Origin: an uncultured Desulfovibrio sp.
GTDB lineage: Bacteria; Desulfobacterota; Desulfovibrionia; Desulfovibrionales; Desulfovibrionaceae
DNA: 64,000 nucleotides
Direction: 5' to 3'
Assembly (NCBI GenBank): GCA_913063155.1
Contig: CAJXYU010000005.1
Coordinates: 186,001-250,000, forward strand
Under the pieces are notes generated by a model that had not been told where the DNA came from, ran no database searches, and worked only from the letters and a program-made list of their open reading frames with translations. This document shows positions 1 through 64,000 of the stretch, piece by piece. How positions within the stretch are numbered: position 1 is the stretch's first letter; every line of letters begins with the position of its first letter. The position numbers and the translations under genes were made by a program.

Positions 1-1
1 T

Positions 2-2491
2 ATGGTCAGGAAAAATCAATCGAACGAAGTTCCTTTGGAATTGCTCCGTTGGCGTCTAGATCCGAAGACGCTCTCCTTCAAGACGACGGACGACCTTGAG
101 CCTCTTGAGGAGATTCTTGGCCAGAAACGCGGCGTGGAAGCCTTCCGCTTCGGTATGGGAGTGGAAAAGAAAGGGTACAACATTTTTGTGACCGGTGAGC
201 CCGGCACCGGACGGATGGCCACTGTGAAGAGGTTGCTCAAGGAATTGAATGTGGATGGGGAAGTTCCCTGCGACCTGTGCTACGTCAACAATTTCAAGCA
301 CCCCGAAGAGCCCATTCTGCTTCGGTTCAAGGCCGGGGAGGGGAGCATATTCAAAAAGGACATGCATGCTTTTATCGAGAACATCAAGGCTGAAGTGCCC
401 CAGCTTTTTGAAAGTGAGGAGTATATCGCACGCAAGAACGAGATGGCCGAAGCTCACGAAAAAAAGGTCATCGCCTTTTACAAGGATATCGAGGACAAGG
501 TGAAGGACACCGGTCTGGTCATGGTCCGCATGCAGATGGGGCCCTACCAACGTCCGGACATCGTTCCTCTGGTTGACGGAGAGCCCAAACGGCTTATTCA
601 ACTGGAGGAAATGGTCGAGAACGGTCGTTTCCCCAAAGAAGAGTTCGAGAGACTTCGCGACAAACGCGCTGAACTCAAGGAGGAAGTGGATCACATAGTC
701 CAGGAAATCAAGCAATTGCATAAGGACGTGGCCAAGAAGCATGAAGAAGTGGACCGGCTCATGTTCCTGAACCTTGCGGAAGAGATCCTCAATCCCATGC
801 GGGAATCCTACCAGGAAAAGAAGACTCAGAAGTTCCTGGATTCCGTGCTTGAGAACATGGTGGATCAGTTGGAGGAGATCAAATCGTTTGGCCAGAAACA
901 GCAGGGGCCGATCCCCGGAATGGTTCTTCCCGGTGCTTCCCCCGAAGTGGTAATGCGTCCTTACGAGGTTAACCTGCTGGTGGATAATGCCGAACTGACC
1001 GGCCCACCGGTGATCATTGAAACGTATCCCACATACCGCAACCTGTTCGGAAGTATTGAGCGGACCATGGACCGCATGGGAGGCTGGCGTACCGACTTCA
1101 CCAAGATCAAGGCCGGATCGTTCGTCAAGGCCAACGGCGGCTATCTGGTCATCAATCTGTTGGATTCCATAATGGAGCCTGGGGTCTGGCCGACCCTTAA
1201 ACGTTCTCTCAAAACTGAACAGATAGAGATAGAGACCTATGACCCGTACTATTTCATTACGGCTACCGGACTGAAACCCGAACGCATCGACATGGACGTG
1301 AAGGTCGTGGTTCTCGGCGATGCTCGACTTTACAGTCTGCTTCGCTATTATGATCAGGATGTTCCCAAAATTTTCAAGGTCAGGGCGGATTACGAGTCCA
1401 CCATGAACCGTGATGATGAATCCGTGTTGCAGGTGGCCAGATTCGTGAAGAGCGAAGTGGACCGGCAACAGCTCAAACCCTTTGACGCCTCGGGTGTTGC
1501 TGTCGTTCTGGAGGAATCGGTGCGCATGTCAGGCCGTCAGGAAAAACTGTCCACGTCTTTTCCCTATCTGTCGGACCTGTTGAGCGAGGCCGACTACTTT
1601 TCCGGAATTACCGGAGAAGGGTACGTAGGCGCGGAGCATGTGATCAAGGCTCTCGAAGCCAAGAAATACCGTTCCAATCAGATTGAGGAGCGGCTTCAGG
1701 AAATGATTGATCGCGGCAGTTTGTTCGTGGATACGGACGGCGAGATGGTGGGCCAGATTAACGGACTGGCCGTTTACTCCATGGGAGACTTCATGTTCGG
1801 CAAGCCGTCCAGGATTACGGCGGAGACTTCCATGGGCAAGGAAGGCATCATCAACATCGAGCGGGAGGCCGAACTTTCCGGTCCAATTCACAATAAGGGT
1901 ATGCAGATCCTCGCCGGATATCTGCGAAGGATGTTCGCCCAGGACAAGCCTTTGACTCTGGCGGCCAGCATAGCGTTTGAGCAGGCCTATGGCGGGGTTG
2001 ACGGAGACTCCGCCTCGTCTACCGAACTTTATGCGTTGCTTTCGAGCCTTTCCGGAGTCCCCATCCGGCAGTACATTGCCGTGACCGGCTCCGTAAACCA
2101 GAAGGGCGAGGTCCAGCCCATCGGTGGTGTGAACCAGAAGGTGGAAGGGTTTTTCATGTGCTGCAAGCACGCGGGCCTGAACGGCAAGCAGGGGGTCATG
2201 ATTCCCTATCCGAACATAAAAGATCTTATGCTCGATCAGGAAGTGGTGGACGCGGTCAAGGAAGGTGAATTTCATGTTTGGGCCGTGAAGACCGTTGACG
2301 AAGGCATTGAGATTCTTACCGGCGAGAAGGCCGGGAGCAAAACAAAGAGTGGTGGCTATACCAAGGGGTCCGTCTATGATCTCGTGGACAAGAAGCTGCT
2401 CGGTCTGGCAGAAGGATTGCGGGACTTCGCAAAACCGGAAGAAAAAAAGAAGAAGACAACGAAGCGGCAGGCAAAGAAAAAGTCTGCATAA
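2..2491 (+). CDS. Lon-like ATP-binding serine protease (S16 family, LonC/YcbZ type)
   Basis: An 829-residue protein of the Lon-related AAA/S16 family, expected to be a cytoplasmic protease or protein-remodelling factor. A Walker-A-like loop, GEPGTGRM, lies at residues 65-72, with Arg71 where a Lys is usual. A long charged, coiled-coil-rich region follows at about 110-290. The C-terminal S16 domain carries Ser670 (in GDSAS) and Lys713 (in GGVNQK), 43 residues apart as in the Lon Ser-Lys dyad. The protein ends in a Lys-rich tail. It lacks the N-domain of classical Lon. The ATG is at the second base of the window, so an upstream start cannot be excluded, although the protein looks complete. It is followed by a hairpin terminator. 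Family call is firm; the substrate is unknown. Confidence 0.9.
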   Translation: MVRKNQSNEVPLELLRWRLDPKTLSFKTTDDLEPLEEILGQKRGVEAFRFGMGVEKKGYNIFVTGEPGTGRMATVKRLLKELNVDGEVPCDLCYVNNFKHPEEPILLRFKAGEGSIFKKDMHAFIENIKAEVPQLFESEEYIARKNEMAEAHEKKVIAFYKDIEDKVKDTGLVMVRMQMGPYQRPDIVPLVDGEPKRLIQLEEMVENGRFPKEEFERLRDKRAELKEEVDHIVQEIKQLHKDVAKKHEEVDRLMFLNLAEEILNPMRESYQEKKTQKFLDSVLENMVDQLEEIKSFGQKQQGPIPGMVLPGASPEVVMRPYEVNLLVDNAELTGPPVIIETYPTYRNLFGSIERTMDRMGGWRTDFTKIKAGSFVKANGGYLVINLLDSIMEPGVWPTLKRSLKTEQIEIETYDPYYFITATGLKPERIDMDVKVVVLGDARLYSLLRYYDQDVPKIFKVRADYESTMNRDDESVLQVARFVKSEVDRQQLKPFDASGVAVVLEESVRMSGRQEKLSTSFPYLSDLLSEADYFSGITGEGYVGAEHVIKALEAKKYRSNQIEERLQEMIDRGSLFVDTDGEMVGQINGLAVYSMGDFMFGKPSRITAETSMGKEGIINIEREAELSGPIHNKGMQILAGYLRRMFAQDKPLTLAASIAFEQAYGGVDGDSASSTELYALLSSLSGVPIRQYIAVTGSVNQKGEVQPIGGVNQKVEGFFMCCKHAGLNGKQGVMIPYPNIKDLMLDQEVVDAVKEGEFHVWAVKTVDEGIEILTGEKAGSKTKSGGYTKGSVYDLVDKKLLGLAEGLRDFAKPEEKKKKTTKRQAKKKSA

Positions 2492-2513
2492 CGTGATTGA
2501 ATGGAAATACCGG

Positions 2514-2539
2514 GGCGCGCTTCTCGTGCGCCTTTTTTT
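2514..2539 (+). terminator. Rho-independent terminator after the Lon-like gene
   Basis: A GC-rich stem, GGCGC(G) pairing with (T)GCGCC around a short loop, is followed by seven Ts. It lies 20 bases after the protease stop codon and just before the next small gene. Confidence 0.75.
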
Positions 2540-2551
2540 ATGGAGAAGTAT

Positions 2552-2719
2552 ATGAATTTGACCCGGCTGAATCTTTGGCGCAAGATCATTCTTGCGTCTT
2601 TCATCATCACTGTCATCCTCATGTTCGCTGTGGACTGGGGCTATCATTTTCACATCGGCCATGTGGTCCGTCTTGCCGTGGGGGCATTCGTGTTCTGGCT
2701 GGTCGTGGACCGTCTGTAG
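2552..2719 (+). CDS. Small two-helix membrane protein, function unknown
   Basis: A 55-residue hydrophobic protein with two probable membrane segments (about residues 10-27 and 34-52) joined by a short His-containing linker (GYHFHIGH). The ATG at 2552 is preceded by GGAGAAG with good spacing, so it is preferred to upstream in-frame ATGs. The stop lies two bases before the ATG of the following glycosyltransferase, which suggests translational coupling. I do not recognise the family. Because the upstream hairpin is very close, this pair probably has a promoter inside or just after the preceding gene. Confidence 0.6.
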   Translation: MNLTRLNLWRKIILASFIITVILMFAVDWGYHFHIGHVVRLAVGAFVFWLVVDRL

Positions 2720-2721
2720 TA

Positions 2722-3900
2722 ATGGTGCCTCCCCATCCCCCCAAACATGACGGGCCGTTGCCCAAGATACTTCTTGTCGGGCAGGATTATTTCATCCTGC
2801 CCGAGCTGCATCGGGCCATGAAGCGCCTGGGCATGGAATTTCTCGTGGTTCCCTTTCGCCAGGAGCCCGCGTTCCTCAAGGAACTTTTTGATGTCGCCGC
2901 CTCATTTTGTCCTGACTTCATCCTGACAATCAACCATGCAGGGCTTGACGCCGAAGGTCAGGTGTTGGGGTTGCTGCGGAAGTGCGGCATCCCCCTGGCA
3001 AGTTGGTTTGTGGACAAGCACGACATGTTCCTCCGCAATGCGGTGGATGCAAACGCCTTGCTGGCGGTTTTTACTTGGGACCCGGACGGCGTGCAACCCA
3101 TCGGCGACCTGGGAGTGCCTGTGGTACGTCATCTGCCTTTGGCCACCGATCCCGAGGTTTTTACGAAAGGCCCCTCCGGTCGATTGCATGGAGTGTCCTT
3201 CGTGGGGTCTTCGTGGGCCCGAAAGATTGCCGACAACATCAATGCTGGTTCATTTCCGGAAACGCTTTTGAAACAATATGGGCTTGTTGGCTCCCTTTAT
3301 GAACAAAATCCACAGGTGAGTCCTGTCGCACTTTTGGCCCGCAGTGCGCCTCGTCTTCTTTGTGAACTGGAGAGCTTACCCCCCGGGAAGCAGCTGCAGT
3401 ATGTCAGGCTCGTGCAGTTGGAGGCCACCCGCCTCAGACGGCTTCGTTGTGTAGAGCAACTGCTGCGGTTCAAGCCTGCCATTGTTGGCGATGGTTTCTG
3501 GAGAGAGCATTTGGCGCGGCACGGCATGCCGTTTATCTGGTACGGGCGCATGCATTACGAACAGGAGTTGCCGAGCTTTTACCGGCAGGTTTCAGTCAAC
3601 TTCAATACCACCAGTCTTCAGTCCTCCAATGCTGTGAACCAGCGCCTGTTCGACATACCGGCTTGCGGTTCGTTTGTGCTCACGGACCGGACCGCAGGAA
3701 TGGAAGAATTGTTCGAGCCGGGCTCGGAAGTGGCCTGCTATGATTCGGTGGAGGATATCGGGCCGCAAGTGGAGCGCTGGCTTGCTGATACCGCCGGGCG
3801 AAAGCGGGTCTCCGAGGCTGCCCGAAAAAGGGTGCTGGCGGAACATACCTATGAACATCGGTTGTTGGCGATTGTGAAGAGTATGAAGTCGGCCTTCTGA
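2722..3900 (+). CDS. Glycosyltransferase, CgeB/DUF3880-like
   Basis: A 392-residue cytoplasmic protein. The N-terminal half resembles the Rossmann-like DUF3880 region (ILLVGQDYF near residue 13; PDFILTINHAG near 65). The C-terminal half has the GT-B acceptor signature, with FNTTSLQ, a run of small residues and RLFDIPACGSFVLTD, typical of family 1 glycosyltransferases of the CgeB/SpsD kind. Such proteins often modify surface polysaccharide or flagellin, but the acceptor cannot be read from sequence. The open frame extends upstream to 2497, but the ATG at 2722, right after the small membrane gene, fits the family better. A hairpin terminator follows. Confidence 0.78.
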   Translation: MVPPHPPKHDGPLPKILLVGQDYFILPELHRAMKRLGMEFLVVPFRQEPAFLKELFDVAASFCPDFILTINHAGLDAEGQVLGLLRKCGIPLASWFVDKHDMFLRNAVDANALLAVFTWDPDGVQPIGDLGVPVVRHLPLATDPEVFTKGPSGRLHGVSFVGSSWARKIADNINAGSFPETLLKQYGLVGSLYEQNPQVSPVALLARSAPRLLCELESLPPGKQLQYVRLVQLEATRLRRLRCVEQLLRFKPAIVGDGFWREHLARHGMPFIWYGRMHYEQELPSFYRQVSVNFNTTSLQSSNAVNQRLFDIPACGSFVLTDRTAGMEELFEPGSEVACYDSVEDIGPQVERWLADTAGRKRVSEAARKRVLAEHTYEHRLLAIVKSMKSAF

Positions 3901-3923
3901 TTCAAAAGGAAGGTTGCCTGCGA

Positions 3924-3956
3924 AGCCCGGCCTGTTCAGGGCCGGCCTTTGTCTTT
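3924..3956 (+). terminator. Hairpin terminator after the glycosyltransferase
   Basis: The stem CCGGCC (3927-3932) pairs with GGCCGG (3940-3945) and is followed by a T-rich stretch ending TCTTTT. It sits between the convergent genes ending at 3900 and 3967 and may also serve the minus strand weakly. Confidence 0.65.
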
Positions 3957-3966
3957 TCATAGGGTC

Positions 3967-4341
3967 TTAAGCACTTATCGTCCTGAGCAAGCAGCCAGCC
4001 AGCAAGAGCCACAGTGCCGGAAGCATCCAGGGAGCAGCCAATCCCAGGTAAGCAGGGAAAAGAGACACCCATATCCAGGCCGTGGCAGAGAGAAGGCCTG
4101 TCGTGGCGGCAAGGGGGGAGCGCTTGAAACGGCTGGCCAGGAACAGTGCGCACCCAAGGGCCAGGGCTGGCAGTCCATGCCGCCACACCGGGGCGAAGAG
4201 AATCGCGTTCAGGGATGTGTTGCGTACATAAAGGTCGCGCATGACTCCCATACGGGTTTCAGAAAGATGATGGAGCCAGAATACAGCCGGAATGGCGACA
4301 AGCCCCGCCAGGCAAAGATATCGGGATATGCTTTTGAGCAT
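3967..4341 (-). CDS. Hypothetical multi-pass membrane protein
   Basis: A 124-residue, very hydrophobic protein with about four predicted membrane segments (residues 8-24, 45-62, 71-90 and 97-118). I recognise no family motif. The start at 4341 (MLKSISRY) places the first helix at the N terminus. An alternative in-frame ATG at 4377 would add 12 residues and lies almost against the sulfurtransferase stop at 4382 on the same strand. In that alternative leader a GGGGCGAAAGCCCC hairpin is visible, which could be a weak terminator or attenuating structure between the two genes. Likely co-transcribed with the sulfurtransferase. Inner-membrane location is inferred from hydropathy only. Confidence 0.55.
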   Translation of the reverse strand: MLKSISRYLCLAGLVAIPAVFWLHHLSETRMGVMRDLYVRNTSLNAILFAPVWRHGLPALALGCALFLASRFKRSPLAATTGLLSATAWIWVSLFPAYLGLAAPWMLPALWLLLAGCLLRTISA

Positions 4342-4381
4342 TGAAAAATCCGTTTGAAGGGGGCTTTCGCCCCTCATGGTT

Positions 4382-5677
4382 TTATCGGGGATCGCCGTTG
4401 GCGGTTGGGTTGGCCGGGTTCATGCTCCAGATGTACCAGCCGTCGTCAAAGAGGTGTGCCTTTTCGTAGCCCATGGCCATGGCGTCAATCAGTGCTTCGC
4501 TTGCGCGCCAGCCTGTTCCGCAATGAAATGCCGTTTCCTTGTCCGGAGTGATGCCCCATTTCTTCCAGAAGGTCGTTATTTCCGTGTAGTCGCGCATGGT
4601 GTTGTCCGGATTCCGGAAGTGGTCCATATTGTAGGAGTCCTTGCCTCCATGCCCCCATACAGCGCCTTTGATGCGCCCTTTGGGTTTAATGTAGCTGTAA
4701 CCGCTGGTTTCACCGATATACTCCGTCCAGGACCGGATGGAGATCAGAACGGCGTTGTCGTCTGCCAGAATGCGTTTGGCGTCTGGGATGTTGATGACCA
4801 GTTCAGGGTGTTGCGGGGTGGAGGCGCCGAACGAGTTGGCCGGTGCCGGGGATACCATGCCTGACGTTGTTCCGTAACCTGCTGATTTCCAGGCATCCAG
4901 GCCGCCATTGAGAAGCCGTACGTCCTTCACACCTATGTACATCATGGCTACGGCGGCCCGGGCCGCGTCTATCCCGTATTCCCCATAGAGTACGACGGGG
5001 GTATCGGCGGTGATACCGAGTGAAATCAGGTTTCTTTCAAGCTCGGCTGGCGGGAGGTAGTTCCAATGCCGGGCGTCAGACTCCAGCAAGTCCGTGTTGA
5101 GGTGTATTGCGCCGGGAATATGGGCTTTTTCGTATTTCTCTCCCTTGCCCCAGGAGGCTTCGACGACTTTGACCGTCTTTTTTGCCATCTGCTTTTTCAG
5201 CCATTGGGCGGGGACGATAAGTTCGTAGTGAGGCAATCTTTCCACGGATTTCCCGGCAGCCTCCCACGCCCTGAATCCTTCCGGGTAGATCTTGATGCAT
5301 TCGGAGGGAACGCCTTGGACTGTCAGCCACTGGGCCACTGTTTCGGCTTGTCCTGCATCATAACCGTACACGACCACGCCCTTGGCTTTTTTCAGATGTT
5401 TTTCTGCTGTTACTTCTGCGGTTCGCGGGAGGTTACGTGTAATCCAGGAGGCTGCAAGATTGGTTGCGCCCGGAATGTGCCCGCCGTTCTTTTCGCCCTG
5501 CATGGGCCAACCGTTGAAGGCATTCGGGTCGCGGGCGTCCACGAAGATGATGCCATCGATTTTGTTTCGTTCAATCGCCTGTGTCGTGCTCAATTGAGTG
5601 AAATCACCAGCAAGAGCCGTCTGTATGCCGAGGGCCATGGTTATTACTGCAATCAAAAAGGTAATGAATCGTTTCAT
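4382..5677 (-). CDS. Secreted triple-rhodanese-domain sulfurtransferase
   Basis: A 431-residue protein with a clear signal peptide (about residues 1-23, cut after TALA), so probably periplasmic. It contains three rhodanese-like modules, roughly residues 28-145, 150-270 and 285-425. Only the third has a catalytic loop with Cys: FHCGTGWRAS, Cys386. The equivalent loops of the first two read VVYGYDAG and VVLYGEYG and lack Cys. It would move sulfane sulfur from thiosulfate or a persulfide donor to an acceptor. The start has a good ribosome-binding site (AAGGAG). Most thiosulfate sulfurtransferases have two modules, so three is unusual. The immediate neighbours do not define its partner. Confidence 0.85.
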   Translation of the reverse strand: MKRFITFLIAVITMALGIQTALAGDFTQLSTTQAIERNKIDGIIFVDARDPNAFNGWPMQGEKNGGHIPGATNLAASWITRNLPRTAEVTAEKHLKKAKGVVVYGYDAGQAETVAQWLTVQGVPSECIKIYPEGFRAWEAAGKSVERLPHYELIVPAQWLKKQMAKKTVKVVEASWGKGEKYEKAHIPGAIHLNTDLLESDARHWNYLPPAELERNLISLGITADTPVVLYGEYGIDAARAAVAMMYIGVKDVRLLNGGLDAWKSAGYGTTSGMVSPAPANSFGASTPQHPELVINIPDAKRILADDNAVLISIRSWTEYIGETSGYSYIKPKGRIKGAVWGHGGKDSYNMDHFRNPDNTMRDYTEITTFWKKWGITPDKETAFHCGTGWRASEALIDAMAMGYEKAHLFDDGWYIWSMNPANPTANGDPR

Positions 5678-5832
5678 GTAGCGCTCCTTGGAGTTTCAAC
5701 GGTAGTAGCTCAAGGAAGGCGGCAATAGAAATTGAATGATGGCATACAGCTGTGGTTTACGGATAGAGATGATCGATAAGATCTGGAAAGTTTTATTTTT
5801 TGGCGGAAACAGTCGTTCTTCGGTTGAGCTTT

Positions 5833-6999
5833 TCATTTTTTGACAGTGTCAAACGTTGGGGTTTTGACTTTTCCGGGCTTGGCGTTCAGCAGTATTCCGG
5901 CAATGACGGCGGTGGCCGGAGCCACCATGAGCAGGCCTATGCTGCCTATGAGAACCCGGAAGATTTCTGCCGCCACGAGCTTCATGTTTACAATGCGTGT
6001 GGCGCTGGTGCCTTGGGCGACGAAGACCATGAGCATGGTCAGGTAGCCGCCGGAATAGGCCAGGAGCAAGGTGGTGGCCATGGTTCCGATGACTTGGCGG
6101 CCGATGGTGAAGCCGGATTGGATGAGTTCACGCGTGCCGATATCCGGCCGTTTGTTTTTTATTTCATTCATGGAAGCGCTGACGTCCATGGCGATATCCA
6201 TGGCTGCGCCGGACGCGCCCAAAAGAACGGCGGCATAAAAAATGTGTTGGAAATTAAGGTGGTATGCTCCCTGGACAAGTAGGGTGGTGGAAAAGGGGGT
6301 TGTCATTCCCGCAAGGTTGAATTCGTCACCGAAGAACAGGGTCAGTATGAGGGTTGCTCCCAGTCCGCAGACCGTACCGAGAAAGGCGGCCATGCCGTGG
6401 CGCGTAAAACCAGCCACCGTACAGATTATGATCAGTGAAAGAAGGACGAGCACTGCCAGGCTCAGGGGCAGCGGAGCGGCGCCGTCGAGCAGGTTGGGGA
6501 TGTAGAAATACCAGAGCACTCCAAGGGCAGCGATGAAGGAACAGAGAGCCTTGATGCCGATAAGGCGGGCATAGAGAATCAGGGCTATGGCAAAGACTGC
6601 AAACAGGATAAGCTCCCAGTGCTGTCTGTAGGTATTGATGGCTCTGGCATTGGTGATTTGATCATCCTGCACCTGAATGGCGAGCAGGATTCGGTCTCCG
6701 GGAACGTAGACTTCATCCATGTCCAGCTGGCCGTTGAGCAGGTTGGCCGCATCTGTTTGTCTGCCTTTCCAGGGGCCATCGCTGATGACTACCGTGGCTT
6801 TCTGAAAGCCGATGGCGCCGGCTCCGGATTGGAGGATTTCGCTGTTGTCCACGGAGATCACGACGCCGCTCACCTCGTGTACATTGCCGTTCTCCTGCTG
6901 TGTCGATTTTTTTGTCATGCACAAAGAGGCCAAAAAAATAGCTGTCAGGAATGCTGTAATAAGTATTTTTCGCCGCATCGACATAAAGAGATCCATCAT
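5833..6999 (-). CDS. YibE/F family membrane protein
   Basis: A 388-residue protein with an N-terminal membrane segment, a roughly 100-residue extracytoplasmic stretch with the beta-rich motif GDRILLAIQVQDDQ, then about seven further membrane helices. The segment GASGAAMDIAMDVSASMNEI is characteristic of the YibE/YibF family (PF07907), whose biochemical role is not established. There are several candidate starts (Met1, Met2, Met6, Met8) and no strong ribosome-binding site decides between them. It lies just after the phosphatase gene on the same strand but is separated from it by a strong hairpin terminator, so it probably has its own weak promoter or depends on readthrough. Confidence 0.85.
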   Translation of the reverse strand: MMDLFMSMRRKILITAFLTAIFLASLCMTKKSTQQENGNVHEVSGVVISVDNSEILQSGAGAIGFQKATVVISDGPWKGRQTDAANLLNGQLDMDEVYVPGDRILLAIQVQDDQITNARAINTYRQHWELILFAVFAIALILYARLIGIKALCSFIAALGVLWYFYIPNLLDGAAPLPLSLAVLVLLSLIIICTVAGFTRHGMAAFLGTVCGLGATLILTLFFGDEFNLAGMTTPFSTTLLVQGAYHLNFQHIFYAAVLLGASGAAMDIAMDVSASMNEIKNKRPDIGTRELIQSGFTIGRQVIGTMATTLLLAYSGGYLTMLMVFVAQGTSATRIVNMKLVAAEIFRVLIGSIGLLMVAPATAVIAGILLNAKPGKVKTPTFDTVKK

Positions 7000-7000
7000 A

Positions 7001-7032
7001 AGAAAGGAGGGCGGCCCAAAGCCGCCCTCCTA
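7001..7032 (-). terminator. Strong hairpin terminator after the alkaline phosphatase gene
   Basis: On the minus strand an 11-bp perfect stem, AGGAGGGCGGC with GCCGCCCTCCT, encloses a 5-base loop and is followed by TTCTT. It occupies almost the whole gap between the phosphatase stop (7039) and the YibE/F start (6999). Confidence 0.75.
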
Positions 7033-7038
7033 AGGTTG

Positions 7039-8610
7039 CTAGTTCACTCCGTAGGGTACTTCGGAGTACTTTTTGTTGGGGGTGAAGGTGTCTCCTTCCA
7101 GAGCCCTGGACGGGACTCGTTCATAGCTGGAGAGTTTGACCTCCATGGCGTCGGCCATGAGTCTCGGCAGGTCGGTGTTGTCCTTGAATCCGGCGAATCT
7201 GTCGGCCTGGGAGCCCACTGCGGACAAGGCGATCACGGAAGCGGTGTGGACATAGGAGGTCCAGTTGATGCGGGCGCGTTCGGAAACCAGATGCGACACG
7301 GCGATCATGGTCGGGCTATACCCGTAACCAAAAGTGGTCTGCTGGTCGGCAGGCAGATTCTGGTTGCGGTCTTCCACGGTCATTGCGGTTTCCAGGATTT
7401 TTTGTTCGCGGGGGTTCAAGTCGGTCAGGCCGTATTTTTCCGCCACAAAGGCGAGGTAGGCCTGACGGCGTTTGCCGGAGTCCGCATACTTTTTGATCAT
7501 GGCGGGATAGGCGCTCCAAAGCACATCTTCCACAGAGGCCTTGACCTTGAGCAGTTCCTTGAGCTTCAGGAAGTAGCCTTTGGAATCAAGGCTTATGCCC
7601 ATGGCCATACCGCCGGTTTCGTGGTCGGCGGCGATGACGATCAGGGTGTCTTCCGGATGTTTTTTGTAGAATTCGTAAGCCTTGCCAATGGCAGCGTCGA
7701 GGGCCAGGGTGTCGTAGATGGCGCCTGCTGCGTCGTTACAGTGGGCGGCATGGTCGATGCGGCCGCCTTCGACCATCATGAAGAAAGGCTTTTTCTGTGC
7801 TTCCAGTACTTCAATGCCCTTGGTCGTCAATTCGGACAGGGAAGGCATGGCGTTCTTGGCTTCAGCTGCATTTCGGCGGTCAATCTCCATTCCCAGGTGG
7901 CTGTATGCGAGAGTCGCCAGGACCTTATCCCCCTTTTTCGGCTCGAAGGAACGGAATGCATCGCGAGCATTGTCGCCGATGAAGGTAGTGTAGCCTTTGG
8001 CCTTGAATTCCGTCACCAAGTCGCGTTCATCCTTGCGTTTGGACTTGAGTCCTTCGGGGTTCTCTTTACCCACGAAGTGACGGAAGCCGCCACCGGCAAG
8101 GTATTCGAAGTTGGAATCGAGTTGATCGGCTGCGATTTCGTTTTCGCTGTCTCGGCTCATTTCGTGCGCGGAAAAAGCTGCGGGGGTCGCATGGGTGATG
8201 CGGGTAGTGGTGGCGATGCCTACAGCATAGCCTGCTACATGGGCGGCTTCGGCGATGGTTTTGATGTCTCTGCCGTCGGGCAATTTGGAGATAACGCCGT
8301 TGGTGGTCTTGAACCCTGCGGCCAAGGCGGTGCCGCCTGCGGCGGAGTCCGTGATCAGCGTGTTGTCGGAGTGGGTGGTGACCAAGGCCGAGACCGGCAG
8401 GCTGTTCATGATGAGTTTGGCCTTGGGATTTTGGGTTTCGGTTTTGTAGAAGTATTCAGCGGACTGGCGTTGAGCGGGGCCCATGCCGTCCCCGATGAAG
8501 TAGAATACATATTTCGGGGCGGCTGCAAACGCGATGGAGGATATCAGCATCAGGGATGCCGAGAGCAAAAGGGAGCCTAGTACAGTTTTTCGTTTCTGAC
8601 AGAACTTCAT
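7039..8610 (-). CDS. phoA: Alkaline phosphatase, secreted
   Basis: A 523-residue alkaline phosphatase. The N-terminal signal peptide (about residues 8-30, ending AFAAA) sends it to the periplasm. The metal-binding motif FIGDGMG (Asp41), the nucleophile Ser89 in TDSAAGGTALAAG and the metal-ligand motifs AADHETGG and GGRIDHAAH are all present, so the enzyme should be active in phosphomonoester hydrolysis. The start at 8610 has an AAGGA site seven bases upstream; the frame is open for 16 more codons but those do not look like a leader. A PHO-box-like direct repeat lies about 150 bp upstream, consistent with induction under phosphate limitation. phoA is used as the family name. Confidence 0.92.
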   Translation of the reverse strand: MKFCQKRKTVLGSLLLSASLMLISSIAFAAAPKYVFYFIGDGMGPAQRQSAEYFYKTETQNPKAKLIMNSLPVSALVTTHSDNTLITDSAAGGTALAAGFKTTNGVISKLPDGRDIKTIAEAAHVAGYAVGIATTTRITHATPAAFSAHEMSRDSENEIAADQLDSNFEYLAGGGFRHFVGKENPEGLKSKRKDERDLVTEFKAKGYTTFIGDNARDAFRSFEPKKGDKVLATLAYSHLGMEIDRRNAAEAKNAMPSLSELTTKGIEVLEAQKKPFFMMVEGGRIDHAAHCNDAAGAIYDTLALDAAIGKAYEFYKKHPEDTLIVIAADHETGGMAMGISLDSKGYFLKLKELLKVKASVEDVLWSAYPAMIKKYADSGKRRQAYLAFVAEKYGLTDLNPREQKILETAMTVEDRNQNLPADQQTTFGYGYSPTMIAVSHLVSERARINWTSYVHTASVIALSAVGSQADRFAGFKDNTDLPRLMADAMEVKLSSYERVPSRALEGDTFTPNKKYSEVPYGVN

Positions 8611-8948
8611 GCAATATCCTTGTGGGTTTGTATTAATCTGGCACTTTGCCTTAGTCACGATGCTTTACGGGATGAGGCCTTGAAGCCGCATTATACCTCC
8701 GCTTACCGCCGTATCGGGCTTTTCAGAACTCTCCCCGAGGAAGGGAGCGTCCGCTAAAATGTTACAGTTGTGTTACACATCATCAAGTTTGCCCTCGGGG
8801 AAATGTCAAGTTTTTTATGTGAATTTTGGCGGAATATCTGATTTTAAATCAAAATTGATCGTGTGTTGCGGAAAACGAGTGGAAGAGGGAGCGAGTGTTC
8901 TGTTTGGAAAGGCGTGTGGAGGAAGGAATTTTTTCACTTTGTCTGAAA
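8611..8948. other. Regulatory gap between phoA and nhaB terminator
   Basis: No convincing gene. On the minus strand a perfect -10 sequence TATAAT lies at 8690-8695, about 80 bases before the phoA start, without a good -35 partner. The PHO-box-like repeat is at 8760-8777. A small open frame on the plus strand (8759-9004) overlaps the nhaB terminator and has no family features, so it is not called. Confidence 0.5.
8760..8777 (-). promoter_or_regulatory. Candidate PHO box (PhoB-type direct repeat)
   Basis: Two exact 7-base direct repeats, TGTAACA on the minus strand, are separated by four bases (CAAC), giving the 11-base periodicity of PhoB half-sites. The site is upstream of the alkaline phosphatase gene and in its orientation. 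It is about 65 bp upstream of the only good -10 match, further than a classical PhoB site overlapping the -35, so the true promoter may lie closer to the box. Confidence 0.45.
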
Positions 8949-8982
8949 AGAAAAAGGGCTCCCGAATTGTCGGGAGCCCTTG
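8949..8982 (-). terminator. Rho-independent terminator after nhaB
   Basis: A perfect 10-bp stem, AGGGCTCCCG with CGGGAGCCCT around a 6-base loop, is followed on the minus strand by a T-run. It lies 23 bases beyond the nhaB stop. Confidence 0.85.
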
Positions 8983-9004
8983 TGTTGGAGAGCCGAGTAC
9001 ATGA

Positions 9005-10627
9005 CTAGAGGAACATGTAGACGGCCGCCAGCCCGGTCAGGGACATGGTGATGGTGTACGGAAGGGCCAGGAGAACCATACGGCCGTATGACAGACGGAT
9101 GACCGGTGCAAGAGCACTTGTCAGCAGGAAGAGGAAGGCCGCCTGGCCGTTGGGGGTCGCCACAGAAGGAATGTTGGTTCCGGTATTGATGGCGATGGCC
9201 AGTTTGTCCAAGTGCTCCATGGTTTCCTTGACCTGCGCCGCAACGCCCTGCGGGAGAGTGGCAAGTACATCCGCCCTCGCGATGTGAGCGTCCGTCAACC
9301 TGTCCATGAGCGCTTGTCCGCTCATGCCGATGCCGGGAATTGCGTCCAACACGTGAATGAAGTGCAGTTTGGTTTCGGAAATGTAGACCGTTGCGACAAA
9401 GACGTTATCCGAAATGGAGGAGAGAAGCCCGTTGGCGATGTAGTAGGCCATGAGTTGGCTTTGTCCTTTCAAACTCAAAACATATTCGATGATGGGAGCG
9501 AACAGCTCCTGTGAGTGGATGACCGCAACGATTGAGAAGAAAACCACCAGCAGAGCGGTAAACGGCAGTGCTTCCTCAAAAGCGTGGCCGAGTTGGTGTT
9601 CCTCGGTGACGCCGGTGAACGACGTGAGCAGAACGATGACCGAAAGGCCGATGAGACCGACCGCCGCAAGGTGGAATGCCAGGGCTACGATGAGCCAGAT
9701 GCCGGCGCATCCCTGGATGATGAGCTTGAGCTTACCCTGCTGTCCCTGTTTTTCTTCCATTTGTATCGCCTTTTCCAGCAGGAAAGAGCGGATATTGCCC
9801 GGGAGTTGCGCACCATAACCGAACAGATGGAACTGCTCCACCGCAAGGCAGGTCAGTAGGCCCACGACGAATACGGGCATGGTAACCGGCATGGCGTGCA
9901 GGAAGAATGGAATGAAGTGCCATCCCATTTCTCCGCCCACCAGCAGGTTCTGTGGTTCGCCCACGAGCGTGCAGACGCCGCCGAGTGCAGTGCCCACTGC
10001 GCCGTGCATCATGAGGTTGCGGAGAAATGCTCTGAATTCGAGCAGCTCTTCTCGATTCTTTTCCTTGATGCAGGCATCCGAACAAAGGTCGTGAGTGTCG
10101 CCGTATCCTGTGCCGGAAACGAAGCGGTGGTAGACGTTGTAGAATCCGTATGCCACGGCCATAATCACCGCCGTGACGGTGAGGGCGTCGAGAAAGGCGG
10201 ACAGGAATGCTCCGGCAATGCAGAAGAGCAGGGCGATGGTTTTTTTGGAGCGGATGCGCACGAGAATGCGGGTGAAGGTGAATTGCAGGAAGTCCTTCAT
10301 GAAGTAGATACCTGCCACCATGAAGATGAGCAGCAGGATGACTTCGAAGTTCTTGGACGCTTCGTGGAAAATAGTTTCCGGTGTGGTCATGCCCATAATG
10401 ACCGCCTCAAGCGCCAGGAGGCCGCCCGCCGGAAGCGGGTAGCATTTCAGGGCCATGGCCAGGGTGAAGATGAATTCGGCTATCAGCGCCCACCCCGCAA
10501 CAAAGGTGCCTGCGGTGAGCATGAGTATCGGGTTGAGGATGAGAAATCCTACAAGGGTCAGCTTGTACCATGACGGTGCATTGCCGAGGAATGTTTTCAA
10601 AAAGGTTCTTGTCAACGATGTCTTCAT
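9005..10627 (-). CDS. nhaB: Na+/H+ antiporter NhaB
   Basis: A 540-residue inner-membrane protein with about twelve membrane segments. Family-typical stretches include [34 protein letters not shown] and [13 protein letters not shown], which match NhaB sodium/proton antiporters. It exports Na+ in exchange for protons and so links sodium and pH homeostasis. The start at 10627 has AAGGAG upstream; the frame runs 13 codons further but without a comparable site. The gene follows an SLC13-type permease on the same strand, but a strong terminator separates them. A sodium-coupled physiology would suit a marine or brackish organism; that is inference. Confidence 0.92.
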
Positions 10628-10755
10628 TTTGGTCTCCTTGGATATCAAGCGCAAAATGCCCCTCATTCGGGAAAACGACGAAACGCCGGCCGATTGAGGG
10701 GGTGTTTATGAAAAATATGCGGATCAGTTCTGGTCGGGCAGTCCTCGTATCCATG

Positions 10756-10787
10756 AAAACGGGCGCCGGTTTTTCCGGCGCCCGTTC
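10756..10787 (-). terminator. Hairpin terminator after the SLC13-type permease gene
   Basis: The minus strand carries an 11-bp perfect stem, ACGGGCGCCGG with CCGGCGCCCGT around five As, followed by TTTTC. It separates the permease gene from nhaB. Confidence 0.8.
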
Positions 10788-10794
10788 TGTGTGC

Positions 10795-12594
10795 TTAATA
10801 GAACATCATGAGCGCGGTTATCATGACGATCATGTAAATGACGGTCATGCCTGCGCCGCTGCGGACATAGTCAATGGTCCGGTACCCTCCGGGGCGCATG
10901 ATCAGGGCGTTGACCTGATGGGTGGGCAGGACGAACGTATTGGATGCTGCAACGGCTACCGTCAGCGCCGCCACACGTGGGTCCACTCCGGCATTGATGG
11001 CCATGTTCATGGACAGCGGCACCAGGAGAACCGTTGCCCCCACGTTGGAAGCGACCAGCGTGAAGAACGAAGTCAGAATGCCGATGACCGTGAGCAGCAG
11101 GACCGGGGACGGAGTCCCCAAGGCGGCCATGATGGTGTCCGCAATGTATTTCGCGGCCCCGGTATTTTCGAAGGCCATGCCCAGCGGGATCAGCCCGCCC
11201 AGCAGGAAGACCGTCATCCAGTCCACGGATTGGTAAGCCTCGTCAATGGTCAGGACCTTTGTGAGCACCATGCCGAGCGCACCTGTCAGCAAGGCAATGG
11301 AAAGCTGGACATGGAAGCCGAGAATCATGACCAGGGATATGGCCAGCCACAGCAGAGCCAGCTTTGCCTTTTCCGTTCTCAGCAGCTCGCCCTTTACAGC
11401 TTCGGTGAAGATCAGGTCCGGCAGGCCCTTGAGCATGTGGAACATCTCCCATCGACCATGCAGCAGCAGGGCGTCGCCGGCCTCAATGACGATGTCGGTC
11501 AGGCCGCTGACGAATATTTTCTCGCCCCTGAAGATGGCCAGAGGCGAAACCTGGAAGCGTTCCCTGATGCGAAGGTCGCGCAGTGTTTTACCGACGAATT
11601 CGGAGCGGGGGGTCACAATGCCTTCCATGATGCCCGCATTGTTCGGAGAGAGTTCTTCTGCGAAAGAGCTCAGTTCCGATTGAAGTTCCCAGCCCATATC
11701 TTCCGCCATATGCCCCACGAATTCATCGGGACCGACCACGACCAAGTGGTCTCCGGGTTGGACGGTTTCCTGCGGGTTTGGAGCAAAGATGTGGGTGCGT
11801 CCTCCTTCCCGGGCGATGGCAACCAGGGTGCAGAAGTAGATGGGACGCAGCTCCAACGCATGCAGGGGCTCTTTTCGATTCCAGTCTGCGGGGACGTGGA
11901 GTTCGAAGAGGGAGCCCACATTGCTGTAGGTGCTGGCCAGCACCGACGACATGGGGCCGGAGTTCTCATTCTCGGCCCTGTTCGGCAATATGAATCGACC
12001 GAACAGTATGAAATAGATGAGGGCGGCAGCAATGAGCAGCAGGCCCACCGGAGTGACGCTGAACAGGCCGAAGGCCTCGTAGCGCGTCCCTCCCACCACC
12101 ATGAGGTCGTTGAGCAGGATGAGAGGACTGGAGCCCACAAGAGTGAGGCAGCCGCCGATGATCGCGCAGAAGCCCATGGGCATGAGTAGTCTGCCCACGG
12201 GGACGCCTGTCTGGTTGCCGATTCGTTTTGCGGCTGGAAGAAAAAGCGCAGCCGCGCCGATATTTTGCATGAAGCCGGAAATGACCGCGACGGTCCCGGC
12301 AATGAGGGTCATGATCCGTGATTCGCTTTTTCCTGCGAAGCGGAGAATGATGCGTGCCATGGAGTTCATGACGCCGGTCTTATCCAAGCCGGCGCCAATG
12401 ATGATCACTGCGATGATGGATACGACGGCATTACTGCTCAACCCGCTGATGGCCTGCTGCGGGGTGACGAGCCCGAGGAGGGGGAGGAGCACCATCATGA
12501 TGATTCCCACCACATCGACCCGGACCCATTCGAAGATGAACAACAGCACGGCGAAAGCGAGCACGGCCATAACCGTTATGATTTCAGGGGTCAT
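10795..12594 (-). CDS. SLC13/DASS-type permease with central RCK-C (TrkA-C) domains
   Basis: A 599-residue transporter. Residues 1-190 and 400-599 are two hydrophobic halves, with family-type hairpin motifs (MQNIGAAALFLPAAKR, GSSPLILLNDL; in the second half TLVASNVGATVLLVPLS). The cytoplasmic middle (about 205-390) holds two TrkA-C-like modules, for example GKTLRDLRIRERFQVSPLAI. This arrangement is shared by SLC13/ArsB-like anion or dicarboxylate-sodium symporters. The ion cannot be read from sequence; sulfate, dicarboxylate or another anion is possible. It begins 44 bp after the universal stress protein gene on the same strand, suggesting co-transcription, and is followed by its own terminator. 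Confidence 0.85.
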   Translation of the reverse strand: MTPEIITVMAVLAFAVLLFIFEWVRVDVVGIIMMVLLPLLGLVTPQQAISGLSSNAVVSIIAVIIIGAGLDKTGVMNSMARIILRFAGKSESRIMTLIAGTVAVISGFMQNIGAAALFLPAAKRIGNQTGVPVGRLLMPMGFCAIIGGCLTLVGSSPLILLNDLMVVGGTRYEAFGLFSVTPVGLLLIAAALIYFILFGRFILPNRAENENSGPMSSVLASTYSNVGSLFELHVPADWNRKEPLHALELRPIYFCTLVAIAREGGRTHIFAPNPQETVQPGDHLVVVGPDEFVGHMAEDMGWELQSELSSFAEELSPNNAGIMEGIVTPRSEFVGKTLRDLRIRERFQVSPLAIFRGEKIFVSGLTDIVIEAGDALLLHGRWEMFHMLKGLPDLIFTEAVKGELLRTEKAKLALLWLAISLVMILGFHVQLSIALLTGALGMVLTKVLTIDEAYQSVDWMTVFLLGGLIPLGMAFENTGAAKYIADTIMAALGTPSPVLLLTVIGILTSFFTLVASNVGATVLLVPLSMNMAINAGVDPRVAALTVAVAASNTFVLPTHQVNALIMRPGGYRTIDYVRSGAGMTVIYMIVMITALMMFY

Positions 12595-12638
12595 GTGAAG
12601 TCCTTGCGATTACTGGAAAAGACGTTGCTTGCCAAGTG

Positions 12639-13238
12639 CTACTTGGCGTGCAGCGTCGCTCGGGTGTAGACGGGAATGACCCTTCTGTTCTTGCAGGCTA
12701 CGGCGGAATCGTCCATGACGTAGCGGAACGAGTTCTCCTGGTACATCTTGTCGATGACGGAATCTTCTTCGCCGTGGCGCACTTCATGAGAAAAGAGCAA
12801 GCCGGCGTCGGCTGCCTTGTCGGAGAAACGGTCGATGTTTTCCTCTGCCTTGGCCCGGAATACCGGAAAGTCCCGTCCGGTGGTGTCGAGGTTGAGAGCC
12901 ACTAGGTCGCTACGTGTTTTTGCAGCCATGTCTACGGCATAATCCATGACGCCGTCGGAAAAAGCGTATCCCTTACAGACTACAAGGATTTTGCAGCGGG
13001 AACATTCGTTCCGCACAGCTTGGTTCTTTTCCGGAGTACAGGTACACTCGACACTCGCATCCTTTGCGCCGACGAGTCGTTTAATCATTGCCTTCATAGA
13101 ACATCCTCCTGATGTTTCCGTGAAATGCTGTTCGCGACCGATGACCCACGCACCTACATGGCAGGTGTTGCAGTTTGTCTCGGCCATTGTTTGATAATGC
13201 CTGTTCACCATATTTTTTACAGCGCTGAAGAGAGCCAT
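12639..13238 (-). CDS. Cys-rich universal-stress-protein-like protein with two possible starts
   Basis: The C-terminal part resembles universal stress proteins (ILVVCKGYAFSDGVMDYAVDMAAKTRSDLVALNLD). It lacks the clear Gly-rich ATP loop of many UspA proteins but ends in a USP-like strand. The frame has two well-supported starts: 13238 (site GAGGAG, six bases before ATG; 199 residues) and 13097 (site AGGAGG, seven bases before ATG; 152 residues). The extra 47 residues contain NCNTCH, and the segment after the second start contains CTC and CSRC, so metal or redox chemistry is possible. No signal peptide is seen. A GCCAAGT/ACTTGGC hairpin overlaps the stop. Probably co-transcribed with the permease downstream. 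Confidence 0.72.
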   Translation of the reverse strand: MALFSAVKNMVNRHYQTMAETNCNTCHVGAWVIGREQHFTETSGGCSMKAMIKRLVGAKDASVECTCTPEKNQAVRNECSRCKILVVCKGYAFSDGVMDYAVDMAAKTRSDLVALNLDTTGRDFPVFRAKAEENIDRFSDKAADAGLLFSHEVRHGEEDSVIDKMYQENSFRYVMDDSAVACKNRRVIPVYTRATLHAK

Positions 13239-13811
13239 GTTTCACTCCTCTTTAAGTAAAGGTTGGAGATATTTTTTCAGCCTCTCGCCCGCTTTAGGAT
13301 CAAAACGCATGCCAAGAGTTTTTCTCAGTTTATGTTTTTGAAAACATAGGATTTTATTTTTATTGTACGAGTTTTTTTCCCCTGTGGTGATGCATGTTGC
13401 AACGATTGAGGGTGGGGAAAATTCGGTATGGCGGCAAATAGGGATGAAGACGACTGTGGCGCTATTACAATATGCAACGGTGTCGACGGCGTTTGTTACA
13501 CTCTTTGATAGACAACAAGGGGGCTGATGGCCTTTTCTAAGCGTCATGGCGGTGAATTGTTCATTTTTTCTCAAAATATATTTATTGAAAATTCAATATG
13601 ATAGCTATTCAGTCGTGACGATGGATGATGCGTGCCTTGTCGCGGGTAAACGCTTTGGGAAGGAAAAAGGGTCGAGTGTTGCGATGTGCAATCTTAACAG
13701 CCCACAAGTGCCGTGATATGTAAGAATGATTAGCGAATGCTGTGCACGTGCTGACAGTTGAACTGAGTGGATTCCTTATACGAATGTGCCATTACGGCAG
13801 GAGGCGGGCAT
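13239..13811. other. Long AT-rich divergent intergenic region
   Basis: This 570-bp stretch separates the stress-protein gene from the receiver-Lon gene. It is AT-rich, especially 13310-13380 and 13560-13610. An inverted repeat ATTGAA-AA-TTCAAT lies near 13586-13599. A 110-codon minus-strand frame (13242-13574) is not supported by composition or a ribosome-binding site. I found no convincing sigma-70 or sigma-54 promoter pair by eye, but two divergent promoters must lie here. Confidence 0.4.
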
Positions 13812-15890
13812 ATGGGCTGGTTCGGAATTAAGTGGGGGACTTCTTCGAAAAAGGCGTCTTCGGAGGAAGGTCAGGCTCCGGTACGTTTGCCAAGGGAAAC
13901 TGCTTCACCGGCGGAACACGAACTTCTTCGTGACAAAATCCTGGCCTCCGGGTTGCCGGGCGAGGTTAATGATGCCGCCCTCACCGAATGTGACAGGATT
14001 GCAGGGACCGAACAGTCTTCCCCGGAACACGCCATCGGACTGAACTATCTGGAATTTCTTCTTTCCCTGCCCTGGAACACGACGACCAAGGATGACCTGG
14101 ATATTGTCCGGGCGGAGAATGTGCTTGATGCACGTCATCACGGTTTGCACCGGGTCAAGGACCGGATACTCGAATTCCTGGCGGTCAAGAATCTTCGGGG
14201 ACGGCATAGCCCCACCATACTCCTGGTGGATGATGAGGCTATTGCCCGAGAAAATTTATCCATTGTTTTTGAAAACGACGGATACGAGGTCACCGCTGTC
14301 GCCAACGGCCTTGAAGCTGTCGCGGCCATGGAAAGGCAGCCTGCTGACGTGGTGGTTTCCGATCTCAAGATGGACGGCATGGACGGCATGGAGCTTCTGA
14401 AGGTTCTGCGTAAACGCTGGCCGGACACCAAGGTCATCATGCTGACTGGGTATGCCACGGTCAAGACGGCCGTGGATGCCATGCGGCAAGGGGCCGATCA
14501 GTACCTGGGCAAACCCGTCAACCTGACCAAGCTGCGAAAATATGTCGAGGAAATGCTGGAGCAAAGTATGCGTGCCCAGCAGCTTCATGGTCCAGTGCTT
14601 TGTTTTACCGGCCCTCCAGGGACCGGCAAGACCTCCATTGGCAAGGCCATAGCGGAAGCGCTTGGGAGAAAGTTCTTCCGCCTGTCGTTGGCGGGTTTGC
14701 GGGACGAGGCCGAACTGAGGGGACACCGTCGGACCTATGTGGGGGCTTTGCCGGGACGGATACTGCAAGGACTTCAGAAAGTGGGGGCCAGGAACCCCGT
14801 CATCATGCTCGACGAAGTGGACAAAGCGGTGCAGGATTTTCATGGCGATGCCACCGCCGTGTTGCTCGAATTGCTTGACCCCGAGCAGAACGCGGCGTTC
14901 GTCGACCACTACATGGGCTTGCCTTTTGACCTGTCCGGGGCATTGTTTCTTTGTACCGCCAATGCGGTGGAACGCCTTCCGGCTCCTCTGCGCGATCGCT
15001 TGGAGGTAATCGAATTCTCCAGCTATACGCGGCAGGAAAAGTTTGAAATCGCGACACGCTATCTGATTCCGGACCAGTTGCAGCAACATGGGTTGGAAAA
15101 CCGTCCTGTCGTAATAGAGCCCGAGGCGGTTTTGGCCGTCATCATGGACTATACGCGGGAAGCAGGGTTACGAGGGCTACGCAAACAGTTGGCGTCGCTG
15201 TGCAGGAAACTGGCCCGACAGGTTCTTGCGGATTTGGAAGACAAGGTGGTGGTGGACGCCGCCATGGTTCCCAAACTGTTGGGTCCCCCGCCGTACGCGT
15301 CGACCATGGCTCAGTCGGAAACCAAGCTCGGGGTGGCCACCAGTCTGGTTTGGACCGAAAACGGCGGGGAGATCATTTTTGTGGAAACAGCCCGGATGCA
15401 GGGCAGCAAGCAGCTCATCCTGACCGGGTCGTTGGGAGAGGTGCTTCGCGAATCGGCCCAGACAGCTCTCAGTTTCATTAGAAGCCGTGCCGAGCAGTTC
15501 GGCATCGCGCCGGATTTCTTTGAGACTGCGGATATTCACGTACACATACCGGCCGGGGCCGTCTCAAAGGAGGGACCGTCCGCCGGAGTGTCCATCACCC
15601 TTGCGCTTCTTTCCCTGCTGACCGGCAAGCCTGTCCGCGGAGACGTCGCCTTGACCGGAGAGTTGTCTTTGCTGGGCGACATTCTGCCGGTGGGGGGGAT
15701 TCGCGAGAAGCTCATGGCGGCGCAGCAAGCCGGAATCACCACCGTGATTTTGCCCCGGGGATGCGCCTCGACTTTGGACTCCATGGACGAAGATGTTTTG
15801 CAGGATATAGAATTGTGCCTTGTCTCCTCAGTGGAGGAGGCTGCTGCCGTTGCTTTGGAGAGCGCAGTTATTCAAGGTGGTAGCGTTTGA
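13812..15890 (+). CDS. Lon-type protease with an inserted response-regulator receiver domain
   Basis: A 692-residue protein. Residues 1-132 are only the end of the Lon helical linker (LNYLEFLLSLPW; GLHRVKDRILEFLAVKN). A complete CheY-like receiver domain follows at about 133-255, with acidic pair Asp140/Asp141, phospho-acceptor Asp184 (VVSDLKMDG), Thr212 and Lys234. The AAA+ domain then resumes, with Walker A GPPGTGKT at 267-274 and Walker B VIMLDEVDK. The S16 protease domain has Ser590 (GPSAG) and Lys633. The Lon substrate-binding N-domain is missing. The ATG at 13812 has AGGAGG upstream. The 3' end overlaps the convergent regulator gene by 23 bp. Inferred to be an ATP-dependent protease gated by phosphorylation, perhaps by the kinase encoded next door. 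Confidence 0.93.
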   Translation: MGWFGIKWGTSSKKASSEEGQAPVRLPRETASPAEHELLRDKILASGLPGEVNDAALTECDRIAGTEQSSPEHAIGLNYLEFLLSLPWNTTTKDDLDIVRAENVLDARHHGLHRVKDRILEFLAVKNLRGRHSPTILLVDDEAIARENLSIVFENDGYEVTAVANGLEAVAAMERQPADVVVSDLKMDGMDGMELLKVLRKRWPDTKVIMLTGYATVKTAVDAMRQGADQYLGKPVNLTKLRKYVEEMLEQSMRAQQLHGPVLCFTGPPGTGKTSIGKAIAEALGRKFFRLSLAGLRDEAELRGHRRTYVGALPGRILQGLQKVGARNPVIMLDEVDKAVQDFHGDATAVLLELLDPEQNAAFVDHYMGLPFDLSGALFLCTANAVERLPAPLRDRLEVIEFSSYTRQEKFEIATRYLIPDQLQQHGLENRPVVIEPEAVLAVIMDYTREAGLRGLRKQLASLCRKLARQVLADLEDKVVVDAAMVPKLLGPPPYASTMAQSETKLGVATSLVWTENGGEIIFVETARMQGSKQLILTGSLGEVLRESAQTALSFIRSRAEQFGIAPDFFETADIHVHIPAGAVSKEGPSAGVSITLALLSLLTGKPVRGDVALTGELSLLGDILPVGGIREKLMAAQQAGITTVILPRGCASTLDSMDEDVLQDIELCLVSSVEEAAAVALESAVIQGGSV

Positions 15891-17199
15891 TTTTTCGCCA
15901 GAGCGAGACCCTGTCGATTCCGAGAATCCGAGCAGCCTGCGTCTTGTTTTCGCCTGAGGCAGCCAGCACTTTTCGGATGTGCGCTTTTTCCACGTCTTCC
16001 AAGGTGGCGAGCGGTGCATCGGTTTGGGCGTCGTAGACGTCGCTCGGCAGCAGGTCCGGCGTGAATGTTGCGCCTTGCCCCAGTGCCAGTGCCCGCTGAA
16101 CGATGTTTTCCAATTCTCGCACATTGCCCGGAAAAGGGTAGCGCATGAGGAGATCCAGTGTGTCCTGGGCGATGGATGCGATGGTTTGGCCAGGCTGCCG
16201 GTGCTTTTCCAGGAAATGGCCGATCAGGATGGGGACATCCTCCCTGTGTTCCCTGAGGGGGGGGGCTTGGAGGGTGACCACGTTGAGGCGGTAATAGAGG
16301 TCCTGACGGAATTCGCCTTTTTCAACCAGCTCCCGCAGGTCACGGTTGGTGGCGGCGACGACCCGTATGTCCACCGGTATTTCCCGTGTGCCCCCCACGC
16401 GCAGGAATGCTCTTTCCTGGAGCACCCGTAACAGTTTGACCTGCATGTTCAAGGGCAGTTCGCCTATCTCGTCGAAAAAGACGGTGCCTCCGTCCGCCAC
16501 CTCGAGGATTCCCTTTTGTCCGCGGTTGGCCCCTGTGAACGCCTCCTTCTCATGACCGAACAACTCCTTGTCCATGAGTTCGGCCGTGAAGGTGCCGCAG
16601 TTGATGGCCATGAAACGCTCCTCGGAGCGTTGGCTCAGCTGATGGATTCCTTGGGCCACGAGCTCCTTGCCCGTACCGGTTTCTCCTTGGATCAAGACAT
16701 TGCAGTTCATTTGGGCCAGTTGACGTACGGTTTTCTTGAGTTGGGCCAGGGTGTCGCTTTGACCGACAAAGGGAAAGTCGTTCTTGCCTTCCGCGACGAT
16801 CTGTCGGAGCCGGAGCACTTCCTGGGAAAGGGACTGTTGTTCAAGTGCCTTTTTCACCTGGAGGCGGAGTTCGTCGAAGTTGTAAGGCTTCTGTATATAG
16901 GAGTGGGCTCCTTTCTGCATGGCCTGTACCGCGTTGGGGACAGTTGCGTGGCCCGTCACCACGACAACTTCGGTGGAAGGATGTTGTGCCCGCGTCCGTT
17001 CCAGCATGGCGACGCCGTTGATGCCGGGCAGCATGAGGTCGGTGATCACGAGTTCATATTCTTTTTTTTCAAGTTCCTGCAGGCCTTCTTCGGCGGACAC
17101 CACGGCTGTCACGGAATAGCCCTCGTTGGTCAGGACATGGGCCAGATTGTCCCGCGCTATGTGTTCGTCTTCAACCACGAGTATTGAAGCGACGGTCAT
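15868..17199 (-). CDS. Sigma-54-dependent response regulator (NtrC family)
   Basis: A 443-residue regulator in the order receiver (about 1-120, phospho-acceptor Asp54 in VITDLMLPG), sigma-54 AAA+ domain (about 140-370, Walker A GETGTGKE) and C-terminal Fis-type helix-turn-helix (KTQAARILGIDRVSLWRKI). The sigma-54 contact loop reads EAFTGA rather than GAFTGA. It activates RpoN promoters when phosphorylated. Its ATG overlaps the stop region of the kinase gene by four bases, so the two are a translationally coupled pair. The receiver resembles that of the convergent receiver-Lon (IARDNLAHVL here, IARENLSIVF there). Targets unknown. Confidence 0.93.
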   Translation of the reverse strand: MTVASILVVEDEHIARDNLAHVLTNEGYSVTAVVSAEEGLQELEKKEYELVITDLMLPGINGVAMLERTRAQHPSTEVVVVTGHATVPNAVQAMQKGAHSYIQKPYNFDELRLQVKKALEQQSLSQEVLRLRQIVAEGKNDFPFVGQSDTLAQLKKTVRQLAQMNCNVLIQGETGTGKELVAQGIHQLSQRSEERFMAINCGTFTAELMDKELFGHEKEAFTGANRGQKGILEVADGGTVFFDEIGELPLNMQVKLLRVLQERAFLRVGGTREIPVDIRVVAATNRDLRELVEKGEFRQDLYYRLNVVTLQAPPLREHREDVPILIGHFLEKHRQPGQTIASIAQDTLDLLMRYPFPGNVRELENIVQRALALGQGATFTPDLLPSDVYDAQTDAPLATLEDVEKAHIRKVLAASGENKTQAARILGIDRVSLWRKIKRYHLE

Positions 17200-18614
17200 G
17201 CATTTTTCTCCTGTATGAGTGGGAGCCGGATGAAAAACGTGGTGCCTTTGCCCGGCGTGCTTTCGACCCGGATGGTTCCCAGGTGTTTTTCGATGATTCC
17301 GTAAACGATGTACAGCCCAAGTCCCGTGCCTTGTCCTACTTCTTTGGTGGAAAAGAACGGGTCGAATATGCGTTGAAGGGTTTCCGCAGGTATTCCGTCT
17401 CCGGAGTCCGTAACGGAAATGATCGCGTGATCATTCTCCTGGGTGGCTTGGATGTTGATGGCGCCTTCCTTTTCTCCGATGGCCTGGATGGCGTTGATGA
17501 TCAGGTTGATAAAGGCTTCCTGCAGACGTTGGCGGTCCACGGAGAGGACCAGAGTGTCCGGTACGTTCAGATCGAGGGAGATTCTCGGGCCCAATTGGCT
17601 GGACACAAGGCGTACGGCTCTTTCTATGACGGTCCGTAGTTCGTTCGGAGCAGGGGAGAAGTCTTGGTGGCGGGAGAATTCGAGCAGCCCCTTGACGATG
17701 TCTCGTGCTCGAATGGTTTCCTGAACGATGTTGTCTATCATTTTGTCAGAGAATTCTTCTCTGCCGGAGGCGGTTTCCTCGAGAATCTGGGCGGAGGTGG
17801 AGATATTGTTCAGAGGGTTGTTCAACTGATGGGCGATGCCGGAAGCCAGGGTCCCGATGGAGGAGAGCTTTTGCGCCTGCACGAGTTGGATCTGGCGTTT
17901 TTTCAGTTCTTCCACCATGGAGTTCAGGGCTACGAAGACCTGTTCGATTTCATCGCGTGCATTTCTGATGGCGATGGGGGCGAAGGTGCCCTGGGCTATT
18001 TGGCGTGTGGCTTCCTGGACCTGCCGCAACGGTCTGAGGATGCTTTTGGAGACGAAGATGACCAGGGCGAAAACGACCAGGGCTATGACTCCCATGGAAA
18101 TAAAAAGCGTCAGCCGTAGTCTTTGGTTGATATGCAGGATGCTTTCTCGTTCGAATTCCGCGATGGCGCGGGAATGTTCCACAAGGTTTTGTCCGTTTTC
18201 ACGCAGCATTTGCGAGGCCTGGTGGTCTTCCGCTATTTCACCATACTGGGAAACCTTCTTGATTTTTTCAAGAAGCGCACTGTAGCGCTCCATTCCTTGC
18301 TTCAGGTTTGTGCCGTGCTGTCTGCCGAGAGGTTGGCCCAGCTCGCTGGAAAGCGTATCAAGGGCTTTCTGGGCCTGGTTCAGATTTGACTTGCCTCGTG
18401 AAAAGAATGCGGTGTCCTGATACAGGAAAAAGTTCTTTTCTTCCCGGCGGAGTTCAAGAATCAGGTTTCGTAGATCATCCGCCCGCTCCACAAGCACCAC
18501 TTCCTGCTGCAAGCGGTTGATGTTCGAGAGGGCGAGGAGGGCGATTCCTCCGAAAGAAAGAGAGAATATGATTATTCCGAGGACAATGGTTTGCCGAAGA
18601 TTCGGTTTGATCAT
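17196..18614 (-). CDS. Membrane sensor histidine kinase
   Basis: A 472-residue kinase. A membrane helix (about 10-30) is followed by a mostly helical extracytoplasmic sensor (about 32-165), a second membrane helix (about 170-192), a HAMP domain, a HisKA domain with His262 in SGIAHQLNNPLNN, and an HATPase domain with NLIINAIQAI, DSGDGIP, FSTKEVGQGTGLGL and a final Gly-rich loop. The sensor looks like a four-helix bundle. The start at 18614 is preceded by AAGGATAT; the open frame continues 26 codons upstream without family features. It is the probable phosphodonor for the regulator encoded right after it and possibly for the nearby receiver-Lon. Confidence 0.92.
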   Translation of the reverse strand: MIKPNLRQTIVLGIIIFSLSFGGIALLALSNINRLQQEVVLVERADDLRNLILELRREEKNFFLYQDTAFFSRGKSNLNQAQKALDTLSSELGQPLGRQHGTNLKQGMERYSALLEKIKKVSQYGEIAEDHQASQMLRENGQNLVEHSRAIAEFERESILHINQRLRLTLFISMGVIALVVFALVIFVSKSILRPLRQVQEATRQIAQGTFAPIAIRNARDEIEQVFVALNSMVEELKKRQIQLVQAQKLSSIGTLASGIAHQLNNPLNNISTSAQILEETASGREEFSDKMIDNIVQETIRARDIVKGLLEFSRHQDFSPAPNELRTVIERAVRLVSSQLGPRISLDLNVPDTLVLSVDRQRLQEAFINLIINAIQAIGEKEGAINIQATQENDHAIISVTDSGDGIPAETLQRIFDPFFSTKEVGQGTGLGLYIVYGIIEKHLGTIRVESTPGKGTTFFIRLPLIQEKNA

Positions 18615-18911
18615 GAAGGATATCCTTGTCGAAGTGCCGAAGGCTGTCAAACCTATGCCGCAGCCGTTAAAAACGCAAGGTCGGATACCCAATGGCAGGA
18701 TTGCACCGTAGTTCTTTTTTTCGGAAACGGATGTTTGGCAGACTTTGTCCGTCAGGGAATGGGGTTGGAGAACTTTCGCGTGCTCAAAACGGAAAACTGC
18801 ACATAATGACTATTTGGCAGGAGGGGGCAGATGTTCGCCTGTTTGCAGGGGGATATGGGTTGGGGTACTATTAAAATGATTTTTTCTGACCATTACCATG
18901 CAAGGTGAGTA

Positions 18912-19823
18912 ATGAAGCCATTGTTCTTCTATGATAAATCCCATTTTTTGTTTGTCTTTTTTTTATGTGTACTCGGGTGGATGTCGCCCATAGCATCTTT
19001 GGCGAATGACAACAGCACGGTTTATTGGCCATTCTTTTCCTATCCACCTTTATTTATTGTCGAAAAGGACGCTCCGCCGAGCGGGTACTGTTCAGACGTT
19101 CAGGATCTTTTGATCAAGCAGCTGCCTGAATACCGGCACGTGAAATTTTCTGCCGCCGTCGCGCGGATGATCCAGGATGTCGCCGACGGCAGGCATGTGG
19201 TCATGGTCGGCCCAGTGAAAGGCCCCGGCAGAGAAAAGGTCATGATGTTCAGTATCCCTATGCGCGTGTCCTTTTTGTCTCACCTGATTATTCGAGCGGA
19301 GGATTTTGAAAAGCTGGGAGGCGGGCCCGATCTGTCGTTGCGCGAGATGATGCGCAATCCCTCCCTGACATTTGGACGAATGCGCCACGCTGCGCATGGC
19401 GTCGCCAACGACGCCATCCTTGGTGAATTCCCTGCTCACGACCGCACGGAATATATTTCCGGCGCTGACGCCTTGCCACGACTGATGTTGATGCTCGACA
19501 TCGGTCGGGTGGATTTTATCCTGTGGGACCCGGTGGTCTTTGCCTACAATGCGAAGAAGCTTGGATACGAGGGGCGATTCACGGCGTTGCCCGTTCGAGA
19601 GCTCAAGTCGACCATAGAGGCGGGGTATGTCGTGCTGCCCAGGAATGAGTGGGGTCAAAGCCTTGTGAAACGAATCAACTCAATTTTGAGACGTGAAATA
19701 CTGTCGGGGCGTATGTTTGAAATTCAATCAAAATACATTCCGGAATCCATCATGGAACGTTTCACCGAGGCTTATGACGAGTTTGTGGTGGGGCCAGCTG
19801 CGAAAGACGTCGAGGCTCAGTGA
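18912..19823 (+). CDS. Periplasmic solute-binding-like protein (SBP_bac_3/TIGR02285-like)
   Basis: A 303-residue protein with an N-terminal signal segment (about residues 10-31, ending ASLA). The remainder resembles family-3 periplasmic binding proteins (YWPFFSYPPLFIVEKDAPPSG near the start, AAVARMIQDVADGRHVVMVG, RVDFILWDP, LVKRINSILR near the end). No permease or ATPase genes are adjacent, so it may be an orphan binding protein or the sensor part of another system, as in many deltaproteobacteria. It is divergent from the histidine kinase gene about 300 bp away; a sensing partnership is possible but only suggested by proximity. Confidence 0.7.
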   Translation: MKPLFFYDKSHFLFVFFLCVLGWMSPIASLANDNSTVYWPFFSYPPLFIVEKDAPPSGYCSDVQDLLIKQLPEYRHVKFSAAVARMIQDVADGRHVVMVGPVKGPGREKVMMFSIPMRVSFLSHLIIRAEDFEKLGGGPDLSLREMMRNPSLTFGRMRHAAHGVANDAILGEFPAHDRTEYISGADALPRLMLMLDIGRVDFILWDPVVFAYNAKKLGYEGRFTALPVRELKSTIEAGYVVLPRNEWGQSLVKRINSILRREILSGRMFEIQSKYIPESIMERFTEAYDEFVVGPAAKDVEAQ

Positions 19824-19883
19824 TCTTCCGCCTGCGGTGCTGGCGGCAAATGAGTGAGCGGGAGGTGGGCGATGGAGAGGTAG

Positions 19884-19910
19884 AAAAAAACGCCCTGTAG
19901 CAGGGCGTTT
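19884..19910 (-). terminator. Terminator of the tRNA-Pro/tRNA-Thr transcript
   Basis: On the minus strand the stem ACGCCCTG with CAGGGCGT around CTA is followed by seven Ts. It begins 11 bases after the tRNA-Thr 3' end. Confidence 0.85.
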
Positions 19911-19920
19911 TGCGGATATC

Positions 19921-19996
<76 letters not shown>

Positions 19997-20010
19997 CTTT
20001 TTACGAAACA

Positions 20011-20034
20011 GGGGGCTGACTTGCGTCAGCCCCC
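20011..20034 (-). repeat. Perfect hairpin between two tRNA genes
   Basis: A 10-bp perfect inverted repeat, GGGGGCTGAC with GTCAGCCCCC around a 4-base loop, lies between tRNA-Pro and tRNA-Thr. No T-run follows on the minus strand, so it may act as a processing or partial termination structure rather than a full terminator. Confidence 0.7.
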
Positions 20035-20052
20035 GTGGGGTATTTCGTCTCG

Positions 20053-20129
20053 TGGTCGGGATGAGAGGATTTGAACCTCCGACCCCTTGAACCCCATTCA
20101 AGTGCGCTCCCAAACTGCGCTACATCCCG
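20053..20129 (-). tRNA. tRNA-Pro (anticodon GGG)
   Basis: A 77-base cloverleaf on the minus strand: acceptor CGGGATG with CATCCCG, anticodon stem CTTGA with TCAAG enclosing ATGGGGT (anticodon GGG), T-loop TTCAAAT and encoded CCA. It reads Pro codons CCC/CCU. Confidence 0.95.
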
Positions 20130-20141
20130 ACGAGGAATGTG

Positions 20142-20170
20142 TATCTATATGCGCCTCGTTTTGAAGTCAA
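20142..20170 (-). promoter_or_regulatory. Candidate sigma-70 promoter of the tRNA pair
   Basis: On the minus strand TTGACT (20165-20170) is followed after 17 bases by TAGATA (20142-20147), placing transcription start a few bases before tRNA-Pro. The -35 is strong and the -10 is moderate. Confidence 0.55.
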
Positions 20171-20505
20171 CACTTTTTTTTCGATCGGGTGTAATTTTTT
20201 GTTTTCATTCAGGTTTATGATCTTGTTTTGAGAGGCGGAAGACGGTCGGAAAGCCTTGCCGCAACTGGTTTTCATGCCGTTCTTTTTATGGGTGGCCGAT
20301 TTGCCGGGAAATACCGTTATGGAATTTTCGTGACGGTCCAATGTTCTCGTGGTGTTGAAAATTCGTTGGGCGGGATGAAGGACAAAGCTCCTGTGAGCAT
20401 TTGATTTGTTGCAGACATAAGATTATAACATCAAAATCATTGCTTGAGCCCGTATACATGATATTAATCGGGCAGATATTGAGAATGTAACAAAGGGGAG
20501 TCGTA
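20171..20505. other. Gap between tRNA promoter and cheW
   Basis: No gene is supported. The stretch is AT-rich and must hold the cheW promoter. A ribosome-binding site AAAGGGGAG lies directly before the cheW ATG. Longer minus-strand frames across it are antisense to cheW. Confidence 0.5.
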
Positions 20506-21024
20506 ATGAGCGAAGAAGTCCTCAATGACATTAACCAGTTTTTGACGTTTACTTTGGGGAAGGAAATATTCGCACTGGACATCGGTACGGTGCGTGAAGT
20601 GCTTGAGTTGACTTCCATCACCAAGATTCCCCGTACCCCCGTTTTTATGCGCGGTGTGATCAACCTTCGCGGCAATGCCGTGCCCGTGGTCGATATGCGT
20701 ATGAAAATGGGTATGTCGCAGGGCGAAGATACGGTGGATACCTGTATCATCATTGTGGAGATCGAATTTGATGGCGAGTTGACCGTCATGGGAGCCCTGG
20801 TGGACTCGGTCCGCGAGGTGTTCGAGATGATGCCCGATTCCATTGAGCCGGCTCCGAAGATGGGCGCGGCCGTCAATGCGGAGTACATTCGCGGCATGGG
20901 ACGTCAGGACGAACAGTTCATCATCATTCTTGAAATCAACAAGATATTCTCCGCCGAAGAGTTGGCTCTGGTCAAGGGAATGGCTGGCGGCGAACAGGAG
21001 GCTGCGGAAGAAGTGGCTGCCTAG
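20506..21024 (+). CDS. cheW: Chemotaxis coupling protein CheW
   Basis: A 172-residue CheW-domain protein: FLTFTLGKEIFALDIGTVREVL at the start, IPRTPVFMRGVINLRGNAVPVVDMR in the middle and QFIIILEINKIFS at the end, in the conserved order. It would link methyl-accepting chemoreceptors to the kinase CheA at receptor arrays. It is longer than a minimal CheW by an acidic Ala/Glu-rich tail (about 155-172). It has its own ribosome-binding site and is followed by a terminator. No other chemotaxis genes are adjacent, so it is one of probably several CheW proteins in the genome. Confidence 0.93.
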   Translation: MSEEVLNDINQFLTFTLGKEIFALDIGTVREVLELTSITKIPRTPVFMRGVINLRGNAVPVVDMRMKMGMSQGEDTVDTCIIIVEIEFDGELTVMGALVDSVREVFEMMPDSIEPAPKMGAAVNAEYIRGMGRQDEQFIIILEINKIFSAEELALVKGMAGGEQEAAEEVAA

Positions 21025-21058
21025 CGGGTGGATAAAAGAACATAATTACTTCATGTTA

Positions 21059-21100
21059 GGAAAAGGCCTTCATCGCATTGCGCTGGAGGCCTTTTGTCGT
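21059..21100. terminator. Bidirectional hairpin terminator between cheW and the Smr gene
   Basis: AAAAGGCCTTC (from 21061) pairs with GGAGGCCTTTT (to 21095), leaving T-runs on both strands. It lies between convergent genes. Confidence 0.7.
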
Positions 21101-21101
21101 T

Positions 21102-21833
21102 CTAATCGTCCCAGTTCATCATTTTGTCCCACTTGACCTTGCCTTGCTGTTTTTTCTGCTTCCTGAGCAGTACATACAAAGCACCGGCTCCACCGTCCTT
21201 GGGCTGGGCCGTACAGAAGGCCAGTACTATCCTGTGCAGGGGGTCCCTGGTGAGCCAGGACTGTATTTCCTCCTTGAGCACGCTCCTGCCGCCTGGGGAG
21301 TTCTTGCCCCGGCCTGTGACAATGAGCAGACAGCGTCTGTTTTGCAGGTAGCTTTCCCGAATGAAGAAGAGCAGATTGTCGAATGCCTGCTCGGAATTGA
21401 GCCCGTGCATGTCCAGGTGCGCTTGGCAACTGAGCGCGCCGGCCTTGAGCTGTTGGAAAATCTTGCTGTCCAGGTCGCGTACATAGCCGTGCATATATTC
21501 TTCGGTGAATTCCAGTTCGAAATCGACACTGCGCATGACGTCATCCATGCTGCCGGGAGTGTCATTTGCGCTCAACGAAGTGGGGGCGTTCCGTGTGGGG
21601 CGAGGAGAAACCTGCCTGCCTGCGGTGGCGCCGTCCATTTTTTGCACGCCCTGCATGGCGGTGGAAAAGAGTTCTTCCTCGTCGGTCGGTTGTGGAGGCT
21701 CTTGTTCGGGAACGTTTTTTGAGGGGGCGGCCTTCTTGCTCTTGGCCAAGAGTTTTTCCAGATAATCGTCTTTGGGGCCGATCTGAAGTTGCTTCAGTTC
21801 GTCCAGGGACGTCATTTTTTTCTTGGGGCTCAT
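21102..21833 (-). CDS. Smr-domain protein
   Basis: A 243-residue protein. Residues 1-110 are low-complexity, charged and Pro-rich. The C-terminal 110 residues form a Smr domain: LDMHGLNSEQAFDNLLFFI, CLLIVTGRGKNSPGG and VLAFCTAQPKDGGAGALYVLL match the conserved LDLHG, TGxG and GGxGA signatures. Smr domains act as nucleases on DNA or RNA; stand-alone forms are linked to ribosome or mRNA quality control in some bacteria. The histidine of LDMHG is present. Monocistronic, convergent with cheW. Confidence 0.87.
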   Translation of the reverse strand: MSPKKKMTSLDELKQLQIGPKDDYLEKLLAKSKKAAPSKNVPEQEPPQPTDEEELFSTAMQGVQKMDGATAGRQVSPRPTRNAPTSLSANDTPGSMDDVMRSVDFELEFTEEYMHGYVRDLDSKIFQQLKAGALSCQAHLDMHGLNSEQAFDNLLFFIRESYLQNRRCLLIVTGRGKNSPGGRSVLKEEIQSWLTRDPLHRIVLAFCTAQPKDGGAGALYVLLRKQKKQQGKVKWDKMMNWDD

Positions 21834-22028
21834 CTGTACATCTCCATTCTGTGCACTATAGTAGATGTCTTACGGCTTGAGAAGAAGGGTGATTGTCCAT
21901 TACCGCCCGACTGTCAAGGTCCCACTGTATTTCAGGTCTCTTTGGCAGGATGCGTCGTACTGGACTTCCACAAGAGCCTCAAGTAAGGAAGCCTGTTGAA
22001 TATCGACTGGATCAAAACGAGGAAGACA

Positions 22029-22787
22029 ATGCTTACGATTGAAGATCTTCATGTAAATATCGGTGACAAGGAAGTGCTCAAGGGAATCAACCTTGAGATC
22101 AAGGATGGGGAGACCTTCATCCTTTTCGGGCCCAACGGTTCGGGCAAGACTTCCCTGCTCATGTCCCTGATGGGATTTGCCGGGTACGACATCACCAAAG
22201 GCAAGATCACCTTCAAGGGCGAAGACATTACCTATGCCCCCATGTATGAACGCGCCAGGCTCGGCATCGGCATGTCCTTCCAGCGTCCGCCGACCATTCA
22301 CGGTCTTCGTACCAGGCATTTGGTAAATATGTGCGCGCGCGACGAGGACATTGATATAGAGTCCCTGGCTGGCCGCGTGAATTTCACTGACTTTTTGGAC
22401 CGCGACATCAATGACGGCTTTTCCGGTGGGGAGATCAAGCGTTCCGAATTGCTTCAACTGATGGCTCAGAAACCGGACCTGGTTCTTTTCGATGAACCGG
22501 AATCCGGTGTGGACCTGGAGAACATGCAGCTTATCGGCAAAGTCTGTCGCCAGCTGCTGGATGGCCGCATCAACGCGGAACCGACTCGGTCCCTCAAGGA
22601 AATCCGCGAGCAGAGCAGTATCGCCGGTCTGATCATCACCCACACCGGATATATCCTCGATTATGTCAACGCCGACCGCGGCCAGGTGCTGTATAATGGC
22701 AATTTGTGCTGCCAAGGCCGTCCTCGCGATATCCTGGAGCATATCCGTTCCAACGGTTACCAGGAATGCATCCGCTGCATGCAGTAG
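22029..22787 (+). CDS. sufC: SufC-like Fe-S cluster assembly ATPase
   Basis: A 252-residue ABC ATPase of the SufC type: Walker A GPNGSGKTS near residue 37, signature FSGGEIKRSELLQLMAQKP, Walker B LVLFDEPESGVD and a switch His in LIITHTGYIL. SufC powers the SufB scaffold in iron-sulfur cluster assembly in the cytoplasm. The start at 22029 has GAGGAAG upstream; an in-frame TTG at 21996 is less likely. The gene is followed after 26 bases by sufB. No sufD, sufS, sufU or sufE is seen nearby. Confidence 0.9.
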   Translation: MLTIEDLHVNIGDKEVLKGINLEIKDGETFILFGPNGSGKTSLLMSLMGFAGYDITKGKITFKGEDITYAPMYERARLGIGMSFQRPPTIHGLRTRHLVNMCARDEDIDIESLAGRVNFTDFLDRDINDGFSGGEIKRSELLQLMAQKPDLVLFDEPESGVDLENMQLIGKVCRQLLDGRINAEPTRSLKEIREQSSIAGLIITHTGYILDYVNADRGQVLYNGNLCCQGRPRDILEHIRSNGYQECIRCMQ

Positions 22788-22813
22788 CCGCCAGCCATTA
22801 CGGAGTCAGAAAA

Positions 22814-23974
22814 ATGAGCAACGTAGACCTTTCCCAATTCAAATTCGACGGCCTTGTCAGAGACAAGATCGATGATCTTTCCACCCTTGATGCCCAGGAC
22901 AAGGAAACCCTGATCATGTCAGGCGTGGATGTGGACAACGCCAACCGTAGCGGCTCCTTCCTGCAGATGGACCATTCGAACGTGCATTGTCGATCCAATG
23001 ACCCGGGCGTGGAAGTCATGGATATCAAGGACGCCATCGAAAAATACGACGGCCTTCCTGAATACCGCTGGAAATTGATCGACAAGGACAAGGATGAGTT
23101 TACCCGCAATACTTACGAGAACACTCACGGCGGCTACTTCATCCGTACCAGGCCCGGAGCGAAGATCGAGAAGCCGGTGCAGTCCTGCCTGTTCCTCAAG
23201 GCGGAACAGGTGGGGCAGAACGTCCACAACATCGTGGTGGTGGAGGAGGATTCCGAACTGCATATCATCACCGGGTGTTCCGTGGCTCATGGGACAACCA
23301 CTGGCGCGCATTTCGGCATTTCCGAATTTTACGTCAAGAAGGGCGGCAAGCTGACCTTTACCATGGTGCACAACTGGGGAGAGAACGTTTCGGTTCGTCC
23401 CCGGTCCGCAGGAGTGGTTGAGGAAGGCGGTATTCTGCAGAACAATTACATTCTCATGAAGCCGGTGAAGGATTTGCAGATGTATCCGGCCATCACCCTG
23501 AAGGGCCGTGGGGCCCGTGCCCGCTTCAACTCCGTGGTCGTTGCTCCGGAAGGTTCCCATTTGGACATGGGCAACAAGGTGATCATGGACGCCCCCGATA
23601 CCCGGTGTGAAATCATCGCGCGCACCATTTCCACCGGCGGCACCATCATCAATCGCGGCCATATAGGTGCGCACCACGTGCCTGCTCGCGGCCACCTGGA
23701 GTGTCAGGGCCTGATCCTCGGCAATGGTCGCATATGGGCCATTCCCGAGCTGGACGGCACTTTGGAGGGGGTCGAGCTTTCCCATGAGGCCTCGGTGGGT
23801 AAGATCGCTCAGGAAGAGATCGAATATCTCATGGCCCGAGGTCTGGATGAGGACGAGGCAACGTCCACCATCGTGCGGGGCTTCCTGAACACGGATATCA
23901 TGGGGTTGCCGAAAAAGCTTCAGAAGGAAGTGGACCGGCAGATTGATGAACTGAATGCCGGCGGCGCCATGTAG
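22814..23974 (+). CDS. sufB: SufB/SufD-family Fe-S scaffold protein
   Basis: A 386-residue SufBD-family protein. The right-handed beta-helix core is recognisable from RFNSVVVAPEGSHLDMG, TRCEIIARTISTGGTIINRGHIG and ECQGLILGNGRIWAIPEL, followed by the C-terminal helical segment SHEASVGKIAQEEIEYLMARGLDEDEA. It is shorter than E. coli SufB (about 495 residues), matching the compact SufB of minimal SufCB (SMS-like) systems in strict anaerobes. The start at 22814 has GGAG upstream; the longer open frame overlaps sufC and is not supported. A terminator follows. Confidence 0.88.
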   Translation: MSNVDLSQFKFDGLVRDKIDDLSTLDAQDKETLIMSGVDVDNANRSGSFLQMDHSNVHCRSNDPGVEVMDIKDAIEKYDGLPEYRWKLIDKDKDEFTRNTYENTHGGYFIRTRPGAKIEKPVQSCLFLKAEQVGQNVHNIVVVEEDSELHIITGCSVAHGTTTGAHFGISEFYVKKGGKLTFTMVHNWGENVSVRPRSAGVVEEGGILQNNYILMKPVKDLQMYPAITLKGRGARARFNSVVVAPEGSHLDMGNKVIMDAPDTRCEIIARTISTGGTIINRGHIGAHHVPARGHLECQGLILGNGRIWAIPELDGTLEGVELSHEASVGKIAQEEIEYLMARGLDEDEATSTIVRGFLNTDIMGLPKKLQKEVDRQIDELNAGGAM

Positions 23975-23997
23975 TGTTTTTGTGCAAGTGGAATTGG

Positions 23998-24032
23998 AAG
24001 CGGCCACTCCATGTGGGGTGGCCGCTTTCTCG
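23998..24032 (+). terminator. Terminator of the sufCB operon
   Basis: AAGCGGCCACTCC pairs with GGGGTGGCCGCTT around ATGT, with one G-T pair, followed by TTCTC. It starts 24 bases after the sufB stop. Confidence 0.7.
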
Positions 24033-24108
24033 CTTGCTCCGTGGCAAGACCTTTGGAGCAAAATTCGGTATGTTGCTTTCGAAGCTGTCCAGATATGTCA
24101 TAGTATAG

Positions 24109-25206
24109 GTGTTTGATTTGAAAGTTGCTTTCATTGTCGGTGGGTTGCCTTTCGGAGGCGTTGAAAATTGGCTGCTTGATCTGTGCAAGGCCCTGAAGGG
24201 GGATACCGAGGTCGAGCCGGTGGTGATCAACCTTTCCGGAACCGGAGTGCTCATGGATACCTACCATGAGGCCGGAGTAGACGTTATTTCCATCGGTCGG
24301 AACAAGTCCGCCATCAATACCCACCGCCTGGACACGGTCGTGAAGTTGCGACGCGTTCTTCAAGCCCTTGACGTGGACGTTGTCCATACGCTCCATTTTT
24401 CAGGTAATTTTTTCGGAAGATTGGCGTCTTTGGGGTTGGGTATCCCCGTGGTCGTCCATCTCAGAAACATCAAGTCCGAAAAAAAGCCGCGCCGCATCTG
24501 GTTCAACAGGTTTCTTTCCCGTTTCACCTCCCGTTACCTTGCCGTGTCCGAAGCCGTTGTGGAAACGATACAACGGGAACACAATGTGGCCGGGAAACCC
24601 GTTCAGGTTTTGTACAATGCCGTCAATCCGGAAAAACTGGATGTAGATCCTTTCGACCTCAAGCGGAAGTACGGCCTTGAGGGCAAAGTGATAATCGGGG
24701 TTGGCAGGCTGGTGGAGCAAAAAAACTTCGACAAGCTCATCAAAGCCTTTGTCAAGGTTCGTCGACAGGTGCCGGAGAGTTCGCTCATCATTTTGGGCGA
24801 TGGGCCCTTGATGGAAGATTTGAAGCAATTGTGTACGGAGTTGGGGCTGGAAAAGCAGGTGGTGCTTGCCGGTTTTCAGCCCAATGAGGATATGGCGCGG
24901 TTCCTGCGCGCTTCAAATGTGCTGGCCATGCCTTCGGACTACGAAGGGCTGCCCGTGACCCATGTGGAGGCCATGTTTTGCGGCCTTCCGGCCGTCATCT
25001 CCGAACATGTGCCGTCCAAGGAGATTGCGGGTGATTCGGCCATGATTTGTACCACGGACGTTGATGACATTGCCGGGAAGCTGGTTGCGGTGCTTTCCGA
25101 CGAGGAAAGAATGAGAAAGATGGGTGCTGCCGCGACAGAGTTGGCGCCTGAATATTCCATGCAGCGTTATCTGGAAAAGCTGAAGGACGTATACCGTTCC
25201 TTGTAA
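24109..25206 (+). CDS. Glycosyltransferase family 4 (GT-B)
   Basis: A 365-residue GT-B enzyme. The N-terminal acceptor-binding half begins VAFIVGGLPFGGVENWLLDL. The donor-binding half has VIIGVGRLVEQKNFDKLI, LIILGDGPL and MPSDYEGLPVTHVEAMFCG, the E-x7-E type motif of retaining family 4 enzymes. It probably adds a sugar during LPS or exopolysaccharide synthesis. The GTG at 24109 has little ribosome-binding site; a TTG at 24118 preceded by TAGGTG is a plausible alternative that would remove three residues. First of two closely spaced glycosyltransferase genes. Confidence 0.87.
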   Translation: MFDLKVAFIVGGLPFGGVENWLLDLCKALKGDTEVEPVVINLSGTGVLMDTYHEAGVDVISIGRNKSAINTHRLDTVVKLRRVLQALDVDVVHTLHFSGNFFGRLASLGLGIPVVVHLRNIKSEKKPRRIWFNRFLSRFTSRYLAVSEAVVETIQREHNVAGKPVQVLYNAVNPEKLDVDPFDLKRKYGLEGKVIIGVGRLVEQKNFDKLIKAFVKVRRQVPESSLIILGDGPLMEDLKQLCTELGLEKQVVLAGFQPNEDMARFLRASNVLAMPSDYEGLPVTHVEAMFCGLPAVISEHVPSKEIAGDSAMICTTDVDDIAGKLVAVLSDEERMRKMGAAATELAPEYSMQRYLEKLKDVYRSL

Positions 25207-25211
25207 ATCAT

Positions 25212-26273
25212 ATGAGCAAGACAACAGACATCCCCGATTTGACAGGTCTGTCGCCCAAGAAGATCCTTTTATGTCAGCAGCGGCAGATAGGTGATGTGGT
25301 TTTAGCGACGCCTGCGATCAAGATTCTTCAAAAGGAGTACCCGGAATCGGAAATTCACTTTTTAACGGAAAAAAAGTGTGTCCCGGTCCTTGAAAACAAT
25401 TCCAGGATCACAAGGATCTGGGTTCTGGACAAAGGCGCATCTTTGCTTGAGCGGTTGAGGCTTCTTTGGGACATTCGCCGGGAAAAGTTCGATCTTGTGG
25501 TTGATTTTCAGCAATTGCCCCGCTGCAAGAGCGCGGTGTTGTTCTCGGGCGCTCCGGTGCGGCTGACTTACATGCCCAAATGGTACAATCGTTTTGTGTA
25601 TACCCACTGGAGTAAAATGCTCGGAGGATATGCGGTCAAGGCGAAAATGTCCGTACTCAGGCCGTTGGGCTTTCAGTGGGCGGATGAGCGGCCGGAAATG
25701 GTGATTACCGATGCGGAAAGGAATTGTGTTGAGAATTTTCTGGATGAATATGGGGTCGACGAAAATGAGCATATCGTCACCGTTGACTCGACGCATTGGA
25801 GTGATACCAGGAGATGGCCTGCCATTCACTACGCCGGACTCATCGATCTTCTTGTGGAGCAAAGGCCAAACTTGAAATTCGTGTTGTTGTATGGGCCGGG
25901 AGAAAGGGAACAGGCACAGGCGGTGCTGGATGCGGTGCATGCAAAGGAGCATTGCATTTTTCCGGAAGAGCAGTTGAATATTCGCAAGACTGCCGCCCTG
26001 ATGGAACATGCTTGCCTACATCTTGGGAATTGTTCCGCACCAAGACATTTCGCCCTTGCTGTCAAAACCCCCACCTTCACTATCATTGGCTCCAACTCGG
26101 GACGGTCGTGGACATATCCCGGTTTTGACCAGACCTATGTGACCTTGCGGGTGGAGTGTGCTCGCTGTCAGAGAAATAGTTGTCAATACGGTACGATAGA
26201 ATGCCTTAATGAGTTTTATCCAGAAGTGGTTCTGCCCCTTGTCTTAAAAGAACTTTCAGTGGAACCAGAGTAG
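25212..26273 (+). CDS. Glycosyltransferase family 9 (heptosyltransferase-like)
   Basis: A 353-residue GT9-family protein. KILLCQQRQIGDVVLATPAIKIL at residues 18-40 and the C-terminal nucleotide-sugar pocket with LHLGNCSAPRHFALAVKTPT and IIGSNSGRSWTYPG match ADP-heptose:LPS heptosyltransferases. The family usually has D-S-G at the position of GNCSAP, so donor specificity may differ. It starts five bases after the previous glycosyltransferase gene and is followed within ten bases by a membrane protein gene, so the three likely form one operon for envelope polysaccharide assembly. Confidence 0.88.
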   Translation: MSKTTDIPDLTGLSPKKILLCQQRQIGDVVLATPAIKILQKEYPESEIHFLTEKKCVPVLENNSRITRIWVLDKGASLLERLRLLWDIRREKFDLVVDFQQLPRCKSAVLFSGAPVRLTYMPKWYNRFVYTHWSKMLGGYAVKAKMSVLRPLGFQWADERPEMVITDAERNCVENFLDEYGVDENEHIVTVDSTHWSDTRRWPAIHYAGLIDLLVEQRPNLKFVLLYGPGEREQAQAVLDAVHAKEHCIFPEEQLNIRKTAALMEHACLHLGNCSAPRHFALAVKTPTFTIIGSNSGRSWTYPGFDQTYVTLRVECARCQRNSCQYGTIECLNEFYPEVVLPLVLKELSVEPE

Positions 26274-26282
26274 GGAAAGTCT

Positions 26283-26738
26283 ATGCCAGGGTACAAGGGA
26301 CATATAGCAGGTGGTGCTTTCTTCGGCGTCATGGGAATTGTGGGGGCCGTTCTTCTGGGATACCTGGCAAAAGATCCGGTTCATTTGGCAGGGCTTTTGG
26401 GTTTCTGTCTTCTGGGCGCCTTGTTTCCGGATGTGGATACGGATTCGAAAGGGCAGAATCTGTTCTACAGTCTGCTCATTGTGGTTGATGCAGGACTCAT
26501 CTATCTGAAGATGTATGTCTGGGCCGCTTGGCTGGGCCTTTTCGCCATGTTGCCGGCCCTTGGACACCACAGGGGGTGGACCCATACATGGTGGGCCATG
26601 CTCGTGGTGCCGCTCCCTATTGTGCTGATTCCGGCCGTATTGATCGGCAGCCAACCCATCGAACCTTTTTTCAGATTTTATTTGGCTTTTGTTCTGGGAT
26701 ACTTTTCCCACTTACTTTTGGATGGGGAGCTGTATTGA
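26283..26738 (+). CDS. Membrane-bound metal-dependent hydrolase family protein (YdjM-like)
   Basis: A 151-residue membrane protein with four or five helices and the family-defining His/Asp motifs at membrane edges: GHIAGG near the start, ALFPDVDTDS, HHRGWTHTWW and GYFSHLLLD near the end. These define the DUF457/YdjM metal-dependent hydrolase group; the substrate is unknown and members occur in envelope and stress contexts. It ends six residues after the last motif, slightly shorter than many relatives, which could be natural. Last gene of the plus-strand operon; its stop is five bases from the convergent glycosyltransferase stop. Confidence 0.8.
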   Translation: MPGYKGHIAGGAFFGVMGIVGAVLLGYLAKDPVHLAGLLGFCLLGALFPDVDTDSKGQNLFYSLLIVVDAGLIYLKMYVWAAWLGLFAMLPALGHHRGWTHTWWAMLVVPLPIVLIPAVLIGSQPIEPFFRFYLAFVLGYFSHLLLDGELY

Positions 26739-26743
26739 GCTGG

Positions 26744-27805
26744 CTAACCGGCCAATTCCCTATACAGGGCAGCGTATTTCTCGGCCATGGCCCGGTCGGT
26801 ATACAATTTCACCGATTCAAAGCCGCTTTTCCTGATTTTTTTTCCCGTCTTTCTGGATGTCATCAGTGATTTGATGGCGCTTGCCAGAGCCACACTGTCT
26901 TTGTTGGCGAAAACAAGCCCGTTTTGTCCGCCGGTAACCAACTCCAGGTTGGACGGAAGGTTGGAGCTTATCAAAGGGGTACCTGTGGCCCAGCCTTCCT
27001 TGATGACTGCGTTTGAGCCTTCTCCATCCACTGATGGAACCGCCAGAATATCGATGCGTTGCAGAACTTCTCGGCTATCCTTGTGTCCGAGGAAAAGCGT
27101 TTTGTCGTTGATTTTGTTGGCATGGGCCTGCTCCTGTAGGTCTTTCATCAGGGGGCCGTCACCAGCGATCAGACACTGCCAGGGGGGCAGGGTGTCGTCT
27201 TTCTTCAGGTGGACCAGTGCTTCCAGCAGGACTTTGGTTCCCTTTTGGCGTGTCAAGGCGCCGATCGTGCCTATGGTCAGGAGATCATTGGGAAGCTTTT
27301 GGGTGGAATACCGATTTAGATCGATGCCACTGTGGATCGTTTCCGTGCGTTTTTCCTCGACCCCGCTTTCTACCATTCTTTGCTGGATTTCTTTGCTGAC
27401 GCCAACAATCATGTCGCCGATGAGGTATTTTTGGGTGCTCCAGCCTTTCTTGAATTTGTAGGACACCCGTCGTGTATGGACGAGTTTGAATTTCGTTTTG
27501 TTTGTGGTTTTGGCCAGAGCGGCCAACGATGCGCCTTTGGCGTCATTGGTGTGGACGATGGCCGGGTGTTCTTGTTTCAGGATTTTGAAAAAATTGATGA
27601 CGTTGATGGGGTTCAAATCGCTGGATGAGATTAGATGACGGTGTGGGATGCCTTCATCTTCCGCCAGATTCAGAAGCGGCGCTCCCTTGGGAGCCACGAT
27701 AAGAGGGGAGAATCCATCAATATTCATGAGATGGCGGGCCAGGTAGTATACCTGTCTTTGGCCGCCACGCAATTGTTTGCCGAGGTCGAGGAGCAGAATT
27801 TTCAC
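26744..27805 (-). CDS. Glycosyltransferase family 4 (GT-B)
   Basis: A 353-residue GT-B enzyme, KILLLDLGKQLRGGQRQVYYL at the N terminus, then a donor domain with IGTIGALTRQKGTKVLLEAL, CLIAGDGPLMKDL and VPSVDGEGSNAVIKEGWATG. It is likely an LPS or capsule glycosyltransferase. The start is GTG, with AAGGAT about ten bases upstream. It lies 20 bases downstream of the succinate-CoA ligase gene on the same strand and probably shares its transcript, an odd pairing of metabolism and envelope genes. Confidence 0.87.
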   Translation of the reverse strand: MKILLLDLGKQLRGGQRQVYYLARHLMNIDGFSPLIVAPKGAPLLNLAEDEGIPHRHLISSSDLNPINVINFFKILKQEHPAIVHTNDAKGASLAALAKTTNKTKFKLVHTRRVSYKFKKGWSTQKYLIGDMIVGVSKEIQQRMVESGVEEKRTETIHSGIDLNRYSTQKLPNDLLTIGTIGALTRQKGTKVLLEALVHLKKDDTLPPWQCLIAGDGPLMKDLQEQAHANKINDKTLFLGHKDSREVLQRIDILAVPSVDGEGSNAVIKEGWATGTPLISSNLPSNLELVTGGQNGLVFANKDSVALASAIKSLMTSRKTGKKIRKSGFESVKLYTDRAMAEKYAALYRELAG

Positions 27806-27825
27806 TCGTTTTCTATCCTTAAGAA

Positions 27826-29919
27826 TTATTTCAAGGCCCTTTTCACAAGGCCGGGAATGACTTCAAGACTCTTACAGACAATAAAACCGGCTTGAGCCAT
27901 GGTTTCCAGTTTGGATTGCGTTCCGCCGCCATTTTCCAGGATTGCGCCGGCATGGCCCAGCCGTTTGCCTGGAGGCGCCGTTTGCCCGGCGACAAAGGAA
28001 ACGACGGGTTTGTCGAACCCGGTTTCCACCACATACCGAGCAAGATCCTCTTCGGCTTGTCCGCCAATTTCTCCCAGAATGACAACTGCCTCGGTCTCGT
28101 CGTGGTTGCGCAACATCTCGAACATATCCACAAAGGTGGTACCGATGAACGGGTCGCCGCCGATCCCCACGCTCAAAGACTGACCTATGCCCGCGTCGGT
28201 GAGGCGCTGGGCCACTTCATAGGTCAGGGTGCCGCTCCTGGAAAGAACCGCCACAGATCCGGGTGAGAACGGCTGGGGCGGCAGGATCCCTATCTTGGTC
28301 TGACCGGGGACAATGAGGCCGGGAGTATTGGGACCGATTACCCGGGTGGAGGATTCCCGTATCTGAGCCAGAGTCGCCAGCATCTCGTGCTGGACAATTC
28401 CTTCCGTGATGCAGATGGCCCAGGGAATTTCATTATTCGCAGCTTCCAGCACGGCATCCGCCGCCAACTGGGGCGGCACGAAGATGATGCTTGCTTGGAT
28501 GTCGTGATTGCATTTTGCCTCGGCCATCGAGTTGTAGACCGGTACGCCGAGCGTTTTCTGGCCACCTTTGAACGGGGTGACCCCGGCCACGATGTTGGCG
28601 CCGTACTCCTGCATCAGACGGGTATGCAACTGCCCTTCACGGCCGGTGATCCCTTGCACCAGAATGGGGGTGGCCTTGTCGATGTCGAAGATGTCGACGG
28701 TTCGGTATCCCTTATCTTGTTGCGGTTTGGCCATCTCGCTGTCCAAGGGGGCAGGGAATTCGATGACCGGGGCGTCGACCGGCTTCAGGGAGCCGAGGAT
28801 GCCGATGGCTTCCTTCATGTCTGTGGCGATGTGCAGGTTTTCCACGTCAAGCCCTCCGAGAATCTCGAGAGCCGCCTTGGAGTCCTTACCCGACATGCGG
28901 GCCACTATGGGCTTTTTCGGGGGGGCGCCGTTCAGCGCACCTTCCAGGGCTCTGGCCACTTTCTCACAGGAAAGAATTCCTCCGAAAAGGTTGATGAAAA
29001 CGGCCTTGACCGCCTGGTCGCCGAAAAGCAGTTCCAGGGCTGTTTCCATGCGAGCCTGATCAGCGCCGCCGCCCAGGTCCAGGAAGTTGCTTGCCGGAAG
29101 CTGGGAAAAGTTCAGGAGATCCATGGTTGCCATGGCCAGGCCTGCGCCGTTGACCATGAGCCCGACCCAGCCAGGGAGCTTGACATAGGAAAGGCCCGCG
29201 GCACGGGCGGTGTTTTCCTCGTCTGAAATATGTTCGGGCTGGGAGTATCGTTCCATATCCGTGTTGATATCCACGAAATTGTCGTCGACCTCGACTTTTC
29301 CATCCAGGGCCATGAACGTGTTGTCACCGGTAAGGATCAGCGGGTTGATCTCGGCCATGAGCAGGCCGTTGTTCAACATTCCTTTGAACAGGTTTTTCAG
29401 CAGTTCGTGGAAGGGAACGAAAAATTCCTTGCCCAGATCAAGATGAAAAAAAGCAGCCCTGATCTGGTTGGGCTGCAACCCGGCGGGGAGCCCGATTTCC
29501 TGCACGAGCAGGTTTTTTTCGCCAAGGCTTTCGATATTAATGCCGCCTTCACGTCCCACAGTGAGCAGGATGCAGCGGCGTTCACGGGAGACGGTCAAGG
29601 AAAGATAGAATTCTCGCTGGATGTCTGCCGCTGGTTCGACTCGCAGGAAGGGAACCTGATGCCCCTTTATTTCGAGTTGGAACAGCTTTTGCGCCGAGGA
29701 CACATAATCCTTTTCCTCGTCGACTCGGAGAATGCCCCCGGCCTTGCCTCGTCCTCCGGTCAGGACCTGAGACTTGAGAAACCACGGCAGTGGGAAATTC
29801 GGTTTGCTGGACGCCAGTGCATCGGGGAATACGGTGATGCCTTCCGGAACAGGGACATTCGCTTCTTTGAAGAGGAGTTTGCTCTTGTGTTCGTTCAGCA
29901 GCATAAGATCGATTTTCAT
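27826..29919 (-). CDS. Succinate-CoA ligase, beta and alpha subunits fused in one chain
   Basis: A 697-residue protein. Residues 1-390 correspond to the beta subunit: ATP-grasp region with [26 protein letters not shown], then the flavodoxin-like [13 protein letters not shown] segment. Residues about 410-697 correspond to the alpha subunit: CoA-binding [34 protein letters not shown], and the phosphohistidine loop [10 protein letters not shown] with His656. The fused order is SucC-SucD. It interconverts succinyl-CoA and succinate with nucleotide phosphorylation; a related acyl-CoA is possible, since NDP-forming acyl-CoA synthetases share these domains but usually in alpha-beta order. A site AAGG precedes the ATG. 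Confidence 0.87.
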
Positions 29920-30021
29920 CCTTACCTTTAGGTTGACGGATTCGCGGGATATTAGGTGGTTTGTAACGCTTTTTCAACGGAAATATATTGACCATTCGGC
30001 AAAGTGGAGTGAAAGTTCAGT

Positions 30022-30822
30022 GTGATAGGTATTCTCACCGGTCAGGAGGTGGATTTGAGCCGTTTTGACGAGTTTGCCGACAACCTGCATGTTGAAGTGG
30101 TCACAGAGATGGCTGAGGCCTATTTTGGCGCCCGTAAGAACATAGACGACATGATCGAGGTTCTGGATGCGTGGGCCGAAGAACTCAACGGCTGGAAGCC
30201 TCGGCTCATGCGCGCCGCAGCCCGCCTGCACACACTTCTCCTCGACGAAAAGGCCATGCGCGATTTCTACATCGCCCTTGATATTCTTCCCGGTTGCATT
30301 CCCTTTCCCGAAATAGGCGACCCCAAGGAACTCTTCGAAGGACTGCCCTTTGCCTTCACTATGAAGGGCAAGTATATCCGCAGCGTACGGGATGCCTATC
30401 GAAATTTTCATCGGCTTGTCGGCGAATATCTGAACGGCAGGTATTATGAAGAGTCCGGTGAAGGAGGGCGTAAGCGCCTTACGGTTCACTACATCCGTTT
30501 CAAGGCCATGTTCGAGTACGTCAATGAAGAGATCTCGCGGATAAACAGCAGGATGTCCACCGGTGATACATTGCGCTACTTAAAAGGAATGGACCCTGCG
30601 ACTCTGGAAAAGGAGAAAGTGCTCGAGGCCGGTGTCGGTGATTTTTGTACCCTTGATAAGGAATTGACATACAAGCCGCTGGAGCGGGCCAGGTATGACT
30701 TGCTGGAGATTCAGGAACTGCCGTCCATTGAAATGGTCAGGGGCGACATCAAGGTTTTTTGCAAAGGGCTCTGGAGGGAAAGACGTACGGAATTGCTGGC
30801 CTTGCTCCTGAAGATTATTTGA
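30022..30822 (+). CDS. Conserved-looking protein of unknown function
   Basis: A 266-residue soluble, helix-rich protein with even charge and no signal peptide or membrane helix. I recognise no domain. Notable stretches are EMAEAYFGARKNIDDMIEVL, DILPGCIPFP and RDAYRNFHRLVGEYLNGRYYEE. The frame is clean, with the codon use of its neighbours, so it is very likely real. The start is GTG at 30022, with GGAG 13 bases upstream, which is loose. It is divergent from the succinate-CoA ligase gene and its 3' end overlaps that of a single-domain response regulator by eight bases. A signalling role is possible but not shown. Confidence 0.75.
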   Translation: MIGILTGQEVDLSRFDEFADNLHVEVVTEMAEAYFGARKNIDDMIEVLDAWAEELNGWKPRLMRAAARLHTLLLDEKAMRDFYIALDILPGCIPFPEIGDPKELFEGLPFAFTMKGKYIRSVRDAYRNFHRLVGEYLNGRYYEESGEGGRKRLTVHYIRFKAMFEYVNEEISRINSRMSTGDTLRYLKGMDPATLEKEKVLEAGVGDFCTLDKELTYKPLERARYDLLEIQELPSIEMVRGDIKVFCKGLWRERRTELLALLLKII

Positions 30823-31222
30823 TGATGTTGTTTTTCTTCAGTTCCTCGATGAGTTTTTCCTTGAAATTCTCTTTGGGAATGAAAGCATCCGCCTGGTCTT
30901 TGAAAAAGGAGACGCTGACGTTCTTCACGTCCGAGTAAGCCGTCAACATGATCAGCTTGAATTCGGCCAAAGGCTTCGTTCCGATCTTCTTTTCATATTT
31001 GCGCATTTTCTGTACGGCTTCATGCCCGTTCATGTCCGGCATCTCAATGTCCATGAATACTGCGTCAAAAGGTTCGCCTTCTTGGGCGTGATGCTGAAAA
31101 AAGAGGAGGGCTTCCTCTCCGTTGCCAGCCGTATAGCACTTGCCGTAAGGCGCAAGTTTGGTCGAGGCCAGCAGGGCAAACCTTTCGTCGTCATCGACTA
31201 TGAGGAATTTCTTTTTGGGCAT
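30815..31222 (-). CDS. Single-domain response regulator (CheY-like)
   Basis: A 135-residue stand-alone receiver domain. FLIVDDDERFALL carries the acidic cluster, VFMDIEMPDMNG the phospho-acceptor Asp, IMLTAYSD the conserved Thr and AFIPKENF the Lys. There is no output domain, so it acts by protein-protein contact, as CheY, Spo0F or a phosphorelay intermediate do. No kinase is adjacent. Its start is 107 bp downstream of the CCA-adding enzyme gene on the same strand. Convergent with the unknown gene ending at 30822. Confidence 0.9.
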   Translation of the reverse strand: MPKKKFLIVDDDERFALLASTKLAPYGKCYTAGNGEEALLFFQHHAQEGEPFDAVFMDIEMPDMNGHEAVQKMRKYEKKIGTKPLAEFKLIMLTAYSDVKNVSVSFFKDQADAFIPKENFKEKLIEELKKNNIIK

Positions 31223-31329
31223 TCGAGTACCTCGTTTCGTTCCTGCGGCAGGGTGACATTCAAGGGAATGTTCTATGGTAGAGAATACCGTGGCCCAAGA
31301 TGCATGTCAAAGCGCGGCCCTTTATAAAT

Positions 31330-32427
31330 TCAAGTGATTGCCCGTGCCCGAAGCTGGCGCAATCGTTCGCCCGACGCCGCGCCCTTGTTCCGGTCCTCTT
31401 CCGGCAGGGTCACCTTGAGGATGGTGTTCAATTCCTCTTTTGCCTGGCAGAGAAAGTTGTTTCCATGGTCCGCTGTCGCCAGTTTGAATAAAGGCTCCAT
31501 GATTTTCGTCACGTGGGCGTCCATCAGCAGATCCACTCTGGTGCCTGGCCTCAGTTCCGGGTAACGGCCGGCCTTCATGTGCAACAGGGCCGCCTTTTGT
31601 CCTGCTTTGATGTATTTACTCGGCAGGCGTAAGCGTAGGCCAAGTTGCTCGGCAAGTTTTTCGCCGAGCTTTTCGTGGCCGACATGGCTGGGGAGGAGAG
31701 AGTGGGGAGTTTCGCATTTCCCCAGGTCGTGACAGAGTGCCATCCAGACGAGAAGCGGGTCACCCGCGACCTTGTCCATGACCTCGGCCGTGTGCCCGAG
31801 AACGTGGGTGTTGTGGAAAGGCGCGGGGCCTGCCGTGATGTCCTCGGCGTTTTTCAGCTCTATGAACCATGGGCTCAGGCAGCAAGCCCGGGACAGCAGT
31901 CTCAGGAAATTGCCCGGCTGCGGAGCGCTCAAGGCCTTTCTGCTTTCCTGCCCAACGCGGTCCGCCGCTATTTTTTCGTAGCCCTCCGAACGCCCGCATC
32001 GTTCCATTGCGGTAAGCAATTCCTGATGGGGGGTGAAGTCTGGCAGTTGGGCGTAAAAGCGTGCGGCTCGGATGACCCGAAGGGGGTCGTCTTCCAACGA
32101 GGTGAGGGAGGCCGGGCGAAGGATTTTCTGTTTCAGGTCCTCCATGGCCCGAGGGTGCCCAAGGATTTCCCCGTCCTGGTCAAGGGCCATGGCGTTGATG
32201 GTCAGGTCGCGGGAGGCGAGGTCCGCCTCCAGGCTGTTGCCACGGGGAAAGGCGTATTCCTTGCCGTCCATGAGAAAAATAGGAAAGGCCTTGCCAACTT
32301 CCTGGGCGTCGGGAAAGGTAGCCTTGAACTCTTCTTTTGTGGTATTGGTGACAAGATAATCCTTGTCTCTCACGGCGCGTCCGAGTAAAAGATCGCGAAC
32401 ACCACCTCCAACAAGATAAATTTGCAT
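31330..32427 (-). CDS. cca: CCA tRNA nucleotidyltransferase with HD domain
   Basis: A 365-residue class II nucleotidyltransferase. YLVGGGVRDLLLGR and DKDYLV hold the G-G-V-R-D and D-x-D signatures, RDLTINAMAL and the ERhxxE-like region RVGQESRKAL follow, and an HD phosphohydrolase domain with HNTHVLGHTAEVM and CHDLGKCETP lies at about 205-320. It adds or repairs the 3' CCA of tRNAs; the three tRNA genes and ssrA here already encode CCA, so it would act mainly in repair. The HD domain suggests added phosphatase/phosphodiesterase activity as in E. coli Cca. Divergent from birA. Confidence 0.93.
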   Translation of the reverse strand: MQIYLVGGGVRDLLLGRAVRDKDYLVTNTTKEEFKATFPDAQEVGKAFPIFLMDGKEYAFPRGNSLEADLASRDLTINAMALDQDGEILGHPRAMEDLKQKILRPASLTSLEDDPLRVIRAARFYAQLPDFTPHQELLTAMERCGRSEGYEKIAADRVGQESRKALSAPQPGNFLRLLSRACCLSPWFIELKNAEDITAGPAPFHNTHVLGHTAEVMDKVAGDPLLVWMALCHDLGKCETPHSLLPSHVGHEKLGEKLAEQLGLRLRLPSKYIKAGQKAALLHMKAGRYPELRPGTRVDLLMDAHVTKIMEPLFKLATADHGNNFLCQAKEELNTILKVTLPEEDRNKGAASGERLRQLRARAIT

Positions 32428-32453
32428 GTGCAGACAGTAACATAAGCCGCATT

Positions 32454-33374
32454 ATGCTTCCACCTGGAATATTCCTCTGGGAACAGGGCTGTGGCGGATT
32501 CGCACCCTCCGATTTTCCCCGCAGTCTTGCCGAACTTCACCCGAACTGGGCCAGCGACATGGACTCTTTGCAGCCATGGGATTCTTCCGATGTGCCCGGC
32601 TTCCTTCAAAGCTATGCCTCCGCTGAGGACGCGGAAACTCCCATTGTCGTGTGCTGCGACTGTCCCACGACTATGGATTTGGCTTTTCGCTTTGCCGAAG
32701 AAGAACTTCTCCCGGAATGGGGGAGTGTCGTCGCGGTGACCCAGCAGGAAGGGCGCGGCCAGCTTCGGCGGCATTGGGTCTCGCCTCCCGGTAATCTTCA
32801 TGTTTCCGTTGTCATGCCTGGCTACACAGGCCGACACGATTTGTGGGGCGATTGCATGGCCGCGTTGCAGCCGCTGGTTGCCGGGTATGTATTCGTAGCC
32901 GCCCTGGAGCAGATGGGAGCTCACATCAAGCTTAAATGGCCCAACGATTTTTTGCAGGGAGAGCGGAAAGTTGGAGGCATGTTGCTGGAAGAGAGAAACG
33001 GAGTGATTGTGCTCGGAATGGGGATAAATCTGGTTGCAAGTCCTGATGATTCCGAAATGCGAAAAGATAGCGCCGCAAAAGCTGGAATTCTGCAATTGTC
33101 TGCTGGGCGATCCACCCCTTTGGGAGTCTGGAAGTGCCTTGTAAACCGCAGTAAAAATATATATACGGCATTGATCGACGCATTTTCGCCATCCGAGTTC
33201 ATCTCTCTCGCCGCGGAGCGGCTTGCATGGGTAGGACGCTTGATCCTTGTCCGTGAGGGAGGCGATCAAGTCTACCAAGCCAGAATCATGGGTCTTTCTT
33301 CTGATGGAGGACTCGTTCTTGATCGGAATGGGAGGAAGGAAACTCTCTATTCCGGCTCTATACTTCCGGTTTAG
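32454..33374 (+). CDS. birA: Biotin-[acetyl-CoA-carboxylase] ligase, no DNA-binding domain
   Basis: A 306-residue biotin protein ligase. The catalytic loop EGRGQLRRHWVSPPGNL corresponds to the GRGRxGRxW motif, followed by KLKWPNDFLQGERKVGGMLLE and GMGINLV, and a C-terminal SH3-like cap (GLSSDGGLVLDRNGRKETLYSG). There is no N-terminal winged helix, so it should not act as a repressor. It lies 74 bp upstream of the biotin-dependent pyruvate carboxylase gene on the same strand, so enzyme and substrate are likely co-expressed. The first 70 residues are unusual and could include an over-extended start. Confidence 0.9.
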   Translation: MLPPGIFLWEQGCGGFAPSDFPRSLAELHPNWASDMDSLQPWDSSDVPGFLQSYASAEDAETPIVVCCDCPTTMDLAFRFAEEELLPEWGSVVAVTQQEGRGQLRRHWVSPPGNLHVSVVMPGYTGRHDLWGDCMAALQPLVAGYVFVAALEQMGAHIKLKWPNDFLQGERKVGGMLLEERNGVIVLGMGINLVASPDDSEMRKDSAAKAGILQLSAGRSTPLGVWKCLVNRSKNIYTALIDAFSPSEFISLAAERLAWVGRLILVREGGDQVYQARIMGLSSDGGLVLDRNGRKETLYSGSILPV

Positions 33375-33448
33375 TCCGCTGCCGCTAAAAAACGCGGACG
33401 GCCTGCGCTGCAGGTATCTACTACATTTTTAAGGAGAATGGTTGTTCC

Positions 33449-36400
33449 ATGAAGCCCAAGTCTTTTGATCAGGTCCTGGAAGAGATCAGGGGGAAGAGGA
33501 TTCTCGTCGCCAACAGGGGAATCCCGGCCCGCCGCATCTGTCGCTCCATCACGGAGATGTTTGACGCCATCGCGGTCATGACCGCCACCGATGTCGACAA
33601 AACCTCTCCGGCAACTTCCGGCGCCAACGAGCTCCTCATGCTTGGCTCCAATCCCCGGGCCTATCTGGACCTGGATCGGGTTATTCGTGAGGCGAAGGCC
33701 CGCGATATCGTAGCCATTCATCCTGGTTGGGGCTTCGGCGCAGAGGACGACACTTTCCCCAAACGTTGTGAAGAGGCGGGCATCATTTTCATCGGTCCGC
33801 GCCAGGAGCCCATGCGCATTCTCGGCAACAAGGTTGCTGTCCGCGCCTTGGCAAAGGAGCAGGGCGTGCCTGTGGTGCCTGGCTCCGAAGGAGCCGTTTC
33901 CATTCCGGAGGCCCGCGAACTGGCCAAGGAAATAGGTTTCCCCATCATGCTCAAGGCCGAGGGCGGCGGTGGCGGCCGCGGCATCTATGAAGTGTACGAA
34001 GAGTCCGAGCTCGAGTCCGCCTTTTCCAAGGCCTCGGCCCTGGCGCAGGCTTCCTTCGGCAACCCCCGCCTTTATGTGGAAAAACTGCTGACTTCCATCC
34101 GTCATATTGAAATTCAGGTCATCGCCGACACCTACGGCAATGTCTTCTGTTTTGACGAGCGCGACTGCTCGGTGCAGCGCAATCACCAGAAGCTCGTGGA
34201 GATCACCCCCTCGCCGTGGCCCACGTACAGCGAGGAGCTTCGTGAGCAGCTTAAGGAGTATTCCCGCCGTCTGATACAGGCTGTGGGATATCACAGCCTG
34301 GCGACCGTGGAATTTCTGGTGGACCAGGAAGGTACTCCGTACCTTATCGAGGTCAATACCCGCCTGCAGGTCGAGCATGGTATTACCGAATGCCGTTATG
34401 GCATCGACCTGGTGGAAGAGCAGATCGCCACGGCTTTCGGCTCTGAACTGCGTTTCAATGAAGAGAACACCAAGCCGTATCAATGGGCCATGCAGTGCCG
34501 GATCAATTGCGAGGACCCACAGAAGGACTTCTCACCCAACGCAGGGCGCATCACCAGGTATGTTTCCCCTGGGGGGCAGGGAGTGCGCATAGACTCCTGC
34601 GTCAGTGACGGGTACAGATTCCCCTCCAATTACGACTCCGCGGCCGCGCTGCTCATCACTTACGGCAACTCTTGGAATAAGATCGTTTCCCTGACTCAGC
34701 GCGCTTTGCGCGAGTACATGATTTCCGGCGTGAAAACCACGATTCCGTTCCACCGTCAGATCATCGGTCATTCGAAATTCATCGAGGCGGACTACGATAC
34801 CAACTTCATCCGCAAGCATCGCAACGAGCTCATGAACTATTCAGACCGTGAGCCGGAATCCCTGCGCCTTTCCAGGCTGATCGCCGAGATTTCCGCCAAG
34901 GGATACAACGAATACGTTCAGTTGGGTGAATACCGCGGCCGCGACGACAAGCGTGTGGGCCGGTTTGAGCCGGTCATGCCCGATTTCCCGGCAACCTATT
35001 TTGAGCCTCGTATCACCCGGGGCATGAAGCGGGATTCCATCCTCGACGCCCTGCGTGAGGACAGGGAGAAGGGCATAGTCCACATGACGGACACCACCAC
35101 TCGCGACATCACCCAGTCCAACAGCGGCAACAGATTCCGCCTGGCGGAGGATAAGCTCGTGGGACCGTATCTCGACAGGTGCGGGTTCTTCTCCCTGGAG
35201 AATGGCGGTGGCGCTCATTTCCATGTGGCGATGTTGGCCAACATGACCTATCCGTTCACGGAAGCCAAAAAGTGGAATCAATTCGCCCCCCAGACTCTGA
35301 AGCAGATTTTGATCCGCTCGACCAACGTGCTGGGCTACAAGCCGCAGCCCAAGAACGTCATGCGCATGACCGGGGAGATGATCAACGAGCACTACGATGT
35401 CATTCGCTGCTTTGATTTTCTGAACCATATTGAAAATATGCGCCCGTTTGCAGAGGTTGCTCTCAATTCCGAGGCCAACATTTTCGAACCGGCCATTTCT
35501 CTTTCTTGGGCCAAGGGCTTTGATGTCGCGCGTTATCTCGAAGTCACGGACGACATTGTGGGCATGTGCGCCGACGTAGCCGGTGTCAGCAGAGACAAGG
35601 CCACCAGAATGATCATCCTGGGCCTCAAGGACATGGCCGGCGTCTGTCCGCCGCGTTTCATGCGTGAGCTCATCGGCTCCATTCGCGAGAAGTACCCCGA
35701 GTTGGTTGTCCATTCGCATCGCCATTATACCGACGGTCTGTTCGTGCCCACCATGGGCGCCGCCGCGGACGCCGGTGCGCACATCGTGGACGTGGCCATC
35801 GGCTCCGCCGTGCGGTGGTACGGACAGGGCGAGGTGCTCTCCACGGCCACGTACATCGAGGATGAAATCGGTCTCAAAACCAATCTCGACAAGGACATGA
35901 TTCGGGCCACCAACTTCGTGCTCAAGCAGATCATGCCGTACTACGACCGTTATACCGCCCCGTATTTCCAGGGCATCGACCACGATGTGGTTAAACACGG
36001 AATGCCCGGCGGGGCAACGTCTTCTTCGCAGGAAGGGGCCATGAAGCAGGGCTATATCAAACTTCTGCCGTACATGCTCAAGTTCCTTGAAGGGACCCGC
36101 AAGATCGTCCGCTACCATGATGTGACCCCAGGTTCCCAGATTACCTGGAACACCGCCTTCCTGGCCGTGACCGGGGCGTATAAACGTGGTGGAGAAGTGG
36201 AGGTCCGTCGCCTGTTGAACATTCTGGATATAGTCAATCTCTGCGAGGAAAGTGCGCTGACTTCCTACGAGCGAGAGGCTCGGCTGGATCTTTACCGCGA
36301 CTCCAACGACGCTTTCCGCCAGCTGTTGCTGGGCAAGTACGGCAAGTTGCCCTTGGGCTTCCCGGAAGACTGGGTCTATCAGTCCGCATTCGGAAAGAGC

Positions 36401-37150
36401 TGGGAAAAGGCAATTGCCGAACGCACCGAGGAATCTCCGCTCAAGACGCTACAGGACGTGGATGTCGCAGCAGAGGAGAGTGCGCTGCAGGAACGGCTTG
36501 GACGCTATCCGTCCAGGGAAGAGTTGGTCATGTATCTGAACCATCCGGGCGACGCCATCAAGACCATTGAGTTCTGTGATAAATACGCCAACTGCAACAA
36601 CGTGCCGCTCGACGCCTGGTTCGAAGGTTTGGAAAAGGGTGAAACCCTGCATTTCCAAGGTGATTGCAAGAAGCCCCACGCCATGCGCATTCTGGATATT
36701 TCCGAGCCCGACGAAAACGGAATGTCCATTGTTCGCTACATTGTGGACTCGGAAATCGTCAGCCATCAGGTTGAGGTGGCCGATCCCCAATCCTCCTTCA
36801 AGGACGCCGTCGAGGTGGCGGATTCTTCCAACGAGTACCACATGGGCTCCCCGTGCAACGGTGACCTTTGGGTCATGCACGTGCGTCCCGGCGATAAGGT
36901 CAAGGCTGGGGAGGAGATATTCAACGTTTCCGTCATGAAGCAGGAAAAAGCGGTGTACGCACCTGTAGACGGCATCGTGAAGCGCGTTCTCAAATCCGCA
37001 AACTTCCAGGAGGACAGGCTGATGGTCCCGGTGAAGGAAAACGAACTGCTTGTGGAACTTGGCCCGCCCGCCGATGTCTGCCCCACCTGCAAGGAGACTT
37101 TCCCCACTTCGGATTGTCGTTTCTGCCCCAGTTGCGGTCAGAAAGTGTAA
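33449..37150 (+). CDS. pyc: Pyruvate carboxylase with C-terminal zinc ribbon
   Basis: A 1233-residue single-chain enzyme making oxaloacetate from pyruvate, bicarbonate and ATP. Domain order: biotin carboxylase (about 1-460; GGGGRGIYEVYEESEL, TRLQVEHGITE), carboxyltransferase (about 540-1010; TDTTTRDITQSN, LGLKDMAGVC) and biotin carrier (about 1090-1195; biotinyl Lys1164 in VMKQEKA). The carboxyltransferase motif usually written HTHDT reads HSHRHYT here. The last 24 residues carry Cys1211, Cys1214, Cys1223, Cys1226 and Cys1229, a zinc-ribbon-like tail not found in typical pyruvate carboxylases. AAGGAG lies 12 bases before the ATG. The gene order birA-pyc-PEP synthase matches what I recall for Desulfovibrio. 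Confidence 0.93.
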   Translation: MKPKSFDQVLEEIRGKRILVANRGIPARRICRSITEMFDAIAVMTATDVDKTSPATSGANELLMLGSNPRAYLDLDRVIREAKARDIVAIHPGWGFGAEDDTFPKRCEEAGIIFIGPRQEPMRILGNKVAVRALAKEQGVPVVPGSEGAVSIPEARELAKEIGFPIMLKAEGGGGGRGIYEVYEESELESAFSKASALAQASFGNPRLYVEKLLTSIRHIEIQVIADTYGNVFCFDERDCSVQRNHQKLVEITPSPWPTYSEELREQLKEYSRRLIQAVGYHSLATVEFLVDQEGTPYLIEVNTRLQVEHGITECRYGIDLVEEQIATAFGSELRFNEENTKPYQWAMQCRINCEDPQKDFSPNAGRITRYVSPGGQGVRIDSCVSDGYRFPSNYDSAAALLITYGNSWNKIVSLTQRALREYMISGVKTTIPFHRQIIGHSKFIEADYDTNFIRKHRNELMNYSDREPESLRLSRLIAEISAKGYNEYVQLGEYRGRDDKRVGRFEPVMPDFPATYFEPRITRGMKRDSILDALREDREKGIVHMTDTTTRDITQSNSGNRFRLAEDKLVGPYLDRCGFFSLENGGGAHFHVAMLANMTYPFTEAKKWNQFAPQTLKQILIRSTNVLGYKPQPKNVMRMTGEMINEHYDVIRCFDFLNHIENMRPFAEVALNSEANIFEPAISLSWAKGFDVARYLEVTDDIVGMCADVAGVSRDKATRMIILGLKDMAGVCPPRFMRELIGSIREKYPELVVHSHRHYTDGLFVPTMGAAADAGAHIVDVAIGSAVRWYGQGEVLSTATYIEDEIGLKTNLDKDMIRATNFVLKQIMPYYDRYTAPYFQGIDHDVVKHGMPGGATSSSQEGAMKQGYIKLLPYMLKFLEGTRKIVRYHDVTPGSQITWNTAFLAVTGAYKRGGEVEVRRLLNILDIVNLCEESALTSYEREARLDLYRDSNDAFRQLLLGKYGKLPLGFPEDWVYQSAFGKSWEKAIAERTEESPLKTLQDVDVAAEESALQERLGRYPSREELVMYLNHPGDAIKTIEFCDKYANCNNVPLDAWFEGLEKGETLHFQGDCKKPHAMRILDISEPDENGMSIVRYIVDSEIVSHQVEVADPQSSFKDAVEVADSSNEYHMGSPCNGDLWVMHVRPGDKVKAGEEIFNVSVMKQEKAVYAPVDGIVKRVLKSANFQEDRLMVPVKENELLVELGPPADVCPTCKETFPTSDCRFCPSCGQKV

Positions 37151-37161
37151 GTGAAAGGTTT

Positions 37162-37234
37162 GGCGGCAGGGTTCTTCCCCCAATTCTTCGAGATAATAAT
37201 TTATATTAGTCAAGAATTGACGAATCCTGCCGTC
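37162..37234 (+). repeat. Long composite inverted repeat after pyc
   Basis: GGCGGCAGG (37162-37170) pairs with CCTGCCGTC (37226-37234), and CAATTCTT (37181-37188) pairs exactly with AAGAATTG (37212-37219), with TTC/GAA in between, enclosing an AT-rich loop. No T-run follows, so it is not a standard terminator; it may be an RNA structure or protein-binding site in the gap before the PEP-synthase-like gene. Confidence 0.6.
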
Positions 37235-37369
37235 AGGCTGTAAGAGGATGATGTATTTTTGTTTTTAACAACTGTTCATTGACCAATTACAAACAAAAAC
37301 AGAGGGTTAACGCGACTGTGGCGGGAGAGACAACCTGATATCCACGGACGTACCTGACGGGAGGAAAGC

Positions 37370-40300
37370 ATGGCCAAGACCCAGAAGCCCGCACCAAAAA
37401 AAGCCGCCCCCAAAAAAACGGCTGGTGCAGGAGCTAAAGCTGAGAGTCTCAAAACGAAACTGGTCCTGAGCGGTGCCGATATTGTTGCAATCGGCGAAGA
37501 AGCAGAGCTGCTGGTAGGCGGCAAGAACTACAACACGGCCATCATCAGCCAAGTAAAAAGCATTCGAGCGCCCGAATTTCGGGCCATATCTTCCATAGCT
37601 TTCCATATCCTTTTGGATGAAACCAAGGTTCATGCCTCCCTTGTCCGCTCAATCGTGGATAAGGAATACAATTCCATTGATTGGAATTCCGAGGAAATCA
37701 ACCAGGATTCCGAATTCCTGCAGAAATTCGTGCGGCGTCTTGGCCGCAAGGTTCGGGAACAGTCCCTGGACCAGTCCGGAACCCCCATCAAATTGAGGAC
37801 CTTCATCAACAACGTTGTTGATGGTTTTGCCACCTCTCCGGAAGGAATCGACCAGTTGCGCAAGCGTTCCGTGCTGGTGCAGGCGGCGATCCTGGCCGTA
37901 GAGATGCCTGATGAGGTGGGAAAGGCCGTCAAGGGCGCATACAAGGATATCTGCAAGGAAGCGGGGCTCGACGACGAACCCGTGGCCGTACGTTCTTCGG
38001 CCGCAGGCGAGGACAGTCGCAAGAAGGCCTTTGCCGGGCTGCAGGATACCTATCTCAACATTGTTGGCGAAGATACCTGTCTGGAAGCCTACCATTGGGA
38101 TTGTGCATCCGCATACAACCTGCGTTCCATGACTTACCGCCGCGAGGCCATTCTCGACGCCATAATGAAGGCCGAGCATACCGGCGACGATACCATAGCG
38201 GAGCAGGCCAAGCAGGAGTGGGCCATCGAGCATACTTCCCTGTCCGTGTGCATCATGCGCATGATCAACCCGGTCATTTCCGGGACCGCATTCAGTGCGG
38301 ATACGGCTACCGGCTGTCGAGGCACCACGCGTAACGATCTCGTCTCCATCGACGCCAGTTACGGGCTGGGTGAGGCGGTTGTCGGCGGTATGGTTACCCC
38401 TGACAAATATTACGTATTTCAGCGTGACGGCGGCAAGGAGGTCGTTGTCCGCTACATGGGCTGCAAGGACAAGAAGATCGTCTACAAGGACGACGGTTCC
38501 GGCACCCACAGCGTTCCTGTTCCGGAAAATGAAGTTTACCGCTGGGCTCTGTCCATAGCCCAGGCCGAGGATGTCGCACGCGGTGTCCGCGCCATTTCCA
38601 AGGCGTATGATGACATGATCATGGACACCGAGTTCTGCATCGACAAGATGGCGCGGCTCTGGTTTGTCCAGGCCCGGCCGGAAACCCGCTGGAACGAGGA
38701 ATTCGAGCAACATCCGCACAAGATCTTCATGCGTCGTCTCGAGGTGGAGAAATCGGCCATCGATCAGGCCGAAGTCATCCTTGAAGGGAACGGCGCTTCC
38801 CGCGGCGCAGGGCAGGGGACTGTCAAGTATCTGCGTTCCGCCTTGGAGTTGAACAAGATCAACAAGGGCGACATCCTGGCGGCGGAACGCACAGACCCGG
38901 ACATGGTGCCTGGCATGCGCATCGCTTCCGCGATTCTCGCGGACGTGGGTGGCGATACCAGCCATGCGGCCATCACCTCCCGCGAATTGGGAATTCCCGC
39001 GGTCATCGGTATTCAGCGTTTGGAAGTGCTGCGCGCGCTGGACGGCCAGGAAGTCACTGTGGACGGTTCTCGCGGCCAGGTTTACCGCGGTTTGCTGCCT
39101 CTGGTAGAGGTCGGCGGCGAAATCGACGTCAGTGAATTGCCCGCAACCAAGACCAAAGTGGGCTTGATTCTGGCGGACGTGGGCCAGTCCCTGTTCCTGT
39201 CCAGGCTACGCAACGTGCCCGACTTCGAGATCGGCCTGCTGCGCGCCGAGTTCATGCTCGGCAACATCGGTGTCCACCCCATGGCATTGGAAGCCTATGA
39301 CAACGACACCCTGGACATCATCGTGGACAACAAGCTGCGTGAACTGGACAACCGATTGACCAAGGTCATGAAGGACCAGCTCGCTTCCGGCTTGGTGACC
39401 CTGCCCCTGAAGCTGCGTCAGTACGTGGGCCAGATTACGGGCCTGACCCGCGAAATGGACGTGCTGGCCGAACAGGAGGGCGCCCGCGGTACCGACGAGG
39501 TCTTGGCCATCCACCGCAAGCTGCGCGAATTGGACAAGAAGCTTGACGATCACATCACCACCTCTACGGAGCGTCTGGATGTGCTCAAGACTTCCATCAA
39601 GCTCAAGGACCACGTGGCCGTCATCTATGGTTTCCATGATCAGTTGCAGCCCGAACCGGCCCAACGTTCCGAGGATTGGAAGGTCTGGCGTGACCACAAG
39701 GACGACGTGGACGCCATCGTACGCAAGATCAAGGACAATCCCCAGATAGTAGGCTACATCAACAAGGTCCGGGAACTTCGCGAGGAAGTGGCTCTCAAAA
39801 TGGGCCTCAAGTCCGAAATCGACGAAATCAGCTCCCTGCCCGAGCGCATCCGCAAGCTGCTGGAATCCCGCGGCTATCGCACCGGCAAGGAAAACTATAT
39901 CCAGACCCTGTCACAGGGCTTGGCACTCTTTGCCATGGCTTTTTATGACAGCGAGATCATCTACAGAACGACCGACTTCAAATCCAACGAGTACCGTAAC
40001 CTGTTGGGTGGTGTGCTCTTTGAGGCCCATGAAGACAACCCCATGATGGGATATCGCGGTGTTTCCCGTAACATCCATGACTGGGAATTGGAGGCCTTCA
40101 AGCTGGCCCGCGGCATTTATGGCGGCAAGAACCTGAGCATCATGTTCCCGTTCGTGCGCACCCTGGAAGAAGCCCGCAGCATGAAGCGTTATCTCAAGCA
40201 GGTTCACAATCTACAGTCCGGCAAGGACGGTCTCAAGATCATTCTCATGGCCGAAATCCCGAGCAACGCGATTCTGTGCAAGGAATTCCTTAAGGAAGTG

Positions 40301-40960
40301 GACGGATTCTCCATCGGTTCCAACGACATGACCCAGATGGTGCTGGCCACGGATCGCGACAACTCCAGCCTGCAGCACATCTACGATGAGGAGGACCCGG
40401 CAGTTGTCTGGGCCATCCTGAGCGCGATCTTCTCCGGCCAGAGGTACGGCAAGAAGGTCGGTTTCTGCGGCCAGGGCGTGTCCAACAGCGTCATCCTGCG
40501 TGGCTTGGTCGCCATTGCCGGTATCGTTTCCGCCTCGGTGGTGCCCGATACCTACCATCAGACCAAGCTGGACATGGCGGCCATTGAAGCGGAAGAAATT
40601 CCCACCAGTGAGTTGGGCGCTTGGCTCAAGCAGCAGCACATGGAAAATCTCAAGGTGTTGCTCCAAGAGAAGAACTACAACCACATCCTGAAAAAATACA
40701 AGTCTCCCGAGGACTTTATGGAGTGGTACGAAGGTGAGCTCGATCGTTTCAGCGAACAGCTTCGCGACAATATCGAGACGCCCAAGGAAGAGTTCTACCG
40801 TGCCGAGCTGGAACAGTTCCGCAGCACTTTCCACAAGCCGGTCATTTATGCCAGCTGGGATTGGGACCACACCGTGGAGGACGCTCTGCACCATGCAGGG
40901 TTCAGTTCCTTCGAGGAGCAGGCGGAAGCCCTCGCCGCCCAGCGTAGTAAGAAGTGGTAA
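37370..40960 (+). CDS. Enlarged PEP synthase / pyruvate phosphate dikinase-like enzyme
   Basis: A 1196-residue relative of phosphoenolpyruvate synthase (usual length about 790). Residues 1-23 are a Lys/Ala/Pro-rich tail. The ATP-binding domain carries EPVAVRSSAAGED (about 204-216) and GTAFSADTATGCRGT; the swivelling domain has catalytic His532 in GGDTSHAAITSRELG; the C-terminal barrel has EIGLLRAEFM, GSNDMTQMVLATDRDN and Cys1033 in FCGQGVSN. About 170 extra residues, largely helical, lie in the barrel region before Cys1033, and about 120 extra after it. It should interconvert pyruvate and PEP, complementing the pyruvate carboxylase upstream. GGAGG precedes the ATG. Confidence 0.88.
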   Translation: MAKTQKPAPKKAAPKKTAGAGAKAESLKTKLVLSGADIVAIGEEAELLVGGKNYNTAIISQVKSIRAPEFRAISSIAFHILLDETKVHASLVRSIVDKEYNSIDWNSEEINQDSEFLQKFVRRLGRKVREQSLDQSGTPIKLRTFINNVVDGFATSPEGIDQLRKRSVLVQAAILAVEMPDEVGKAVKGAYKDICKEAGLDDEPVAVRSSAAGEDSRKKAFAGLQDTYLNIVGEDTCLEAYHWDCASAYNLRSMTYRREAILDAIMKAEHTGDDTIAEQAKQEWAIEHTSLSVCIMRMINPVISGTAFSADTATGCRGTTRNDLVSIDASYGLGEAVVGGMVTPDKYYVFQRDGGKEVVVRYMGCKDKKIVYKDDGSGTHSVPVPENEVYRWALSIAQAEDVARGVRAISKAYDDMIMDTEFCIDKMARLWFVQARPETRWNEEFEQHPHKIFMRRLEVEKSAIDQAEVILEGNGASRGAGQGTVKYLRSALELNKINKGDILAAERTDPDMVPGMRIASAILADVGGDTSHAAITSRELGIPAVIGIQRLEVLRALDGQEVTVDGSRGQVYRGLLPLVEVGGEIDVSELPATKTKVGLILADVGQSLFLSRLRNVPDFEIGLLRAEFMLGNIGVHPMALEAYDNDTLDIIVDNKLRELDNRLTKVMKDQLASGLVTLPLKLRQYVGQITGLTREMDVLAEQEGARGTDEVLAIHRKLRELDKKLDDHITTSTERLDVLKTSIKLKDHVAVIYGFHDQLQPEPAQRSEDWKVWRDHKDDVDAIVRKIKDNPQIVGYINKVRELREEVALKMGLKSEIDEISSLPERIRKLLESRGYRTGKENYIQTLSQGLALFAMAFYDSEIIYRTTDFKSNEYRNLLGGVLFEAHEDNPMMGYRGVSRNIHDWELEAFKLARGIYGGKNLSIMFPFVRTLEEARSMKRYLKQVHNLQSGKDGLKIILMAEIPSNAILCKEFLKEVDGFSIGSNDMTQMVLATDRDNSSLQHIYDEEDPAVVWAILSAIFSGQRYGKKVGFCGQGVSNSVILRGLVAIAGIVSASVVPDTYHQTKLDMAAIEAEEIPTSELGAWLKQQHMENLKVLLQEKNYNHILKKYKSPEDFMEWYEGELDRFSEQLRDNIETPKEEFYRAELEQFRSTFHKPVIYASWDWDHTVEDALHHAGFSSFEEQAEALAAQRSKKW

Positions 40961-40984
40961 AAACAAATCGAATCAGATATGTAC

Positions 40985-41025
40985 AAGGCGGCCTCACCGG
41001 TTGGGTGGGGTCGCCTTTCTTTTTT
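40985..41025 (+). terminator. Terminator of the pyc/PEP-synthase region
   Basis: AAGGCG(G)CCTCACC pairs with GGGTGGGGTCGCCTT around a short loop and is followed by TTCTTTTTT. Confidence 0.75.
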
Positions 41026-41045
41026 GTCAGGATCAGGAGTTATGA

Positions 41046-41852
41046 ATGAAACATTTGATTGTCCCATTGCTGTTGGTGATTTTGTGCTCCGCGGGTTGTA
41101 CGGCGGCGACGGCTTCCGGGAACCGGAATGCGGCCTTTGAAGATATGCTTCGCAAAACCCTCAAGGAGCATCCTGAGATCGTTTTTGATGCCTTGGCCCA
41201 AAACAAGGTGGGAATGCTTTCCCTGGTGGAGCAGGGAGCGCGGGAACGCGAAATGCTCAAGCGTGAATCCCAGTGGCGTTCCCAGGCCGCGGCTCCTCTT
41301 AAACCGAGTATTCCCGCGGACAGGCCTGTGTACGGTAACAAGGATGCCGCCATCACCATTGTGGAGTATTCCGATTTTCTGTGCCCGTATTGCGGCAGGG
41401 GCAAGAAGACCGTGCAGAAACTTGTGGATGACTCCGGCGGCAAGCTGCGGCTGGTCTTCAAGCATGTTCCTCTGCATGACGGGGCAAAAACTCTGGCAGC
41501 GATGTTTGAAGCCGTTGGGATGCAGGATCCGGATAAGGCCTGGGTCTATGCCAGGAAGGTGTTCGAGCGTCAGGCTCTTTTCATGCAGTCGGACAAGAAG
41601 CTCATGAATCAGCTGTTGCAGGAGCTCGATGTGGATATCGACAAGGCCTGGAAGGACGCCGAAGGACCGGTCGTACGGAAGCGAATCGAGGAGGACGAAG
41701 CCGAGGCGGAGAAGTTCGGCATCAGCGGCACGCCGACCTATATGGTGGGTGGAGTTGTGGTGCGTGGGGCTTTGCCCAGGCGATATTTCGATCGTGTCCT
41801 CGACATTCTTGAAGAGCAGGGATCATTTTGCGAGGATTGCATGAATCAATAA
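41046..41852 (+). CDS. DsbA-family thiol:disulfide protein, exported
   Basis: A 268-residue protein with an N-terminal signal (about residues 3-18) ending CSAGC, possibly a lipoprotein but not a perfect lipobox, since Ser rather than Leu is at -3. A helical region (about 30-85) precedes a thioredoxin/DsbA fold with the redox motif FLCPYCGRG near residue 118 and the cis-Pro loop GISGTPTYMVGG. The layout matches DsbA/ScsC-like thioredoxin-domain proteins that make or reshuffle disulfides in the periplasm. Three Cys besides the CPYC pair lie at the far termini. No partner DsbB is adjacent. A strong terminator follows. Confidence 0.85.
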   Translation: MKHLIVPLLLVILCSAGCTAATASGNRNAAFEDMLRKTLKEHPEIVFDALAQNKVGMLSLVEQGAREREMLKRESQWRSQAAAPLKPSIPADRPVYGNKDAAITIVEYSDFLCPYCGRGKKTVQKLVDDSGGKLRLVFKHVPLHDGAKTLAAMFEAVGMQDPDKAWVYARKVFERQALFMQSDKKLMNQLLQELDVDIDKAWKDAEGPVVRKRIEEDEAEAEKFGISGTPTYMVGGVVVRGALPRRYFDRVLDILEEQGSFCEDCMNQ

Positions 41853-41856
41853 ATAA

Positions 41857-41880
41857 AGGCCGCATGAGCGGCCTTTTTTT
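41857..41880 (+). terminator. Terminator after the DsbA-like gene
   Basis: GGCCGC-ATGA-GCGGCC stem-loop followed by seven Ts. Confidence 0.9.
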
Positions 41881-41902
41881 GTATCAGTCTCAAAAGAGAG
41901 GG

Positions 41903-42205
41903 TCAGGCGATTTCATCGGCAATGGAGCCGATTCCGGATTCCTGGTGTGCGGAGGTGATGGCTTGTTGCATGTCGTTGTCGGTACTCGTGGAGGAAACGT
42001 TTTCCCCTGAACCGAAAAATTCTCGAGTGCGCGATGCCACCTGCCCGGAAACATCGGCGTTTCCTTCTTCAATCGACTTCAGTTCGGGTTTGGTCAAGGC
42101 CCTTGCGTCTTGGGCGATGCCCGCTGCCCCCTTTTCAAAGGAGCTTGCCTGTGCATCCAGGGCAATGGACTGGATGCTTTGGTTGGAGATGGTAATATCC
42201 GACAT
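41903..42205 (-). CDS. Small acidic protein of unknown function
   Basis: A 100-residue acidic protein with no signal peptide or membrane helix, rich in Ser, Ala, Asp and Gln, with a low-complexity stretch GENVSSTSTDNDMQQAI. I recognise no family. A very good ribosome-binding site (GAGGAGG) precedes the ATG, and a candidate sigma-70 promoter lies just upstream, after the flaG terminator. Its position next to flaG and its composition, similar to small flagellum-associated proteins, hint at a motility or secretion role, but this is only context. Confidence 0.65.
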   Translation of the reverse strand: MSDITISNQSIQSIALDAQASSFEKGAAGIAQDARALTKPELKSIEEGNADVSGQVASRTREFFGSGENVSSTSTDNDMQQAITSAHQESGIGSIADEIA

Positions 42206-42230
42206 GCTCAGTCCTCCTCTCTGTTTTTTT

Positions 42231-42260
42231 TATACGCTCCATGTATGCTTCTTGGCAACC
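42231..42260 (-). promoter_or_regulatory. Candidate sigma-70 promoter of the small acidic protein gene
   Basis: On the minus strand TTGCCA (42255-42260) and TATAAA (42231-42236) are separated by 18 bases, with transcription expected to start about 20 bases before the gene. It lies just after the flaG terminator, giving this gene independent expression. Confidence 0.5.
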
Positions 42261-42267
42261 GGTCCGA

Positions 42268-42302
42268 TAAAAAAAACACCGCGCCCCCAAATGGGGCGCG
42301 GC
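42268..42302 (-). terminator. Terminator after flaG
   Basis: On the minus strand a 9-bp stem, CCGCGCCCC with GGGGCGCGG around ATTTG, is followed by TG and eight Ts. Confidence 0.88.
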
Positions 42303-42329
42303 GCCGTGAATTGAACGGGGAAGGGGCAG

Positions 42330-42725
42330 TTAAAACGTTTTGTCCACAAAGCTGCCCGGGAACTGTTTCCTGATGGCTTTTGCCAGTTTTACCACATCGT
42401 CGGCCGGTATCTTCTTGATGACCTTGTTGTCCGCATCAAGGACTTCGACTTGAATGGTCTTACTTTCTTCAATGATGTTGAATTTCAACTTGAGATTCTT
42501 GGCAGCCAGTTCCGATTCGGCCGTTTCCGCGGCCTGCTGGACCCTGTCCTTGTCCAGTGTTGTTTTAGCTTCCCGAGCAGCTTCAGTCTTCTCGAGCTTG
42601 GCCACGGAGTAGTGTTGCTGAACACCTGATTGTTCTGCAAAGGGTTTTGCCGTTTGCTGGACGACCGTGTGGCCGTTTGTCCGGACCGGGGACTTCATTT
42701 CGGTTTTGACTTCTGGGATATTCAT
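42330..42725 (-). CDS. flaG: FlaG family flagellar protein
   Basis: A 131-residue protein. The N-terminal half is polar and low-complexity; the C-terminal 60 residues (LKFNIIEESKTIQVEVLDADNKVIKKIPADDVVKLAKAI) match the FlaG domain, which has the pattern of a short beta hairpin ending in I-P-x-(D/E). FlaG proteins influence flagellar filament length. The start at 42725 has GGGAGGG upstream. A FliA-type promoter lies about 60 bases before the start, in keeping with a late flagellar gene. Confidence 0.87.
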   Translation of the reverse strand: MNIPEVKTEMKSPVRTNGHTVVQQTAKPFAEQSGVQQHYSVAKLEKTEAAREAKTTLDKDRVQQAAETAESELAAKNLKLKFNIIEESKTIQVEVLDADNKVIKKIPADDVVKLAKAIRKQFPGSFVDKTF

Positions 42726-42786
42726 GGTTTTCCCTCCCTGGTTTTCCCCTGAATAGTCCCTCACGATTCAGTGGCTGTCGCTAACT

Positions 42787-42813
42787 TTATCGTCTTGTAT
42801 GGGGATTTCTTTA
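42787..42813 (-). promoter_or_regulatory. Candidate sigma-28 (FliA) promoter of flaG
   Basis: On the minus strand TAAAGAAA (42806-42813) is followed after exactly 11 bases by GACGATAA (42787-42794). The consensus is TAAAGTTT-N11-GCCGATAA, so the spacing is exact and 12 of 16 positions match. It points toward flaG. Confidence 0.65.
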
Positions 42814-43073
42814 GGGTGTCCCCTGAATTTGTGGGTGAAATGGTGGATGTTTTTTTATATGGAAACACTTATATTTCTCTAGAAGTCTTTTAATTCATCA
42901 AAAATATGGAGTTTATTTTTTTGAGATGAGGGCGGTGGGCAGGAAAGGGAGATGTTGTGTCATTCTGAGGATCTTTTTTTTATCTGCGCGGTGCCGCCTG
43001 AATTCATTATAAGGATGGAATGGAAGTTGCTCTTGAAGGCGAGTATGAAAAAACTGCCGAAGGAGTTTCTTGG

Positions 43074-43241
43074 ATGCGGAGACTGATGTTCATGCTTGTT
43101 CTGACTATCACCAGTGTTGTCGCCATTGATCATTTTACAACCAAGAAATCTCCTCTGGCGGATGAGGATTGGATCCCGAAGGAAAAGCTTGTTCGCTACG
43201 AAGTGGGAAGTTCTTGCCCACTTTATTATCCCCAAGATTGA
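43074..43241 (+). CDS. Small single-helix membrane protein
   Basis: A 55-residue protein with one N-terminal membrane helix (LMFMLVLTITSVVAI) after an Arg pair, then a polar, probably periplasmic tail (DEDWIPKEKLVRYEVGSSC). The ATG at 43074 is preceded by AAGGAG with eight bases between, better than the in-frame ATG at 43020. A strong terminator follows, supporting a real small gene. Family unknown. Confidence 0.5.
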   Translation: MRRLMFMLVLTITSVVAIDHFTTKKSPLADEDWIPKEKLVRYEVGSSCPLYYPQD

Positions 43242-43262
43242 TTCATTATTAAGATAATGAAA

Positions 43263-43296
43263 AAAAAGAGCCGGCGTTTGACGTCGGCTCTTTTTT
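43263..43296 (+). terminator. Terminator after the small membrane gene
   Basis: AGAGCCGGCG pairs with CGTCGGCTCT (one G-T pair) and is followed by seven Ts. Confidence 0.85.
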
Positions 43297-43474
43297 TATT
43301 TGTCCGTTGCGTTGGAGTATTGTGTGTTTTTTTCTGTAATTGTGAAATAATACCTCCATTGACGAATCAAACTGTATGTAATAATTCATCAAAACTAACA
43401 CTTTCTCGCTCTCTCTTCAGAGATGTGTCCCAATTGCCTGAGGGAGATCGTTAGCGATAGGATATCAAATTCAT

Positions 43475-44590
43475 ATGCCATACTACCTGAAACACTATTT
43501 TGATCCTGATTTCGACCACACGCGGTTGGCCCCACTCGAAAGGGGAGACGGCAGTGTTGATCATTACGAACTCAGCTACGTTCAAAATGTGGTTTCAGGA
43601 CAGTTGTTGGCGGAGGTTGTTCCACTGGACGATGCGGCCCGGGGAAAGGCCGATTCACGTTTCATTCAGGAGGACGAATTGATTCCGGCCGGCCTCGGCA
43701 CCGGGTTGAAACGGTCGGAGCCGGAAAAGCTTTTTGCTGCACGAGACGGCTTTGTGCTTTACGAAGATGGCTTGATTTGTGTCCGAAAGACGCTCAATGT
43801 CCGGAAGGACGTTGATTTCAATACGGGCAACATTCACTTTGTCAGCAATCTTAACGTATTCGGCACGGTTAATACTGGCTTTTCAGTCCAGGCCAGGAAT
43901 ATAGATATTGAAGGCCATGTGCAGGGCGCCGCTGTGCATGCTCTGGAAAACCTCTCCTGCCGTTCAGGAGTGAAGGGGGGCGGGGAAGCCTTTCTTGAAG
44001 CCGGGGACGACATGAAGCTGTCGTTTTGCGAATACGCAACCCTCAAGGCCGGAAAAAGCGTTCTTGTCCAAGGTTCCCTGCTGCACAGTAAGGTTTATGC
44101 CGGTGACAAGCTGGTGGTTGGAGGGCGTATGGTCGGCTGCGATGTCTATGCCCGCGATTATGTATATGTGACCGAGCAGTTAGGCGGCGGAATGGGAGCG
44201 GAAATCAGCATCACTGTGGGCTATCACCCGGCACTGCTGTACGCCGACATGGAACTGGATCGTCGGCTCAAGGCCGAATTCAACGCTGTTCAGCATGCCG
44301 AGGCGCAGGTTGCCAAGGGCGGGTTCACCGCCAAGGAGTTTGTTCCCATTCTGGCCGAAGCTCGGGAAGAACTGAAAAAGATACGGAAGAGAAAGAGGCG
44401 GTTGTGGGAAACCATCAAGCGCACGGAACATATAGACAAGTGCAGGGTACTGGTTCCCGGAACAGTGAAGCCAGGTGTGGAGATAAGCATCGGGAACGCT
44501 TATCTGAAAGTCGATGACTATTACGAGGATGTTGTGTTTTACTTCGATGATTATGAAGTGAAGGTCGCTCCCTCCTCAAAGATGAAGTGA
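43475..44590 (+). CDS. FapA-domain (DUF342) protein upstream of motAB
   Basis: A 371-residue FapA-family protein. The middle has the repeated short beta strands of a polymerising beta-helix (NVRKDVDFNTGNIHFVSNLNVFGTV, DIEGHVQGAAVHAL, LKAGKSVLVQGSLLHSKVYAGDKLVVGG), followed by a coiled-coil (about 255-310) and a final beta segment with VLVPGTVKPGVEISIGN. FapA-domain proteins occur near flagellar genes and are thought to assemble at the cell pole or cell envelope. Four bases separate it from motA, so they are one operon; a structural link to flagella or chemotaxis is likely. Confidence 0.87.
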   Translation: MPYYLKHYFDPDFDHTRLAPLERGDGSVDHYELSYVQNVVSGQLLAEVVPLDDAARGKADSRFIQEDELIPAGLGTGLKRSEPEKLFAARDGFVLYEDGLICVRKTLNVRKDVDFNTGNIHFVSNLNVFGTVNTGFSVQARNIDIEGHVQGAAVHALENLSCRSGVKGGGEAFLEAGDDMKLSFCEYATLKAGKSVLVQGSLLHSKVYAGDKLVVGGRMVGCDVYARDYVYVTEQLGGGMGAEISITVGYHPALLYADMELDRRLKAEFNAVQHAEAQVAKGGFTAKEFVPILAEAREELKKIRKRKRRLWETIKRTEHIDKCRVLVPGTVKPGVEISIGNAYLKVDDYYEDVVFYFDDYEVKVAPSSKMK

Positions 44591-44594
44591 TTTT

Positions 44595-45347
44595 ATGGAT
44601 ATTGCAACGTTGATTGGCCTTGTCGGTGGCTTCGGGCTTATTGCCACGACCATTATTTTGGGTGGCAACCCCGGCGGCTTTATTGACATCCCTTCGGTGG
44701 TGGTCGTTATCGGTGGTACTTTCGCAGCCACCTTTGTCATGTTTCCCCTCAAGACCATCATTGGGACCGTCAAGGTGGCCATGAAGACCCTGTTATTCAA
44801 GTCGCAGGATCCCAATGAAATCGTCAGGAACATTACATCCCTGGCTGAAAAGGCACGCAAGGAGAGCCTCGTAGCCCTGGAAAAGGTGCCCATTGATGAC
44901 GATTACCTCAAGAAAGGTATTCTTCTTGTTGCCGACGGGTCCAGCGAAGCACTCGTGCGTTCCGTCATGGAGATCGAGCTGGATTTCATGAAGCAACGCC
45001 ATCGGCAGGGGCAGGGGGTCTTCAAGGGCATGGGCATGATGGCTCCTGCGTTCGGCATGATCGGAACGCTCATCGGTCTGGTGAACATGCTTCAGAACCT
45101 GGACGATCCTTCCTCCATTGGTCCGGCCATGGCGGTCGCCTTGTTGACTACATTTTATGGAGCTGTTTTGGCCAACGTCATTTTCATTCCTGTCGCCAAA
45201 AAGCTGGAAGAGCGTTCGGAAGAGGACGCCCTGTTCATGCAGATCATGATCGAAGGCGTTGCGTCCGTGCAGAAAGGGGAGCATCCTTCGGTGGTTAAGG
45301 ACAAGCTGCAGGCGTTTCTCGCCCCCGCCCTGCGCGAAAAGTCCTAG
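44595..45347 (+). CDS. motA: Flagellar stator protein MotA/PomA
   Basis: A 250-residue inner-membrane protein with four predicted helices: residues 4-24, 33-53, 148-170 and 180-200. GMGMMAPAFGMIGTLIGLVNML and the conserved Pro before helix 3 mark the MotA family, and the cytoplasmic loop with RHRQGQGVFKG is the torque-generating region. Together with MotB it forms the ion channel that turns the flagellar motor. The alternative ion is Na+ (PomA-like); the sequence alone does not decide. First of a motA-motB-motB run. Confidence 0.93.
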   Translation: MDIATLIGLVGGFGLIATTIILGGNPGGFIDIPSVVVVIGGTFAATFVMFPLKTIIGTVKVAMKTLLFKSQDPNEIVRNITSLAEKARKESLVALEKVPIDDDYLKKGILLVADGSSEALVRSVMEIELDFMKQRHRQGQGVFKGMGMMAPAFGMIGTLIGLVNMLQNLDDPSSIGPAMAVALLTTFYGAVLANVIFIPVAKKLEERSEEDALFMQIMIEGVASVQKGEHPSVVKDKLQAFLAPALREKS

Positions 45348-45359
45348 TTCGGAGGCTGC

Positions 45360-46124
45360 ATGGCTGCGGATTTTGAAGAAGTCATCGAAAAGAAGAAATC
45401 GCCCCCGCCGCCCGTGGACGAGGGACTTCCGCCATGGATGGCCACGTTTGCCGATATGGTCACGTTGCTGCTGTGCTTTTTCGTCCTGCTTCTTTCCTTT
45501 GCCAATCAGGATGTGGATAAATTTCGTGACGCCATGGGGTCTGTCAAGGGGGCCTTCGGTGTGCGGGAGGTTCGGGCCAAGGCCGAAGACATGGAGTTGG
45601 TGAGCACCAGCAAGGAAGCCAGGAAGGCCGTGGCGCGCATTTCCAATGATGAACGCATACTTCTTGGCGTGATCATGCGCATCAAAAGCCTGTTCGATAA
45701 GGAGGAAGCGGAGCTTCTGGAAGGCACCGGGGTGACTGCGGACAGGGATGGTGTGGTATTCAGCGCCGAGGCGGCCCGTCTCTTCAAGCCCGGAACCGCC
45801 GTCTTGCGGGCCGATGCAGGCAAGATTCTGGACAAGGTCGTCAGGGTGCTCAAGGATTACGACCTCAACCTTGTCGTACGCGGACATAGCGACGACAGAC
45901 CCATATCCACGAAAGCCTATCCATCAAACTGGGAGCTGTCGTCCGCGCGAGCGGCTGTGGCTCTGAACTATATTCTGAAGAAGGGCGATTTTCCCATCAG
46001 CAAGGCCAAGGCCGTTGGCTACGCCGACACCCGCCCGGCTTTTCCCAATGATTCCGATGAGCATAGGCGCAAGAATCAGCGCGTGGAGTTTTATCTTCAT
46101 ATGCCGCAACGCGACGCTTGGTAG
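45360..46124 (+). CDS. motB: Flagellar stator protein MotB, copy 1
   Basis: A 254-residue MotB/PomB protein: one membrane helix with the essential Asp32 in WMATFADMVTLL, a plug/linker region (about 55-120) and a C-terminal OmpA-like peptidoglycan-binding domain (LVVRGHSDDRPIST, SARAAVALNYIL, AVGYADTRPAF). The ribosome-binding site TCGGAGG lies before the start. It follows motA after 12 bases. It should anchor the stator to peptidoglycan around the motor. Confidence 0.93.
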   Translation: MAADFEEVIEKKKSPPPPVDEGLPPWMATFADMVTLLLCFFVLLLSFANQDVDKFRDAMGSVKGAFGVREVRAKAEDMELVSTSKEARKAVARISNDERILLGVIMRIKSLFDKEEAELLEGTGVTADRDGVVFSAEAARLFKPGTAVLRADAGKILDKVVRVLKDYDLNLVVRGHSDDRPISTKAYPSNWELSSARAAVALNYILKKGDFPISKAKAVGYADTRPAFPNDSDEHRRKNQRVEFYLHMPQRDAW

Positions 46125-46135
46125 GCCGTATTTCC

Positions 46136-46897
46136 ATGGCAAGCGACAACGAAAAAAAGAAACAGGAAGCACCGCTTCCGAAAAAGGAACCGACCCCGCC
46201 TCCGGTGGAGGAGGGAATTCCCGCCTGGATGGCCACTTTTGCGGACATGGTCACCCTGTTGTTGTGTTTTTTCGTGCTTCTTCTTTCCTTCACCAACCAG
46301 GATATCACCAACTTCAGGATCATGATGGGCTCCATCACCGAAGCCCTTGGCGTCCAGACAGAGGACAGGGGAGCCCTGTCCGTTCCCTATAGCGACGCTC
46401 GTTTCAAATTCGAGGACAGAAGGGCGAAAAACAAGGAGATGGTAGAGATCGGCGAGCGGCTCAAGGAGTTCATTCGCTCCCGTGACTTGTCTCATTCCGC
46501 ACGGGTCAGCACTGAAAAGTCCGGGGTCATGCTCCGCGTAAGCAACAGGGCCTTGTTTGCTCCAGGCTCGGCGCGGCTTGATTCTTCGGCCTCCAAAATT
46601 TTGGAGGGAGTTGTCTCCTCGCTCAAGAAAACGGATTTCAACCTCGTCATCCGCGGCCATACTGATGGTGAACATCCAACCACCGGCTTGTACCGGTCGA
46701 ATTGGGAGCTTTCCGCCGCCCGGGCCGCCTCCTGTCTACGCTGGATTCTTGAACACTCCGATGTTCCGCCGAACAGGATGAAGGCCGTCGGCTATGCCGA
46801 TGCAAAGCCTCTTTTTCCGGATACGTCCGAAGTCAATCGCAAAGCCAACAGGCGGGTGGAGTTCTTCTTTGTGCCTGATGACAACAGGACATGGTAG
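46136..46897 (+). CDS. Flagellar stator protein MotB, copy 2
   Basis: A 253-residue paralogue of the preceding MotB. It has the same helix with Asp37 in WMATFADMVTLLLCFFVLLL, a distinct linker and an OmpA-like domain (NLVIRGHTDGEHPT, LSAARAASCLRWIL, RMKAVGYADAKPLFP). The start at 46136 is 11 bases after the first motB stop; an open frame from 46118 overlaps it but has a weaker start. The functional Asp and peptidoglycan motifs are intact, so it is not a decayed copy. MotA has only one copy here, so both MotB proteins must share it or use another MotA. Confidence 0.9.
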   Translation: MASDNEKKKQEAPLPKKEPTPPPVEEGIPAWMATFADMVTLLLCFFVLLLSFTNQDITNFRIMMGSITEALGVQTEDRGALSVPYSDARFKFEDRRAKNKEMVEIGERLKEFIRSRDLSHSARVSTEKSGVMLRVSNRALFAPGSARLDSSASKILEGVVSSLKKTDFNLVIRGHTDGEHPTTGLYRSNWELSAARAASCLRWILEHSDVPPNRMKAVGYADAKPLFPDTSEVNRKANRRVEFFFVPDDNRTW

Positions 46898-46949
46898 GCC
46901 GGTGCGAAAGGAGCATGACCTCTCCTGAATGGTGGGGGCTCCAGGCCAA

Positions 46950-47165
46950 TCACTGCTTGGCGATGAGCCTGGTGACCAGTTCGTGGTCCTCGGGATATTT
47001 CAATCCCCGTTCGTTGACCATGATGCTGGGCTGAAGATGATCGGAAGCACTGTCGTCTATGGGCAGAATGACCCACGCGCCGGTTTCGTCTTTGCCGACC
47101 ACCATGTCGGTTTCCTGTTCGCGGGCAAGCTTTTTTGCTCTTGTGATGCTGTCTTGAAGATTGAT
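46950..47165 (-). CDS. Small protein with an apparent ATC start
   Basis: A small soluble protein (71 residues if read from 47165), INLQDSITRAKKLAREQE at the start and WVILPIDDSASDHLQPSIM later. The best ribosome-binding site, AGGAGG, lies six bases before the in-frame codon ATC at 47165, and there is no ATG, GTG or TTG in any suitable position. The only upstream start in frame is TTG at 47216, with no good site, and the first internal Met is at residue 21. I recognise no family. It may use a rare start codon, or the true start may be the TTG. Confidence 0.5.
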   Translation of the reverse strand: MNLQDSITRAKKLAREQETDMVVGKDETGAWVILPIDDSASDHLQPSIMVNERGLKYPEDHELVTRLIAKQ

Positions 47166-47303
47166 GGTCCACCTCCTTTTCCGGGGGACTTTGGTCAAAA
47201 GGTGCTTCCCTGTCAATAAAGAGCGACCTATTCAATAGTTTACCTGACAATGCATTCCGTGTACGTTTTTCCTATTCTTTTTGTCTAGCGTGTGGAGAAT
47301 GTC

Positions 47304-47726
47304 GTGAATGAAGAACATAATGTCGCTATTGCCGGCCTGGGGCGTGTCGGAACTCTTTTTCTTAAGCAGATTCTTTCCTGTGACTGCGGACTGAACGTGG
47401 TTTGTGTACTGGAAGCCCTGGATACTCCCGGAAAGCAGTTGGCCGAGGAAAAGGGCATCAGAGTGGTTTCGCTCGATGAATTGATTCAGCTCGGTGTCGG
47501 GGTGGACGTCATTTTCGACATGACGGGCAGTTGTGATTTCAAGGCCGAAATCCAAAGGAAATTGAACGATTCCTACAATTCCTATACCGCTGTTGCCCCA
47601 CCCACCATTGCCAGGATGGTTTGGTCGTTTCTGTCTGATGAGTACCTGCCTTCCATCCACAGTTCAAAACATCAGGCCATGGTCGATTCCCTGCTGGAGC
47701 AGGCCAGGGCGGGCGTCGTCAAATAA
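47304..47726 (+). CDS. Stand-alone Rossmann-fold NAD(P)-binding protein
   Basis: A 140-residue protein consisting of little more than a dinucleotide-binding domain: VAIAGLGRVGTLFLKQIL has the G-x-G-x-x-G fingerprint, VVCVLEALDTPGKQLAEEKG follows, and VDVIFDMTGSCDFKAEIQ resembles the NAD-binding half of oxidoreductases such as homoserine dehydrogenase or GFO/IDH proteins. There is no catalytic domain. The GTG at 47304 has GGAGA upstream. It is complete rather than truncated at the 3' end, since the stop is followed by a normal gap. Function unknown; a redox-sensing or regulatory role is possible. Confidence 0.7.
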   Translation: MNEEHNVAIAGLGRVGTLFLKQILSCDCGLNVVCVLEALDTPGKQLAEEKGIRVVSLDELIQLGVGVDVIFDMTGSCDFKAEIQRKLNDSYNSYTAVAPPTIARMVWSFLSDEYLPSIHSSKHQAMVDSLLEQARAGVVK

Positions 47727-47759
47727 TTTTTGATGAAGTTCCGGGCTTGATCATTCTCG

Positions 47760-48101
47760 TCATGCTGTGAAGTCGTTATTTGAGAGCCAGTCGGCCAAGT
47801 TCGGAGTGGACAGGCGCAGTTCCTCTTCAAATTCTATCCCGTAGTAGTTTTTGTAATTCCAAACCAATAGGCCTTGGATCGTGCTGAAAAGGGCGTGTGC
47901 CTGAGGGGCACATTCCACCAACTGAACGGCCATGCCTGGCTCCAACTCTTCCATGGGCCAGTTGGGACGGCATTCAACCAGTGCGCCGCTGACCGATATG
48001 TTTTTTATTGAGCAGAAAGTCGTGTTCCCATTTGCCAGATTGAAATGGCAGATCAGGGGTTTGGCGAGTTCGATTCTTTCATGCTTGCGTTGTTCAGCCA
48101 T
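47760..48101 (-). CDS. PilZ-domain protein
   Basis: A 113-residue protein made of one PilZ domain: RKHERIELAKPL supplies the R-x3-R c-di-GMP motif and CSIKNISVSGALVE the N-x-S-x-x-G motif. It probably binds cyclic di-GMP and passes the signal to motility or another target. The start at 48101 has GAGGCG upstream; the ATG lies inside the end of the preceding TPR gene, with an eight-base overlap, so the two are translationally coupled. Confidence 0.88.
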   Translation of the reverse strand: MAEQRKHERIELAKPLICHFNLANGNTTFCSIKNISVSGALVECRPNWPMEELEPGMAVQLVECAPQAHALFSTIQGLLVWNYKNYYGIEFEEELRLSTPNLADWLSNNDFTA

Positions 48102-49566
48102 GAACGTTCGCCTCAAGTTTCTTTATGATCATGCTCACGTTCCTGAAGTTCGGGTTCGTGGTCTGAACCTGCCTGTAGAATTTGAGCGCCTCTTCATCTC
48201 TATTTAACGCCTGACAGACCATACCTATCTGGAAGCCGATGTCGGGTCTCTCCACATGGAATGTGGCGTTTATCTTCAGCGCCTTGTTGATGCTGATGTA
48301 GGCCTGACCGTTCTGCCCTCCTTCATGATAGGCGACAGCCTTATTGTACTGGATGTTCTCATCCTTGGGAGCCAGCTTTTCCGCCTCTTCATACGCCTCC
48401 ACGGCTTCGGCCCATAATCCCTGTTTGCGAAGGGCGATGCCGAGGCGGTTGAAGATGTCCATTCTTGTGGTTCCAGGGGAATCCTTTATGTATTCCAGGC
48501 TCTTCTTGTAATACTTGATTGCAAGGTCCGGGCTCCAGTTTTCTGCCTTTTCGGCTATGTCCAGGGCCATTTCGCTGACCAGTGAGAATGCCTCCTGTCT
48601 GGCCGATTCCAATGCTTGGTCCAGGTATTTCTCCGCCGACCGGACATCGCCCATGTCTATGTGCACTTCGGCGATATGGATCTTGCGGTCGCAGTTGTGG
48701 GGTGAGAGATGGTCGAGTTTCTTGAGGTACTTGAGCATTTCCGTGCGGTTGTTGTCCTCCTTGTGAAAGGAGACCAGGCGCTTGAGCGGTTCCAGGTACA
48801 TTTTGGCGCCTTTTTCCGCACTTGTATAAGCACGTAACGCCAGTTCCCGTTTGGCCATTCCTTTGAGCGCGTCCCCCAGGAGCACAAGCCCCGGAGGATG
48901 GCTGGGGCGTTTGCGCAGGAGCTCGTCCGCGATTGCGGCCGCTTCTTCGTATCTGTTGTCCTCCATGACCTTGCGCCCATCTTCGAGCATGGCTTCTATT
49001 TCGCAGTACGGACGTAGTATGAAAGCGATTTTTTTGACGATCTCATTGGCGCTCGCCGGTTTGGCCAGAAAGCTGTCCGCGCCTTCCTCATGGAACTGGA
49101 AAAGGCGTTTTCGGGGAACATCCTTGCAGAGAATGACAACATGGATGTCCGGGTGATGTGCTTTGAAATATTTCAGGACCGGGGCCGTAAATTGCCCGTG
49201 CAGGGAATATTCAAGAAAGACCAGTGGAATGAGGCTGTGCTTTTTGTAGAACTTTATGAGATGTTTTGCTTTTCCCAGATCGCCGGTCACTCGGATGAAG
49301 TCCATTTCTATGCCGAGTTCATAGGATACCGCCGTCTTGAAACTCTGATAAAAAAGCTTGTCGTCGGTCACCAGCAGAAAAACGCCGTTGGTGTCCACGA
49401 AATCATAGATGATGGAGCAGTACTTGTTGACGATCTCTTCATTGGTGCGAAGCACGTAAAGATGTTTGGTTTCAGTCTGGCTCCTGGGTTCGTACTGCTG
49501 AAGCTGCTTGTTGGCAGACTTGACCACGTAAAGATTTTTCGTATTTCTGCGGCGTCGTACTGGCAT
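48094..49566 (-). CDS. Pseudo-receiver domain plus TPR repeat protein
   Basis: A 490-residue protein. Residues about 60-180 resemble a response-regulator receiver: acidic pair in LLVTDDK, then Glu119 in VFLEYSL in place of the phospho-acceptor Asp, Cys147 in VVILCKD instead of Ser/Thr, and the conserved Lys169 in SFLAKPAS. Residues about 190-490 are TPR units (EEAAAIADELLRKRPSHPPGLVLLGDAL, GLWAEAVEAYEEAEKLAPKDENIQYNKAVAYHEGG). A Glu in the acceptor place usually gives a fixed, active-like state. The start at 49566 is the first Met with family-like sequence; a TATAAT at 49648-49653 may be its -10. Co-translated with the PilZ gene. Likely a scaffold in motility or c-di-GMP signalling. Confidence 0.82.
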   Translation of the reverse strand: MPVRRRRNTKNLYVVKSANKQLQQYEPRSQTETKHLYVLRTNEEIVNKYCSIIYDFVDTNGVFLLVTDDKLFYQSFKTAVSYELGIEMDFIRVTGDLGKAKHLIKFYKKHSLIPLVFLEYSLHGQFTAPVLKYFKAHHPDIHVVILCKDVPRKRLFQFHEEGADSFLAKPASANEIVKKIAFILRPYCEIEAMLEDGRKVMEDNRYEEAAAIADELLRKRPSHPPGLVLLGDALKGMAKRELALRAYTSAEKGAKMYLEPLKRLVSFHKEDNNRTEMLKYLKKLDHLSPHNCDRKIHIAEVHIDMGDVRSAEKYLDQALESARQEAFSLVSEMALDIAEKAENWSPDLAIKYYKKSLEYIKDSPGTTRMDIFNRLGIALRKQGLWAEAVEAYEEAEKLAPKDENIQYNKAVAYHEGGQNGQAYISINKALKINATFHVERPDIGFQIGMVCQALNRDEEALKFYRQVQTTNPNFRNVSMIIKKLEANVHG

Positions 49567-49758
49567 TGAACGGTCCGAAGTTTGCGGTTTTGCTCCATTC
49601 TGTTGCCAATATACCCCTGTTGGTCGAGTCTGCGCAAAGGATATTCCATTATAAACTTTCTCTTTGCCGGTTATGAAGTGAAGCCGTAAATAATTGGATT
49701 TTGCGTGGGATGGGTGGTATTTCAGCAGAGGTCTTCGTGAAGCAGAATTGGGGGAATC

Positions 49759-50406
49759 ATGGCATCGGTTTTGACTCTTCGGGATCCCATGAGCGGGTTG
49801 ACGCATTGCATTGCTGCAGTTCTTGCGGTGTGCGGAACCGCAATGCTCATCATCAAGTCTTCCTCTCCGGCATTGCCGTGGCATATCGTCACCTTCTCCA
49901 TCTTCGGCGGCGGCATGGTGCTTCTTTACACGGCCAGCACCCTCTACCATTGGCTGCCTCTTTCAGAGAAGGGTGTTCGGGTCCTGCGCCGTATCGACCA
50001 CTCCATGATTTTCTTTTATATTGCAGCTACCTATACACCAATTTGTCTCATTCCCTTGCGTGGCGGATGGGGATGGTCCTTATTCGGTTGTGCCTGGGGA
50101 TTGGCTGTGGCCGGCATTTTTTTGAAGGTCTTCTGGATCACTGCCCCGCGTTGGCTTTCCACCGGCCTGTTTTTGGGCATGGGCTGGATGGCTCTGGTCG
50201 GCATCTATCCCCTCGTCACAGGTCTGCAGGCCGGGGCCTTGGTTTTGCTGGTGCTGGGTGGTGTGGTCTACAGCATGGGAGCGGTCATCTATGCCTGCAA
50301 ACGGCCCGATCCGTTTCCGGATAGATTCGGATTTCACGAGATATTTCATTTGTTTGTCATGGCGGGGAGTTTCTGCCATTTCATGGTCATGTACTGTTAT
50401 ATCTGA
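49759..50406 (+). CDS. Hemolysin III / TrhA family membrane protein
   Basis: A 215-residue seven-helix membrane protein of the hemolysin III (YqfA/TrhA, PAQR-related) family: STLYHWLPL, LRRIDHSMIFFYIAATYTP and GFHEIFHLFVMAGSFCHF carry the three His/Asp motifs, likely metal ligands. Members have roles in membrane fatty-acid composition or energy homeostasis in E. coli; direct haemolysis is doubtful. GGGGGAAT lies before the ATG. It starts divergently from the TPR gene. A methyltransferase gene follows 26 bases later. Confidence 0.9.
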   Translation: MASVLTLRDPMSGLTHCIAAVLAVCGTAMLIIKSSSPALPWHIVTFSIFGGGMVLLYTASTLYHWLPLSEKGVRVLRRIDHSMIFFYIAATYTPICLIPLRGGWGWSLFGCAWGLAVAGIFLKVFWITAPRWLSTGLFLGMGWMALVGIYPLVTGLQAGALVLLVLGGVVYSMGAVIYACKRPDPFPDRFGFHEIFHLFVMAGSFCHFMVMYCYI

Positions 50407-50432
50407 AAAAAACAGCGAAGGGAGCCTAGCTG

Positions 50433-51050
50433 ATGCGTAAACCGCCTTTCGGGCGAGTCCAGGGATTCTCCCGCGCCCTGGAACTGTTGGATAGGGTCAA
50501 GAATCCGGTCATTGTCGAAGTGGGCACCACCCGCAGGCGCGGCAACTGGTTGGCCGACGGGTATTCCACGCCTTTGTTCGCCTGGTATGTGACCCGGTAT
50601 GGCGGAGAGCTTTATTCCGTGGACATTGCTCCCGAGGCCGCGGACTTGTGTGGCGAAATCCTGTCGGAATTCGACATTCCCATGGACAATGTACATCTGG
50701 TGACCGGTGACGGAATCGAGTTCATGCACACCTTGGAAAAGCCGGTCAATCTGCTTTATCTGGACGGCTGGGACTACAGCATGTTCGACACTGAAGAAGC
50801 CTTTGACGAGCGTCTGGCATCCGAGCAGGCCCATCTGGAATGCTATCTGGCGGCTGAACCGCATGTGGCCAAGGGGGGCATCGTGCTGGTGGACGACGTC
50901 TTCGAGACGCGTTCCTGGTTGGGCAAGGGACGAAGACTCATTCCTTATCTCATTGCCCGCCGATATCATATGGACCCGGTCAGTCTGGCGCCGCAGGAGA
51001 ACTATCACCCGCCGCAGGTTTACCAGTATTTGGCCGTCAAACCTTTCTAG
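50433..51050 (+). CDS. Class I SAM-dependent methyltransferase-like protein
   Basis: A 205-residue protein with a methyltransferase fold: IVEVGTTRRRGNWLADGYST corresponds to the first glycine-rich loop, though Gly-poor; LYSVDIAPEAADLC supplies the acidic residue for ribose binding; VNLLYLDGWDYS and HVAKGGIVLVDDVF follow. This resembles the CmcI/methyltransf_24 group of uncharacterised methyltransferases. Substrate unknown. It begins 26 bases after the hemolysin III gene and may be in its operon. A weak hairpin follows. Confidence 0.7.
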   Translation: MRKPPFGRVQGFSRALELLDRVKNPVIVEVGTTRRRGNWLADGYSTPLFAWYVTRYGGELYSVDIAPEAADLCGEILSEFDIPMDNVHLVTGDGIEFMHTLEKPVNLLYLDGWDYSMFDTEEAFDERLASEQAHLECYLAAEPHVAKGGIVLVDDVFETRSWLGKGRRLIPYLIARRYHMDPVSLAPQENYHPPQVYQYLAVKPF

Positions 51051-51057
51051 TTCGTGA

Positions 51058-51083
51058 AAAGCCCGTTTTTTTCGGGTTTGTTC
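51058..51083 (+). terminator. Weak hairpin terminator after the methyltransferase gene
   Basis: AAGCCCG pairs with CGGGTTT around a seven-T loop, followed by TGTTCG. The stem is short, so partial readthrough to the GH13 gene is likely. Confidence 0.5.
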
Positions 51084-51138
51084 GTAGGTTGATGATGGAG
51101 AAGTGATTTCAAAGCATTGCTCTGACGGAGTGACGGCC

Positions 51139-52782
51139 ATGAGTGACGTCTCCTGGTGGAAGCAGGCGGTTTTTTATCAGATATATCCGCGCAGCTTTTA
51201 TGACGCCGATAACGATGGTGTGGGGGATCTGCGCGGCATCATCAGAAAGCTCGACTATCTCAATGATGGCCGGGGTGGGGGGCTTGGTATAGATGCGGTC
51301 TGGATTGCACCGTTTTTCCCATCCCCCATGCTCGACTTTGGTTACGACGTAAGCGACTACAAGGACGTTCACCCCGCGTTCGGTACATTGGAAGATTTCG
51401 ACGAGCTGGTGCGGCAGGCCCACAGGCGCGGCATCCGGATCATGATCGACTTGGTTTTCAACCATTCCTCCTCCCAACACCCCTGGTTCCTGGAATCCCG
51501 TCAAAACAGAGACAATCCCAAGTCCGACTGGTATGTCTGGGCGGACCCTGGAGAGGGCGGCGGCCCGCCCAACAACTGGCTTTCCGTTTTCGGCGGGTCT
51601 TCCTGGGCTTACGAGCCGGCCCGCAGGCAGTACTATCTGCACAGTTTTCTCAAGGAAATGCCGGACTTGAACTGGTACAACTCCGAGGTGCGCGAAGCCT
51701 TGGCCGATGTTGTCCGGTTTTGGATGGAGCGGGGCGTTGACGGCTTCCGTTTTGATGCCGTTGACCATTACGCTTATGACCGCAAGTTCCGTCCTGAGCC
51801 GCCGCGGGATTATGCACTGCCGCGCATCGATCTTTCCGGCGAAACGAATCCCTGGTGCGATCATGCCAAGGTATATTGCTCGGACAGGCCCGAGAATATT
51901 GAGAACCTCAAGTTCCTGCGCAACGTGCTGAATGAAAGGAACGGGGTGGTTTCCCTGGGCGAGGTGGGCATCGTTCGCGACCTTGAATCATACATCAAAA
52001 AGGCCGCCGAATACTGTCGCCCGCCGGATCGTTTGCATATGGCCTACACATTCGCCATGTTTACCCTGGAGCCGACGCCGGTTTGTTTTTCGGAGATCGT
52101 GCGGTTCATGGAAAGCAGCGGTGATTCCTGGCCGTGCTGGGCCCTGGGAAATCATGATGCGGTTCGGCCGGCAACGCGGTTTCCCGGCCGGGGAGAACTC
52201 CATCGAACCCTGCAGCTGGTACTGCTGTGCATGCGTGGTACACCCATCCTGTATTACGGCGACGAGCTTGACATGGAGCAGGCGGAGCTGGAGTTCGATG
52301 AAGTGCAGGACCCCTTCGGCAAGGCGTTCTGGCCCAGGTACAAGGGGCGGGACGGATGCCGTATTCCCTTTCCGTGGGACGGCAGGGCTGTAAACAAGGG
52401 ATTCAACAAGGGCGCCCGGACCTGGCTGCCCATGCGCGGCAACTCCTCGTTGGATCGATCCGAAGCCGATCCGCACAGCACATTGCATTTGCTCAGGGAA
52501 ATGATCCGGCTGCGTAAGGCGCACCCTGCTTTGGCCGTGGGAAGCTATGAGTTGGTGGCGCAGGACGATGCCGTTTGGGCGTTTTTTCGGACTTTGGAGG
52601 ACGAACGGGTGATTGTGGCGGCCAACTTCAGTGCCGACGCCGTGGAATGTTCTCTTTCGGATGATTTGCCGGAGCTGTCGCCGTTGCGATTGAATGCCCT
52701 TGGGGAAAAGAACGGCGAGATAGCCGATGGAACAATTCTTTTGCCCGGCCATGGTTTTTTTATGGCAACCACAGCCGGATGA
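51139..52782 (+). CDS. GH13 alpha-glucosidase / oligo-1,6-glucosidase-like enzyme
   Basis: A 547-residue cytoplasmic glycoside hydrolase of family 13, subfamily 17/23/31-like. The TIM barrel has the four conserved regions: DLVFNHSS, GFRFDAVDH with nucleophile Asp206, SLGEVG with acid/base Glu275 and ALGNHDAV with Asp340. AVFYQIYPRSFYDADNDGVGDL at the start and the C-terminal beta domain (about 470-547) complete it. It would hydrolyse or transfer alpha-glucosyl units from maltose, isomaltose or trehalose-like substrates. The start at 51139 has GGAG upstream; the GTG at 51103 does not fit. No sugar transporter is adjacent. Confidence 0.92.
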   Translation: MSDVSWWKQAVFYQIYPRSFYDADNDGVGDLRGIIRKLDYLNDGRGGGLGIDAVWIAPFFPSPMLDFGYDVSDYKDVHPAFGTLEDFDELVRQAHRRGIRIMIDLVFNHSSSQHPWFLESRQNRDNPKSDWYVWADPGEGGGPPNNWLSVFGGSSWAYEPARRQYYLHSFLKEMPDLNWYNSEVREALADVVRFWMERGVDGFRFDAVDHYAYDRKFRPEPPRDYALPRIDLSGETNPWCDHAKVYCSDRPENIENLKFLRNVLNERNGVVSLGEVGIVRDLESYIKKAAEYCRPPDRLHMAYTFAMFTLEPTPVCFSEIVRFMESSGDSWPCWALGNHDAVRPATRFPGRGELHRTLQLVLLCMRGTPILYYGDELDMEQAELEFDEVQDPFGKAFWPRYKGRDGCRIPFPWDGRAVNKGFNKGARTWLPMRGNSSLDRSEADPHSTLHLLREMIRLRKAHPALAVGSYELVAQDDAVWAFFRTLEDERVIVAANFSADAVECSLSDDLPELSPLRLNALGEKNGEIADGTILLPGHGFFMATTAG

Positions 52783-52862
52783 CATTCCACTTTCTTCGGG
52801 TAGACGTTTTTTGTTGTAAGACTTAAATGTTATTTTATAATTGATTTAAAATATTACCTTAG

Positions 52863-53072
52863 TGTAATGGGACTGCAGATAAGAAAGAGGTACTGCCGAG
52901 CCTTGAAATCGCCCCCGGCGCAGCGGCGCAGGTGGTGCTTTCCGGCAACGGTGCGCAGCTTTCGAACAAGGGCGGCACCATCTCCCTGCTGGACAAGAAC
53001 GGGGTGAAGGTGCACGGCGTTTCCTACACGAAAAAACAGGCCCGAAAAGAAGGGTGGAGCATCGTTTTCTAG
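52863..53072 (+). pseudogene. 3' fragment of a lamin-tail-domain gene
   Basis: After an in-frame stop (52860-52862), a 69-codon frame reads SLEIAPGAAAQVVLSGN, then AQLSNKGGTISLLDKNG and VHGVSYTKKQARKEGW before the stop TAG at 53070-53072. These are the typical last strands of lamin tail domains in secreted bacterial proteins. There is no ATG, ribosome-binding site or upstream half, and AT-rich DNA precedes it, so only the 3' end of a former gene is left. The stop codon lies in the first base pairs of the direct repeat. Confidence 0.65.
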
Positions 53073-53185
53073 CGCTTGGCGTCAAATGCCTGCGCTGTTT
53101 TTTTCAGTGCGGCGGCTTCATCTGGGAATTCCCCAAAAGAAAAAGGCACAACTTTGAAGTTGTGCCTTTTGGCATATGCTGACTG
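53065..53185. repeat. 121-bp direct repeat, copy 1 (distal to tmRNA)
   Basis: This segment matches 54720-54839 at about 96 percent, with four substitutions and one T insertion. It begins at TTTTCTAG and ends GCTGACTG, and includes a copy of the tmRNA terminator hairpin. It lies 1655 bp from copy 2, with the AT-rich dehydrogenase gene between. Confidence 0.92.
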
Positions 53186-53319
53186 TTAGTCATTTTATCA
53201 AATAATTTTGAGACGATGATTGAGAATGTTATTTTTTATATTAATTTCGTTTTATGTTATTTGATATGTTTTAATCATCAAAGGTAGCGTGTTTGAAAAT
53301 TCAAGAAAGGAGCGCTTTG

Positions 53320-54522
53320 ATGACAACTATGAAGGCTTATATCATTGACCAGGAAAATAGGACTGTGCATCTCTCGGAAGTGTCTAAACCCGAGATACAG
53401 GACGGTGAGGTTTTGTTGAAAAATTTGAAATGGTCAATATGTCGCACAGATGTGTCTCAAGTCTGGAATGAGCTTGGAGAAAAGGCTGATGGAAAAATCC
53501 CGGGCCATGAAATTCATGGAGTAATTGAAGAAAGCAAAGACAGCAGGTTTAAGAAAGGAGATCATATCGTATATATGGGGGCCACTGATTTTGGTGGGGG
53601 AGCTGAATATAAGGCTTTGCGCTGTGTCTTGCCAAATGATGAGCTTTCCGGGCCGGAGCATTCTTCAACTGCTTGGTTTTGGACCGACAGAGACTTTTTT
53701 GACGTTCCAGGGGCTGCGGTTGTGAAGCTCAACAAAGAGAACCAAAAATTATTGGAATCCGCCAGCCTTCTTGAGCCGCTTTGCTGTGTGCTTCGTGCTA
53801 TGGAGAATTTCCCTCCCAAGGCAGGTGAAAACGCCATAATACTTGGTGCTGGGTGTATTGGATCAATAGCACTTCAATGTATGAAGAATATTTTCGGAGT
53901 AAAAGATATAGCCGTTCTTGATGTGGATGAAAAAAAATTAGCCCATGTGAAGGAAGTGTATTCAGAATACGGAGGTTCTATTAAGACATTTTGCCTGGCG
54001 GCGGGGAATAAGAATTCTTCTGTTATGAATAAGCTTTCTAATTATCGCTCAATGGGAATTTCAGAGTACCAGAACCTTGTGAAAATGATTAATGAGGATT
54101 TGAAACAGTTAATTGAAGATAGCAAAGGTGCTTTTGGTAAGTATCTTTTTGAAGCACTACCGCCATTGCCGGAAAATGAGGAGTTTCCCCACACTCGTTT
54201 TCTCGGGGCGGATCTGCTTGCGCCTCTTGGGCAATATGTTCTTTTCAGTGCCGAAGGAATAGAGGAAAAAACAAAATTCTTTTGGCCTATTTTAGCTAAA
54301 GGTCTGACTTTGCACTCAACTGGATTTGATCAGAGGTGTTTTCCTATGCCTGAAACCGCGGTTATTCTGCAAAAGGCATATTCATACGTGGAGGCAGGAG
54401 TTATCGATTTGGGAAAGGTCATCACTTCGAAGATATCCTTTTCGAATCAGCTGGATGTTCAAAAAGCATTTAGTAATTATGGAAAAGGTGAGTTTTTGTG
54501 GAAGACCATTGTAGAATTTTAA
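53320..54522 (+). CDS. Zinc-type alcohol dehydrogenase-like (MDR superfamily) protein, AT-rich
   Basis: A 400-residue medium-chain dehydrogenase. The catalytic domain has WSICRTDVSQ (zinc-ligand Cys) and GHEIHGVI; the coenzyme domain has AIILGAGCIGSIALQCM and an acidic residue in AVLDVDEKKL, suggesting NAD+. The structural-zinc Cys cluster of classical alcohol dehydrogenases is absent. An insertion of about 60 residues (GGSIKTFC to GAFGKYLFEALP) lies in the coenzyme domain. Base composition is clearly AT-richer than all neighbours, with many A/T third positions, which suggests transfer. ATG 53320 has AAAGGAG upstream; an in-frame TTG at 53293 is less likely. It stands alone between direct repeats; substrate unknown. 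Confidence 0.88.
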   Translation: MTTMKAYIIDQENRTVHLSEVSKPEIQDGEVLLKNLKWSICRTDVSQVWNELGEKADGKIPGHEIHGVIEESKDSRFKKGDHIVYMGATDFGGGAEYKALRCVLPNDELSGPEHSSTAWFWTDRDFFDVPGAAVVKLNKENQKLLESASLLEPLCCVLRAMENFPPKAGENAIILGAGCIGSIALQCMKNIFGVKDIAVLDVDEKKLAHVKEVYSEYGGSIKTFCLAAGNKNSSVMNKLSNYRSMGISEYQNLVKMINEDLKQLIEDSKGAFGKYLFEALPPLPENEEFPHTRFLGADLLAPLGQYVLFSAEGIEEKTKFFWPILAKGLTLHSTGFDQRCFPMPETAVILQKAYSYVEAGVIDLGKVITSKISFSNQLDVQKAFSNYGKGEFLWKTIVEF

Positions 54523-54534
54523 GTAATTCAACCG

Positions 54535-54568
54535 AAAAGCCCTGGACGTTTTCGTCCGAGGCTTTTTA
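54535..54568 (+). terminator. Terminator after the AT-rich dehydrogenase gene
   Basis: AAAGCC-CT-GGACG pairs with CGTCC-GA-GGCTTT around TTTT, followed by TT. Confidence 0.75.
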
Positions 54569-54670
54569 TCGCATGGAATTCTTGATGGACATGTTGTTCT
54601 CTTTTGGTTCTTGGTATATCTTCTTTCGGCTATGAAGAATCGGGGATTGGCCCCGCATACTTCTCGTTTT

Positions 54671-54697
54671 GCCCCGGCTCAGGCTGGGGCTTTCCTT
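54671..54697 (+). terminator. Second hairpin with T-run in the insert
   Basis: GCCCCGGC pairs with GCTGGGGC around TCAG and is followed by TTTCCTT. It may be the terminator of a gene lost from the inserted segment. Confidence 0.5.
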
Positions 54698-54719
54698 ATT
54701 GCGATTCCTCCCGGCTTTA

Positions 54720-54839
54720 TTTTCTAGCGTTTGTCGTCAAATGCCTGCGCTGTTTTTTCAGTGCGGCGGCTTCATCTGGGAATTCCCCAAAAGAAAAAGG
54801 CACAACTTTGAAGTTGTGCCTTTTGGTATACGCTGACTG
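54720..54839. repeat. 121-bp direct repeat, copy 2 (abutting the tmRNA 3' end)
   Basis: This 120-bp copy ends within the two last bases of the ssrA 3' CCA and contains the ssrA terminator. Sequence after the repeat differs completely between copies (tmRNA here, unrelated AT-rich DNA at copy 1). Confidence 0.92.
54796..54824 (-). terminator. Terminator of ssrA
   Basis: A near-perfect palindrome, AAAGGCACAACTT with AAGTTGTGCCTTT, gives a hairpin followed by TT on the minus strand, 14 bases after the tmRNA end. Confidence 0.85.
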
Positions 54840-55219
54840 GTGGAGGCGGCGGGAATCGAACCCGCGTCCGAGAATGCTCCACTCAAGGCATCTACAGGTT
54901 TAGGACAGGAATAAATCTCGCTTTCCGGGTAGCCCCTGCCCAAACAGCCGAAAAGCCAGTTCACCTAAGAGTTTCACACCATGCGCGGCAAACGAACGGA
55001 TGCTGCTAGCCCTATGAGTTGGCGATTGTTCCGGCCTATAGGGCGTCGGCCGGACAATCGTGACGATCGTGTCGTCAGGTGCTAGGCTACCTTAGGCAGC
55101 CATTGCGTATGCGTAATCATCGTTAGCATTTATTTTGTGGTCGATTTTTACGAGGCCATCGACCAACCTCGACCTGCAACCTTGGCTTCAACCATCCCCG
55201 TCGAAACCAGAGCGCCCCC
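54838..55219 (-). ncRNA. ssrA: tmRNA
   Basis: On the minus strand GGGGGCGCTCTGGTTTCGAC opens the molecule and pairs with GCCTCC before the encoded ACCA end, forming the tRNA-like acceptor; TTCGATTC is the T-loop. The tag reading frame at 55092-55127 encodes ANDDYAYAMAA followed by stop. It rescues stalled ribosomes and tags proteins for proteolysis. Total length is about 382 bases. Together with SmpB it feeds proteases such as Lon and ClpXP. Confidence 0.95.
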
Positions 55220-55247
55220 ATGTCAAAGATCTGTTCTGTTCAGGACT

Positions 55248-55275
55248 TATATAAGTCCTGTACCCTGTTTGGCAA
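55248..55275 (-). promoter_or_regulatory. Candidate ssrA promoter overlapping a 16-bp palindrome
   Basis: On the minus strand TTGCCA (55270-55275) and TATATA (55248-55253) are 16 bases apart. The -10 lies inside GGACTTATATAAGTCC (55243-55258), a perfect palindrome. Transcription would start about 20 bases before the mature 5' end. Confidence 0.5.
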
Positions 55276-55310
55276 GCAAGGAATGGGAGTTTGTTTTCCT
55301 TGGAGCCAAA

Positions 55311-55336
55311 GAAAAAGGCCTGCGGGTGCAGGCCTG
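55311..55336 (-). terminator. Terminator after tRNA-Met
   Basis: AGGCCTGC pairs with GCAGGCCT around ACCC on the minus strand and is followed by TTTTC. Confidence 0.85.
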
Positions 55337-55347
55337 ATTTTCCTGTG

Positions 55348-55424
55348 TGGTAGCGGGGGAGGGAATTGAACCCCCGACTCTGCGGATATGAGCCGCATGC
55401 TCTGACCATCTGAGCTACCCCGCC
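55348..55424 (-). tRNA. tRNA-Met, elongator type (anticodon CAT)
   Basis: A 77-base cloverleaf on the minus strand: acceptor GGCGGGG with CCCCGCT (first pair G-U), anticodon stem TGCGG with CCGCA enclosing CTCATAT (anticodon CAT), T-loop TTCAATT, encoded CCA. The paired first position and lack of the three G-C pairs of initiator anticodon stems favour elongator Met; Ile2 (lysidine-modified) is not excluded. Confidence 0.93.
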
Positions 55425-55508
55425 ACACTTTTGCGCCGAAGCGGAAGCCGTATTTATCGGTTCTGGCAGAGCTTGGCAAGCAAAAACTTAGACTTTTTTC
55501 AGATTTTT

Positions 55509-56306
55509 TTATCCGGCCCAGAAGAAATAAACCAGCGGAGCAAGCGCGAGCCTATAGTAGGCAAAGGGTTTGAGGGTCATCCTGCCGAGAAGATAGATAA
55601 ATCCCTTTACTGCGAACCAGGCGGAGATGTAGGAGACGACGAACCCGATGCCGATGAAGAGAAGATCTTCTCTGGCGAAAAGGTGGTAGCTTTTCAGGAA
55701 GTCGTAGGCCGTGGCCATGAACATGATGGGCACGGCGGCGATGAACGAGTATTCGGCCGCGATGCCGCGTTTGGCTCCCAGGATCATGCCGCCCATGATG
55801 GTGGCTGCGGAACGCGAGAAGCCGGGCCACAGGGCCAGGCATTGGAAGCAGCCGATGCCGAAAGCCTGCATGGGCGTGATCTCGTCCAGGGTCGCGGTGG
55901 CTCCTTTTCTGGTGAACCGTTCCACGACCAGAATCATGATGGCTCCGAATCCCAGCGCCCAGGCGACCGTGATCGGTCCGAACAGATTGGCCTTGATGTA
56001 GGAATGAGCCAGCAAGCCGACAACCGAGGCGGGCAGGCTGGTGAGAATGAGAAGCCAGATGCCGCGCATGCCGGAAAAGGCATGTTCCGGGTCCGGCCGC
56101 AGCAGGCCGAGGAAACGTCGCCGGTAGAGTTGGACGACGGCCAGGATGGCCCCCAACTGGATGACGATCTCGAAAGTTTCGGCCTTGGGGCCGGTGTAGT
56201 GCAGCAGGTGCCCGCTGATGATGAGGTGGCCGGTGCTGGAAATGGGCAGGAACTCGGTGAGCCCTTCAACAATGCCGAGTATGACGGCTATATACCAATC
56301 TGTCAT
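55509..56306 (-). CDS. uppP: Undecaprenyl-diphosphatase UppP (BacA)
   Basis: A 265-residue membrane protein of about eight helices. GIVEGLTEFLPISSTGHLII (residues 10-29) and ALWPGFSRSAATIMGGMI are the two catalytic BacA/UppP motifs. It recycles undecaprenyl diphosphate to the monophosphate carrier used for peptidoglycan and polysaccharide export, and confers bacitracin tolerance. The start at 56306 has GAAGGAT upstream; the frame is open to 56408 without family features. Divergent from the lptF operon. Confidence 0.94.
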   Translation of the reverse strand: MTDWYIAVILGIVEGLTEFLPISSTGHLIISGHLLHYTGPKAETFEIVIQLGAILAVVQLYRRRFLGLLRPDPEHAFSGMRGIWLLILTSLPASVVGLLAHSYIKANLFGPITVAWALGFGAIMILVVERFTRKGATATLDEITPMQAFGIGCFQCLALWPGFSRSAATIMGGMILGAKRGIAAEYSFIAAVPIMFMATAYDFLKSYHLFAREDLLFIGIGFVVSYISAWFAVKGFIYLLGRMTLKPFAYYRLALAPLVYFFWAG

Positions 56307-56429
56307 GGAAGCGTATCCTTCAGGGTAAAGAGTTGGAACGTTCTCGGGGTAGCCCATGAGGACGTTCCTTGCAAGCCCTCGGAACCTGTTGTATTTCAGG
56401 CCACACACAGAAGACGAAAGGAGCCGTCC

Positions 56430-56618
56430 GTGCCGACCATCATGCCGCAGAACGAATTGACGCGAAAAGCGATCCGCTGGATTTGCGAAATGCAGGAAGA
56501 CCCCGAAGTCGATAAGACCTTGTCCCAGCTCATTGAAATGGCGGGCATGCAGTTCAATCTCGGTCCCAGGGACATGGAATTCCTTGAGCGTTTCTTCAAA
56601 GAAAATCAGAAGGATTGA
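56430..56618 (+). CDS. Small conserved-looking protein upstream of lptF
   Basis: A 62-residue soluble protein with helix-prone sequence (RKAIRWICEMQEDPEVDKTL, LIEMAGMQFNLGPRDMEF). The start is GTG at 56430, preceded by AAAGGAG with six bases between, and it has the codon use of its neighbours. Its last codons overlap the first possible start of lptF, giving translational coupling. I do not recognise the family. The strong ribosome-binding site makes it real with good probability. Confidence 0.65.
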   Translation: MPTIMPQNELTRKAIRWICEMQEDPEVDKTLSQLIEMAGMQFNLGPRDMEFLERFFKENQKD

Positions 56619-56629
56619 CGAACCTCACT

Positions 56630-57793
56630 GTGAAACTCATTCATAAAAACATATTCAAGGAGCTGCTGAGCATCTTCGGGCTCAGCGTGGGTTGCCTGTT
56701 GGGCCTGATCATCATGGGCCGCATGCTGCAACTGCGCGAACTGTTCATGAGCCAGAACCTCGGCTTGCTGGATCTTTTGCAGCTTTTCCTTTTCCTGTGT
56801 CCATTCTTTCTGTTGCTCATCACGCCCATAGCCTGCATGCTCAGCGTGTTTCTGGTCTTCCTGCGCATGAGCACAGACAATGAGGCCGTGGCTCTCAAGG
56901 CCAACGGCGTCAGCCTGTACCAGCTTATTCCAGCGCCATTGGCCTTCAGCCTGCTGTGTACGCTCTTCACCATGTTCATTTCCCTTTTTGGTGTTTCCTG
57001 GGGCATGGACATGTTCAAGGCCAAAATCGTGGAATACGCCCGGACCCGTTCCAAGCTGGCCATCCAAGCCGGGGTCTTCAACCGGGATTTCCCGAATTTG
57101 ACCTTTTACGCCAAACAGGTGGACAGTGAAAAAGGTGAAATGCGGTTCGTCTTTGTGGAAGACAGGACCATGAAGAACACCTCGGTGGTTATTGTGGCCC
57201 CGTACGGCAAGATCGAGACGGACCCTTACAAAGGCGAGGTGAACATCGTCTTCCGTAACGGCAGGATTTTCAGGGAGCACGGCAAGGAATTGAACATACT
57301 TCAGTTCGGCAAATACAAGGTTCGGCTGCCTTTGGGCAAGCTGCTCGGCGGGTTCAGCTTCGACAGCGACAAGCCCAAGGAAATGTCCATTGCCGCTCTC
57401 TGGCAGCTGTACACCAATCCAAACGACCGCATGTCCACGGACCTGAACTATGCCCGCAAATTGAGAACCGAGTTTGTCAAGCGTTGGACCCTGCCGTTCG
57501 GCTGCCTCATTCTGGGTATGTTCGCCTTCCCCATCGCGAGCGTTTTCAGAGGCCTGCGCCAGCAGTATGGCCTCATGCTCTCCATGGGGCTTTTCCTGGT
57601 CTATTATTCAATGTTTTCCGTGGGGACGGGGCTGGGCGAAGCCGGGACCCTGTCGCCGTATATCGGCCTGTGGTTTCCCAACGTGCTTTTCGCCGCCATA
57701 GCGGGCGTGGGGATCTACTACGCCAATATCGAGAAGACCATCCCCATCGTGACCCTCATCGAGCATTGGCGCGCCAGGAGGGCTGAATCATGA
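56630..57793 (+). CDS. lptF: LPS export permease LptF
   Basis: A 387-residue YjgP/YjgQ-family protein with six membrane helices, three before and three after a large periplasmic beta-jellyroll domain (about 130-260). SDNEAVALK-like TDNEAVALKANGVSLYQL and the late FPIASVFRGLRQQYG are family hallmarks. With LptG and LptBC it extracts LPS from the inner membrane for transport. The GTG at 56630 gives the usual KLIHKNIFKEL start; a TTG at 56615 would overlap the preceding gene and add five residues. The lptG gene overlaps by four bases. Confidence 0.92.
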   Translation: MKLIHKNIFKELLSIFGLSVGCLLGLIIMGRMLQLRELFMSQNLGLLDLLQLFLFLCPFFLLLITPIACMLSVFLVFLRMSTDNEAVALKANGVSLYQLIPAPLAFSLLCTLFTMFISLFGVSWGMDMFKAKIVEYARTRSKLAIQAGVFNRDFPNLTFYAKQVDSEKGEMRFVFVEDRTMKNTSVVIVAPYGKIETDPYKGEVNIVFRNGRIFREHGKELNILQFGKYKVRLPLGKLLGGFSFDSDKPKEMSIAALWQLYTNPNDRMSTDLNYARKLRTEFVKRWTLPFGCLILGMFAFPIASVFRGLRQQYGLMLSMGLFLVYYSMFSVGTGLGEAGTLSPYIGLWFPNVLFAAIAGVGIYYANIEKTIPIVTLIEHWRARRAES

Positions 57794-58932
57794 TCCGTTT
57801 TCTGCGGTTCGGCGCCTTGGAGCGTTACGTCACCCGCCAGAACCTCTTTTTCCTGATCGTCAGCTTGGGAGTGGGAGTTTGCATTTACCTGCTCGCCGAC
57901 CTCTTCGATCGTCTGGACAACTTCCTGGAGGCGGGGCTGGGGGCATTTGAAATCCTCTATTACTACAGCGTGAAGATTCCGCTGATCATCACCCAGATCA
58001 TTCCGGCGGTGTTCCTGCTCGCCATCGTCATTCAACTCGGGGTCATGGACCGCAGCAGGGAACTCACCGCGCTTCGGGCCGGCGGGGTGTCCATGAACTG
58101 GTTCGTGCGCTTTTTCGTGCTTTACGCCGTGATCTGGAGCTGCGGGCAGCTCCTGTTCTCCCAGTACGTTGCTGTGTACGGGGCGCAGGAAGCCAACCGC
58201 ATCTGGAAGGAAGAGGTGCATAAAAAACAGCTGGACGAGGTCAAGATCAAGAACCTCTGGTTCAGGGACGGAGCCTTCATCGTTCAGGCGGACGAGGCCG
58301 TACCTTCCAGGAGCCGCGCCACAGGCATCACTGTTTATGAATTTGAAATGGACAGCCAGCGCATGATTCGTATCATCAGAGCCGACAAGGCGCTGGTGGA
58401 CGATCATGGCTGGGGATTGTTGGGCGTACGGGAACTGGACATCCGTACGTTTGAAAGTGTTGAGCGGCAGTCGCTGTTCCTGCCGGTGCGGCAGAATCTG
58501 CAAGCTTTCCTGGCCGCGGAGCGTAACAAGGAGCAGGGCCTGATGCCGTTGTGGGAACTCTCCGGACTCATAGAGCGGCTCGAGGTGTCCGGTTCCAACG
58601 TGGAAGGGCTCAAGACGGTCTGGCACTCCAAATGGGCCTATTCGTTCACCCTGGTGGTCATGGCGCTCATGGGACTGGCGCTGACATCCTTTTCCGAAAA
58701 CATGTACGCCAATGTTGGACTTTCCCTGGCCCTGATCTTTGTCCATTACGGACTGTACGTCATCGGAATATCCGCGGGGCAGAAGGGCATCCTGCCCCCG
58801 TTTGCAGGGGCATGGCTGGCCAACTTCGTCATGGGCGCACTGGCTTCCCTGAGGTTGCTCTGGATAGGCAACCCCAGGTTCGAAGCCATGGTCAGGGATT
58901 GGTTGGGAATGCTGCCGCTCAGGCGGGCTTGA
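57790..58932 (+). CDS. lptG: LPS export permease LptG
   Basis: A 380-residue partner of LptF with the same six-helix plus periplasmic-domain layout. MDRSRELTALRAGGVSMNWFVRFF is the YjgP/YjgQ hallmark near residue 90, and ALTSFSENMYANVGLSLALI lies in the second helix group. The ATG overlaps the lptF stop by four bases (ATGA), so they are made in equal amounts. The stop codon abuts the engB stop exactly within TGATCA, with no gap and no visible terminator between these convergent genes. Confidence 0.92.
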   Translation: MIRFLRFGALERYVTRQNLFFLIVSLGVGVCIYLLADLFDRLDNFLEAGLGAFEILYYYSVKIPLIITQIIPAVFLLAIVIQLGVMDRSRELTALRAGGVSMNWFVRFFVLYAVIWSCGQLLFSQYVAVYGAQEANRIWKEEVHKKQLDEVKIKNLWFRDGAFIVQADEAVPSRSRATGITVYEFEMDSQRMIRIIRADKALVDDHGWGLLGVRELDIRTFESVERQSLFLPVRQNLQAFLAAERNKEQGLMPLWELSGLIERLEVSGSNVEGLKTVWHSKWAYSFTLVVMALMGLALTSFSENMYANVGLSLALIFVHYGLYVIGISAGQKGILPPFAGAWLANFVMGALASLRLLWIGNPRFEAMVRDWLGMLPLRRA

Positions 58933-59514
58933 TCAGTCCTGGGCGGCTGCGGCCAGGATGTCCCAGAGTTTTTCCCGGTTCATGCCGGTTTTGCTGGAAA
59001 CGAGCAGGGGAAGTTTCTCCTGCTGCAGCAGGTCCTTCCACTGGTTCTGGATTTTTGCCCGGTCTTTCTGTTTGATCTTGTCCGCTTTGGTCAGCACCGG
59101 GAGGATGGGAATGTTCATTTTGCGGAGGTAGGATGTCATTTCAATGTCCAGCTTCTGGGGCGTGAGCCGGCAATCCAGCAATACGGCCACGGCTTTCAGC
59201 CACGGGTTGTCGGTCATGTAGGTTTCGATGAGTTTGGCCCATTTCTGGCGTTCGCTCTTGGAGCACTTGGCATAACCATAGCCCGGCAGGTCCACGATGT
59301 AGAAGTCGTCCGGATGCACCTTGAAATAGTTCAGGCTGCGGGTTTTTCCGGGGGTGGAGCTGATCTTGGCCAGTTTTTTTCTGCCGGAAAGGCAATTGAC
59401 CAGGGAAGACTTGCCCACGTTGGAGCGGCCCGCCAAAGCGACCTGGGGCGCTTCGAGCGTCTCAAGCTGGCTGATTTCATAGATTGTTTTGACTATTTCC
59501 AGTGTTCGGTTCAT
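58933..59514 (-). CDS. engB: Ribosome-biogenesis GTPase EngB (YsxC/YihA)
   Basis: A 193-residue GTPase with all G motifs: G1 [13 protein letters not shown]2 Thr in [12 protein letters not shown]3 [10 protein letters not shown]4 TKADKIK and G5 SSKTG. EngB is needed for large-subunit ribosome assembly. Length is normal for the family. It is monocistronic on the minus strand and divergent from aroQ, with under 100 bp between. Confidence 0.95.
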
Positions 59515-59610
59515 AACTAGCTCAACATTTTATCGTGTGTTTGGTTCGGGAAATGGGAATGTTCTCTTTTTCCGCGTATGAGTCAAGCCGATTGCCTTCA
59601 GGAGTTCTCG

Positions 59611-60075
59611 ATGGCGAAGTACAAGATTCTGGTCATGAACGGCCCCAACCTTGGTCACCTGGGCAAACGCCAGCCGGAAATCTATGGTTCCCAGGGAATG
59701 GACGCCGTGTCCGGCTTGCTGGATCAGGTCATGGGGCGCGATGCCGGTAATGTGGATCTGGAGTTCTTCCAGTCCAATACCGAGGGAACGCTCATCGACC
59801 GCCTCGAACAGGCTCGTGATGAGGGAGTGCATGGCGTGGCCTTCAACGCAGGGGCATATACCCACACCAGCCTGGCTCTGGCCGACTGCCTGGCGTGGAT
59901 CGGTGTCCCGTGCGTGGAAGTGCACCTGAGCAACATCTGGGCCCGCACCGGCCAGCCTCTCAGGCAGCGGAGCCTCATGGGTGAACGGTGTGTCGGCGTC
60001 ATTGCCGGATTCGGAATTCTGAGTTATGCCTTGGCCGTTCAGGCGCTTTATATGCGTCTTGAAGCTGAGGGTTAG
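59611..60075 (+). CDS. aroQ: 3-dehydroquinate dehydratase, type II
   Basis: A 154-residue enzyme of the shikimate pathway: [22 protein letters not shown] (catalytic Tyr and mobile loop Arg), [32 protein letters not shown] (Asn and Gly contacts) and [12 protein letters not shown] (catalytic His). It forms dodecamers in known members. The start at 59611 has CAGGAG upstream. An efp gene follows after 31 bp on the same strand, a common pair. Confidence 0.95.
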
Positions 60076-60106
60076 TATTTTAATTGATGAATGGATTGGA
60101 GAAAAG

Positions 60107-60664
60107 ATGATTTCCACAAGTGAATTCAAGCCCGGCAAGAAAATCGAAATCGATGGAAAGCCTTTTGAGATAATCAAGTCCGAACACTACAAGCCCGGCA
60201 AGGGCGGCGCCATGGTCCGCACCAAGCTGAAGCAGATGATTACCGGCCAGGTTCTGGACAAGACCTTCCGTTCCGGTGAAAAGGTCAAAAAGGCCGACGT
60301 GGTGCACCAGGACATGCAGTACCTGTACAAGGAAGCCAAGGACTTCGTGTTCATGAACCTTGAAACCTACGACCAGATGTTCGTTCCTGGCGACAACGTG
60401 GGCGAAAAGGGCGGCTACATCAAGGAAGGCGATACCGTGAAGGTCATGCTCTACAAAGGTGAGCTCATAGGTGTCGATCTGCCTGCTTCCGTTGTCCTGG
60501 AAGTTACCGAAACCGAACCCGGCATCCAGGGCGACCGCGTCAGCGGCGCAACCAAGCCTGCAACCATGGAGACCGGGCTGAACGTCAACGTGCCCCTGTT
60601 CATCAATATCGGCGACAAGGTCAAGATCGATACTCGTTCAGGGGAATATCTCGGCCGCGAGTAG
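60107..60664 (+). CDS. efp: Elongation factor P
   Basis: A 185-residue EF-P: N-terminal KOW-like domain with the modifiable Lys in [14 protein letters not shown] (near residue 34), then two OB-fold domains ([48 protein letters not shown]). EF-P relieves ribosome stalling at poly-proline. The ATG at 60107 has GGAGAAAAG upstream. The modifying enzymes (EpmA/B) are not in view. A terminator follows. Confidence 0.96.
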
Positions 60665-60702
60665 GCGTTTGTCCTTTTTGTCGGCTTTATGTAATGATTA
60701 AG

Positions 60703-60734
60703 AGGTCGTGGGCGCAAGCCTGTGACCTTTTTTT
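60703..60734 (+). terminator. Terminator after efp
   Basis: AGGTC-G-TGGGC pairs with GCCTG-T-GACCT around GCAA, followed by TTTTTTT. Confidence 0.8.
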
Positions 60735-60753
60735 ACTCGAATAAAGGTGGAGA

Positions 60754-63039
60754 ATGGCTCGTAAGGCGAAAAATATCGTCACACCGGAACCCCAGAAACG
60801 CTATCGCAAGGAGCTTGCAGGGTTGGCCCTCATCTTCCTTGCCGTATTTCTGTTCCTGAGTGTTTATTCCTTCAACGCAGGCGATCCTTCCTTCAATCAG
60901 GCCGTGAGCGACGGCTGGAAGGTCCGTAATGTCATGGGGGTCGTCGGGTCCTATGTCGCCGGGCTTCTGGTGCAGGCCTTCGGTGTCGGCGCGGCCGTTT
61001 GGCCTCTGTTGTTTCTGTATTGGGGACTTTCTCAGTTCGTCGCCCGTCTGCACCTGACGTGGCGGCGCTGGGTCGGTCTGACCGGCCTGTTTCTCAGCCT
61101 CATCGCCTGGGCATGTCATCCGTGGGTATCGGATGTGCCTGCCGATGCATACGGATTCGTGGGCGGCGGATTTTTCGGCAGGGAAATCATCAGCAAGCTT
61201 ACGCTTCCCTACCTGCGTCCGGCCGGGGCCTTCCTGCTTTGGTTGTTCATTTCCATAGCGTCTTTGCAGCTTTTTGTGGGATTTTCCTGGAATGCCGTCT
61301 TCCGCAGGCTGCAATGGCTTGGGGCTTTACTGCTGGCTTTTCTGGCCGAACGCCGAGAACGCTTGGCCGATGATATGGCCCGGAGAAAGGCGGCCAAGGC
61401 TGCGAAAGCCGCTGAAAAGGCCGAAATCGAGGAAGAGGAGGACATTCTTGAACCTCCGTTTCTCATGGATTCGCCCAAAAACGAACCCAAGGAGAGCCCT
61501 CAGCCGGTCATCGAGGCTGCACGTGAAAACCGTAAGATGCGCAAGACCTCCGAGTCCAAGCCGGCAAAAACAAAGGCGCCTGTTGTTTCTTCGGCAGGGA
61601 CGGATGCCCCCCTGCCGGAAATCAACCTTTTGAGCGAGCCGCCTCAGCAGGAGAACTCTCAGGATAAGTCCCTCATCAACGAGCGTGCGGAAAGGCTTAC
61701 CGCCTGTCTGGCCGATTTCAAGATTGAGGGCGAAATCCAGCAGGTCATGCCCGGGCCGGTGGTGACCATGTATGAATATAAACCCGCACCGGGTATCAAG
61801 GTCAGCAAGATCGAAAATCTGACAGACGATATAGCCATGGCCCTCAAGGCCACCTCCGTGCGTATCGAGGCCCCCATCCCAGGCAAGGATAGTGTGGGAA
61901 TCGAGATTCCCAACGATGACCGCCAGACCGTGTATCTGCGTGACGTCTTCGAATCCAAGGTTTTTACGGGCAGCAAGTCGCCTCTGACACTGGCCATCGG
62001 CATGGATATCGAGGGTAATCCGCAGGTGGCCGACCTGGCCAAGATGCCGCACCTGCTGGTGGCGGGCGCCACCGGGGCCGGGAAAAGTGTCTGCCTGAAT
62101 TCCTTTTTGTTGAGCATGCTCTACAAGGCCTCGCCCGAAGAGGTGAAGTTGCTTCTGGTGGACCCCAAGCGCATCGAGCTTGCTCCGTATGCCTCCCTGC
62201 CGCACCTCGTGCATCCGGTGGTTACGGAAATGGCTCTGGCCAAGAGCGCTCTGGAGTGGGCGGTCTTCGAGATGGATTGCCGTTACCAGAGTATGGCCAA
62301 GCTCGGCGTACGCAACATCGAGGGCTACAACAAGAAGTTGGCCAGCTTGGGCGACGACCGTCCGGAAGGGTTGGAGGCGCTTAAACCCATGCCGTACCTC
62401 GTCATTATTATTGACGAGCTTGCGGACTTGATGATGACCGCAGCCAAGGAAGTGGAAATGCACATTGTGCGCCTGGCCCAGCTGGCCCGTGCCGCAGGCA
62501 TCCACATGATCCTGGCCACGCAGCGGCCCAGTGTGGACGTTGTCACCGGTCTGATCAAGGCCAACTTTCCGACCCGCATTTCCTTTTTCGTGACTTCGAA
62601 ATTCGACTCGCGCACCATTCTGGATGCAGTTGGCTCGGAACGCCTGCTCGGCCGTGGGGATATGCTCTTCAAGCCCAGCGGCGGCAAGCTCAAACGCATG
62701 CATGGAGCATACGTTGATGAGGCCGAGATCGCCGGAGTCGTGGAATTCTGGAACAATCGTGTGCAGCAGGAGTTCGATCTGGACTTCAACGACTGGAAAC
62801 AGGATGAAGGTGGTGGGAACGGTGGCGGTGCGTTCGGCGGCGGTTCGTCGGACGACCCGGTATACAACGAAGCGGTACAGTTTGTGCTTGAACAGGGCAA
62901 GGCGTCCATTTCCCTCATTCAACGCAGGTTCCGTATCGGGTTCAACCGTGCTGCACGCTACATTGAGCAGATGGAGCAGGAAGGGCTGCTTGGACCACAG
63001 GAAGGCAGCAAGCCGAGACGAGTCATTAAGCCGGAATAA
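60754..63039 (+). CDS. ftsK: DNA translocase FtsK
   Basis: A 761-residue FtsK/SpoIIIE protein. Four N-terminal membrane helices (about 22-185) are followed by a charged, Pro/Lys/Glu-rich linker (about 200-310), the motor domain with Walker A VAGATGAGKSVCLN (near 443) and Walker B VIIIDELADLM, and the winged-helix gamma domain (about 700-761, QGKASISLIQRRFRIGFNRAARYIEQMEQEG). It moves chromosome ends at division and coordinates dimer resolution. Shorter linker than E. coli FtsK. The lolA gene follows within 13 bases. Confidence 0.96.
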   Translation: MARKAKNIVTPEPQKRYRKELAGLALIFLAVFLFLSVYSFNAGDPSFNQAVSDGWKVRNVMGVVGSYVAGLLVQAFGVGAAVWPLLFLYWGLSQFVARLHLTWRRWVGLTGLFLSLIAWACHPWVSDVPADAYGFVGGGFFGREIISKLTLPYLRPAGAFLLWLFISIASLQLFVGFSWNAVFRRLQWLGALLLAFLAERRERLADDMARRKAAKAAKAAEKAEIEEEEDILEPPFLMDSPKNEPKESPQPVIEAARENRKMRKTSESKPAKTKAPVVSSAGTDAPLPEINLLSEPPQQENSQDKSLINERAERLTACLADFKIEGEIQQVMPGPVVTMYEYKPAPGIKVSKIENLTDDIAMALKATSVRIEAPIPGKDSVGIEIPNDDRQTVYLRDVFESKVFTGSKSPLTLAIGMDIEGNPQVADLAKMPHLLVAGATGAGKSVCLNSFLLSMLYKASPEEVKLLLVDPKRIELAPYASLPHLVHPVVTEMALAKSALEWAVFEMDCRYQSMAKLGVRNIEGYNKKLASLGDDRPEGLEALKPMPYLVIIIDELADLMMTAAKEVEMHIVRLAQLARAAGIHMILATQRPSVDVVTGLIKANFPTRISFFVTSKFDSRTILDAVGSERLLGRGDMLFKPSGGKLKRMHGAYVDEAEIAGVVEFWNNRVQQEFDLDFNDWKQDEGGGNGGGAFGGGSSDDPVYNEAVQFVLEQGKASISLIQRRFRIGFNRAARYIEQMEQEGLLGPQEGSKPRRVIKPE

Positions 63040-63051
63040 TTGGAGATATCT

Positions 63052-63738
63052 GTGAGAAAAATACTGAGTGTACTGTGTCTGGCCCTTGTCGTAACTACCT
63101 CCAGCGCCTTTGCGGGCGCGCCGATACCAATGGCGGACCTGCCGGACGCCATACAGAAGAAGTATGACGACATGGGGACATTCACTGCATCCTTTGTGCA
63201 AGAATTGACCAACGTTTCCAGCGGTGAGGTCGAGATACGCAATGGGAGCATCTGGTTCAAACAGCCGTCGCTGGTGCGTTGGGAAACCAAGATGCCGGAA
63301 AAGGAAATTTTGGTGCTTGGTCCAGAAGAGGCCTGGGATTATTTCGAAGATGAGGGACTGGCCTTCAAGTATCGCGTTTCCGGCCTGCTGGATTCCAAGA
63401 CCATCCTGCGCTTCATTTCCGGTCAGGCCAATATAAAAGAAGATTTCTACATCAAGACACAATGGGAAGGCGCAGACCAGGTCCGCAGGAAGTGGGGCAA
63501 GGGATACGTCATTCTTCAGCTTACCCCCAAGGAGCCCGAGCCGGGTATGGTGCAAGCCTACATCGGTGTGGAGCCCGACACCGGGTTGCTGCGGCAGGTC
63601 ATGATCGTTGATTTCTACGGCAACGGAAATGAGATCAGGTTGTCCGACGTGAAAACTTCGGTGGATATCGACCCGAAGCTTTTCACCTTCACTCCACCTA
63701 AAGGTACGCAAATCGAAGACAACACACAGGCCTACTAG
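63052..63738 (+). CDS. lolA: Outer-membrane lipoprotein carrier LolA
   Basis: A 228-residue periplasmic chaperone. The signal peptide (about residues 1-22, ending AFAGA) precedes the LolA fold, with FTASFVQELTNVSSGEVEIRNGSIWFKQPSLVRWE as the family signature. It carries lipoproteins from LolCDE to the outer membrane. The GTG at 63052 has GGAG six bases upstream, better than the TTG at 63040. It sits right after ftsK, the same order as in many proteobacteria. A bidirectional terminator follows. Confidence 0.92.
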   Translation: MRKILSVLCLALVVTTSSAFAGAPIPMADLPDAIQKKYDDMGTFTASFVQELTNVSSGEVEIRNGSIWFKQPSLVRWETKMPEKEILVLGPEEAWDYFEDEGLAFKYRVSGLLDSKTILRFISGQANIKEDFYIKTQWEGADQVRRKWGKGYVILQLTPKEPEPGMVQAYIGVEPDTGLLRQVMIVDFYGNGNEIRLSDVKTSVDIDPKLFTFTPPKGTQIEDNTQAY

Positions 63739-63756
63739 CCTGTTGATGGTATAAGT

Positions 63757-63796
63757 CACAAAAAAGCCAGTCCCGTCCGGGGCTGGCTTTTTTGTG
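63757..63796. terminator. Bidirectional terminator between lolA and the pseudouridine synthase gene
   Basis: A 14-bp perfect stem, CACAAAAAAGCCAG with CTGGCTTTTTTGTG, around a 12-base loop gives T-runs on both strands. Confidence 0.88.
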
Positions 63797-63810
63797 TTCA
63801 ATCGATTGGT

Positions 63811-64000
63811 TTATTGAAGCCTTACGGCCTTTTTGAGTGTAGCGAGCTCCTCTTCATTCAGTTCGCGCCACTGGCCTTTGGATAGGTTGCCCAGCTTGAC
63901 CGGTCCCTGCTTGATGCGTTTCAGGGTCAGAATGCTCAGGCCGAGATCCCTGCACATTCGCCTGATTTGGCGGTTCACACCCTGCATGAGGGTCAGCTCC
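63811..64000 (-). CDS. 3' end of an rRNA pseudouridine synthase gene (RluB/RsuA family)
   Basis: A partial gene, 62 codons plus stop on the minus strand, continuing beyond the window. The C terminus reads LTLMQGVNRQIRRMC, then LKRIKQGPVKLGNLSKGQWREL, the conserved G-x-N-R-Q-I-R-R-M and L-x-x-G-x-W-R-x-L ends of RluB/RluE/RluF/RsuA enzymes. Which uridine is modified cannot be told from this fragment. Confidence 0.85.
   Translation of the reverse strand, partial: ELTLMQGVNRQIRRMCRDLGLSILTLKRIKQGPVKLGNLSKGQWRELNEEELATLKKAVRLQ

Follow-up and report, generated by a model that had tools for sequence, protein, structure and literature searches.

The REC-Lon locus

The window, that is, the whole analysed stretch of 64,000 nucleotides from an uncultured Desulfovibrio sp., contains an intact gene at 13812-15890 of the forward strand encoding a Lon-type protein of 692 residues with a built-in receiver, here called REC-Lon. 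The surrounding genes are the following.

9005-10666 (-), NhaB-type antiporter, possibly in the same operon as the next two genes (Pfam; the neighbour is kept in close relatives)
10795-12594 (-), anion transporter, CitMHS/TrkA_C (Pfam)
12639-13238 (-), small Usp-like protein encoded by the first gene of the divergent operon (Usp-like family profile)
13812-15890 (+), REC-Lon, 692 residues (Pfam, comparison of reading frames and starts)
15868-17199 (-), partner response regulator with a receiver, a sigma-54 activator AAA+ domain and a Fis-type helix-turn-helix domain (Pfam, receiver comparison)
17196-18614 (-), partner histidine kinase with two apparent membrane spans (by eye), HAMP, HisKA and HATPase domains (Pfam, co-occurrence)

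The longest frame of REC-Lon starts at a GTG codon (13767-15890, +, 707 residues). This start is less likely than the in-frame ATG at 13812, as the latter is preceded by AGGAGG at 13799-13804 and yields the MGWF-like start common to the relatives. Pfam was run in the 707-residue numbering, from which 15 is subtracted to obtain the 692-residue numbering. It produced matches to Response_reg (151-260, E 4.2e-30), AAA (278-417), Lon_lid (440-490) and Lon_C, PF05362 (496-698, E 1.6e-70). In the 692-residue numbering, the parts of the gene are as follows.

13812-13835 (+), aromatic-basic N-terminal peptide MGWFGIKW, opening a disordered stretch of about 30 residues
13908-14201 (+), Lon linker helices, residues 33-130, the last being the long helix 113-130 (3m6a alignment, model)
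14217-14546 (+), receiver domain, residues 136-245, acceptor Asp184 (Pfam, residue conservation)
14523-14585 (+), last helix of the receiver, residues 238-258, reaching to at most 3 residues before AAA+ strand 1 (model)
14598-15017 (+), AAA+ ATPase, residues 263-402, Walker A 267-274, Walker B Asp334/Glu335 (Pfam, relatives)
15084-15236 (+), Lon lid domain, residues 425-475 (Pfam)
15252-15860 (+), Lon protease domain, residues 481-683, Ser590/Lys633 (Pfam, relatives)

REC-Lon has the Ser-Lys protease, the Lon-type AAA+ domain with Walker A and B and the lid before the protease that characterise LonA, and it matches TIGR00763 with 667.3 bits against a cut-off of 608.05. The receiver contains the complete set of response-regulator residues, namely the Asp pair, the acceptor Asp, the Thr/Ser and the Lys. 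The first-pass annotation, made from the sequence alone, had assigned Asp140, Asp141, Asp184, Thr212, Lys234, Walker A 267-274, Ser590 and Lys633, and all of them are found at these positions. It had also claimed that the classical N-domain is lost; indeed, the Pfam scan of REC-Lon yielded no match to PF02190. For this reason we keep REC-Lon out of LonA and, judging by its domain matches, class it as a Lon-core protein.

In the alignment with the B. subtilis Lon structure 3m6a, residues 34-128 correspond to template residues 8-102, and residues 256-681 to 104-529. Only one template residue lies between the two matches, and thus the receiver enters Lon at a single point, which this alignment places after the long linker helix and before AAA+ strand 1. 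Pfam and the alignment therefore agree with the earlier placement of the receiver at a site where ordinary Lon has no insert. Compared with LonA (B. subtilis 3m6a, E. coli 6u5z), REC-Lon has the same linker helices, AAA+ domain, lid and Ser-Lys protease, but no N-domain and no coiled-coil arm, and it carries the receiver before AAA+ strand 1. The sigma-54 activators of the NtrC/DctD type likewise have a receiver N-terminal to an AAA+ ring ATPase. However, they belong to another AAA+ family, their output is transcription and their receiver is at the N-terminus, whereas in REC-Lon the output is proteolysis and the receiver lies inside the chain.

A monomer model of REC-Lon, built on 32 sequences, 5 of them with the receiver, has a mean pLDDT of 81.7 and a pTM of 0.68. 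It contains, in this order, helix 113-130, the receiver from residue 135, the last receiver helix 238-258 and AAA+ strand 1 (262-266); the linkers at the two joints of the receiver are about 4 and 3 residues long. The best 50 matches listed by Foldseek are all Lon chains, with a target-normalised TM of up to 0.88, and thus the Lon core looks intact. Residues 1-30 have pLDDT below 50.

The genome of the window has two further Lon genes, whose frames of 841 and 858 residues are of ordinary length. Another Lon-like protease of a different type, with a LonB-like AAA domain, a LonC helical domain and a partial Lon_C match, is encoded in the window at 2-2491 (+), 11 kb away from REC-Lon.

Distribution, conservation and origin

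Full-length fusions score at least 357 bits with a 14-row profile (A2) of the linker, the receiver and Walker A, which separates them from plain regulators (at most 170.6) and plain Lons (at most 118.5), the latter two having been scored in seven genomes. REC-Lon was found in 63 of the 149 genomes of its own family, as one long match in 58 (E about 1e-242 or better) and as a split match in 5, and in 51 of the 395 genomes of a phylum sample (48 nearly full-length, 3 partial), of which 46 lie outside the family. The arrangement of a receiver between the Lon linker and AAA+, for which a genome search had been proposed, is thus recurrent. The split match in one genus, at first sight an odd variant, is explained by a low-complexity linker of greater length between the lid and protease domains; in L174, L176 and L213-L216, all of one genus, the linker joining these two domains is of low complexity and variable length.

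No REC-Lon was observed in 201 genomes of Chloroflexota, a weak negative since this set has no positive genome at all. No plasmid record covers 80% of a query spanning the fusion; a longer plasmid search retrieved mostly plain Lons, with 9 long matches. In viral contigs, 13 weak loci matched.

Residues and neighbourhoods were compared in 65 loci: the window, four relatives and 60 fetched loci. The fetched loci were hand-chosen for spread, 24 coming from the other 62 family genomes and 36 from the 46 phylum genomes. Some loci are near-duplicates, e.g. L211 and L212, plus six of one genus. Asp140, Asp184, Lys234 and Pro235 are unchanged in all 65 members, the window included. Asp141 is replaced by Glu in two members and Thr212 by Ser in two, each being kept in the other 63. 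The Walker A lysine is present in 65 of 65, and both Ser590 and Lys633 in all 64 readable members, a contig end truncating the other locus, so the earlier statement that the ATPase and protease residues are kept holds for the relatives as well as for the window. GASAG or GSSAG variants of the protease site occur in 5 of 34 loci and are intact on reading. The insert (125-255) has exactly 131 residues in 61 of the 65 members. Homologues with decayed receivers, named in the first-pass annotation as evidence that would count against it, were looked for, and every one of the 65 members has Asp184. A decayed receiver or a dead protease is thus ruled out by residue conservation in the relatives, and a chance fusion, frameshift or assembly artefact by the intact gene and the recurrent architecture.

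In a tree built without the receiver columns, a single branch (SH-aLRT 96) separates 64 REC-Lons from 63 plain Lons. The tree was made by a quick method with no bootstrap, two long REC-Lon rows were flagged, and some plain rows lack the C-terminal end. If the tree is rooted among the plain Lons, this branch argues for a single fusion event; repeated independent fusions are not favoured, as all 64 REC-Lons are on one side of it. The family is probably old and of single origin, judging by these sequences. Among six near plain Lons that were read, none lacks both the receiver and the N-domain. In 26 hand-picked genomes with REC-Lon, all 64 matches to PF02190 are on other genes, and 25 of the genomes have one to four of them. 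REC-Lon is an extra Lon, beside N-domain Lons in the same genomes.

The N-terminal peptide is also shared. A pattern of Met, Phe or Trp within 3 residues and Lys or Arg soon after, written after the sequences had been seen, matches 63 of the 65 members, compared with a mean of 6.5 and a maximum of 13 in shuffled N-termini. In one of the two exceptions, the motif seems to lie behind a start codon other than ATG. In the members the peptide is followed by a variable stretch, which is disordered in the model. The peptide may be a tag for docking, contact the membrane or act as a tethered pseudosubstrate.

Partner kinase and regulator

The gene of the NtrC-type regulator is convergent with REC-Lon and overlaps its 3' end by 23 bases. 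Among the 105 other receiver matches of the genome, the receiver of this regulator is the nearest to that of REC-Lon (97.5 bits; the next has 86). Hence the gene does face, on the opposite strand, a kinase and regulator pair with a similar receiver, as had been noticed from the sequence. Within the fetched stretches, some of which end early, both the kinase and the sigma-54 regulator were found at 44 of the 65 loci, so that the trio with REC-Lon is complete there as it is in the window; the regulator alone was found at 1 locus, the kinase alone at 3 and neither at 17.

A close orthologue of the kinase (at least 324 bits; the next match has 270), counted irrespective of position, is present in 57 of the 149 family genomes. 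Of these, 56 contain REC-Lon, and the exception is an assembly that is 89% complete. The seven family genomes having REC-Lon but no close kinase orthologue are all from a single genus. Flanks were fetched for five of them, and there a more divergent kinase is next to REC-Lon. In the sample of 395 phylum genomes, the best 30 kinase scorers (at least 340 bits) all contain REC-Lon, 25 of them being outside the family. The 31st (337 bits) lacks REC-Lon, and among 19 further listed genomes below the best 30 it is present in only 9. No kinase was detected at E 1e-84 in 12 of the 51 REC-Lon genomes of this sample. Both bit cut-offs (324 and 340) were set after the scores had been seen, and the hypergeometric values for co-occurrence, 6e-32 and 1e-31, ignore kinship and should not be taken at face value. 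In the genus of the window, 4 of 10 genomes have both genes and 6 have neither. The co-occurrence includes unlinked cases, for example genome G121, where the kinase and REC-Lon are about 2 Mb apart.

The first helix of a receiver is the main element recognised by the kinase. In this helix, REC-Lon and the partner regulator have an identity of 0.56, whereas the 28 next-best receivers of the genome have a mean of 0.22 and a maximum of 0.39. In the rest of the receiver, the identity with the partner regulator is 0.40, compared with a mean of 0.40 and a maximum of 0.49 for the same 28 receivers. Thus the partner regulator is close to the REC-Lon receiver because of the first helix and not because of the remainder of the domain. 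Across 45 locus pairs, however, the first helix matches the own partner (0.548) little better than the partners from other loci (0.507), and the co-variation is weak (partial r 0.14; 95 of 2000 permutations were as high), so by this comparison much of the likeness is a family-wide signature.

Conservation of the neighbouring kinase had been proposed as a check, and the link is supported by both the co-occurrence across genomes and the likeness of the recognition helix. The kinase is probably cognate to REC-Lon. On the other hand, some members may use another kinase, since 17 of the 65 neighbourhoods contain neither kinase nor regulator.

Candidate regulatory sites and the divergent operon

The region between REC-Lon and the divergent operon contains several candidate regulatory sequences.

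13299-13314 (-), sigma-54 promoter-like sequence TGGCATGCGTTTTGAT, directed towards the Usp-like/transporter operon (promoter scans)
13389-13403 (no strand assigned), candidate regulator site 1, GATGCATGTTGCAAC, palindrome GTTGC-N5-GCAAC with 1 mismatch (motif and conservation)
13464-13478 (no strand assigned), candidate regulator site 2, 2 mismatches (motif)
13678-13692 (no strand assigned), candidate regulator site 3, GTTGCGATGTGCAAT, 1 mismatch, abutting the promoter-like sequence of REC-Lon (motif)
13694-13722 (+), sigma-70-like promoter of REC-Lon, TTAACA-N17-TATGTA (conserved block, by eye)

The palindrome was found by aligning five intergenic regions and then counted in all 65 loci, so the five discovery loci are not independent in the counts. 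Exact copies number 35 in 34,967 bases upstream of REC-Lon and 4 in 777,336 bases elsewhere in these loci. One or more upstream copies with no more than one mismatch occur in 47 loci, and 30 loci have a pair of copies 60-110 bases apart. In the window taken alone, the motif with two mismatches is no commoner than expected by chance (40 observed, 34 expected); its weight comes from position and conservation. In five whole genomes, exact copies at most 100 bases apart were found before REC-Lon in G121 and G507 and nowhere else; upstream of REC-Lon, G355 has a single exact copy, and G069 and G088 have none. Because of its position, the palindrome is assigned to the partner regulator as its putative, and probable, site.

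A strict scan for sigma-54 promoters in 540 bases found candidates directed away from REC-Lon in 8 of 65 loci and towards it in 2 (shuffled mean 1.1, maximum 5). A relaxed scan of up to 840 bases, devised after the result of the strict one, found 45 of 64 away and 4 towards (shuffled mean 2.0, maximum 6). Of the 38 loci that have a promoter as well as a palindrome, 30 have the two 74-80 bases apart. The sequence TGGCAYGNNNTTTGAT within the promoter-like element of the window is single-copy in the genome. No sigma-54 promoter was found for REC-Lon itself, the counts towards the gene being near the shuffled means in both scans; the standard pattern has no match in the REC-Lon upstream region of the window. 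The sigma-70-like block, with its spacing of 17, is conserved in the window and four relatives.

Divergent genes were counted with profiles seeded from the 65 loci. Usp-like genes were found at 50 loci, TauE/SafE-type transporters at 34 and CitMHS-type transporters at 16; a Usp-like gene and a transporter occur together at 49. None of these genes is present at 14 loci, one of which has only 300 bases upstream. One of six scanned relatives of the Usp-like protein passes the Pfam Usp cut-off and five fall below it; the copy in the window, a seed of the Usp-like profile, has no Pfam match.

Published systems of this kind

The first-pass annotation had considered phosphorylation control of a Lon to be undescribed. 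This does not stand, as a 2011 paper already calls D. vulgaris DVU3303 a response regulator "containing a lon protease" and notes that it may need phosphorylation (Rajeev 2011, PMC3333781). The paper also names the regulator in Thermodesulfovibrio, Thioalkalivibrio and Dechloromonas, mostly with the Lon-type one. As in the window, the D. vulgaris genes DVU3303-DVU3304-DVU3305 are described there as a Lon-protease response regulator, a neighbouring kinase and a sigma-54 response regulator, the likeness of REC-Lon to DVU3303 being one of published description. The regulator is described as controlling a neighbouring operon of UspA-type and membrane proteins, comparable with the Usp-like and transporter genes of the window. 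In D. vulgaris the trio is regarded as a single operon, whereas REC-Lon of the window is on the strand opposite to the kinase-regulator pair.

In a second paper, the three genes have co-fitness above 0.9, and in chlorate all of them are detrimental, with the same sign, while the transporter DVU3299 is important (Trotter 2023, PMC10102598). The same sign and the co-fitness suggest that the protease acts with the regulator and not against it. However, the co-fitness could be a polar effect, given the treatment of the genes as one operon. A 2015 paper lists sigma-54 targets and gives DVU3305 the motif GAFSGA (PMC4641369). This motif occurs in 9 of 45 partner regulators; that of the window has EAFTGA. 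No biochemical follow-up of the 2011 suggestion was found in openly licensed papers.

REC-Lon is therefore of an already known kind, and the window provides a further member. New here are the breadth of distribution, the probable single origin, the exact insertion point, the co-occurrence with the kinase, the cis-logic and the N-terminal peptide.

Proposed mechanism and alternatives

Two-component control of proteolysis is known from systems with separate adaptor receivers: in RssB-ClpXP and CpdR-ClpXP the signal reaches the protease through such an adaptor. There the receiver is a protein of its own, whereas in REC-Lon it is a part of the protease. We consider it rather likely that REC-Lon is a response regulator with an ATP-dependent protease as its output, and that one kinase drives both the regulator and the protease. 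Of this scheme, the sequences show the architecture, the conservation, the co-occurrence and the cis-sites.

The membrane sensor kinase (17196-18614) would probably phosphorylate two receivers, that of the sigma-54 regulator and, at Asp184, that of REC-Lon. The phosphorylated regulator (15868-17199) would turn on the divergent stress operon encoding the Usp-like protein and the anion transporter. In REC-Lon, phosphorylation would move the last face of the receiver and, through it, the nucleotide-binding core, altering ring assembly, ATPase activity or pore opening; the tight joints at both ends of the receiver, beside the ATPase core, suggest such an allosteric control of the ring. Since the N-domain and the coiled-coil arm are gone, substrate choice would probably fall to the receiver surface, the pore or the aromatic-basic peptide conserved at the N-terminus. 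It is phosphotransfer, the change of activity with its sign, and the substrates that we infer here.

Nothing in the sequence fixes the sign, and in AAA+ proteins of the NtrC type receivers can inhibit as well as activate, so phosphorylation might turn the protease off, proteolysis being released when the signal ends. We regard this as rather unlikely, because the published mutants in protease, kinase and regulator share the sign and pattern of their phenotypes, which is easier to understand if one signal activates all three, although polarity is possible. By analogy with these same-sign phenotypes of D. vulgaris, and with polarity as the caveat, phosphorylation most likely activates REC-Lon.

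The adjacency of the genes in many loci, the matching recognition helix and the tendency of kinase and REC-Lon to occur or be missing together would also be expected of a feedback device, in which REC-Lon degrades the partner regulator or kinase, or drains phosphate from the kinase, and has no targets of its own. A protease exerting negative feedback should, however, oppose the phenotype of the regulator, and the published phenotypes have the same sign; a phosphate sink would require no protease, yet Ser590 and Lys633 are kept in every readable member. Such a device is therefore unlikely. The near-constant insert length and the short linkers might, in turn, point to a structural or docking insert that replaces the N-domain and works independently of phosphorylation, but a pure scaffold would not need the catalytic receiver positions that are kept in the 65 members, and we consider this very improbable.

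Thus a protease output switched by the shared kinase is the preferred reading. The complete scheme, in which phosphorylation of Asp184 switches the Lon core directly, the receiver has taken over from the N-domain as gate, the N-terminal peptide is a tethered pseudosubstrate or docking tag, one kinase steers transcription and proteolysis in parallel, and the signalling unit is old and probably of single origin, has in our estimate an even chance of being correct in all its parts. If the protease itself is a response regulator, phosphorylation-gated AAA+ proteolysis becomes directly testable with two purified proteins. REC-Lon would then be a natural on/off Lon, useful for studies of mechanism and for tool building, and would help to find which sensor and which regulon belong to a stress system that occurs in many genomes of the phylum.

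Individual loci

In the near-identical loci L211 and L212, a different, only distantly related kinase lies beside REC-Lon, and a kinase more like that of the window (309 and 317 bits) is encoded on another contig of these genomes. In L010 (5863-12164), REC-Lon is followed by the regulator, a stand-alone receiver and the kinase; the stand-alone receiver might add another branch to the relay. The divergent proteins of L163, L168, L010 and L199, although of different kinds, seem by eye to share an A-F-A-E-A-G-E-like N-terminal stretch, which might serve as a shared tag, possibly one that the protease recognises. Finally, the divergent neighbour of REC-Lon in L193 (6788-8677) is DnaK-like by eye, possibly another link to protein quality control.
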